30,423 nucleotides of DNA, from IMG/VR virus record IMGVR_UViG_3300030107_007041, positions 1-30,423 of that record, one strand, 5' to 3'. The notes under the pieces were generated by a model. That model did not search any database. It saw only the letters and a program-made list of their open reading frames with translations, and was not told the DNA's origin. Of the stretch, positions 1 to 30,423 are shown in pieces (the stretch's first letter is position 1; every line of letters begins with the position of its first letter). The DNA comes from a virus. The position numbers were made by a program, and so were the translations under genes.

Positions 1-793
1 CACCGCTGCCTCCCGCAGTACCACCACCCTGAAGGTATGATACTGTCGTATCTATGTTTGTAAATGTAGGCTGTATGTTGAGTTTCATTCCTACTGGGTG
101 TAGGAGTTTTAGATAAGAATCCAAATAATCGTCTGTACTGATGGGATTATTATCTTGGAATGTAATTTCTAGTGTATATTCACCCTGTCCATCATCAACA
201 CTGACTGACTGCGCTCCCAAAAGGGTAATGAAAAAATATGCAAGGGATACATCTGTTCCCTTGAAATTGTAGAATTTCGTTTTTACTCCACGTAAAAAGT
301 CTCTTATATTTTCATTTGTAATAAAAGGTTTTGCAGAATCTTCCGTAACACTATTTACAATCTGATTGTTTTGATTGAAGAATAAAATTTCCTTTGGATC
401 TTCTGCAAGTTCTTTGTAACCGGGAGCGTACAAATCTAAGAAATAAAATATCAATTCATCTGGACATTCATCAATGTCTTTGACTCTATCAAATCTATCA
501 TCCAAAATGTATTCACTGCCGTATTCACCATAAAGCCAATCATAGTATTTCTGTAAAAATGTAACGAGCTTTGCATTTATACCAGAATCATCATGTCGTT
601 CCCTCAACCAAAGCTGAAGCTGTGATTTAACATCAATATAATCTGTTGATACAACTTCTTTTAGTTCTTGTACTAACTGTTCTGTATCAAATGATCCAGA
701 TTTATACGACGGAAATCGTATAAAAATGTCTTCCTGTATTGAAACAATTGGACGACCTTTGGGATCTAGAAACAGTGATGTTAATTCTAACAT
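1..793 (-). CDS. 7: Baseplate wedge protein, gp7-like (partial, C-terminus off the window)
   Basis: This reading frame starts at an ATG at 793 and stays open to the left edge (264 codons visible). It opens MLELTSLFLDPKGRP and contains the pattern LVTFLQKYYDWLYGEYGSEY, then YFLDLYAP, FYNFKGTDVSLAYFF and LLHPVGMKL. That succession resembles the C-terminal part of T4 gp7 and the P2 gpI-type tail protein, which pairs with gp6 in the baseplate wedge core. The start overlaps the gp6 stop as TAATG, so translation is probably coupled. It is shorter than T4 gp7 before the shared region, so it may be a minimal gpI-like form. The missing 3' end prevents a length comparison. Confidence 0.7.
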   Translation of the reverse strand, partial: MLELTSLFLDPKGRPIVSIQEDIFIRFPSYKSGSFDTEQLVQELKEVVSTDYIDVKSQLQLWLRERHDDSGINAKLVTFLQKYYDWLYGEYGSEYILDDRFDRVKDIDECPDELIFYFLDLYAPGYKELAEDPKEILFFNQNNQIVNSVTEDSAKPFITNENIRDFLRGVKTKFYNFKGTDVSLAYFFITLLGAQSVSVDDGQGEYTLEITFQDNNPISTDDYLDSYLKLLHPVGMKLNIQPTFTNIDTTVSYLQGGGTAGGSG

Positions 794-2490
794 TAGCTTA
801 GAGTTCCAATAACTTCATCTTTAATTTTAATTATTCCGGAATCAACATTGTAGTCTGCACTTATTCCAGAGAAAGAAAATACCCCCAATTTATCTTTGTC
901 AAAATTGAGAAGTCCTGAATTTAGATCGATAACACTGGAATAAGTATTTCCAGATGGGGCTGCTGCAAATTCACCAGAATCATTTAATGTCATTCTTGTA
1001 GATGTTCCATTTATGGTTGCGGTAGCATTTAGAGTACCACCACCAGCAGTTCCACCCAGCGCATTCTTTAGATCAAAGTTGTATTGACTTCCATTGAAAT
1101 TGTTTATCTCTGCAAATGCGCTAGAGAAACTTCCATCCGTACCAGAAACTCTTCCTATATCAGATGCCTTTACTGTAACATTGAATGATTTTGATGAACC
1201 ATTTCTAAAATAAAGCTGATTAAAAGCATTACTTGCTTCTGTATTTCTAAATCCAAACCGTATACCGACTTCTGTGGGTGGATTGTACGCAAACGAAAGT
1301 CCTGCCACAACCTTATTTTTGAGATTATTAACTACATCAATAGCAACACTATTAGACGAACCAATAATTGCTCTGTCAGATTCTCTCATCAAACTAATGT
1401 ACGATATACCATTAGATCTATTTCCTGTGTCAGATCCACCATAAACAGATATATTGTATTCTGGATCCACTGTGCTTATATCAGTAAATAGCTGTGCAAT
1501 TGCATTGATATAATCATCCTTCGATACAATTCTACCAGAAGAAGTAAACTCACGCGGAGCAAAGAATTTTATTGCATCAAGATCAGGGGAATTGTAACCA
1601 TTTACCGCTTGAGTCAAGGTATTTGTTACCAAAACACCACCGACATTAGAAGAAAATTTATTCGAACCATTAGTTATTGCGCCGCTACTATTAACATAAC
1701 TAACGAATACATCTTCACCTTTTTTGACACCTCTACCATTGATTTTTCCATCAGTATCTTTATATCCACCAAAGAATATTGTATATCCATCGTTTGATGT
1801 TTCTAAGAAATACACTTTACTATTTTCATCAATAGTGTTGTCAGTGTTTGTGACTCGTTTATACTGCGTCAATCCTGTATCAACTTCATTCACATAAACT
1901 CTCAACGTTCTAGGGTCGAGTGTTTTATTTTTTATCTCTATTTTCTGTTTTTCATAGTTAACTTTGACAGGATTTTTAATGACAACATTTTTTGCTTGAT
2001 ATACACTAATATCAACTACAGATCCCTGTTGCTGACCTTGGACCGTACCGGGAATCCATACCTCATTTGTTTGTGGATCTTCATCCTCTGCACCACCAGT
2101 GTAATAAAACGTATATTGTGTTCCATTCGGAGCAGTTGCATAGAAAGTCGATTCATATGGTTTTAGTTTGACGGAGGTCGTGGTATTTGTTGCAACCTTT
2201 AGTTGAGCAGAAGACGCAGCTCTATGGGAAATTGTGTAACCAAACGGCTTAACCAAGGAAATTAAACTATCTAATCTCTGAGCAGAATCCAAAAATGATT
2301 CGTTAATTAGCATGTTAGAATAGAATGCATAATACAGTGTGTTGTATGATAATAGGTCTACTATTGTAGAAACTATAGAACCATCAAAATCATAATCAAG
2401 ATCTGATTGAGACTGAAGAAAATTCTTGATGCTAGATTTGATATCATCAAAGTTTAATTTTCCTAACTGTATAAATTTATCTGATGCCAT
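793..2490 (-). CDS. 6: Baseplate wedge protein gp6 (gpJ-like)
   Basis: The product has 565 residues. The N-terminus (DYDFDGSIVSTIVDLLSYNT followed by LYYAFYSNMLINESFLDSA) matches the T4 gp6 signature, in which a DYDFEGS motif is followed by a helix ending LLAYNTLY and then ESFMRTA. In T4, gp6 forms the iris-like ring of the baseplate wedge together with gp7, gp25 and gp53. The middle (residues about 300-400) has the region typical of gpJ-like proteins, including FFAPREFTSSGRIVSKDDY. The ATG lies one base after the gp25 stop (TAAAATG), in the fixed order gp25-gp6-gp7. It is somewhat shorter than T4 gp6 (about 660 residues). Confidence 0.9.
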   Translation of the reverse strand: MASDKFIQLGKLNFDDIKSSIKNFLQSQSDLDYDFDGSIVSTIVDLLSYNTLYYAFYSNMLINESFLDSAQRLDSLISLVKPFGYTISHRAASSAQLKVATNTTTSVKLKPYESTFYATAPNGTQYTFYYTGGAEDEDPQTNEVWIPGTVQGQQQGSVVDISVYQAKNVVIKNPVKVNYEKQKIEIKNKTLDPRTLRVYVNEVDTGLTQYKRVTNTDNTIDENSKVYFLETSNDGYTIFFGGYKDTDGKINGRGVKKGEDVFVSYVNSSGAITNGSNKFSSNVGGVLVTNTLTQAVNGYNSPDLDAIKFFAPREFTSSGRIVSKDDYINAIAQLFTDISTVDPEYNISVYGGSDTGNRSNGISYISLMRESDRAIIGSSNSVAIDVVNNLKNKVVAGLSFAYNPPTEVGIRFGFRNTEASNAFNQLYFRNGSSKSFNVTVKASDIGRVSGTDGSFSSAFAEINNFNGSQYNFDLKNALGGTAGGGTLNATATINGTSTRMTLNDSGEFAAAPSGNTYSSVIDLNSGLLNFDKDKLGVFSFSGISADYNVDSGIIKIKDEVIGTLS

Positions 2491-2491
2491 T

Positions 2492-2932
2492 TTATCCGTT
2501 TCCTATTGTTAATCTAACACCATCTGATATATTGGATGTTTCTGTTATATTTGAATTGTTACCAAACGAAACCACATCATATAAAATTTCTACGATAACT
2601 GCATTATCACCAAGAGAATTGTATTCATCATCGACGATAATAAAATCACTAAATCTTACTCTAGGCTCAAACTTATTTATATTAGATTTAACTCTTTCTT
2701 TGATAGAAGAAAAAATAACCCCATCGTTATCTTTCAATTCGAAATATAGGTCTTGAAGTCCAACCCCAATATCTGAAGAAGAAAAGAATCTTTCTTTGGG
2801 TCGTGTTAGTAGTATATTTACTATTGATTGTCTAATTGATTGTAAATCTTTTTTGAGTGAAATATCTCCAGTAATAGAATTTCTGGAAAGGTCCACATCT
2901 AGATCAGAAAATGTATAATCTTTATATACCAT
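2492..2932 (-). CDS. 25: Baseplate wedge protein gp25 (gpW/gp25 lysozyme-like fold)
   Basis: The product has 146 residues. The core LKKDLQSIRQSIVNILLTRP, then RFFSSSDIGVGLQDLYFE, IKERVKSNINKFEPRV and VEILYDVV, follows T4 gp25 closely: the S-x-x-I-x-x-S-x-x-x-I-I-T-T helix, the F-x-x-x-x-G-x-x-L segment and the conserved EPR motif (residues about 95-97). In T4 this small protein joins gp6 and gp53 in the wedge and helps start sheath assembly. The length is close to T4's 132 residues. A GGGGG stretch precedes the ATG at usable spacing. The family is called lysozyme-like by fold history only; no enzymatic activity is implied. Confidence 0.92.
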   Translation of the reverse strand: MVYKDYTFSDLDVDLSRNSITGDISLKKDLQSIRQSIVNILLTRPKERFFSSSDIGVGLQDLYFELKDNDGVIFSSIKERVKSNINKFEPRVRFSDFIIVDDEYNSLGDNAVIVEILYDVVSFGNNSNITETSNISDGVRLTIGNG

Positions 2933-2935
2933 ATA

Positions 2936-3586
2936 TTATCCCCCCTCTGGATCTGGAATTCTATTATCTCGTATAAGAGTCAAAACCATCTTATAATTCT
3001 GAAGAGATGCTATCCTGTGTTCAATTCGAGAAATTAACCATGAACCAGAATATTTTGCCCCAAGTGCAGTTCCATCATCAGGTAAAACAAGGAAATCACC
3101 AATACTAACCTCTAAATTACCCGGAATAATGCAATTTGCTGTCTGTGCTGCATATAAGTTTAATAGGGCATTTCGTATAATTGGAACTTTTTGATTCGTT
3201 TCCCAGAAAGTGGAATACGTCTTCGATGCTCTCAAATAACTATAAAAATCTTTTCCATGACACGGACAATCAGTGCTCATTAAACTATCTGGATCTGATG
3301 TAATGCATCCGAGGTAAACGTCTCTGAGAGTTTCTCGTATCAAATCGCCTTCATTTGCAACACTTTCAGCCCATTCTATTTCCTGATTTGACGGCTCTTG
3401 GAAAAGTGGGGCAGCGGCTCCTGTGCATGGACAATTACATAACGAATCTGTATCTGTACACGAACTATTATCGACAGGGCCTTTGATGTTCACACAATCA
3501 AAGGCATCATCTTTCATCAATATAGATTCTTGATCAGTGTTATATAAACGCTTCTTCCTACGATATTTAATATTTCTACCACTCAT
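2936..3586 (-). CDS. Probable baseplate hub C-terminal piece (gp27/gpD-like), cysteine-rich
   Basis: The end of this 216-residue product reads GNLEVSIGDFLVL, then SGSWLISRIEHRI and YKMVLTLIRD. That is the strand order seen at the C-terminus of gp27/gpD-type hub proteins, where a low-complexity linker leads to a barrel ending in a strand with L-x-R-D. The N-terminal third is basic and then rich in cysteine (the clusters CNCPC and CPCH are visible), suggesting disulfide or metal binding. I chose the ATG at 3586 because it overlaps the stop of the larger hub gene as ATGA; an earlier ATG at 3598 is also possible. Inference: this is the separated C-terminal domain of the hub encoded just upstream. 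Confidence 0.5.
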   Translation of the reverse strand: MSGRNIKYRRKKRLYNTDQESILMKDDAFDCVNIKGPVDNSSCTDTDSLCNCPCTGAAAPLFQEPSNQEIEWAESVANEGDLIRETLRDVYLGCITSDPDSLMSTDCPCHGKDFYSYLRASKTYSTFWETNQKVPIIRNALLNLYAAQTANCIIPGNLEVSIGDFLVLPDDGTALGAKYSGSWLISRIEHRIASLQNYKMVLTLIRDNRIPDPEGG

Positions 3587-6327
3587 GTTATCGAACATCT
3601 CCCGTCATGATCGTTCTCAACAGAGAATACATACACAGTTTCACTTCCTTCTGATCTTGGCTGTGGTTTTGCTGGATCCAATATATTAGGTCTTGATTCT
3701 AAATCAACTCGGTCAACATTTACCTGTACACTCTCACCACCTGCACCCACCTTATAATATTTAATATCATTTACTGATCCGCAGAATGGGGTTGGTAAAT
3801 TTTTCGTACCAAATATACTATTTGTGAGATACATCAATTTTTCACTATCAGTTGCATCCGCATCATCGGGAATTTCTGGTCCGTCATAGTCGGTTTCACC
3901 AGCACATCCTTCTGTCCTTAATGTAGAAAATTCATTAGCTTTTAAGGCAGTCATTTTTACAACTCTACCCATATATGTTTGTGGTATTGGTACAGGTTCG
4001 TCCCCGAAAGATCCCGCAGGACAACTCTGCTTTCCTCGAAGATTTAGACCAGCCGTCATTCCCCCCACAGGCATGAGATCAAACCCTTCAGGGTAATCAT
4101 AACCCATCTCATTAATGCCTGCATTTGTAAATGCTATGTTATTGACTATTTCATTTAAATTGTATGCAGTGAACAGCCCCTTCTTTCCACCATCAACTGG
4201 GATGACGAACAATTCTTGGGGCCAATTGATCATATACAATTTCTCGTTTTCATCCATATGAGGCAAACCGAAGTCAAATGTGATTCCAAGATACTTAGGA
4301 TCCAATGCAGTTCCATCTTCATTGAACCCTGTTATTCCAGAAGGGATATACATCTGGTGTTGATCAGTCGAGCAAATGTTATCTCGATGCGGACCAGTTG
4401 ACGGGTTGATATCTAGTTGTTGACTTACATAGTCGAAGTATGAACCATAATCTTCCCTGAATTCTTCCGGAATACATCCAGCCGCATCCCCTAGTATTTT
4501 GATGAGCTGTTTTGGCCATACTTCAACTTCAACAAACGCATATCGGAATAAGTTCGGGGCAGTTGTTCCACCAGGTCCAGTCATACCAAAAGGAGCATAT
4601 ACCTGATGGAGTAGATCATCCTCAGTACCTCCTTGTGGATCATCCCCCACATACATATCAACTTCTGCTGAATGGTATCCAACAAGCATCGCCATAAATT
4701 CATCAGGAGCATCCGAATCACAGCACACACTATACCGATATCTGTTCCATTGCTCCTTTAGATCTTTCAGCAATGATATGGCCAATTTGTTTTTTCGTAG
4801 TGGTTCTTTGATTTGGGTAACAACATCATAAATACCAATCTCATTTGTTTCAGCACTTGTTTCAAATGGGAATGGAGTTAAATCAAACATTGTTTGCCAC
4901 ACAAATTTATCTTCTCTTCCGTGAGAAACAGCATATGATTCAGTATCTGTTACATATGGTTTATTTAAATAATTTTCATTAAAATATCCATAAACAGGAT
5001 CGTCTAATGGTGCAAGGCTTCTTTGGAAGAATAAATCATTCTGAAGATCTATGACCGGTGTGTCGGACATCAATATACCGTTACTCTCGTACTCCACCTC
5101 CTCATCCTCATCATCCCCCTCAGACTCAATTTCAGTGAAAAAATCATCCCTATAAGTATATGAAATGTCTGAGCACTTGAAGTGTGAACCAGAACTCATA
5201 AAATCATGATAATATGCATTTTGTCTAATTCCGGGATTGAGGACATCGACAATATCGGGGGGATCCTCGTCACCTTCGTTCACCTCTACTACAATATTGT
5301 TATAGATTCCGCGCCAGTCTGGCTCTACACAATTATAAGACCCCGAGAATGCCCCGCTTTCCTGTAGATCAAGCAGATCAACATCCTTTTCCAACTTAAA
5401 TGATTCTGCTCGTCTATAGAAATTTTCATCATTGGTAAATGTGTATCTGTGATATGTGTCTCTATCAGTTCCTTGAGTTAATCGCAATTCGCGAAGACCG
5501 TTACTTCCTCCGATGGGAACAAAATTCCATTTATTAAAGTCTTGGAAAAAGACATAAGATGGATTTTCTGGTTCATTTTGAGGAACAGCATAATTCAAAC
5601 ATGCCCGTATCATTTCCAACAAAGTGGGAACACCGTTAGGCTTACCCCATGGATATGAGGATTGATTTGGTTTAAACCACACACCATTTTGTGTCTCCAC
5701 TAATGTTGGTGGTTCTTTGCATGTGTTTATAATATTTCCAGTTTGTTCTTCCTCTGGAGTCGGGGAAAAATAACCAAATGTATTTGCAACATCATCTATA
5801 AACGACACGGTAGTATCATCTTGATCTTCCGCGATATGAGATATTTTTCCAATATATCCCTGCGTTTCTATTTCAGACAAATCCCTAAAGTTTACCATAG
5901 ATGATTCATAAGAAGAAAATTCTAATCTATATGTTACCTTCTGGGAAGACGCAGAGGCAGCTCCAATAGTTCCCGGTGATATACTTGACACAATAGAAAC
6001 ATTGTAAACATAAAATATTAAATTCTCTACACTGGTTTCAGTATCTTCTTCATTTACAGTAGAGAATGAAAATTTTATATAAGAACCGCTTTTTGCTAGG
6101 TTTGATATGCTAGGCTGATCCACAGATGCTTCGTCTGGATTAGGATCGTTTAGGATAACAAATCCATCCATACCACCACTACCAAAAAGACTCTGATTTA
6201 TTGACATCGAACCAAAGATTTCTTGTGCTCGTGTGTTATCTGCCACTGAAATAAATTCTTCAGATGAAGGTGATTTTATAGAAATATCTCTGAATGAAAT
6301 GTCATTAACTGTTTCGCGAGTGCTCAT
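3583..6327 (-). CDS. 27: Baseplate hub protein, gp27-like, large form
   Basis: The product has 914 residues against about 390 for T4 gp27. The N-terminal 150 residues (SMSINQSLFGSGGMDGFVIL, later YIKFSFSTV, VYNVSIV and YRLEFSSYES) resemble the gp27/gpD barrel, where a T-x-x-x-S-L-x-G segment is followed by G-x-I-x-F and the short K-x-F strand. Residues about 230-270 (TLLEMIRACLNYA, YVFFQDFNKWNF) match the next conserved helix and strand of gp27. The rest, residues about 330-914, is acidic, rich in Gly, Pro and Cys and not recognised. The usual C-terminal strands are missing here and appear in the overlapping downstream gene. The ATG overlaps the preceding stop as ATGA. Confidence 0.65.
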   Translation of the reverse strand: MSTRETVNDISFRDISIKSPSSEEFISVADNTRAQEIFGSMSINQSLFGSGGMDGFVILNDPNPDEASVDQPSISNLAKSGSYIKFSFSTVNEEDTETSVENLIFYVYNVSIVSSISPGTIGAASASSQKVTYRLEFSSYESSMVNFRDLSEIETQGYIGKISHIAEDQDDTTVSFIDDVANTFGYFSPTPEEEQTGNIINTCKEPPTLVETQNGVWFKPNQSSYPWGKPNGVPTLLEMIRACLNYAVPQNEPENPSYVFFQDFNKWNFVPIGGSNGLRELRLTQGTDRDTYHRYTFTNDENFYRRAESFKLEKDVDLLDLQESGAFSGSYNCVEPDWRGIYNNIVVEVNEGDEDPPDIVDVLNPGIRQNAYYHDFMSSGSHFKCSDISYTYRDDFFTEIESEGDDEDEEVEYESNGILMSDTPVIDLQNDLFFQRSLAPLDDPVYGYFNENYLNKPYVTDTESYAVSHGREDKFVWQTMFDLTPFPFETSAETNEIGIYDVVTQIKEPLRKNKLAISLLKDLKEQWNRYRYSVCCDSDAPDEFMAMLVGYHSAEVDMYVGDDPQGGTEDDLLHQVYAPFGMTGPGGTTAPNLFRYAFVEVEVWPKQLIKILGDAAGCIPEEFREDYGSYFDYVSQQLDINPSTGPHRDNICSTDQHQMYIPSGITGFNEDGTALDPKYLGITFDFGLPHMDENEKLYMINWPQELFVIPVDGGKKGLFTAYNLNEIVNNIAFTNAGINEMGYDYPEGFDLMPVGGMTAGLNLRGKQSCPAGSFGDEPVPIPQTYMGRVVKMTALKANEFSTLRTEGCAGETDYDGPEIPDDADATDSEKLMYLTNSIFGTKNLPTPFCGSVNDIKYYKVGAGGESVQVNVDRVDLESRPNILDPAKPQPRSEGSETVYVFSVENDHDGRCSIT

Positions 6328-7301
6328 TTATTAAAGTCTTTTCTTATTTTCTCTACGATGCTGCCGACTATAGTTGAACGAGCAGTATCAATGTATCGCT
6401 TTTCTTCATTTTCATCTAATAGATTGGTTCTGATATCATGTAGTTCTATGTTTGCAGTAAACCCAAAAGTACCCCCATCAGGTCCGGTATCTCCGCTTGG
6501 CTGTAAAATATAAGCATCCAATAAAGAACATGTCCCTCGTGTGTTTCCTGCATCATATTCAGGCACAAGGGAATTGAAGGAAATTCCATGAATATCAACA
6601 TTCATCATATATGGATTTAATATTTGTGTGCCATTAACCGTATATCGAAATTCCTCTAAGGAATCAATAAAGTTACTGACTCTCCTCATTGTAAAATTAT
6701 TTAATGTGAGTCCGGGAAATTGAGCTTTATTATTTACAACAGCTCCATCCGTCTCTACCTTTCCGTCTTGATCTCGATGGAAGACTCGGAATGTGTTGCC
6801 TTCTTTAAAGAAATCAGTCGCAGTCGTTGGACTATCCGTACCAGTACCAAAGAAATAGTCCTTCACATGTATTTTTCGTAAGAAAGAATCCCAAGAATTT
6901 ATTATTGCATAGGAGGGAATTTCTCCGGCATCCGGATCAACACTATCTAGATCGCTAACCAGAGCCAATACATCACCACGTTTAAACTCAGAAGTGCTCT
7001 CTAGCATGTGTATAGAAAAACCACCATAGGTATCACTTAACTGCTCTGTAAAATGTATTTCGTTTAATGGCCAATCATTTTTTGATGTGTGGTTGTTGAG
7101 TAATAGATTGACATAAAACAAATCGGTAGAACCATACATTTGATCGGAATATTGATCCGGTCGAAGTCCATTGTCTATTCTCAACCTATCTGCACCATTC
7201 GTTTCTATAGTTGGACGAGAGAATAAATCTTTGACTGTTCTGGCATGAGCAGCAGTTTTTCCAAATAAGTATTTTATTTCTTTTAAAAAATTAAAGTACA
7301 T
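6324..7301 (-). CDS. 53: Baseplate wedge protein gp53-like
   Basis: The 325-residue product begins with aromatic and basic residues (MYFNFLKEIKYLFGK) and then has RIDNGLRPDQYSDQMYGSTD followed by LFYVNLLLNN. This corresponds to the T4 gp53 segment in which RPEELANAIYG is followed by LYWVLLMCND. In T4, gp53 clamps gp6-gp25 heterotrimer units together in the wedge. The following GDVLALVSD segment could belong to the LysM-like portion. It is longer than T4 gp53 (196 residues); the extra C-terminal part, residues about 200-325, has beta-rich composition and no recognised motif. The gene sits between the gp48-like gene and the hub, a usual baseplate neighbourhood. Confidence 0.72.
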   Translation of the reverse strand: MYFNFLKEIKYLFGKTAAHARTVKDLFSRPTIETNGADRLRIDNGLRPDQYSDQMYGSTDLFYVNLLLNNHTSKNDWPLNEIHFTEQLSDTYGGFSIHMLESTSEFKRGDVLALVSDLDSVDPDAGEIPSYAIINSWDSFLRKIHVKDYFFGTGTDSPTTATDFFKEGNTFRVFHRDQDGKVETDGAVVNNKAQFPGLTLNNFTMRRVSNFIDSLEEFRYTVNGTQILNPYMMNVDIHGISFNSLVPEYDAGNTRGTCSLLDAYILQPSGDTGPDGGTFGFTANIELHDIRTNLLDENEEKRYIDTARSTIVGSIVEKIRKDFNK

Positions 7302-7306
7302 TATTT

Positions 7307-8137
7307 CTATACGTCCTCAATAAAGAATTCGGATCGACTCTTAATCTGCCCACCAACATTCATTGCATTCTCTAGCTCTACGAAGTTGAGTACAATATTA
7401 TAGGAAAATGGAACATACTCACCATCATTTGCTCCTGCACCCGGAACGATAAAGGACTGATTATCTAAGGCATGTACAACATTCATCAAAACACACGGTT
7501 TAGGTTCACCCAACCAAAATCTGGTAGTGTTTTTCTCATCTTGAAGTTTAGCATTCAATGCTCCTATTGTCCATATGTTTGGTGGTCTCATACGTGTAGC
7601 TAATGCAATATCACCTTGATCCTGCTTATCACCAGCAACCGGCATTGAATTGACTTCAAATGTATTTGCTATTTGGGCTGCACCAGATGGCTGTGCGTCC
7701 AATCCCGTTGATTTTAGATTGAAATTAAAGTTATACTTTCTCTTGGATGAACCCAAAAATCCAGTTTCAGTGGTCAGCAATTCCAATCTACCCAAACTGG
7801 ATGTTATCTGTCCAAACGCATCAGCAGAATACCTCTTAGAAATAGCTTCCAGCTTTTCATCAAGTTTATTCAGTACTTCACTTGCGGAAGCATCAGTTCC
7901 TTGTGGAGTTTCAAATCCTATTGTACTCAACGCTTGCAAAACATTTTCCATCATCGGAGCATCTTCAGAATACCGATGACTTGCACCCCTCGTAACAAAA
8001 ACACCCGGTAGAAATATTTCCACTATTGGGCTTGTTAGGCTTGCTCTATCCGCTGTTTTTCTTGGGAAAGGATAGCATCGAAAAACAAGATAATAAGGCG
8101 CTTCTGATGATGTCGTACCCCATCTTAATATTGCCAT
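7307..8137 (-). CDS. Tail tube cap/baseplate protein, gp48-like candidate
   Basis: The product has 276 residues. The C-terminal half (KYNFNFNLKST, then IANTFEVNSMPVA, RMRPPNIWTIG, CVLMNVVHAL and PFSYNIVLNFVEL) has the layout of T4-like gp48/gp54 proteins. These share a tail-tube fold and cap the baseplate where the tube begins: N-F-x-L-x-P-K/S-x-x-x-A, a P-P-x-W turn, and a closing strand with F-x-E-L. This gene is first in the minus-strand baseplate operon. A TAAGGA Shine-Dalgarno lies 7-8 bases before the ATG. The gp48 versus gp54 choice is not certain; the plus-strand gene at 8626 looks more like a plain tube-fold protein. Confidence 0.5.
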   Translation of the reverse strand: MAILRWGTTSSEAPYYLVFRCYPFPRKTADRASLTSPIVEIFLPGVFVTRGASHRYSEDAPMMENVLQALSTIGFETPQGTDASASEVLNKLDEKLEAISKRYSADAFGQITSSLGRLELLTTETGFLGSSKRKYNFNFNLKSTGLDAQPSGAAQIANTFEVNSMPVAGDKQDQGDIALATRMRPPNIWTIGALNAKLQDEKNTTRFWLGEPKPCVLMNVVHALDNQSFIVPGAGANDGEYVPFSYNIVLNFVELENAMNVGGQIKSRSEFFIEDV

Positions 8138-8154
8138 ATATTTTCCTTAAAGTT

Positions 8155-8168
8155 ACTATATATATAGT
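8155..8168. promoter_or_regulatory. 14-bp AT palindrome in the divergent promoter region
   Basis: The 48-bp gap between the divergent baseplate operon and gp4 contains the perfect palindrome ACTATATATATAGT. It gives the same TATATATAG box on both strands, within 20-35 bases of each start codon. It could act as a paired -10 element for divergent late promoters, although it is not the TATAAATA box seen elsewhere in the window. Confidence 0.4.
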
Positions 8169-8185
8169 GAGTTTAACGGTGTCGT

Positions 8186-8629
8186 ATGGCTTATAAATCA
8201 AAATACAAACCAGAAAATCCATCCAAGTATATTGGAGATACTGACAAAATTATATGTCGTTCTCTATGGGAAAGAAAGGTCTGTAAATATCTTGATAAAA
8301 ATGAAAACGTTGTTCGGTGGGGAAGTGAAGAATTTTTCGTTCCGTATACATCACCGATAGATAAAAAGCCACACAAATATTATCCTGATTTTATAGCCGA
8401 AATAAAACAAAAAAATGGATCCGTACAGACCTATGTTATAGAAGTTAAACCAGACAAGCAAACACGACCACCAGCGAAGCCCAAAAAACAGACTAAAACT
8501 TATAGAACCAACGTATTTACATATTTAACAAACGAAGCAAAATGGGATGCTACCAAGGCTGTGTGCGAAAAAAAGGACTGGAAGTTTGTTTTGTTGACAG
8601 AGAAGCATCTATTTAAGGACAAAAAATGA
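8186..8629 (+). CDS. 4: Head completion protein gp4 (nuclease-like fold)
   Basis: The 147-residue product follows T4 gp4 (150 residues) from end to end. It has MAYKSKYKPENPSKYIGD, RSLWERKVCKYLDKNENVVR, WGSEEFFVPY, KYYPDFIAEI and YVIEVKPDKQTRPPAKPKK. The D-x(n)-E-x-K arrangement (Asp of YYPDF at about residue 69, Glu-Val-Lys of VIEVKP at about 88-90) is that of a PD-(D/E)XK nuclease. In T4 the protein finishes filled heads so that tails can attach; the role of the nuclease residues is less clear. The stop overlaps the next start as ATGA. Confidence 0.93.
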   Translation: MAYKSKYKPENPSKYIGDTDKIICRSLWERKVCKYLDKNENVVRWGSEEFFVPYTSPIDKKPHKYYPDFIAEIKQKNGSVQTYVIEVKPDKQTRPPAKPKKQTKTYRTNVFTYLTNEAKWDATKAVCEKKDWKFVLLTEKHLFKDKK

Positions 8630-9216
8630 CATCAAACAATGTTGACAATCTAATCAATTCAGTTTACGCTGATGGCTACATTCGACAAAACAAATATGCT
8701 ATAGACATGAGTTATGGTGGTGATTTTGTGACGAATATACCCGCTTATGCCATACGAATACCGGGATGGGACATTTCAACTGTAACAGAATCTAACGTTG
8801 CGGGTGGACGACAATTTGATCGAGCTGGTGGAGCCAGTATCAAACACTTCCCCTATAGAAAGAATTGGCGACAAGAATTGTTCGTAACATTTTTCATGGA
8901 AAAAAAACTAGACACATTTGATTTTGTCAACAAATGGGCAAACAGTGTCGCCGCACCTGCTGGACCTAGACCATTTTATGAATCACAAGTTAAAGGGAAT
9001 TATCTACGAATTAAAGTTGGGGAATATGCTGATAGTGGAGCTGCGGGGACTGAAGGGAGTCCGGATATAACCTTTGTATTTGAGGAAGCATTTCCACGAG
9101 TAGTATATCCAATAGAACTCAAACCAATTGAAGATGTTAGTCCATTCATTTTTAGTGTACAATTTAACTACCGTTATTTTGATATATTCGATACTAACGG
9201 TGGAACAGTAGGATAA
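8626..9216 (+). CDS. Tail-tube-fold baseplate protein, gp54/gp19-like
   Basis: The product has 196 residues: NKYAIDMSYGGDFVTNIPAY, then RIPGWDIST, HFPYRKNWRQELFVTFFMEK, FDFVNKWANSVAAP, TFVFEEAFPRVVYPIEL and FSVQFNYRYFDI. This is the pattern of T4 tube-fold proteins (gp19 and the tube initiator gp54): a ligand-facing loop around P-x-W, a strand with L-x-V-x-F, the W-x-x-x-x helix, then E-x-x-F-P and a last strand F-x-V-x-F-x-Y-R. Its position beside gp4 and the hub chaperone favours the single-copy initiator gp54 over the main tube gp19. Start and stop overlap or abut both neighbours. Confidence 0.62.
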   Translation: MTSNNVDNLINSVYADGYIRQNKYAIDMSYGGDFVTNIPAYAIRIPGWDISTVTESNVAGGRQFDRAGGASIKHFPYRKNWRQELFVTFFMEKKLDTFDFVNKWANSVAAPAGPRPFYESQVKGNYLRIKVGEYADSGAAGTEGSPDITFVFEEAFPRVVYPIELKPIEDVSPFIFSVQFNYRYFDIFDTNGGTVG

Positions 9217-9220
9217 AAAT

Positions 9221-9859
9221 ATGATTGATTTGCCTGTATATGAAACAAAGTTGCCCGTATTGAATAAAAAAATCAAATTCTCTCCCTTAACAGTAAAACA
9301 AGAAAAGAGCATAGGTGCTGCAAAACAGACTGGGGGCAACTCAGCCGCATTTACGACATTCTTGGAGATACTGAAGGAAAAAATAAACACTGATATAAGT
9401 AAATTGTCCGAACCCGATTTGATCCATTGTATACTTGAACTTCGTAAATTTTCTGTCGGAGAAAAATTCAAAACTACCTTTGTCTGTCCACACTCAAAAC
9501 AAAAGGTAACAAAAGAAGTTGATTGTAATTTAATTTCTATCAATGGAAAGAAAAGAGAATCTACCTTTAGTGAAATGGGATGTACGATCAAAGTAAAAAT
9601 ACCAAAGAAGCAAAAGGATCTATGGGGTGCAATAGATTTTATAGAAACCGCAAAAGAAAAGATTGATTTTTCAGATTTGACCGAAAGTCAGAAAGAGAAT
9701 CAATTTAATAATCTACCAATAAAAGTAAAGAATAAAATACAAGAAGAATTAAATAATCTTTTTCACTATGAATATGAATTGAATTATAAATCAGACAATA
9801 ATCACACCATAAAGGTTAGAAGCGCAGAGGATTTTTTTATCTTACTTTTTGTCATGTAA
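9221..9859 (+). CDS. Baseplate hub assembly chaperone, gp26/gp51 family (zero-frame product)
   Basis: The zero-frame product has 212 residues, close to T4 gp26 (208). It opens LPVYETKLPVLNKKIKFSPL, then VKQEKSIGAA, and continues with LRKFSVGEKFKTTFVCPHS, as in the T4 baseplate chaperone family (L-P-x-S-x-x-x-I-x-F-R-P-x-T-x-K-x-x-K near the N-terminus and L-R-x-x-S-V-G-E in the middle). In T4 these proteins help assemble the baseplate hub and are not major virion parts. The frame ends EDFFILLFVM, inside a region where the family usually continues. The missing continuation (FCHVNVINYYF and beyond) is present in the -1 frame and can be reached through a T7 slippery tract at 9832-9838. Confidence 0.75.
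   Translation: MIDLPVYETKLPVLNKKIKFSPLTVKQEKSIGAAKQTGGNSAAFTTFLEILKEKINTDISKLSEPDLIHCILELRKFSVGEKFKTTFVCPHSKQKVTKEVDCNLISINGKKRESTFSEMGCTIKVKIPKKQKDLWGAIDFIETAKEKIDFSDLTESQKENQFNNLPIKVKNKIQEELNNLFHYEYELNYKSDNNHTIKVRSAEDFFILLFVM
9832..9838 (+). promoter_or_regulatory. Putative -1 ribosomal frameshift site (T TTT TTT)
   Basis: Seven consecutive T residues are phased as T TTT TTT relative to the chaperone frame (codons at 9833 and 9836), which matches the X XXY YYZ rule for -1 slippage. Seven codons later the zero frame stops at 9857. The -1 frame runs open to a TGA at 10036. A homopolymer sequencing error is the main alternative. Confidence 0.6.
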
Positions 9860-10038
9860 ATGTAATCAACTATTATTTTATTAACTTTAAATTGATTCAT
9901 CAATATGGGTACAATTTAAGTGATCTTGAAAATATGATGCCATGGGAAAGGAAAATATATTTGACCCTACTCAATTCCCACATCAAAGAAGAGAATATGA
10001 AACGAGAACAAGAATTACTAAAAAGGAAATATAGATGA
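9838..10038 (+). CDS. C-terminal extension of the hub chaperone, read in the -1 frame
   Basis: After slippage on the T7 tract the frame reads YLTFCHVNVINYYFINFKL, then IHQYGYNLSDLENMMPWERK and IYLTLLNSHIKEENMKRE, ending at a TGA that overlaps the next start as ATGA. The frame has no ATG until 9934, and that ATG would give only about 34 residues, so the upstream conserved-looking half would not be made by separate initiation. The joined product would be about 272 residues, nearer T4 gp51 (249), whereas the unshifted product matches gp26 in length. The S-x-L-E-x-M-M-P-W-E-R-x-I-Y block is what I recall as the family's C-terminal signature. Confidence 0.6.
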   Translation, partial: YLTFCHVNVINYYFINFKLIHQYGYNLSDLENMMPWERKIYLTLLNSHIKEENMKREQELLKRKYR

Positions 10039-10751
10039 CAGAAGAAAATGACAAATTTGATGAAGAAAATTTAGACAAAGACATATATTCTGATGACATC
10101 GAATTTACTCCCGCCGAAGAAAATATTGATAATCTAGAAGAAGAACTGGAAAAGGATGAAGTTTATCTAGAAGACTCAAATAAGGTAGAAAAAACAGATC
10201 CCCAAAATGTATCTTTTGGTATAGAAGAACCAATCACAAATACGCCAGATTTCACTTCAGAAGATGAGGTAATGATTGGTATGGAAGATACAAATATTGG
10301 AGATATCTCTGAGCCTGATGAAGAGTACACTTCAATAAATCTATTAGAAGACTCATTAACTAGCGATCTGGATAGAACAGATTTATTCTCTACGACAGAA
10401 AATTATGTTGTTGATGAAGAAACCAGTTCACCCCAATTCACATCAGAACTTGATGAAAAGGATGTGGAGAGTATGGTAATTCCGCAGATGGGTCTTGCAC
10501 AGACAGCGAAAATTTCCGCCGACGCTGCTGCACTAGAAGTTCAGCCACCAGATGAACCGGGAAAAGTAGTGCAAAGAACTGATGGCGAATTACAACAAGC
10601 CGCAGCAAATCTTGCTGGTTATCAACCCCAAACAGAAAAGTTGCCCTCTAACTCAAATGGGTTAGGGGCAACTCCTCGTCCTTCTCAGGCGCTTAATCGA
10701 ATCAAGACTTTGGCGGGTGAACTGAAGAACACTCGCTTTGGTTTTGGTTGA
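10035..10751 (+). CDS. Acidic, probably disordered protein of unknown function
   Basis: The product has 238 residues. The first 150 are dominated by Asp, Glu, Asn, Ser and Thr with no clear hydrophobic core, and the C-terminal 60 turn to Gln, Ala, Pro and a short basic end (NRIKTLAGELKNTRFGFG). I do not recognise a family. Its start overlaps the stop of the frameshifted chaperone reading frame (ATGA), and AAGGA lies eight bases upstream, so it belongs to the gp4-gp54-chaperone operon and may be a late structural or assembly factor. It ends base to base against the convergent gp32 gene, with no room for a conventional terminator between them. Confidence 0.75.
   Translation: MTEENDKFDEENLDKDIYSDDIEFTPAEENIDNLEEELEKDEVYLEDSNKVEKTDPQNVSFGIEEPITNTPDFTSEDEVMIGMEDTNIGDISEPDEEYTSINLLEDSLTSDLDRTDLFSTTENYVVDEETSSPQFTSELDEKDVESMVIPQMGLAQTAKISADAAALEVQPPDEPGKVVQRTDGELQQAAANLAGYQPQTEKLPSNSNGLGATPRPSQALNRIKTLAGELKNTRFGFG
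10641..10671 (+). repeat. Hairpin inside the 3' end of the acidic protein gene
   Basis: TTGCCC(T)CTAAC and GTTAGGGGCAA can pair across a short loop with one unpaired base. No U-tract follows, so it is not a standard terminator. It could limit read-through into the convergent gp32 gene 80 bases away. Confidence 0.3.
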
Positions 10752-11621
10752 TTACTCCTGTGAGAGCTTCTGGAAATAATCCAGAGTATCGGTTTCTTCA
10801 GAAATCTCTGGTGTCACCTTCGAGGGTTCTGGATCAAGAGAGACGTTCTCTGCGGTGTCCTTGGGGACATCGGTATAACGAATGTCATCACCAATAACGG
10901 TATTCAGACGCTCCTTGAGTTCGTCGTATGATTTGAAGTTAGAAGGATCAGTAAACGGCTTAAGCGGGTACTGCTTCTTCCAGAGTTCTTCGAGTTGAGC
11001 GTCATCGCCATCAAACAGAGGACTGAGCGAATCAAACTCAGACTTGTCGTAGTTGATGAAGCCAGCAACCTTACGAACCTTCAACTTGAAGTTTGCGCCA
11101 GTCCAGAAATTGAATGGCTCAATTGCTTCTTCATCTGCAAACTCCGGTTCCATGGCTTCCTGAATCTTATCGAAGATTCTCTTACCAAACTTGTAGAGGA
11201 AAACCTTACCCTCATTCTGCGGATTTGCAGGATCGCTAATCACGAGAATATTGGAGATGTACTGGAGCTTGCGCTTACGAGCACGAGCGATATCCTTGTC
11301 ACTCTCAAGTCCACTGTTCCAGAGTTCAGAGTTCATCTCTGAAACAGGATCCTTTTCACCAAGTGTGGTTCGGGAGTTCTCGATGAACCAACCACCCTTA
11401 GCTTGGAATGCGTGGGAGTAGAGCTTTGCCCAAGGAAGCTCCTCATTTGGAGGGGCCGGAAGAAAACGAATCACAGCATAACCATTACTGGACTTGTCCA
11501 GTTCTGGCTTCCAGAAGCGATCATCCTTGTACGAGTCCTTGCTACCCGAACTCTCCTGAATCTTCTTCGAGAGTTCATCAAGACTGGTCTTTGACCTACG
11601 TTTAAAATCTGAAAAATCCAT
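10752..11621 (-). CDS. 32: Single-stranded DNA-binding protein gp32
   Basis: The 289-residue product follows T4 gp32: a basic N-terminal segment (MDFSDFKRRSKTSLDELSKK, the LAST-like cooperativity motif), the core GYAVIRFLPAPPNEELPWAK, KLQYISNILVISDP and NEGKVFLYKFGKRIFDKI, then WTGANFKLKVRKVAGFINYD, and an acidic tail (DTLDYFQKLSQE) that in T4 binds partner proteins. It coats ssDNA in replication, recombination and repair. T4 gp32 holds zinc with one His and three Cys; here the stretch after GGWFIENS has no cysteine, and the whole protein lacks Cys, so the zinc site is gone. Codons are visibly more GC-rich than in the tail genes, in keeping with high expression. Confidence 0.95.
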   Translation of the reverse strand: MDFSDFKRRSKTSLDELSKKIQESSGSKDSYKDDRFWKPELDKSSNGYAVIRFLPAPPNEELPWAKLYSHAFQAKGGWFIENSRTTLGEKDPVSEMNSELWNSGLESDKDIARARKRKLQYISNILVISDPANPQNEGKVFLYKFGKRIFDKIQEAMEPEFADEEAIEPFNFWTGANFKLKVRKVAGFINYDKSEFDSLSPLFDGDDAQLEELWKKQYPLKPFTDPSNFKSYDELKERLNTVIGDDIRYTDVPKDTAENVSLDPEPSKVTPEISEETDTLDYFQKLSQE

Positions 11622-11635
11622 ACTACTATCCTTTC

Positions 11636-11679
11636 CCGAGGAACTACCTCGGACTAAATTTCACAGGGAACTCCCCTGT
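11636..11679 (-). promoter_or_regulatory. Tandem twin hairpins in the gp32 leader (candidate translational operator)
   Basis: On the minus strand, two hairpins precede the gp32 ribosome site. The first is ACAGGG-loop GAGTT-CCCTGT (11679-11663); the second is CCGAGG-loop TAGTT-CCTCGG (11652-11636). Both have a 6-bp stem and a 5-nt loop ending AGTT, but the stem sequences differ. The second ends about one base before GAAAGGATAG, the likely Shine-Dalgarno. T4 gp32 represses its own mRNA by binding a structured leader, so this pair could serve the same purpose. Confidence 0.5.
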
Positions 11680-11681
11680 AC

Positions 11682-11921
11682 TTAAATTGGTAATTTATTT
11701 TTTGGTTTCGGAAGGAGATTGAGATCTTGTCCTTCCATTCGGATTTTTTCTACTAGAGGTTTAGATAGTGATTTTGCCACTATCGCGGGTTCGATGTCGT
11801 ATTGTTCACACAATAATATCACGGCATCGATGTAATCTCCACCCTTTTTCTCGATATATTTTTCGACTTCTCTAGAGAAATTTTTCTTTTGTTCTTCGTT
11901 GAGTATCACTTGTTTCTCCAC
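11682..11921 (-). CDS. 33: Late transcription co-activator gp33-like
   Basis: The product has 79 residues against 112 in T4. The central YIDAVILLCEQYDIEP, then AKSLSKPLVEKIRMEGQDLN and LLP, aligns by pattern with the T4 gp33 segment YLEATTAFLEENSIP, FIPSGIIEKIQSEAIDENLL. This is the part that binds the RNA polymerase flap. T4 gp33 bridges polymerase and the gp45 clamp at late promoters using a hydrophobic C-terminal tail; here the C-terminus (PKPKNKLPI) lacks an obvious DFLL-type clamp motif. The start is a GTG at 11921, with an out-of-frame ATG two bases upstream and no clear Shine-Dalgarno. Adjacency to gp32 mirrors T4, where only gene 59 lies between them. Confidence 0.65.
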   Translation of the reverse strand: MEKQVILNEEQKKNFSREVEKYIEKKGGDYIDAVILLCEQYDIEPAIVAKSLSKPLVEKIRMEGQDLNLLPKPKNKLPI

Positions 11922-11936
11922 ATAAATATTATACTT

Positions 11937-11944
11937 TATTTATA
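11937..11944 (-). promoter_or_regulatory. T4-type late promoter (TATAAATA) for gp33-gp32
   Basis: An exact TATAAATA lies on the minus strand 15 bases upstream of the gp33 start. The expected transcription start would leave a leader of only about ten bases, so gp33 may be nearly leaderless. Confidence 0.6.
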
Positions 11945-11991
11945 CTCCATGTCAAATGCTTATATATAAAATAGCACTCTAGGAGAACAAA

Positions 11992-12960
11992 ATGCCTGAT
12001 ACTACAGACAATATTATCGTGCAAACTGTAGGCACAACAGCCAGCATAGCCACCGACTATGGAACAAGTGGTGTTGGTGTAGGAACCGCACACCTACCCC
12101 TCAATAAGATGATTTACGGCAATTCTGGTGAAGCCGTAAGAGTTTCCACAGATAATCCCCTACCCATCACCGTATCTGGTAGTGATGTGGCAATTACTGT
12201 AAGTGGCAATATCGGAAACTCCGGTCCGCTTGGAGTGCAGAACTACATTGATGCAGACGGGGATATACAATATATTGCCGTAGCCGGATCAACAGCAGGA
12301 GCAGCAATTGGTGTTACTGGTTCTATTGAAATAACATCAGCAAATAACCCATTAAGAATTACTGGTGGTAGAAGACTCAATCATCTCACAGATTCAATCG
12401 AAGCAACTGGTTCGGTAACTATCGGTGATTCGTTCAGTGGAATAACAGGTGCCGCCGTCGGCGTTTATTCGGGTGTTGAAGGTAAAGCAATCGGTGCATC
12501 TGGTGATGCACTTAAAGTTTCGGTGATGGACGCTGATATTACTGCCACTGTATCATTATCAGCAACAGTTGGTGTAACAAATGGAGGAAGTAATGGTACA
12601 CTAAAGGTTGAAGGTGTTGCTGACGGAGTTGTGGTTCCAGTTAGTGATTCTACTGTAGTATCTAAATTGGATACAGTAACTCTCAGTCAAATAAATCAAC
12701 CTACTGGAATAACGGCAGGAATTTTCTACGTAACATCAACATCGAAACAACTACCACATCATGGAATGAGTTCTGGTGTTAATATACGAGCAACAAGCAA
12801 TAATACAGCAGCAATTTATATTGGAGCTGGCTTTACCATAGGGACTGATGGATATCCAATGTCTGCTGGTGAATCATTATTCATTGAATGTAATAACCTA
12901 AACCTGCTATATGCTATTGGCGGAGCAACGGGACAATCATTAAATTATCTGGCGTCGTAA
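11992..12960 (+). CDS. Virion surface/fibre-type structural protein
   Basis: The product has 322 residues of low-charge, Gly/Ser/Thr/Val-rich beta sequence with recurring short strands such as PLPITVSGS, DVAITVSGN and ATVSLSATV. The C-terminal 70 residues (GVNIRATSNNTAAIYIGAG, then GYPMSAGESLFIECNNLN and YAIGG) form a small beta-sandwich pattern I associate with domains at the ends of phage tail-fibre and decoration proteins. A TAGGAG Shine-Dalgarno sits 7 bases before the ATG, and a TATATAAAA late-promoter-like box lies about 25 bases upstream. It begins a two-gene plus-strand unit with the next gene (3-base gap). Exact position on the virion cannot be told from sequence. Confidence 0.6.
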   Translation: MPDTTDNIIVQTVGTTASIATDYGTSGVGVGTAHLPLNKMIYGNSGEAVRVSTDNPLPITVSGSDVAITVSGNIGNSGPLGVQNYIDADGDIQYIAVAGSTAGAAIGVTGSIEITSANNPLRITGGRRLNHLTDSIEATGSVTIGDSFSGITGAAVGVYSGVEGKAIGASGDALKVSVMDADITATVSLSATVGVTNGGSNGTLKVEGVADGVVVPVSDSTVVSKLDTVTLSQINQPTGITAGIFYVTSTSKQLPHHGMSSGVNIRATSNNTAAIYIGAGFTIGTDGYPMSAGESLFIECNNLNLLYAIGGATGQSLNYLAS

Positions 12961-12963
12961 CGT

Positions 12964-14112
12964 ATGAGCAATGTACTTGGAGACGATCCCGACTTCTTTA
13001 TCCTAGATCTAGGAACTGCTGATTTTTATGGTCTACAGTTTGTAGATACAGATGAAGAACTAATCCTATTAAATGAAAAGCTCCGATCCATCCCCAACAT
13101 ATTAATAGAAGGATCAAAAATGATCCTTGATTATAGTGATATTTCTGATTCTAGGGATAAAGAAACTATCGATACGACATTTAAATCAATGTCTGTCAAT
13201 GATGGCTTTACATTATCAAACGCAATTTATAATGACATAACAAGAGATTATGCAGCGGATTTAGCTGCATCTTGCACACTAGCAAGCTACGAAGACTATA
13301 AGATAATTGCTAGTGATTGTACCATTGGAAGCACAGCAGGATTAGATTATTATCTACGAGAGTATTTTGAGACAGTACCTCAAATAACAACTTCGGCCAC
13401 ATTAACAGGTGGAACAGGAACAAACAAAGTAATAAACTATACCACGGGAACAGATACAAGTTTCATTTCCAATAATTTTTCTCAATCCGATTACATTGAT
13501 TTTGCTACCACAGAGAATACGGGTAGGTGGACAATAGACACCATAGAAACCGATAGCTCAGGAAGAGAAATTGTATCTTTAATTGGTGCAAGTATTAAAG
13601 AAGAAAATTTAAAAGGAACGAAGGTTACTGCTACCCATTCCCGAAAAGTGTATTTAAGTGATGGAAGTAGATATGACCTAGGCGAAATCACAACTTTTGT
13701 TGTAGATTTAAAAGACATCGATGGCAAAAATTACTTTACCATCGATGGTGTTCCTCAGAAGAACTTGGTTCTTTTTAGGGGAAATATGTATGTCTTTATT
13801 GAAAATGCTTACCCAGAACACAGATTAGGTTTTTCTACCACCCCTGACGGAGTTTGGAGTGGAGGCTCAGAATTTTCAAATGTTGGTCTATACCAAGTAA
13901 TTGACAGTTCCGTTGGTAAGAGAATAACGATCATGATTCCGAATAATACGTTCAATGATACCATTTACTATTATTGTGGGCAACATGCTGGAATGGGTGC
14001 ATCAATCAGATCATCTGGTGGATACACATATGGAACATCACCAACGTTAAATACATACAGTTCCTCTTTGGACTTTGGAACTGGAAGTGGCGTTTTAGGC
14101 ACCAATTATTAA
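12964..14112 (+). CDS. Virion structural protein with a C-terminal cupredoxin-like domain
   Basis: The product has 382 residues. The first 260 are unassigned mixed sequence. The C-terminal domain (LVLFRGNMYVFIENAYPEHR, then LGFSTTPDG and IYYYCGQHAGMGASI) has the arrangement of a type 1 copper protein: His286, followed about 50 residues later by Cys338-x2-His341-x2-Met344 on a loop after an aromatic strand. Proteins with a YxC-x2-H-x-GMG ending occur in marine T4-like phages as structural proteins (from memory). All four ligand positions are kept here, so metal binding is plausible. The stop overlaps the convergent gene's stop (TTAA). It probably acts on the outside of the virion together with the preceding fibre-like protein. 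Confidence 0.6.
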   Translation: MSNVLGDDPDFFILDLGTADFYGLQFVDTDEELILLNEKLRSIPNILIEGSKMILDYSDISDSRDKETIDTTFKSMSVNDGFTLSNAIYNDITRDYAADLAASCTLASYEDYKIIASDCTIGSTAGLDYYLREYFETVPQITTSATLTGGTGTNKVINYTTGTDTSFISNNFSQSDYIDFATTENTGRWTIDTIETDSSGREIVSLIGASIKEENLKGTKVTATHSRKVYLSDGSRYDLGEITTFVVDLKDIDGKNYFTIDGVPQKNLVLFRGNMYVFIENAYPEHRLGFSTTPDGVWSGGSEFSNVGLYQVIDSSVGKRITIMIPNNTFNDTIYYYCGQHAGMGASIRSSGGYTYGTSPTLNTYSSSLDFGTGSGVLGTNY

Positions 14113-14489
14113 TTTTTACCTTTTCTTTTACCTCGCTTACCAGAAGCCCTAAGTTTTCTGGTATCATTTTTGTCTGCGAGTTTAACGATAAAATTACCAT
14201 TAAAGAAAAATACCTTTGCTTCAATTCCCTTTGACGCGAGTTCTTCTTCGATGATTACACGAATAACATCAACTCTGGATTCACGGTCTTGTGAAAATCC
14301 TCTAGAGCCTTTTCTTCGTTCACCATCTCGTCTTCCCCTTTGACCTCTGTTATCACCTCGAAGTTGAAAATCGGGTGCGTTGTTGAATCGTGGGGGATCG
14401 GTGATGATGTCATTCACTGGGTACACGACATAACCGGGTGAAGAAAGTTCTGCTACGAGTGAAAGAATCATGGTGGCTAATAAATTCAT
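14109..14489 (-). CDS. Small basic protein with a signal peptide-like N-terminus, unknown
   Basis: The product has 126 residues. It begins with a hydrophobic stretch (MNLLATMILSLVAELSSPG) that looks like a weak signal peptide, followed by an Arg/Gly-rich region (residues about 48-70) and a compact C-terminal part with VDVIRVIIEEELASKGIEAK and VFFFNGNFIVKLADK, ending in a run of Lys and Arg. I do not recognise the family. AAGGAG lies 6 bases before the ATG. It follows a PEP-CTERM-like secreted gene with a 25-base gap, so the two are probably co-transcribed. The Arg-rich section could bind nucleic acid or a negatively charged surface. Confidence 0.65.
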   Translation of the reverse strand: MNLLATMILSLVAELSSPGYVVYPVNDIITDPPRFNNAPDFQLRGDNRGQRGRRDGERRKGSRGFSQDRESRVDVIRVIIEEELASKGIEAKVFFFNGNFIVKLADKNDTRKLRASGKRGKRKGKN

Positions 14490-14514
14490 AAGAATCTCCT
14501 TTTCTTATGAGTAT

Positions 14515-14931
14515 TTAGCGTCTTCTACGTCTCATAGCAAAACCCAATCCACCTAAGACACCGAGAGTCGCTGGTCCGGGAATCTCTATTGGCTTAATGG
14601 TTGTGAAGTTGTGAAAGTTTCCATCATAATCAGAGAATAGGAAACCATAAGTTTCCTCAAAACCAAGTCCATTACCGAAGACTGTGAACGCTTTCCATTC
14701 ACCGGGATCAATTTCGTAGTCATGAACAAAAGAACCAAATACTTCCGTGTATGTTAACCCATACAGAGAATCCTCATCTAGACGAATTCCATATCGAAAC
14801 TTATCAAATTCTTCCCAATATGAAACCCTAAAACGTCCGGACCAATTGTCAGTTTCAAAATATTGAACATCAACATAGTCTGGTGGTGCAATACTGGAAA
14901 GAATGCTGGCTGTAATCATAGCTGAAATCAT
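14515..14931 (-). CDS. Secreted protein with a PEP-CTERM-like sorting tail
   Basis: The product has 138 residues. The N-terminus (MISAMITASILSSIAPPD) resembles a signal peptide. The middle is aromatic and acidic beta sequence. The C-terminus reads IPGPATLGVLGGLGFAM followed by five arginines: a Pro-x-Pro turn, a Gly/Leu-rich membrane stretch, then a basic cluster. That is the three-part layout of PEP-CTERM sorting signals, which host exosortases use to anchor exported proteins; variants with PGP or PAP in place of PEP are common in Planctomycetes. GAAAGG lies 6 bases before the ATG. Such a signal in a phage protein implies use of the host's export and sorting system. Function of the body is unknown. 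Confidence 0.7.
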   Translation of the reverse strand: MISAMITASILSSIAPPDYVDVQYFETDNWSGRFRVSYWEEFDKFRYGIRLDEDSLYGLTYTEVFGSFVHDYEIDPGEWKAFTVFGNGLGFEETYGFLFSDYDGNFHNFTTIKPIEIPGPATLGVLGGLGFAMRRRRR

Positions 14932-14958
14932 AAATTACCTTTCTCAAAATGTTAAAAA

Positions 14959-15032
14959 TAGCTCCGGTGGGATTCGAACCCACACTGTACGGATTTTAAG
15001 TCCGTTGCCTCTGCCTGTTGGGCTACGGAGCC
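14959..15032 (-). tRNA. tRNA with anticodon UAA (Leu, codon UUA)
   Basis: Reading the minus strand, GGCTCCG pairs with CGGAGCT (ending in a G1-U72 wobble) with discriminator A73. The anticodon arm is ACGGA-CTTAAAA-TCCGT (anticodon TAA) and the T arm is GTGGG-TTCGAAT-CCCAC. The variable loop is only 5 nt, whereas bacterial leucine tRNAs normally carry a long arm. CCA is not encoded. Confidence 0.88.
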
Positions 15033-15040
15033 ATGCGTAT

Positions 15041-15068
15041 ATTATACCATGAAACTCCGTAAAATCAA
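15041..15068 (-). promoter_or_regulatory. Sigma-70-like promoter for tRNA-Leu
   Basis: TTGATT (15068-15063), a 16-bp spacer and TATAAT (15046-15041) place the expected start one or two bases before the tRNA 5' end. The -35 lies just downstream of the previous gene's stop. Confidence 0.6.
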
Positions 15069-15069
15069 T

Positions 15070-15276
15070 CTATTCGGTAAGAAATTCACCTTCATAATCA
15101 ACATTATCCTGAATAAATGTACTAAGTGCATCAGGAGATGCCCACCCTTTGGTGCCATTTTCATATTTAACTTCGATGAGTTGATTGCCTTCTTTATCGA
15201 CTTTAGTTGCAATGACTGTTGCTTTTTTCTTTGTAGGAACGTGAATTACTTCTTCCATTAACATGAATTGTTTCAT
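15070..15276 (-). CDS. Small SH3-like barrel protein, unknown function
   Basis: The product has 68 residues. Alternating hydrophobic strands (VIHVPTKKKATVIATKVD, then QLIEVKYENGTKGWASPDAL) suggest a five-stranded SH3/Tudor-like barrel, with the WAS-x-D-x-L end often seen in such small phage proteins. The start overlaps the deaminase stop as TAATG, so it is translationally coupled to that gene. I cannot assign a function; RNA or protein binding would be usual for this fold. A tRNA-Leu promoter begins 2 bases after its stop codon. Confidence 0.7.
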   Translation of the reverse strand: MKQFMLMEEVIHVPTKKKATVIATKVDKEGNQLIEVKYENGTKGWASPDALSTFIQDNVDYEGEFLTE

Positions 15277-15644
15277 TAGTATTCCAACCTTTCGTAACCC
15301 TCTCGGGTTGTGTAGTAAATTTTATCAAACATCAATTTGCACCACGGACAACAGAGAGAACAAGGATGAGATAAACGCAAATCACCAAACCTGTTAAACC
15401 TAAAGTTGACCAATTCAAGATTCTTTCTTTCTTTGCATCTGAGTAATGCGTCCAATTCCGAATGAACTTCATCATATCTATATCCAATCTTCTTTGCTTG
15501 TGGATGAGACTTGAGTTGATTCGTGCCTATTGCAATAACATTATTACGAACCAGAATCAACGAAACATGTTTCTTTTGTCTCGTACTCTGGAGAGCATAA
15601 GGTAGTGCAATCTCTGCAAGTTTATCGAATTTACGTTGGTTCAT
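15276..15644 (-). CDS. Zinc-dependent deaminase-fold protein (cytidine/dCMP deaminase superfamily)
   Basis: The product has 122 residues. Residues 61-63 (His-Ser-Glu in YDEVHSELDAL) and 94-98 (Pro-Cys-Ser-Leu-Cys) give the H-x-E ... P-C-x-x-C zinc and proton-shuttle motif of the CDA superfamily. The strand before it (VSLILVRNNVIAIGTNQLKS) and the helix placement fit the fold. Substrate is unknown: free dCMP for nucleotide supply, or a base in RNA or DNA. Two more cysteines (CCPWC) follow the zinc motif. The ATG is only 7 bases beyond the 3' end of tRNA-Arg and has no clear Shine-Dalgarno, so its messenger probably depends on tRNA processing. Confidence 0.68.
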   Translation of the reverse strand: MNQRKFDKLAEIALPYALQSTRQKKHVSLILVRNNVIAIGTNQLKSHPQAKKIGYRYDEVHSELDALLRCKERKNLELVNFRFNRFGDLRLSHPCSLCCPWCKLMFDKIYYTTREGYERLEY

Positions 15645-15651
15645 AGTATAA

Positions 15652-15725
15652 CACGGGCGGAAAGACTCGAACTTTCGACCTGCGGATTAGAAGTCCGCTG
15701 CTCTATCCAACTGAGCTACGCCCGC
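15652..15725 (-). tRNA. tRNA-Arg (anticodon UCU)
   Basis: GCGGGCG pairs with CGCCCGT (G1-U72 wobble), D arm TAGCTCAGTTGGATAGAGC, anticodon arm GCGGA-CTTCTAA-TCCGC (anticodon TCT, codon AGA), T arm AAAG-TTCGAGT-CTTT. Discriminator is G. CCA is not encoded. AGA codons are frequent in the surrounding AT-rich genes. Confidence 0.92.
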
Positions 15726-15731
15726 AGAAAG

Positions 15732-15848
15732 TCAATTCTTTCGGCCGCTTCTACGCTCTCCATACTTATTCTTCTTTGACCGACGAGGCTTTCCAGCCTT
15801 TCGTCCACGAAAATCTGATGATGATCCAACACCGCGAGACTTAGCCAT
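15732..15848 (-). CDS. 38-residue basic protein, unknown
   Basis: ATG at 15848, TGA at 15734-15732. The peptide starts MAKSRGVGSSSDFRGRK and continues with AGKPRRSKKNKYGERRSGRK; about 40 percent of residues are Lys or Arg and there is no hydrophobic core. AAAGGG lies 7-8 bases before the ATG. The gene fits exactly between the LSm-like gene and tRNA-Arg, in an unbroken minus-strand run, which supports it being real. A nucleic-acid-binding or virion DNA-condensing role is possible by composition only. I do not recognise the family. Confidence 0.6.
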   Translation of the reverse strand: MAKSRGVGSSSDFRGRKAGKPRRSKKNKYGERRSGRKN

Positions 15849-15862
15849 TATATAACCCTTTC

Positions 15863-16177
15863 TTATGTGAGCTTAAGGGAGGAACCACTGATTGCTGTTT
15901 CTGCAACATTCTTATCAGGAACAACAAGACCATTACCCAAATTCTCATTATATTGATTCATGAGTTCAATCTGAGGTCGAACAGTAAACACAATAAACTT
16001 CTTGTCAATCTCGATTTCCTTGTAGTCTGCATACGCGAGCCAACTCATCATCCCAAGTTGTCCTGCTTGCATGGGAAGTAGTAGTGCTGGATTCTTAATC
16101 TTAACAGATGTTTCCGTCTCATCACACTTACAGATGAGTTCTTCTCCACTACTTAGCCTTACGATTTTTACTTCCAT
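15863..16177 (-). CDS. Sm/LSm-like small protein conserved in marine T4-like phages
   Basis: The product has 104 residues: MEVKIVRLSSGEELICKCDE, then TSVKIKNPALLLP, QLGMMSWLAYAD and FIVFTVRPQIELMNQYNE. The V-x-L-x-S-G-E-E-x-I start, a strand ending in a K-N-P-A turn and the late hydrophobic strand give the order of an Sm-like barrel, and proteins of this shape are frequent in marine T4-like phages (from memory). Sm proteins bind U-rich RNA; whether this one does is unknown, but its place in an RNA-rich segment is suggestive. Its start overlaps the end of the 46-residue gene upstream by 29 bases. Confidence 0.6.
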   Translation of the reverse strand: MEVKIVRLSSGEELICKCDETETSVKIKNPALLLPMQAGQLGMMSWLAYADYKEIEIDKKFIVFTVRPQIELMNQYNENLGNGLVVPDKNVAETAISGSSLKLT

Positions 16178-16289
16178 TCTTGCCCTTCACTTTCTTCTTT
16201 GCGAAAATCTTATCATAATTTTCTTGATATTGTTTGAAATTAGAAATTCTACTTTTATCACCCTTACCGGCAGAATGTTTTCCACCCAT
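16149..16289 (-). CDS. 46-residue basic protein, unknown
   Basis: ATG at 16289 and TAG at 16151-16149. The peptide begins MGGKHSAGKGDKSRISNFKQ and continues with YQENYDKIFAKKKVKGKN; it is strongly basic with an aromatic helix in the centre. A GGAGA Shine-Dalgarno stands 5 bases before the ATG, and the gene lies 2 bases after the upstream stop. It overlaps the LSm-like start by 29 bases in another frame, as is common in this compact genome. No family recognised. Together with the 38-residue basic protein it flanks the LSm-like gene. Confidence 0.65.
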   Translation of the reverse strand: MGGKHSAGKGDKSRISNFKQYQENYDKIFAKKKVKGKNGSKNRKAK

Positions 16290-16291
16290 AA

Positions 16292-16489
16292 TCATCTCCA
16301 AAATAAAACACAATTATACCATTTTTGGGGGATATCCTCTGGATTTTTCTCTGCACGAGATATTGATTGATTAACTTCGTGTTCGGTTAATAGTATATCA
16401 TGTTTTTTATCGCCATACAAGACTGTAGTGTAATAATAATGTCTTGCTTCTCTCTGGCTTTTTCTTAATTTATTAAAAATTAGTCCCAT
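16292..16489 (-). CDS. Small conserved-type phage protein, unknown
   Basis: The product has 65 residues: basic N-terminus (MGLIFNKLRKSQREARHYYY), then TTVLYGDKKHDILLTEHEVN and SRAEKNPEDIPQ. The strand, LTEHE turn and helix with a final K-N-P-E-D resemble short proteins seen in marine T4-like phages (from memory), with no known role. A TAGGAG Shine-Dalgarno lies 8 bases before the ATG. It heads the run of small genes that ends at tRNA-Arg, and follows the terminator hairpin of the beta-helix gene. Confidence 0.65.
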   Translation of the reverse strand: MGLIFNKLRKSQREARHYYYTTVLYGDKKHDILLTEHEVNQSISRAEKNPEDIPQKWYNCVLFWR

Positions 16490-16514
16490 GTTTATTCTCC
16501 TATCACATTATATA

Positions 16515-16538
16515 GACAACTCCCCGAAGGGAGTTGCC
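16515..16538 (-). terminator. UUCG-capped hairpin after the beta-helix gene
   Basis: The minus strand reads GGCAACTCCC-TTCG-GGGAGTTGTC, eight consecutive pairs capped by the very stable C(UUCG)G loop, beginning 26 bases after the beta-helix stop. No strong U-tract follows, so it may act as a 3' stabiliser rather than a full terminator. It also lies between consensus -35 and -10 hexamers (see findings). Confidence 0.55.
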
Positions 16539-16564
16539 AGTCATATATTAAATTGTCAATATAT

Positions 16565-18400
16565 CTATTCGGTCTGTGTATATAAAATTCCAGTAATTGG
16601 ACTGAACCAAGGATCGTTGGGCCCAAATGGATTTGGTTCAAAATCATCTCTTGTGTCAGAATCAAACTGTAACTCCTCTGGACCATAGAACTGCCATGGC
16701 AATCCAGCATCAGGAGCAAGGAACAGAGGAATATTTCTATCCCAGTCATTCCAGCAATCTTCGAATTTGACATTTCTGAATCTAGGACTCACACCATCAT
16801 GTCCGACAGTCCACGGACCTTCTGTGTTTTGTGTACCATCTTCATTCAGTTTATCATAAGACACTGTTGTGTGACCATTTCCTGTGGCTAAATCCTGTTT
16901 GCCGTGGAACATACAATTTTTAAACAGGTTGTTCTTACCAGGTCCACACCATCTAAAGATAACGGCAGGAATAGTACATCTTGGTAGATCAAGACCACCT
17001 GTGTTGGAGAGTTCCACATTTACCCATGCAACATTGTGTGCTTCACTTTGGCCAGGACATGCGTGTACGCCTTGCTGCTGACAACTGTGATTACCAAAAA
17101 CATCTCTAAAGATAATGTTTGTATGGATATAAGGAAACCCCCCATTAATTTGAATGTAATCTGTATGGCATCCTGTTGGGAAATCCTCATAGTTTTCATT
17201 GTGGTGTGTGATAAGAATATTGAGAGCCATTTGAATCCAGTGCATCTCAAGGACATCACATTGGATATAGTCCATGTGCATATTACGCATAAGAATACCT
17301 GCATGTCCTTCTGCAACGTATTTCTGGGTACAATCTGTCCAGTATTGAAGACCATGAATTCCAGAAAGTTTGTAATAGTTACCATTCCACCAGTCTTCTT
17401 CAAGACCACTAACAATAGAATTATCGTACCATCTTATTGCCCGTTGACTGACGCTTAGGAGACTTTCTTGTCCAGATTCGACATACACATTGTCAAGCCG
17501 TGTAAATATACTACCCATACCAATACCACCTTCACTCGATACAATCTTAGCGTCCTCACGAAGAACGCCAGGTGCAGGAGTGATCGTGACATATCTGTCT
17601 GTGGTTTGGAATGCACAAGTTGACCAATGTTGTCCACAATAAGCAGACCGGTCGAATACATGTTCGCCTTCCATCAAGTAAATAACCGTACCACCAACTT
17701 CTAAATTTGCGCCCTCGCCATTGTGTCGCACCGCACGAAGTATATTCTTATATGGATTCTCTAGTGTACCATCACCAGTTTCATCTGATCCATTTGGTGA
17801 AACATATCGTTCCACTACAGGCCATTGACCATAATTATTCGAAAATAGATTCACACCACTGTATTGTGGTCTATCGAGGTAGCTATTTGCCGCGGCAATT
17901 TCTGTAACATCTTGATCTAAAACAACACTTGGTCCATCAATGGGGAAGACCTCTGCTGTCACTGTAGTCTTTACATCTGGATATAGCCTAGTTTCGAGTC
18001 CAAACCAATACTCGTCTTCACCAGTGCGTTCATTGAAGGTTTGGTCGCGAACAACCACAATCTCATCTGCAATTGGTGTGGTCGTCCCCCAATATGCAAG
18101 CAATCGTGCAAGCGTTTTTCCTCCATCAGAATGCCAATTCTGGAAAAGGATGGAGATATCTTCTCCATCTACTGTACCATCCTTGTTAAAATCACCTTCG
18201 AATCCTTCTCGGTGTATTGTGTACTCGACACGATCCACACCCTCTAGGTGATATGCAACAACCCCCATGTCAAAAACACCCACAACATCTTGTTGTGGGA
18301 CAACATCAAAGTACGCGATTGGGGGTTCCTCGTGGGGGGTATACTGTCCTAAATCACCACCCTGACATAACAAAGTCAAGCCAATAAGTGAATGAAGCAT
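16565..18400 (-). CDS. Secreted dockerin-like/right-handed beta-helix protein
   Basis: The product has 611 residues from the ATG at 18400, chosen because AAGGAG stands 6 bases upstream; an in-frame ATG at 18451 has no such signal. Residues 1-15 (MLHSLIGLTLLCQGG) look like a short signal or lipoprotein signal. Residues 69-87 (GDFNKDGTVDGEDISILFQ) fit a dockerin-type Ca-binding loop, with Asp/Asn at alternating positions, of the style abundant in Planctomycetes. From residue 199 (YVSPNGSDETGDGT, NPYKNILRAV, GGTVIYLMEGEH) it matches the opening of secreted parallel beta-helix proteins related to pectate lyases. A polysaccharide-binding or degrading role is inferred; no catalytic residues were identified. 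It may be a host-derived gene or a spike. Confidence 0.65.
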   Translation of the reverse strand: MLHSLIGLTLLCQGGDLGQYTPHEEPPIAYFDVVPQQDVVGVFDMGVVAYHLEGVDRVEYTIHREGFEGDFNKDGTVDGEDISILFQNWHSDGGKTLARLLAYWGTTTPIADEIVVVRDQTFNERTGEDEYWFGLETRLYPDVKTTVTAEVFPIDGPSVVLDQDVTEIAAANSYLDRPQYSGVNLFSNNYGQWPVVERYVSPNGSDETGDGTLENPYKNILRAVRHNGEGANLEVGGTVIYLMEGEHVFDRSAYCGQHWSTCAFQTTDRYVTITPAPGVLREDAKIVSSEGGIGMGSIFTRLDNVYVESGQESLLSVSQRAIRWYDNSIVSGLEEDWWNGNYYKLSGIHGLQYWTDCTQKYVAEGHAGILMRNMHMDYIQCDVLEMHWIQMALNILITHHNENYEDFPTGCHTDYIQINGGFPYIHTNIIFRDVFGNHSCQQQGVHACPGQSEAHNVAWVNVELSNTGGLDLPRCTIPAVIFRWCGPGKNNLFKNCMFHGKQDLATGNGHTTVSYDKLNEDGTQNTEGPWTVGHDGVSPRFRNVKFEDCWNDWDRNIPLFLAPDAGLPWQFYGPEELQFDSDTRDDFEPNPFGPNDPWFSPITGILYTQTE

Positions 18401-18415
18401 TATGTTCTCCTTAAT

Positions 18416-18462
18416 AAAAAAATGCTCAATCTTACGATTCGCATCGCTCATAGCAGGAACAT
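18416..18462 (-). promoter_or_regulatory. Leader of the beta-helix gene with a terminator-like hairpin
   Basis: Upstream of AAGGAG, the minus strand has ATGTTCCTGCT (18462-18452), then a weak hairpin built on AATC-GTAA-GATT with outer TGC/GCA (18443-18423), then seven T residues (18422-18416). This is attenuator-like. The first element is fully complementary to a segment of the neighbouring ncRNA. A TATAAT (18466-18461) partly overlaps it, so the site may instead be promoter DNA. Confidence 0.4.
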
Positions 18463-18525
18463 TATAAATTCATCTTGAATTGTTACTCTATGTATATAAT
18501 GTTTTTGTTAATATAGGTAAAATAA

Positions 18526-18807
18526 AATAAAAAAGAAGAGCCGGTATTTCTACCGGCTCTCCTTCGTTCAATGGGACTCTGGATTGTCGTAATTACCAGA
18601 ACCTTTCGGGTGACTGTACGAGTGTTAGTGTAACCCTACTCAGATGTTCCTGCTCATCCCGCTAAGGATCATCCCGCAAGCATTTCTGCATCGCTAAGGA
18701 CAGGTCGCTAAACCATTCAGGAACTGCACTATGCCCAATCAAAGCATTGTTATGCGAGTCCCAGAAAAGAGATGATCCGTCTCTTTTCCTTTTTATTCAC
18801 TTGTCAT
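18526..18807 (-). ncRNA. Structured non-coding RNA, about 280 nt, with its own promoter and terminator
   Basis: A consensus sigma-70 promoter (18841-18814) and a strong intrinsic terminator (18560-18529) bound a segment with no reading frame over about ten codons on the minus strand. Pairings seen: a 5' hairpin AAAAGAGA/TCTCTTTT; a long-range closing stem TGGGACTC/GAGTCCCA (18763-18756 with 18079 replaced by 18579-18572, i.e. 8 bp); an inner stem GTTCCTG/CAGGAAC (18724-18718 with 18652-18646); a small GCA-GAAA-TGC hairpin; and GCAT-AACA-ATGC. The motif TTAGCG occurs three times (18711, 18697, 18665). I do not recognise it as tmRNA, RNase P, 6S or SRP RNA. Confidence 0.65.
18529..18560 (-). 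terminator. Strong intrinsic terminator of the ncRNA
   Basis: Minus strand: AGAGCCGGTA-GAAA-TACCGGCTCT, a perfect 10-bp stem with a GNRA tetraloop, followed by TCTTTTTT and further T-rich sequence. Confidence 0.88.
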
Positions 18808-18813
18808 ACGAGT

Positions 18814-18841
18814 ATTATACTCGATCTTTTGGGGATGTCAA
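18814..18841 (-). promoter_or_regulatory. Consensus sigma-70 promoter for the ncRNA
   Basis: Exact TTGACA (18841-18836), 16-bp spacer, exact TATAAT (18819-18814), with an expected start near 18807. It begins 5 bases after the stop of the zinc-ribbon gene. Confidence 0.8.
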
Positions 18842-18845
18842 CCCC

Positions 18846-19013
18846 CTAATGGTAATTTTCTGGATTTATCATCTCGTCCATGTGGTCAGCACCATGTGCC
18901 TCATTATAGGCACAGCTACGACACATAACTTCTACCCACTGAGTATTATGCAATGGGGCGTCCGCTTCAGGTCCACAAAGAACACAAAATTCGTAAACTT
19001 CTTTTGTACTCAT
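18846..19013 (-). CDS. Small zinc-ribbon protein, unknown
   Basis: The product has 55 residues from the ATG at 19013, chosen because TAAGGA lies 6-7 bases upstream; the frame extends further but through a terminator hairpin. Cys10-x2-Cys13 and Cys31-x2-Cys34 form a two-knuckle zinc site, and His22 and several later His are present. The rest is acidic. Function is unknown; such mini-ribbons often act as adaptors to nucleic acid or polymerase. It lies between two candidate small RNAs, and read-through of the upstream terminator may control it. Confidence 0.65.
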   Translation of the reverse strand: MSTKEVYEFCVLCGPEADAPLHNTQWVEVMCRSCAYNEAHGADHMDEMINPENYH

Positions 19014-19025
19014 GTTAGTCCTTAG

Positions 19026-19126
19026 AAAAAAAAAGACCGCGCGGGCTGGGCAGACGCTTCCCAGATATTGACACCGCACGGTCTTCGAAATCTTGACAAG
19101 GATTTAACCCCTTGCCAAGTTGCACT
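19026..19126 (-). ncRNA. Candidate ~100-nt small RNA or terminator complex
   Basis: Downstream of a TATAAATA box the minus strand folds into a 10-bp hairpin (CTTGGCAAGG/CCTTGTCAAG, 19119-19092, one G-U pair). Next is a 12-bp stem (AAGACCGTGCGG/CCGCGCGGTCTT, 19085-19033, one G-U pair) with an inner CTGGG/CCCAG hairpin, and then T9. The second is a good intrinsic terminator. It could be the 3' end of the HTH transcript, or a free small RNA made from the late promoter. Confidence 0.5.
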
Positions 19127-19132
19127 ACTCTT

Positions 19133-19140
19133 TATTTATA
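19133..19140 (-). promoter_or_regulatory. T4-type late promoter box (TATAAATA)
   Basis: Exact TATAAATA on the minus strand directly after the HTH gene's stop and upstream of the hairpin pair and the zinc-ribbon gene. Chance occurrence in AT-rich DNA cannot be ruled out. Confidence 0.45.
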
Positions 19141-19143
19141 AAA

Positions 19144-19413
19144 TTAAAGAGCGTAACGAACACCCATGGGATCGAACCCGTAGGTACGCTCACCGGGGTG
19201 AGTGTCCTCCATGTAGTAACGAGTCTTTCCAGTCGGAGTTTCCTCCGTGGTGATCTCCCAGTTACCGTAAGCCTCGACCATATCGCGAATGTCGCTGATG
19301 GTCGCACGGAGGTTCCCAACACCAAAACGGCTGCGAGCTTCCGCTTCGGTGAGACCCTTGCCAGTTGCAAGGTAGTTGATGACACGACGCTTCTTAGTCA
19401 TAGTGTTGGGCAT
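19144..19413 (-). CDS. Small helix-turn-helix DNA-binding protein
   Basis: The product has 89 residues from the ATG at 19413 (AAGGAG 8 bases upstream). Residues about 10-45 (RRVINYLATGKGLTEAEARS, RFGVGNLRATISDIR) form a winged-helix-like unit: helix, L-T-x-x-E-A turn, RFG-V-x-N-x-x-A-T-I-x-D-I-R recognition helix. The C-terminal GKTRYYME could be the wing. Proteins of this look are common in marine T4-like phages (from memory). It has its own consensus promoter and an 80-nt leader that can hide the Shine-Dalgarno, so it is tightly regulated and may be an early regulator. Confidence 0.65.
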   Translation of the reverse strand: MPNTMTKKRRVINYLATGKGLTEAEARSRFGVGNLRATISDIRDMVEAYGNWEITTEETPTGKTRYYMEDTHPGERTYGFDPMGVRYAL

Positions 19414-19418
19414 TGCCA

Positions 19419-19494
19419 ACTCTCCTTCAAGTGATGCGTAAAGTACATTATCGGGAGAGTCCGTCGCATCTAACCAGACATCCGATTTGCTTAT
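19419..19494 (-). promoter_or_regulatory. Leader that can sequester the HTH gene's Shine-Dalgarno
   Basis: ACTCTCC (19460-19454) is perfectly complementary to GGAGAGT (19425-19419), which contains the Shine-Dalgarno of the HTH gene. The 28-base loop can fold further (ATGTA/TAC-CAT). Opening of the 7-bp stem by a ligand, protein or temperature would switch translation on. Confidence 0.5.
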
Positions 19495-19500
19495 GTGCTA

Positions 19501-19528
19501 ATTATACATTATATTCTGATGTTGTCAA
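19501..19528 (-). promoter_or_regulatory. Consensus sigma-70 promoter for the HTH gene
   Basis: Exact TTGACA (19528-19523), 16-bp spacer, exact TATAAT (19506-19501). The expected start near 19494 gives an 80-nt leader. Confidence 0.8.
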
Positions 19529-19554
19529 TACCTTTTCAGAATATTTTTTGGGAA

Positions 19555-19626
19555 CTGGAGAGGTGAGATTCGAACTCACGACCAGTCGGTTAACAGCCGA
19601 CGGCTCTACCACTGAGCTACTCTCCA
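19555..19626 (-). tRNA. tRNA-Asn (anticodon GUU)
   Basis: TGGAGAG pairs with CTCTCCA (U1-A72, discriminator G73, as in bacterial tRNA-Asn). Anticodon arm GTCGG-CTGTTAA-CCGAC, T arm GTGAG-TTCGAAT-CTCAC. CCA is not encoded. Confidence 0.94.
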
Positions 19627-19631
19627 TACGA

Positions 19632-19913
19632 TCAACGGCGACTACGGAACTTATCGGATGATTCCCACATAGTCTCATCATCGTCCAACAGATCTCGCTG
19701 TGCCTTTATTCCGATAATTATCATTACAGAAAATGCAAGAATCATTCCTAGCCAAACAGACACAGCACCATACACCATGAGAGCACCAAACATCATGTTC
19801 ATGCCGGTCATGATAACAAGAGCCGTTATGGCATATTGTTGCTGACTCGCACACTTCTTCTCTGCATCACTCATGGGCTTGTATCCGCCCCAATCAATCT
19901 TTCTGTTTGTCAT
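19632..19913 (-). CDS. Small membrane protein with two transmembrane segments
   Basis: The product has 93 residues from the ATG at 19913, chosen because AAGGA stands 8 bases upstream; the longer frame runs through the preceding gene. After a polar N-terminus (MTNRKIDWGGYKPMSDAEKK), residues about 26-70 hold two hydrophobic spans (YAITALVIMTGMNMMFGALM and SVWLGMILAFSVMIIIG), followed by an acidic then Arg-rich tail (DDDETMWESSDKFRSRR). Function unknown; lysis or superinfection roles are possible for such proteins but nothing specific is visible. It overlaps the upstream gene by 20 bases and ends 5 bases before tRNA-Asn. Confidence 0.7.
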   Translation of the reverse strand: MTNRKIDWGGYKPMSDAEKKCASQQQYAITALVIMTGMNMMFGALMVYGAVSVWLGMILAFSVMIIIGIKAQRDLLDDDETMWESSDKFRSRR

Positions 19914-20127
19914 CAATCCATTCCTTCTGTATTTTTCGCAGTTCTTCCCATACAGCAATTTCATCTTTCCGCACCTGTATATGGTGCGATATGAGATCTG
20001 TAAGTTCATCTGATGCTAGATCAAGACAACGAGGCGTTACTCCATTGGTATCGTTACAGAACACCTTCTGTGTTCCGTCTGTGTGTCGGATTTTCATCCA
20101 TGGTTTTTCGTTCAGTGTGTTATTCAT
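19894..20127 (-). CDS. Small protein of unknown function starting at the tRNA-Lys end
   Basis: The product has 77 residues from the ATG at 20127: MNNTLNEKPWMKIRHTDGTQ, then a charged C-terminal helix (HHIQVRKDEIAVWEELRKIQ). No family recognised. The ATG is two bases beyond the tRNA-Lys discriminator base, so the only Shine-Dalgarno-like sequence (CCGGGGGT) lies in the tRNA acceptor strand. The longer frame extending into the tRNA is not plausible. It overlaps the membrane protein gene downstream by 20 bases, suggesting coupling. Confidence 0.6.
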   Translation of the reverse strand: MNNTLNEKPWMKIRHTDGTQKVFCNDTNGVTPRCLDLASDELTDLISHHIQVRKDEIAVWEELRKIQKEWIDDKQKD

Positions 20128-20129
20128 AA

Positions 20130-20202
20130 TACCCCCGGTTGGACTCGAACCAACGACCAATCGGTTAAAAGCCGATTGCTCTACCAACTGAGCTACGGAG
20201 GC
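20130..20202 (-). tRNA. tRNA-Lys (anticodon UUU)
   Basis: GCCTCCG pairs with CGGGGGT (G1-U72 and U4-G69 wobbles), D arm TAGCTCAGTTGGTAGAGC, anticodon arm ATCGG-CTTTTAA-CCGAT, T arm GTTGG-TTCGAGT-CCAAC, discriminator A. CCA is not encoded. Confidence 0.93.
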
Positions 20203-20214
20203 GGGTGTTTAAAC

Positions 20215-20712
20215 TCAAACTGCTTCGTTGAACCACTCTGGGATAAGGCTCGGTTCCTTCCACGTTGCGATTCGGGCTTTTTCTCCAATGTAGTAGTTTC
20301 GATATGCTTGGACCGCATCACCCTCTACCCTATACTCATCAGGCATTGCCTGCGCGAAAGGTGTGAGAGTTTCATGATCAAACATAATACTGACTTCCTT
20401 TTCGTAAAACCACCGTGTGCCCATACTGCACCAACGGATTACATCCTCGGTCGCGTGAGTCTTTCCGTACCGACGAGTATATTCCCTACAGAGTTCCATA
20501 GCATGACACCACAACCAAAAATAGTTTGCCTGTGACTCGCGCACCCACTTTGTACATGGGTGATTGTAGAAGGCCCTTTTGTATGGTGCTCTCCCATCTG
20601 GCCAGATACTACAGAGCATCTGACCGCTCTCCAGAATCATCTTGACCACATGTTTGTCACACTGCATACGTGCAGCTTCTTCTGGGGACTCGTCAAGTAC
20701 AAAAATGTTCAT
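20215..20712 (-). CDS. Conserved phage protein of the CDKHVVKM type, unknown function
   Basis: The product has 165 residues from the ATG at 20712 (GGAGAT 4-5 bases upstream; the longer frame enters tRNA-Ile). It begins MNIFVLDESPEEAARMQCDK, then HVVKMILESGQMLC, and continues with SQANYFWLWCHAMELCREYT and RRYGKTH. This arrangement recurs in marine phages and some bacteria as a conserved protein (from memory). A distant relation to T4 endonuclease V-type pyrimidine dimer glycosylases has crossed my mind because of the helix pattern and a late ARIATWK segment, but I cannot show it. Conserved Cys, His, Trp and Arg suggest an enzyme. It lies between tRNA-Ile and tRNA-Lys. Confidence 0.65.
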   Translation of the reverse strand: MNIFVLDESPEEAARMQCDKHVVKMILESGQMLCSIWPDGRAPYKRAFYNHPCTKWVRESQANYFWLWCHAMELCREYTRRYGKTHATEDVIRWCSMGTRWFYEKEVSIMFDHETLTPFAQAMPDEYRVEGDAVQAYRNYYIGEKARIATWKEPSLIPEWFNEAV

Positions 20713-20723
20713 AATATCTCCAA

Positions 20724-20796
20724 TGAGCCGGGTGGGGCTCGAACCCACGAGGACACCGTTATAAGCGGTGCTGCTAATGCCATCCGCTTCCGGCCC
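20724..20796 (-). tRNA. tRNA-Ile (anticodon UAU)
   Basis: GGGCCGG pairs with CCGGCTC (G2-U71 wobble), anticodon arm CACCG-CTTATAA-CGGTG (anticodon TAT, codon AUA), T arm GTGGG-TTCGAGC-CCCAC, discriminator A. The D arm is weak (only two clear pairs). CCA is not encoded. Confidence 0.85.
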
Positions 20797-20804
20797 GTTT
20801 ACCT

Positions 20805-20833
20805 ATTATAAGGTGTCAGTCCGAAAACGTCAA
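20805..20833 (-). promoter_or_regulatory. Sigma-70-like promoter upstream of tRNA-Ile
   Basis: TTGACG (20833-20828), 17-bp spacer, TATAAT (20810-20805), with an expected start just before the tRNA 5' end. It overlaps the 3' end of the upstream gene. Confidence 0.72.
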
Positions 20834-21067
20834 GCGAGATTTCTTATTTGTTACGTGACCGCTCTCTGTCTTGTTAAGGTAGTTGGACTTCTGACGATCT
20901 TCGTCATGTCCGAGTCGATAGTTCACTTGATCAACGTCACCCATGAGAGACTTAATCTTTACCTGTGCGTCTGAATCAGCAAAGTGCCAATGCATAAGTT
21001 TTTCTACTTGCTCAATCGCATCATCTTCGTTGGGACCGAGTGGAATGTCAATATGGAGTCTATACAC
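20816..21067 (-). CDS. Conserved marine-phage hypothetical protein
   Basis: The product has 83 residues: MYRLHIDIPLGPNEDDAIEQ, then the C-terminal YRLGHDEDRQKSNYLNKTES and HVTNKKSRL. The opening strand Y-x-L-H-I-D-I-P-L-G and the D-E-D-R-Q-x-S-N-Y block recur in marine T4-like phage proteins (from memory) with no assigned role. It looks like a small alpha/beta fold with a basic tail. It is 4 bases downstream of the next gene in the minus-strand run, so they form one transcript; its last codons overlap the tRNA-Ile promoter. Confidence 0.68.
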   Translation of the reverse strand: MYRLHIDIPLGPNEDDAIEQVEKLMHWHFADSDAQVKIKSLMGDVDQVNYRLGHDEDRQKSNYLNKTESGHVTNKKSRLTFSD

Positions 21068-21071
21068 GAAT

Positions 21072-21359
21072 CTATTCCTTTACCTGCTCGAAACTTTCTA
21101 CCATATTAATGTCAAAGCTACGCCACGCCCCTTTATCAACGTCCCATACCTGAACAACAGTGGATTGTGTTCCTTTTGAGGTAACTGGTCGATATCTATC
21201 ATAATTACCAAGGCTATCATATGCTTGTTGTGGCATATGTTGTGGATCCAATGTGCAGTTCATCTCTCTGAGTTGTCCGGTTGTCTTTTTTACAAAGACT
21301 ACTCGACACAAATGGGTTGAAAGTTGCTGAACCGCATCACGACGGGTTATTGGCTTCAT
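21072..21359 (-). CDS. SH3-like (DUF2693-type) small protein
   Basis: The product has 95 residues. CRVVFVKKTTGQLREMNCTL, then DPQHMP, then after a variable loop VVQVWDVDKGAWRSFDINMV, is the pattern of a small phage family resembling DUF2693: a strand carrying C-x-V-x-F-x-K-x-x-G, a C-T-L turn, and a final V-x-D-x-x-x-x-x-W-R-S-F strand. The fold is probably an SH3-like barrel. Role unknown. It overlaps the preceding gene by 23 bases and is followed 4 bases later by the next, so it belongs to the same operon. Confidence 0.68.
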   Translation of the reverse strand: MKPITRRDAVQQLSTHLCRVVFVKKTTGQLREMNCTLDPQHMPQQAYDSLGNYDRYRPVTSKGTQSTVVQVWDVDKGAWRSFDINMVESFEQVKE

Positions 21360-21678
21360 TTTCTTGTCCTCTTCGCATTGCCCATACTAAAATACTTACC
21401 AGTTCATCCGGGGAAACGTATCCCTTGTTATATTCGCCATCTTCTCTGAACGGAATTACTTCATTATCAGGTGAAATTACCGCAATTTCAGCATTTTCGA
21501 CAAAATTATCGATATTAGACGGTGTGATAAAATCATCATCACCACTATTTTTGATGGAAGAGACGGAATTTAGTCCAAATTGGACAGAAACCGTATATCC
21601 ATTAGAGAATTTCATATGAAAACCTCTATGACGGGGTGAATATGTTACTGTTGTCAAATTAAACCCTGATTTTTGCAT
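21337..21678 (-). CDS. Conserved marine-phage hypothetical protein
   Basis: The product has 113 residues from the ATG at 21678. RGFHMKFSNGYTVSVQFGLN, later NAEIAVISPDNEVIPFREDG and GYVSPDELVSILVWA match a recurring small phage protein (from memory) with the order F-x-N-G-x-T-V-S-V-Q-F-G, a central acidic A-E-I-A segment and G-Y-x-S-P-D-E at the end. Function unknown. I chose this start because it follows the upstream small gene's TGA by about 10 bases, allowing coupling; the upstream extension would need a TTG. Confidence 0.65.
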   Translation of the reverse strand: MQKSGFNLTTVTYSPRHRGFHMKFSNGYTVSVQFGLNSVSSIKNSGDDDFITPSNIDNFVENAEIAVISPDNEVIPFREDGEYNKGYVSPDELVSILVWAMRRGQENEANNPS

Positions 21679-21688
21679 AAAACCGCAT

Positions 21689-21835
21689 TCAAAAAACGTA
21701 AAATACTGAATATGAGGAAAAAATGACAATCAATGCAATAGCCATCATGATTATTGCATCTTCTGGAGTCATATCAGTGAAAAATTCGTCCAAATACAGC
21801 AAAAAACGGTTAAAAATTGGTATTTTTTTCTTCAT
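21689..21835 (-). CDS. 48-residue single-span membrane protein
   Basis: ATG at 21835, TGA at 21691-21689. The peptide starts MKKKIPIFNRFLLYLDEFF, then TDMTPEDAIIMMAIALIVIF, ending SSYSVFYVF: a basic start, an amphipathic segment, the turn D-M-T-P-E-D, and one membrane span at residues about 28-46. It is too short for usual gene callers. The stop is followed closely by the next gene's start. Small phage membrane proteins of this size can be holin-related or membrane-targeted regulators; nothing here decides which. Confidence 0.6.
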   Translation of the reverse strand: MKKKIPIFNRFLLYLDEFFTDMTPEDAIIMMAIALIVIFSSYSVFYVF

Positions 21836-21875
21836 GGATGTAATATTACCCCAAAAATCGCGAAAGTCAAGAAAA

Positions 21876-22229
21876 TTATCGTCCTCTTTGGACTTTTTTC
21901 AGCCTTTCCGCTTCACCTTTACGGACCTGAGGCATCATTCGCAATGCACGCTTCTCAATTGCGCCTCTTCTCTTATCTACCATCTTCTCTATTTGCTCTC
22001 TTGCCGAGGCAGACAGCTTTTTCCAGTCCGCACCCATGGTAAATCGCTTCATCATCTGTTTTCTTGCCGCTCGTCTTGCTTTTGTATTGAGTTCTGCTTC
22101 TGTTTTTCGTCGCATTTTCTTTCGCTGACGAGTTGCAGAACGCAATTTAGCAGTTCTTCTCGCAATCATAGAACGCTTGGCTCTTTGTTGTGGAGTAAGT
22201 GCTTCTAATAATTGCTTATATGATCTCAT
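21876..22229 (-). CDS. Highly basic protein with a capsid-targeting-like leader
   Basis: The product has 117 residues from the ATG at 22229; an in-frame TTG two codons upstream was rejected. The leader MRSYKQLLE ends in L-x-E at residues 7-9, as T4 internal head proteins do before gp21 protease cleavage. The body is about one third Lys and Arg, helical, ending RALRMMPQVRKGEAERLKK. Basic proteins of this form recur in marine T4-like phages (from memory). Inference: a DNA-associated protein packaged in the head. It starts two bases after the stop of the next capsid-targeting-type gene (TGAAAATG). Confidence 0.6.
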   Translation of the reverse strand: MRSYKQLLEALTPQQRAKRSMIARRTAKLRSATRQRKKMRRKTEAELNTKARRAARKQMMKRFTMGADWKKLSASAREQIEKMVDKRRGAIEKRALRMMPQVRKGEAERLKKVQRGR

Positions 22230-22231
22230 TT

Positions 22232-22663
22232 TCAAAAAATTCTCTCTTCGGGAATTTTATGCTTTGCAATTACGGAATTGATGCCACTCTCATAAACCCG
22301 TTTACCGGGGAAATGTGGATGCTGATCATATGCCTGACCACCAATTCTTGGTTGTGGGAACAAGCCATGCACAACTTCCCCAGAGGGAGTACTGAATTCA
22401 TGTACTTGAGTAGCTGCTCCTGTGAATGTACCCGGCTCAACGCTGATATATGTTTCCGTTCTATCATCAGCTAAATTCTCATCATATGAAATACCGTGCT
22501 TTTCAATATTTTGTTGAGTGAGAGGAATTCCACCATGATCTTCTATGTGATCATGTACAGAAGCAACATCAAATTCATCTGGACCAGATTCTGCATCAAG
22601 CGGATGTCGCTTCATGTTATCTGAATTAAAATCCTCACCCAAAAACTCTAAAAAAGTTTTCAT
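22232..22663 (-). CDS. Protein with a T4 capsid-targeting-like leader, unknown function
   Basis: The product has 143 residues from the ATG at 22663; AAGGAAG lies 7 bases upstream, and the longer frame has no start signal. The N-terminus MKTFLEFLGE almost copies T4 internal protein leaders such as MKTYQEFIAE, with L8-G9-E10 fitting the (L/I)-x-E cleavage rule at the same residue. The mature part is acidic, His-rich (HDHIEDHGG, QHPHFPG) and of unknown fold. Predicted to enter the prohead core, be cut by the prohead protease and travel into the host with the DNA. The stop is coupled to the next gene. Confidence 0.65.
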   Translation of the reverse strand: MKTFLEFLGEDFNSDNMKRHPLDAESGPDEFDVASVHDHIEDHGGIPLTQQNIEKHGISYDENLADDRTETYISVEPGTFTGAATQVHEFSTPSGEVVHGLFPQPRIGGQAYDQHPHFPGKRVYESGINSVIAKHKIPEERIF

Positions 22664-22664
22664 A

Positions 22665-23201
22665 TTATTTCTTCCTTCCGTGCTTGCAATCACAAGAACA
22701 ATCGTTTTTCTTATTTTTCTTGTTGGGAACTAATGTTCCACTAATACCTAGATCAATTCCCTCTTCATGTAAGTAATCGAGTAGTGAAGTTTTTATTGCT
22801 TCACCGAGGGCCGCCTGTGTTGCTTGTGTTGTGGCATCCTTAAAAACGTCCCACGGTGTCGAAAATCCCCAATCACTCGAAGTGTTTTGCTGCGGTCCCG
22901 ACATCCCACCAAGCCCACCGGCAGCCAATCCTGTGTGGTGGAATAACCTACCGAGTGCCCAACTACCAAGTCCTTCTACGATGGAGGGGTCATAGCTTTC
23001 ACCCATTCCGCCACCATTACCTTCCCCACCGAAGATAGAACCACCACCATTATCACCTAGTTCCTCGTGAGGGATTCCTACGAGTCTTCTCTTTGTAGGA
23101 GACTTCCTTTTCTTCTTTTTCTTCTTCTTTGATTTTGCACGAAGCACCTTGTGGATCTTTGTTGGTGGTTCTGTAGAATCTGCTTCTCTGTATGTCATCA
23201 T
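22665..23201 (-). CDS. Gly-rich protein with poly-Lys N-terminus, unknown
   Basis: The product has 178 residues. Residues about 18-40 are almost pure Lys and Arg, residues about 50-100 are Gly-rich (GGGSIFGGEGNGGGMGESYD), and the end has a small Cys cluster (DCSCDCKHGRKK). No family recognised and no capsid-targeting leader of the kind seen in its neighbours. The ATG overlaps the upstream stop as ATGA with GAGG just before it. Composition suggests DNA or capsid-surface binding; it may be a structural or core component. Confidence 0.6.
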   Translation of the reverse strand: MMTYREADSTEPPTKIHKVLRAKSKKKKKKKRKSPTKRRLVGIPHEELGDNGGGSIFGGEGNGGGMGESYDPSIVEGLGSWALGRLFHHTGLAAGGLGGMSGPQQNTSSDWGFSTPWDVFKDATTQATQAALGEAIKTSLLDYLHEEGIDLGISGTLVPNKKNKKNDCSCDCKHGRKK

Positions 23202-24064
23202 TCGTCCTCTAATATGTGTAGGTGATCTGTTGGTCCAGCATAACCTGAGTTCTGTAAGTGACTTCTTTTTACGCCTGTTTTATTTCTTGAAAATTTAAAA
23301 CCTTGATTTGCAAAGTGACTAATCATTCCTTCGCGTGTTTGTGTTTCTGGGTGTGGTACGTAATCCTTCTTAGGGACAGTCAGCCCAATGGCACCCTTTC
23401 CTTCCTTATGTCTGAATCTCATGGTGGCATTTGGCATCATATCTCCGAGATGAGGTATGTTTAAGTGATCATGATCGCCGGTATGTGATGCTCCGATACC
23501 ATCGATCATGACAATATCTTTCCCCTTTTCTTTATATGATGGAGCTACTGCCTCCCCAGTGTCTATCCCCGTTATAAGGGTGTCACCCATTCTAAACTTT
23601 GCAGTTCCGCTGGGATTATAGTTTTGTTTTACAATTGTACCTTTGGTACGACTTACCCGTTCCTTGGTATGGGTTTCTGTGTGGGGAACACCATTAAAAT
23701 CATGTCCGTAGATATCTTCCAAGTGGTTGTGTGCCCCAACCTTATCACTATCCTCTAGCTTTAAATTGTTTAGATATTTGTGGAACCCCGGATCTTTAGA
23801 AGTCGCGGACCATTTGCCGTCTTTTAAGTGGGTTCTGCCTTGCTGAAAGTCTTTACTGTGAAGACCCGCCTCTACACCTATTGTTTCACCTGTTTCTGGA
23901 TGAATCATGTAACCGTCCAGTCCAGTACCACCGAGTTTTCTTATCTTACCATTATCATCATAATCCGGACCAAATAGGTGATCCTCGAAGGCTTCTCCAC
24001 CTTTAGCGTATGGCATTTCTAGTAGAACGGTTTTTGGAATATTTCGTAAAGGACTTTTCAACAA
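23198..24064 (-). CDS. Putative capsid-packaged protein, nuclease-like by pattern
   Basis: The product has 288 residues from a TTG at 24064, supported by AAGGAG 4-5 bases upstream. The leader MLKSPLRNIPKTVLLE ends L-L-E at residue 16, a possible prohead-protease site. The next part, FEDHLFGPD, then GLDGYMIHPETGETIGVEAG, HSKDFQQGRTHLKDGKWSA, recalls PD-(D/E)XK-type phage proteins in which V-E-V-K-L is followed by D-F-G-Q-G and a G-x-W. Here the catalytic Lys position reads Gly, so activity is doubtful. Later DIVMIDGIGASHTGDHDHLN and TMRFRHKEGKGAIGL would fit the same fold. A late promoter lies 20 bases upstream. Confidence 0.5.
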   Translation of the reverse strand: MLKSPLRNIPKTVLLEMPYAKGGEAFEDHLFGPDYDDNGKIRKLGGTGLDGYMIHPETGETIGVEAGLHSKDFQQGRTHLKDGKWSATSKDPGFHKYLNNLKLEDSDKVGAHNHLEDIYGHDFNGVPHTETHTKERVSRTKGTIVKQNYNPSGTAKFRMGDTLITGIDTGEAVAPSYKEKGKDIVMIDGIGASHTGDHDHLNIPHLGDMMPNATMRFRHKEGKGAIGLTVPKKDYVPHPETQTREGMISHFANQGFKFSRNKTGVKRSHLQNSGYAGPTDHLHILEDE

Positions 24065-24083
24065 TAGACTCCTTGCGTAATAG

Positions 24084-24095
24084 TATTTATAAATA
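24084..24095. promoter_or_regulatory. Bidirectional late promoter palindrome
   Basis: TATTTATAAATA is a 12-bp palindrome carrying TATAAATA on both strands (minus 24091-24084, plus 24088-24095), between divergent genes. On the plus strand the expected transcription start falls after the ATG at 24098, so that ATG is unlikely to be used. Confidence 0.65.
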
Positions 24096-24130
24096 GTATG
24101 ACATCAAATATTTTATTAGTAAGTTCTAAA

Positions 24131-24604
24131 ATGGCAACCAGACTAGTCGAAAATTACGTTGGAAGATTGCTAAGTGAAGATTTAGAGGATAGGTTTCCGA
24201 ATCCGAGGATCTGGGGGTATGATGACGAGGGCCGTCCAATTGGACCAGGTACGTGGCCAGATCCGTTCGATCCAGTATTTGGTCCAGTAGATTTTACACC
24301 GGGTTTAGATGATCGGTATAGACCAGCTGACGACGGCTTACCACCCGAGAGAGAACCACCAATAAATCCAAATTATGAACGCATTCGTGATCGAACACCA
24401 TTCCGATTCCCACCTGTAGTAACTCCAGAGCAATTACCGATAGATGGGTTGAATGATCCTACTTACTTACCTCCTGGCATGAGACCTCCAGTGGACTTTA
24501 CCCCCGATTTCACAGACTTCCCATTCCCGTTTGGTCCTCGCATACCCATCAGAGTCCCCGGCTTACCCCGCACTACTCCTGCTGCGCCCCCTGTTATCGG
24601 GTAA
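24131..24604 (+). CDS. Proline-rich protein with a capsid-targeting-like leader
   Basis: The product has 157 residues from the ATG at 24131; an in-frame ATG at 24098 lies too close to the late promoter box to be transcribed. The leader MATRLVENYVGRLLSE ends L-S-E at residue 16. The rest is rich in Pro, Asp, Phe and Arg (GPGTWPDPFDPVFGPVDFTP, PFPFGPRIPIRVPGLP) and likely extended or disordered. The C-terminal half of the gene at 29410 has the same composition. Function unknown; an internal head protein that unfolds for passage down the tail tube would suit such a sequence. It is followed 5 bases later by the metallopeptidase gene. Confidence 0.55.
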   Translation: MATRLVENYVGRLLSEDLEDRFPNPRIWGYDDEGRPIGPGTWPDPFDPVFGPVDFTPGLDDRYRPADDGLPPEREPPINPNYERIRDRTPFRFPPVVTPEQLPIDGLNDPTYLPPGMRPPVDFTPDFTDFPFPFGPRIPIRVPGLPRTTPAAPPVIG

Positions 24605-24609
24605 TTTAA

Positions 24610-24963
24610 ATGGCAACTGTACGTGGTGGAAAACAACATCATAACCAAATCGCCCAGACAGTAATAGACTGGGCGATTTCTCGTCTAGGACTTTCTGATT
24701 ATGATTTTGATCTGGTTGTAATCATAGAGAATTTGGATGGTTATTATGGAGAGTGTTATCCGGCAAGGGATGCTCACCAAAAACGATATTATATAAAAGT
24801 AACACCAGACACAACTCTAAGAAACTTCATAGGCACAATCCTACATGAAATGGTTCATGTAAGACAGTACCTAGAAGGCGAGTGGGTTTCTGATGGTGAG
24901 AGAGAATGTACGGAGTTCGAGATGTTCCTCACAGATGAACTTTGGAAAGAGGGAATTATCTAA
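24610..24963 (+). CDS. Small HExxH zinc metallopeptidase-like protein
   Basis: The product has 117 residues. The helix FIGTILHEMVHVRQYLEGEW contains His79-Glu80-x-x-His83, the zinc and catalytic motif of gluzincin and related peptidases. A third ligand is likely Glu98 or Glu102 in GERECTEFE. The preceding strand (QKRYYIKVTP) and residues 33-40 (FDLVVIIE) fit a minimal SprT/M48-like core. It has no capsid-targeting leader and no signal peptide. It could process phage or host proteins. Its stop overlaps the convergent gene's stop by 4 bases, and it is the second gene of a plus-strand pair in an otherwise minus-strand block. Confidence 0.62.
   Translation: MATVRGGKQHHNQIAQTVIDWAISRLGLSDYDFDLVVIIENLDGYYGECYPARDAHQKRYYIKVTPDTTLRNFIGTILHEMVHVRQYLEGEWVSDGERECTEFEMFLTDELWKEGII
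24647..24679 (+). repeat. 11-bp perfect hairpin inside the metallopeptidase gene
   Basis: AAATCGCCCAG and CTGGGCGATTT pair perfectly around an 11-nt loop within codons 13-24. The symmetric repeat in the coding start could fold in the mRNA and slow translation. On the plus strand the 3' arm ends ATTTC, so it is a weak terminator at most. Confidence 0.6.
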
Positions 24964-25184
24964 TCCCTCGGCATAGTTCTCACTATTGAATACTGTTTGT
25001 CTGAGAGCTTTTCTAATTTACTCGCATTTGAAGTAATACGCTTCTCATGTGCCTCGACACGCTGCTCTAGCATACTTGCCTTATGACTGGTTTTCCAGAC
25101 AAAGCCAACCATAGCAAAGAACCCTGTTGTTAGTAAGGTGACACCAATACCGACCATATGATCTAGTATATTAATACCTTCCAT
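24960..25184 (-). CDS. Small membrane-anchored coiled-coil protein
   Basis: The product has 74 residues. MEGINILDHMVGIGVTLLTT, then GFFAMVGFVWKT, forms one membrane span (residues about 10-30), followed by a helical, charged segment (ASMLEQRVEAHEKRITSNAS, KLEKLSD) with a heptad-like pattern. This resembles small phage proteins of the XhlA or spanin-accessory type, which hold a coiled coil at the inner membrane. GGGGAG lies 6 bases before the ATG. A lysis-related role is a guess. Driven by a late promoter at 25264-25257. Confidence 0.6.
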   Translation of the reverse strand: MEGINILDHMVGIGVTLLTTGFFAMVGFVWKTSHKASMLEQRVEAHEKRITSNASKLEKLSDKQYSIVRTMPRD

Positions 25185-25256
25185 GTGTTTCTCCCCAGAA
25201 ACGTGGTTACGTGTTGCGTCACTTCAAGAAAGGCATCGTGTTGTCATATTCTATAG

Positions 25257-25264
25257 TATTTATA
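25257..25264 (-). promoter_or_regulatory. Late promoter box (TATAAATA) in a 98-bp gap
   Basis: Exact TATAAATA on the minus strand, embedded in a 7-bp inverted repeat (TTCTATA-GTATT-TATAGAA, 25249-25267). It is 73 bases upstream of the coiled-coil gene; the leader between them has no other obvious element. Confidence 0.55.
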
Positions 25265-25282
25265 GAATAATATATTTGGATA

Positions 25283-26440
25283 TCATTTCAATCCCATTGC
25301 TCTTCTTTCAAATTCCGGAGCATTTTTTCTACGAATCCGTGCGTTTCGAATTCGCCTTGATACTTCATCTACATCACTTGTTCTTGAGCTAACCAATCGT
25401 TCTCGGTCTGCCCTCGTAACAAGACCATCTGGCGAATCAGTCCTTATGGTATCATCATATTCTACTTCTGAACCCCTGAGTGCATCAAAAGGAAGCTGCG
25501 ATTGACTCATTGCCAATCTTGTAAGAGGTACTGCGGGAATTAGATTTGCCCATCCAGAGCTACTTATAGCATCTTTAAGATTATCTACTGTTCCGGTGAC
25601 AAGGTTCCTACCATACTGAGCAGCCTTACTCCCAACGCTACTTGTATTATAAGGTGAAGCAGGCCCAAATTCATACCCTGCACCACGGCTTGAGGCATCT
25701 GCTGCCAGATCGGTCTGAGCTGGTTGATCAAACCAGCCTTCACCACCATCACCTACAAGAGCACCACCGATGTCATATCCTGAAAGACCTGAACCCACAG
25801 CAGAACCAACAACACCAGTGGCAGGATGTTTCAATAAATTACCCATCGTTTTTACCACACTTTTTCGACTTGGGCCATCTAAACTCGAAAGAGTGGGCTT
25901 AAACTCATCGGCAGCCTTTCCGATATCACTTCTCATCTTTTCAAGACGGGCTCTTTGTTCTGGAGTGTAATCATCCAATGCAATTTGATCAAGAGGCGTG
26001 GGCCCTTCAAGTGTTTTGGCCTGTCGTCTTAATTTATTTGCAGGATCCATTATTGATTCAGGATCACCATACTGGCTGATACTATGAGAAAGATATTGAC
26101 GATTTTTTGTTTTCTGTCGTTCTATTTCCTGCACGAGATCATCAATCCAATTATGTTGCTTACCAGACGCACCTCTCACTGGGTTATCGGCTGGGAGATC
26201 ACTGGGCTGCATTGTTGAAGCCAGACGCATTTCCGTTCCAACATTTGGATTCTGTGCAGCAGCGGCAGCAGAGTATCTTGCAGCACCGATCTGATCCATT
26301 GCTTGTCTGACACCTGGCTTCGACGATGGATCCTTTATATTATAGGTGGGAGGGAGGATTTCATCTGCAACATCTGCTGCTCTTTGTGCGAGCCGCCTTT
26401 TCTCCTCATCTTCCATGAGATGTTGAATAAAAGATTTCAT
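25283..26440 (-). CDS. Putative capsid-packaged protein, paralogue A
   Basis: The product has 385 residues from the ATG at 26440. The leader MKSFIQHLME ends L-M-E at residue 10, the same place as in T4 internal proteins. Residues 20-210 are helical and specific to this gene (TPEQRARLEKMRSDIG and others). Residues about 218-385 are nearly the same as the next gene's C-terminal module (GLSGYDIG, LVGDGGEG, QTDLAADASSRGAGYEFGPA, SSSGWANLIPAVPL, SQSQLPFDALRG), ending with a basic stretch and PEFERRAMG. Function unknown. It overlaps the upstream stop by one base (TGATG). Confidence 0.68.
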   Translation of the reverse strand: MKSFIQHLMEDEEKRRLAQRAADVADEILPPTYNIKDPSSKPGVRQAMDQIGAARYSAAAAAQNPNVGTEMRLASTMQPSDLPADNPVRGASGKQHNWIDDLVQEIERQKTKNRQYLSHSISQYGDPESIMDPANKLRRQAKTLEGPTPLDQIALDDYTPEQRARLEKMRSDIGKAADEFKPTLSSLDGPSRKSVVKTMGNLLKHPATGVVGSAVGSGLSGYDIGGALVGDGGEGWFDQPAQTDLAADASSRGAGYEFGPASPYNTSSVGSKAAQYGRNLVTGTVDNLKDAISSSGWANLIPAVPLTRLAMSQSQLPFDALRGSEVEYDDTIRTDSPDGLVTRADRERLVSSRTSDVDEVSRRIRNARIRRKNAPEFERRAMGLK

Positions 26441-27396
26441 CAATAACCCATTGCCCTTTTCTCAAATTCTGGAGCGATTGCTCTACGGCGCCGTGCGTGT
26501 GCTATACGGTTTTCTATATCGGATAGCGATCCAACATGATCTCCAGTCCTGTGTGCAACCAGAGCTTCGCGACCTGCTTGTGTAATGGGTCCATCTGGCG
26601 AATCAGTCTCTACGGTATCATCATATTCTACTTCTGAACCTCTGAGTGCATCAAAAGGAAGCTGCGATTGACTCATTGCCATTTTTGCAAGAGGTACTGC
26701 GGGAATTAGATTTGCCCATCCAGAGCTACTTATGGCATCTCTGAAATTATCCACGGTTCCCGTAGCAAGATTCTGACCATACTGTGCAGCTCTATCTGTA
26801 ACGCTATCTGTATTATAAGGTGAAGCAGGCCCAAATTCATACCCTGCACCACGGCTTGAGGCATCTGCTGCTAGATCGGTCTGGGCTGGACGATCAAGGA
26901 AACCTTCACCACCATCACCCACAAGAGCACTACCGATATCATACCCGGAGAGACCTGCACCTGCACCAGAACCAGCAACACCTGCACCACGACCTAGAGC
27001 ACCAAGTGCTTGTCGAGGGGTTATATTTGAGGGCTGCGGCCCTCGAAGGGCGGTAAGTACATCTGATCTTTGTGATGGGGTCATATTTGCCCTCGGTACA
27101 TCGAAATTTCGATGCCCCATGCCGTGTTTTGAGGCCTTGGCGGCATCGCGCACGCGATCAAAGTTTACGCTTCGCTTGTATTCAGGATGCTTTTCAAGAG
27201 GTATGCCTTTGACGTATGCGTCGAATTCCCATCCGCCTTTGCCGTATGGGGCCCCATGGGGGCCGCGGCCGAGGAGGGTACGGCGCTTATTTCGATATTC
27301 TTTCGGGTAATCATTTTCGAACCCAATTGGGTACTCTTGTTCCATGATTACTTCATTTACGATGCGAGATGTAAGTTGTTCTGTGATTGATTTCAT
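26440..27396 (-). CDS. Putative capsid-packaged protein, paralogue B
   Basis: The product has 318 residues. The leader is longer, MKSITEQLTSRIVNEVIME, with a possible I-M-E cut at residue 19. Residues 20-148 (PIGFENDYPKEYRNKRRTLL, MTPSQRSDVLTALRG) are unlike paralogue A, but residues about 149-318 share its module with only scattered changes, so an ancestral gene was duplicated and the front halves diverged or were swapped. The ATG lies one base after the FtsZ-like gene's stop (TAAAATG), so translation of the two is probably linked. No known function; the Gly/Ser-rich module contains no catalytic motif I can see. Confidence 0.68.
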   Translation of the reverse strand: MKSITEQLTSRIVNEVIMEQEYPIGFENDYPKEYRNKRRTLLGRGPHGAPYGKGGWEFDAYVKGIPLEKHPEYKRSVNFDRVRDAAKASKHGMGHRNFDVPRANMTPSQRSDVLTALRGPQPSNITPRQALGALGRGAGVAGSGAGAGLSGYDIGSALVGDGGEGFLDRPAQTDLAADASSRGAGYEFGPASPYNTDSVTDRAAQYGQNLATGTVDNFRDAISSSGWANLIPAVPLAKMAMSQSQLPFDALRGSEVEYDDTVETDSPDGPITQAGREALVAHRTGDHVGSLSDIENRIAHARRRRAIAPEFEKRAMGY

Positions 27397-27397
27397 T

Positions 27398-28585
27398 TTA
27401 GTTTTCCTTGGTATTTAGCTGTTTGAGCCTTTTATCGGAGACACTCAATCCAGAAACCAGAGTGAAGAGTCTGAGACTGTCTTTGTTGTCTTCGTAGATG
27501 CCACGGTGCAGGGTTGCTTCGGGACAAAGAGAAGAGAGTGTGTCGAACCCATAGGAAAGGCTGTCCATGAGTCCTACGGTGTTTTCCATGATGTCCTTAC
27601 CACCGACTGCGACACATGCGGCAACCTTTGCATTAGAGAGTTCGGCATCGGTGAGTAATGTCTTTTCGATGTTCGTCTTGACGGCACGAGAAACCGACTG
27701 CTCGTCCTCGAACTCCTTGAGCTTCGCGACACCCATCACCATCACTCCTCCGCACCTGAGCACGGTGGCATAATCGGTGGGATCGAATGAGGTATAGGGA
27801 GATGACTGGTTCGTGAGCACGTTGAATGCATGGAACAACCCAGAGATGGTGTTGTTCACGGTCGGCCAGAACTTCTTGACTGTGAGTCCTCTGTACATCT
27901 TCTCGATCTTTGCGTTGTCGAGGATCATGAGTGGTGAGATCTCATTGGCTTTTCCGAGTTCGCTCATCTTGTTCAGAACCTTATAGGCATTCCCAGAGAC
28001 ACGGGGAGAGACGGCTTCACCTCTGGTGGGCAACGAAAGAACAACACCGACACGTTTTTCGGGATCATCATGTCCGATGTACTTCATGTACTTCTTTGCC
28101 ACTTCGATGAGCACTTCGGCAGAACCACTACCGCTGCCTCCACCTGCTCCGACACAGACAAAGAGATGATCGACATTGCTCCCATAGATCTTTCTCATCA
28201 GATCAAAGACATGTTGCTTGTGCTGGTTCGCGGCATGATGACCACGTTCCATATCCTTGCCTGCACCCTGCTCACCACAATCAAAAAGGAACTTCTGGGA
28301 ACTAGGGAGATTCAGAGTGTCGAGATCCTGCTTCGATGTATTGACTGCAATGCACTTACGATATCCACGATCATAGAATGCCTTTGCGAGCCGTCCGCCA
28401 CCCTGACCAGATCCTATCCATGCGAACACCTGAGAACCACCGGATTCATCCTCGACAGCGGTTTCTTCTTCCTCTGGGATCTCGTAGTCTTCGAGATCGA
28501 TATCGGGGATCTCGATATCAGGAGTGATGTCTTGGGGACTGTCATCATGGGTTTCGTCAAAGCCGAAAGTCTCTTCTTCTGTCAT
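27398..28585 (-). CDS. FtsZ/tubulin-family GTPase-like protein
   Basis: The product has 395 residues. After an acidic N-terminal extension (residues 1-52) the tubulin/FtsZ order is present: GSGQGGG at 58-64 (first phosphate loop), NTSKQDL at 82-88 (FtsZ NTD-x-Q-x-L), GEQGAGKD at 104-111, the signature GAGGGSGSGS at 146-155 (FtsZ GGGTGTG), and the T7 loop region SFDPTDYATVLRCGGVMVMG at 266-285 with Asp268 and Asp271 where FtsZ has the catalytic aspartates. The C-terminal domain follows FtsZ (KVAACVAVGGKD, LRLFTLVSGL). It probably binds GTP and forms filaments that organise phage or host contents. AAAGGAG precedes the ATG. Codons are GC-rich, as in gp32. Confidence 0.85.
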   Translation of the reverse strand: MTEEETFGFDETHDDSPQDITPDIEIPDIDLEDYEIPEEEETAVEDESGGSQVFAWIGSGQGGGRLAKAFYDRGYRKCIAVNTSKQDLDTLNLPSSQKFLFDCGEQGAGKDMERGHHAANQHKQHVFDLMRKIYGSNVDHLFVCVGAGGGSGSGSAEVLIEVAKKYMKYIGHDDPEKRVGVVLSLPTRGEAVSPRVSGNAYKVLNKMSELGKANEISPLMILDNAKIEKMYRGLTVKKFWPTVNNTISGLFHAFNVLTNQSSPYTSFDPTDYATVLRCGGVMVMGVAKLKEFEDEQSVSRAVKTNIEKTLLTDAELSNAKVAACVAVGGKDIMENTVGLMDSLSYGFDTLSSLCPEATLHRGIYEDNKDSLRLFTLVSGLSVSDKRLKQLNTKEN

Positions 28586-28640
28586 ATATTGCTCCTTTTA
28601 TTTATTTAGGAGATATTAATATTAATGAATATGGTGATTA

Positions 28641-29345
28641 CTACTTCCTGCGCCGTCTATAGAAGAGTAATGGAATCGCCGCAAGAGGAACAAACACATA
28701 GTTCTCAGAGACAACAGCGTATTCCAGATCATCTATTTTAGGCATCTCATCGTCCATACCAAAATCGAACAGAGGCGGTACAGTCAACTCAAAGGATTCC
28801 TCCTGAGTCTCCGAGAATGCTCGTGTGAGCCGTCGGAGATATTCCATAGGGTCATCGGGTTCATTTCCAGATAAAAAGTCGAATCCCTGTCCATAACCAA
28901 GAATAAGATCCTCGTAGGCAACAGATCCCCCGAAGCCACCCTGTGCAGGATCAAACGCGGTCATATAGAAGAATGGTGCAGAAAGGAACCCTGTACTCTG
29001 TGAGGGGGGTGCAGGTGTGAGATCCTGATCATCCACCGGATTGTCCACCGGACCGGATGCAGTCGAACTCACCAGATCAACAGGAAGATTAGGCATGACA
29101 TTCGTGACATTACCGAAGCTCTCGATATACGATGCAACGGTATCAACGAACTCCTTGCCCAGTATCGTTCCACCGATAACTGCGGCAGCACCGAACTGAA
29201 GGACTTTCTTCTGGAGAGCCTTCTTCTCTTTCTCACAGGATAACAGATCTTTATTCTGTTTCTCCTTGAGCCGTTCTTTCTGGTTTTCTAATTCACGCTT
29301 TAGGTCTTCATAATCACGACATCGTGGGCAGCCGGGATCAGACAT
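28641..29345 (-). CDS. Coiled-coil membrane protein with a C-terminal hydrophobic/Arg tail
   Basis: The product has 234 residues. MSDPGCPRCRDYEDLKRELE begins with a Cys pair (Cys6, Cys9), then a coiled coil to about residue 48, then a possible membrane span (QFGAAAVIGGTILGKEFV). A Pro/Asp-rich linker and an aromatic acidic region follow. The end, YVFVPLAAIPLLF then YRRRRK, is a second hydrophobic stretch with a basic stop, laid out like C-terminal sorting or anchoring tails. No enzyme motif. It lies directly upstream of the FtsZ-like gene on the same strand, so it may tether those filaments to the membrane (inference). A hairpin covers its Shine-Dalgarno. Confidence 0.6.
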   Translation of the reverse strand: MSDPGCPRCRDYEDLKRELENQKERLKEKQNKDLLSCEKEKKALQKKVLQFGAAAVIGGTILGKEFVDTVASYIESFGNVTNVMPNLPVDLVSSTASGPVDNPVDDQDLTPAPPSQSTGFLSAPFFYMTAFDPAQGGFGGSVAYEDLILGYGQGFDFLSGNEPDDPMEYLRRLTRAFSETQEESFELTVPPLFDFGMDDEMPKIDDLEYAVVSENYVFVPLAAIPLLFYRRRRK

Positions 29346-29350
29346 ATGGG

Positions 29351-29377
29351 AAACTCCTCAAGTCTATTTAGGAGTTT
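29351..29377 (-). promoter_or_regulatory. Hairpin that can cover the Shine-Dalgarno of the coiled-coil gene
   Basis: AAACTCCT (29377-29370) pairs perfectly with AGGAGTTT (29358-29351) across an 11-nt loop containing AAATAGA. The 3' arm contains GAGGAG, the Shine-Dalgarno 8 bases before the ATG at 29345, so the stem would block translation. Confidence 0.5.
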
Positions 29378-29409
29378 TCAGCAGTCCCATTACTCTCTTT
29401 TACCTATAA

Positions 29410-30330
29410 TCAATAACGGAAATAGCGTGGAAAGGGATCGGGTGTCGGAGGATATGTTTTTCTGCGACCCGGAGCATATACTCCCCCCGGATACAGGAAT
29501 GGAGTGGGACGAGTGGGAGTAGGTCCAATTGGCGGCCCGGGCACCCTTGCAGGCGGGGGCGGAGGATCATAATTTGGGTTTACCATTGGCTGAAAGAATC
29601 CAGGCGACCCTAACGGTTGACCGGGGAATGGAATTGGTACTGGAACGGAGTATGGATTTTCCCATCCGGGCGGAATTTGTGGTTCAACATAACCCGGATC
29701 ACCGGGCTTAAGTGGTATTGGCCATGGAAATCGTTGAGGACCGGGATATGGATATTCCGGAACGAACTCCCAATCGAGATCACCATCTGCATCACTTTCA
29801 ACTGGTTCATTTGCCGCTTCACCCATATAGAACTTCTCTGAGTCATCACGGACATCCGTTTTATACTCGTGATGATCACGAACGGCATCGATGTAGTTAT
29901 GAACATCATCGGTGTAATCATCACTGTCTGTCTTCATTCCGTGGTTGTTCAGAGGACCGTGATTATTGATGATGGTGTCGTTGTCATGTCCAGAGAAAAC
30001 ACCGTCATATACGTGATCTTGGAACTCATCCGCCTTACCACCAGAGATATGTCCGATGTACCCACGAATCTCATTGAAGTGATCGTTCACCCTCTGTGAG
30101 AGTACTCTGCCTTCTGGCTTAGACATTATATTGGGCATATTCGTGTATGGTAGGCTTGATCTCCTACCCATACCAGTAAACGTGCTTGGGTTTCTCGCGC
30201 CTCCTACTGAGTGCATCTTGTCCCTCTTCTTCTTGATATAAGGGCCTTGAGCGAAATCCAGAGGAGAATCTAGAAAGGATTCGTTTGTCTGTTCGATTTG
30301 TTCTGTGATGTATTGTAGGAATGTTTTCAT
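29410..30330 (-). CDS. Putative capsid-packaged protein with a proline-rich C-terminal half
   Basis: The product has 306 residues. The leader MKTFLQYITE ends I-T-E at residue 10, matching the T4 capsid-targeting leader position and cleavage rule. Residues 11-175 are polar and His/Asp-rich (DNDTIINNHGPLNNHGMKTD, DDVHNYIDAVRDHHEYKTD). From about residue 185 the chain is roughly one third proline (PGPQRFPWPIPLKPGDPGY and similar) to an aromatic end (PDPFPRYFRY). This half resembles the gene at 24131. Unknown function; a good candidate for an unfolded, ejectable internal protein. A late promoter is 28 bases upstream and CGGAG precedes the ATG. Confidence 0.65.
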   Translation of the reverse strand: MKTFLQYITEQIEQTNESFLDSPLDFAQGPYIKKKRDKMHSVGGARNPSTFTGMGRRSSLPYTNMPNIMSKPEGRVLSQRVNDHFNEIRGYIGHISGGKADEFQDHVYDGVFSGHDNDTIINNHGPLNNHGMKTDSDDYTDDVHNYIDAVRDHHEYKTDVRDDSEKFYMGEAANEPVESDADGDLDWEFVPEYPYPGPQRFPWPIPLKPGDPGYVEPQIPPGWENPYSVPVPIPFPGQPLGSPGFFQPMVNPNYDPPPPPARVPGPPIGPTPTRPTPFLYPGGVYAPGRRKTYPPTPDPFPRYFRY

Positions 30331-30357
30331 TTCATGGTTTCTCCGGGGGGTTCTTTT

Positions 30358-30365
30358 TATTTATA
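30358..30365 (-). promoter_or_regulatory. T4-type late promoter (TATAAATA)
   Basis: Exact TATAAATA on the minus strand upstream of the first complete gene of the right-hand block. Nothing else is evident in the remaining 93 bases of the window apart from G/C runs. Confidence 0.62.
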
Positions 30366-30423
30366 CTGCCGGGGTTCTGGGGGGATTTTCTCCGCCGAAT
30401 ATTTTCTGGGTTTGGAGTCCCGG

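Follow-up and report, generated by a model that had tools for sequence, protein, structure and literature searches.

The window (the whole stretch of viral DNA analyzed, 30,423 nucleotides of IMG/VR record IMGVR_UViG_3300030107_007041) contains a single open reading frame that fills positions 27398 to 28585, is read from the minus strand (from 28585 down to 27398), and encodes 395 amino acids. We refer to the product as the phage tubulin (P0001 in our searches); relatives and their loci carry L numbers. The gene, its motifs, and its neighbors, all on the minus strand, are as follows.

29410 to 30330, minus strand: second upstream neighbor, with a head-targeting-like N terminus (MKTFLQYITEQ)
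28641 to 29345, minus strand: upstream neighbor, 234 amino acids, with a hydrophobic C terminus ending in RRRRK; no significant family match
28603 to 28609, minus strand: late-promoter-like CTAAATA (putative promoter, from its sequence), 24 nt upstream of the tubulin ATG
28592 to 28596, minus strand: ribosome-binding site AGGAG, a short distance 5′ of the tubulin ATG, from sequence
27398 to 28585, minus strand: coding sequence of the TubZ-like tubulin/FtsZ-superfamily GTPase, 395 amino acids plus stop
28436 to 28585, minus strand: acidic disordered N-terminal tail, residues 1 to 50, from pLDDT and composition
28484 to 28516, minus strand: N-terminal short motif, residues 24 to 34 (IEIPDIDLEDY), a pattern common to the planctomycete proteins
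28391 to 28414, minus strand: T1 nucleotide-binding loop GSGQGGGR, residues 58 to 65, from alignment and conservation
28121 to 28150, minus strand: T4 tubulin signature GAGGGSGSGS, residues 146 to 155, from alignment and conservation
27773 to 27784, minus strand: T7 loop catalytic pair D268-P-T-D271, aligning with DFAD of E. coli FtsZ
26440 to 27396, minus strand: downstream neighbor, with N terminus MKSITEQL, a paralog of the next gene; no family match

All four copies of CTAAATA in the window (minus strand, at 29371, 28609, 27418, and 14518) lie 22 to 29 nt before a start codon, and the element found upstream of the tubulin gene also precedes neighboring genes. Judging from its sequence and placement, CTAAATA may be a variant late promoter used by this phage group, which suggests that the phage tubulin may be expressed late. 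The two genes downstream of the tubulin gene (25283 to 26443 and 26440 to 27396, minus strand) are tandem modular paralogs that share a near-identical C-terminal region of ~190 amino acids (GLSGYDIG...GAGYEFGPASPYNT...) and differ in their N-terminal parts; both begin with MKS and are head-targeting-like.

The initial annotation, made from the sequence alone, had read the frame as an FtsZ/tubulin-family GTPase with the nucleotide-binding elements in order, including GAGGGSGSGS and both T7 aspartates. Alignment with E. coli FtsZ, RepX, TubZ, CetZ, the phage G protein, and PhuZ places these motifs in order and in register: T1 GSGQGGGR (residues 58 to 65), T2 N82, T3 GAG (107 to 109), T4 GAGGGSGSGS (146 to 155), T5 P186, T6 DN (223 and 224), H7 N244, and T7 D268/D271. 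N82, P186, D223, N224, N244, and D268 do not vary across 49 relatives, nor do most of the glycines, and D271 is conserved in at least 90% of them. The Pfam Tubulin family (PF00091) matches residues 56 to 167 above its curated cutoff (E value, 6.6e-12). When PDB sequences were searched, the best match was RepX/TubZ (4ei7; 2.2e-15), followed by FtsZ, and the RepX/TubZ match improved to 2.1e-25 with the family profile as query. An AlphaFold model built from 49 family sequences (pLDDT, 86; pTM, 0.84) likewise gave TubZ 4ei7 as its best Foldseek match in the PDB (E value, 4.2e-23; TM, 0.74 to 0.77), followed by CetZ2 and FtsZ. Profile search and structure prediction, which the initial annotation had named as possible refutations, both returned the FtsZ/tubulin family and so did not refute it. 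We conclude that, by its motifs and predicted fold, the region encodes a complete FtsZ/tubulin-superfamily GTPase.

Relatives of the phage tubulin are found at roughly 80 distinct viral loci in IMG/VR, with 30 to 84% identity and on contigs of up to 241 kb. Between close relatives for which dS was unsaturated, dN/dS was 0.03 to 0.09, and it was low for the N-terminal tail, too, in most close-relative pairs; the phage tubulin is under strong purifying selection. T4-type portal (PF07230) was detected in 10 of 31 viral contigs checked, across deep branches, and the window itself encodes gp6, gp25, gp53-type wedge, head-closure, tail-tube, hub, and gp32-type SSB families. By these gene families the source genome is T4-like, as had been proposed. 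Among 50,697 phage records, the only homolog was gp138 of Bacillus phage G (23% identity), and searches of isolated phages with P0001, L076, and L071 as queries gave phage G alone or no match. In the open-access literature, we found no report of this tubulin family in planctomycetes or T4-like phages.

The long acidic N terminus described in the initial annotation is evident from the translation, in which residues 1 to 48 include 22 D/E and no K/R; residues 5 to 40 are disordered in the AlphaFold model (pLDDT, <50). Ahead of the GTPase domain, the phage proteins and the planctomycete host proteins described below have a short motif in common, [ILV]Px(1-2)[ILVM]x[ILVMF], in many cases with E-D/E-x-Y after it. 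It occurs in 66 of 75 viral sequences and in 30 of 33 host sequences, versus ~9 expected in composition shuffles. The motif lies in the disordered stretch, as would be expected for a docking peptide. It also resembles the C-terminal peptide of FtsZ (E. coli ...LDIPAFLRKQAD); the charge differs, and we give the resemblance no weight. An I-P-E triplet near residue 38 had been suggested as a prohead-protease site. We rejected this site, since the triplet is not conserved and reads IPD, VPE, or KEP in close relatives.

Six cellular homologs were among the matches listed when 84,980 species were scanned; all are in Planctomycetota MAGs, with 46 to 52% identity to the phage tubulin along the whole GTPase domain. 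The named MAGs belong to the order Sedimentisphaerales, in which 28 of 161 genomes were positive; an even draw of 392 genomes across the phylum gave 4 positives, all in the same order. The bacterial copies are surrounded by gapA, pgk, rpe, accD, his, ruv, and similar genes, and one Sedimentisphaerales copy sits in a contig of 2,964,036 bp. We therefore rejected the explanation that these copies are phage contigs binned into MAGs. The chromosomal gene order gapA-pgk-rpe-tubulin-accD is conserved in several genomes (L080, L081, L176, and L177), and tandem pairs of bacterial tubulin genes occur at L078, L082, L144, L145, and L147. A further, very diverged paralog of ~350 to 370 amino acids, long-branched in the tree, is present in four planctomycete genomes (L124 to L129 and L179, 6392 to 7510). 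FtsZ_C was above the cutoff in none of the 161 genomes of the order, versus 13 of 14 controls. This agrees with published work, according to which all planctomycetes lack FtsZ and the driver of binary fission in Phycisphaerae is posed as a question (PMC6952346).

Most host proteins carry an N-terminal extension of 16 to 272 residues with almost no acidic residues (n = 26; K+R content of 25 to 47%, mostly 35 to 47%), and these basic extensions resemble histone H1 tails. Three second copies have an NtrC-type AAA lid at the C terminus, and in one of them (L166) a Fis-type helix-turn-helix (HTH) scored above the cutoff; the second copies fused to the NtrC-type lid are at L078, L166, and L167. Since there are two kinds of DNA-binding-like module on the host proteins, DNA is the likely cargo to which the filaments of the bacterial branch would be tethered, DNA binding itself being predicted from sequence. 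Neither a basic histone-H1-like tail nor a C-terminal HTH was found on the phage tubulin, whose tail is acidic.

The dockerin domain is common in planctomycetes. Secreted-type dockerin proteins (PF00404 above the cutoff) are encoded directly upstream of the tubulin gene at two related viral loci, L041 (5614 to 6378) and L048 (4255 to 5136); the L048 protein also has a subthreshold cohesin-like match. Together with the cellular homologs found, among the matches listed, in planctomycetes, these neighbors hint at a planctomycete host. The planctomycete connection raised in the initial annotation is supported by the close homologs. In the window, a 628-amino-acid protein (16565 to 18451, minus strand) contains a dockerin-like stretch, GDFNKDGTVDGEDISILFQNW, and has no family match. 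Another (14515 to 14931, minus strand) ends in IPGPATLGVLGGLGFAMRRRRR, like a PEP/MYXO-CTERM surface-sorting signal; as PEP-CTERM, it fell below the curated cutoffs.

In both trees, the host sequences form one clade (100/99) placed among the viral sequences (supports of 89 to 91). No bootstrap tree had the viruses as one group; the AU test does not reject that arrangement (P = 0.128), and the attempt to prove the direction of transfer failed on this test. One virus-to-bacterium transfer is favored by the sequence trees, although not proven. The initial annotation had asked whether the protein would group with bacterial FtsZ or with phage tubulins. The answer is neither: by sequence and modeled structure, the phage tubulin and the planctomycete chromosomal family form a branch of their own, with a fold nearest that of TubZ. 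The phage tubulin did not group with plasmid TubZ/RepX in trees whose deep outgroup placement is uncertain and suffers from long branches.

The favored function, which we consider about as likely as not and propose by analogy with known systems, is that of a TubZ-like filament positioning the DNA or capsids of the phage inside planctomycete cells. The protein would polymerize with GTP into a dynamic filament, and GTP would be hydrolyzed across the subunit interface, with the neighboring subunit inserting its T7 residues. The acidic disordered N terminus may dock a partner through the conserved motif, and, late in infection, the filament may position or segregate newly made capsids or DNA that is being replicated. 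Its role in a T4-like phage would then parallel that of TubZ for plasmids and of PhuZ for phiKZ-like phages. Counting against cargo positioning, the phage protein has no DNA-binding tail, and its gene has no tubR neighbor, no iterons, and no conserved neighborhood.

The main rival of cargo positioning is that the phage protein interferes with the tubulin of those hosts that have one. The phage protein might enter or cap the host's homologous filaments and, having no basic tail, free them from the nucleoid, so that chromosome organization or division is disrupted. Identity of ~50% over the whole GTPase domain and the shared N-terminal motif are consistent with such mixing, as is the opposition of a basic host tail and an acidic phage tail. 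However, within the order the host gene is present in only 28 of 161 genomes, and across the phylum in only 4 of 392 sampled; the viral family exceeds the host family in both size and diversity; and every residue for self-assembly and hydrolysis is retained, although a simple poison could do without them. We consider host interference unlikely.

Three further readings are rated less likely still because of the evidence that counts against each. The initial annotation had placed the gene inside a head-protein block, and the protein could be packaged in virus particles and enter the cell along with the DNA, as T4 Alt and the internal proteins do. Head-targeting-like N termini, defined by a loose pattern devised in this analysis and counted in one clade, occur in 11 of 107 genes within 3 genes of the tubulin gene, versus 6 of 225 further off (P = 0.006), and the late-promoter-like element upstream also fits. 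This much of the head-protein block stands, but no tubulin of the clade has such an N terminus itself, and the I-P-E triplet is not conserved. Nor is the neighborhood: neighbors vary across the family, even among 83%-identical relatives, and elsewhere in the family the tubulin gene adjoins portal and terminase genes (at L057), a gene resembling a DNA polymerase (at L025), or genes related to none of these. A conserved partner gene was also sought and rejected; the most widespread neighbor (c1, PHROG_455) was near the tubulin gene at just 19 of 58 loci. A packaged head protein is thus, in our view, improbable.

We think it more improbable again that the protein builds a phage-nucleus spindle, as a true PhuZ system does in phiKZ-like phages. 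PhuZ belongs to the same superfamily and was found in the viral fold search (E value, 3.4e-12), but with a TM of 0.51 and on a very long branch in the tree. The PhuZ family PHROG_4733 gave no significant match (E value, 0.091 for P0001; best value among 14 relatives, 0.0074), and with matches this weak we rejected PhuZ identity. The portal and baseplate are T4-type, and no homolog of the phiKZ nuclear shell was detected in 31 viral records, many of them fragments, in a search with no positive control. Least credible of all is a decoy or inhibitor of bacterial FtsZ, since, although the FtsZ model matches residues 51 to 332, the full catalytic site is conserved and FtsZ is missing from the likely host group (0 of 161 genomes above the FtsZ_C cutoff; none reported in the phylum [PMC6952346]). 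The FtsZ_C result strengthens the guess in the initial annotation that, with a planctomycete host, the protein would not be simply a decoy in host division.

A broader scenario, offered tentatively and somewhat on the doubtful side, is one tubulin lineage in both T4-like phages and planctomycetes without FtsZ. A phage would have been the source of the bacterial gene, which would then have been joined to histone-like or HTH DNA-binding modules and put to use as a DNA-tethered cytoskeleton in chromosome segregation or division, while phages would employ the version without such modules for transporting cargo of their own or for subverting the host filament. What surprises here is the branch in bacteria without FtsZ, in which DNA-binding modules are attached. 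A complete tubulin-superfamily GTPase, usually with a histone-like tail and with about half its residues common to phages, is encoded on the chromosome in part of one planctomycete order that lacks FtsZ. For part of the phylum, this protein is a concrete candidate for a missing cytoskeleton, and the finding makes a testable case of virus-cell exchange of a cytoskeletal gene. Phage tubulins with a known role come from jumbo phiKZ-like phages and the plasmid-prophage c-st (PMC7950403); the present family is a further large branch, separate from these, that T4-like phages carry.

Compared with known tubulin-type systems, the phage tubulin shares with bacterial FtsZ the fold, the GTP-site motifs, and the T7 aspartates, but it has no C-terminal conserved peptide, and FtsZ_C (PF12327) is absent from its Pfam matches up to an E value of 1. 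Its score against the NCBIfam FtsZ equivalog TIGR00065 (62 bits) is far under the cutoff of 295.2, and we rejected a true FtsZ on this basis. PhuZ is likewise a tubulin-superfamily protein carried by a phage, but the sequence and fold matches to it are very weak and the virion genes here are T4-like. Gp138 of Bacillus phage G, an FtsZ-like protein and the sole isolate-phage homolog, is a full-length match but is only 23% identical and falls outside the family in trees. FtsZl1/Tubulin_2 (PF13809), to which planctomycete proteins with a kinase domain belong (PMC2875224), matches P0001 weakly near T4-T5 (0.019; 14.7 bits versus a cutoff of 27); T6-H7 could not be identified in FtsZl1 (PMC2875224), whereas it is intact in the phage tubulin. 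The best match among viral proteins by Foldseek, an uncultured Caudovirales protein (A0A6J5RW92; E value, 2.2e-31; TM, 0.80; 25% identity), has a similar fold and was automatically named "FtsZ Cell division GTPase," an annotation by name only. The bare existence of viral "FtsZ" genes is hence not new, with at least one autoannotated example of similar fold in public databases. TubZ/RepX of Bacillus and Clostridium plasmids and phage c-st is the best match in both structure and profile and is also carried by mobile elements. Several relatives of the phage tubulin have the TubZ-like C-terminal domain PF22453 (at or above the cutoff in L051, L069, L076, and L078; not reported for P0001). Unlike TubZ/RepX, to which it is ~22% identical, the phage tubulin has a conserved acidic N-terminal motif and no long C-terminal tail. 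No small tubR-type HTH gene was seen among the neighboring open reading frames inspected and no centromere iteron array was found at the gene, and we rejected a TubRC-type partition cassette for these reasons. By sequence and predicted structure, we conclude that the protein is a phage tubulin of a TubZ-like branch that lies outside FtsZ, PhuZ, and the TubZ partition cassette.
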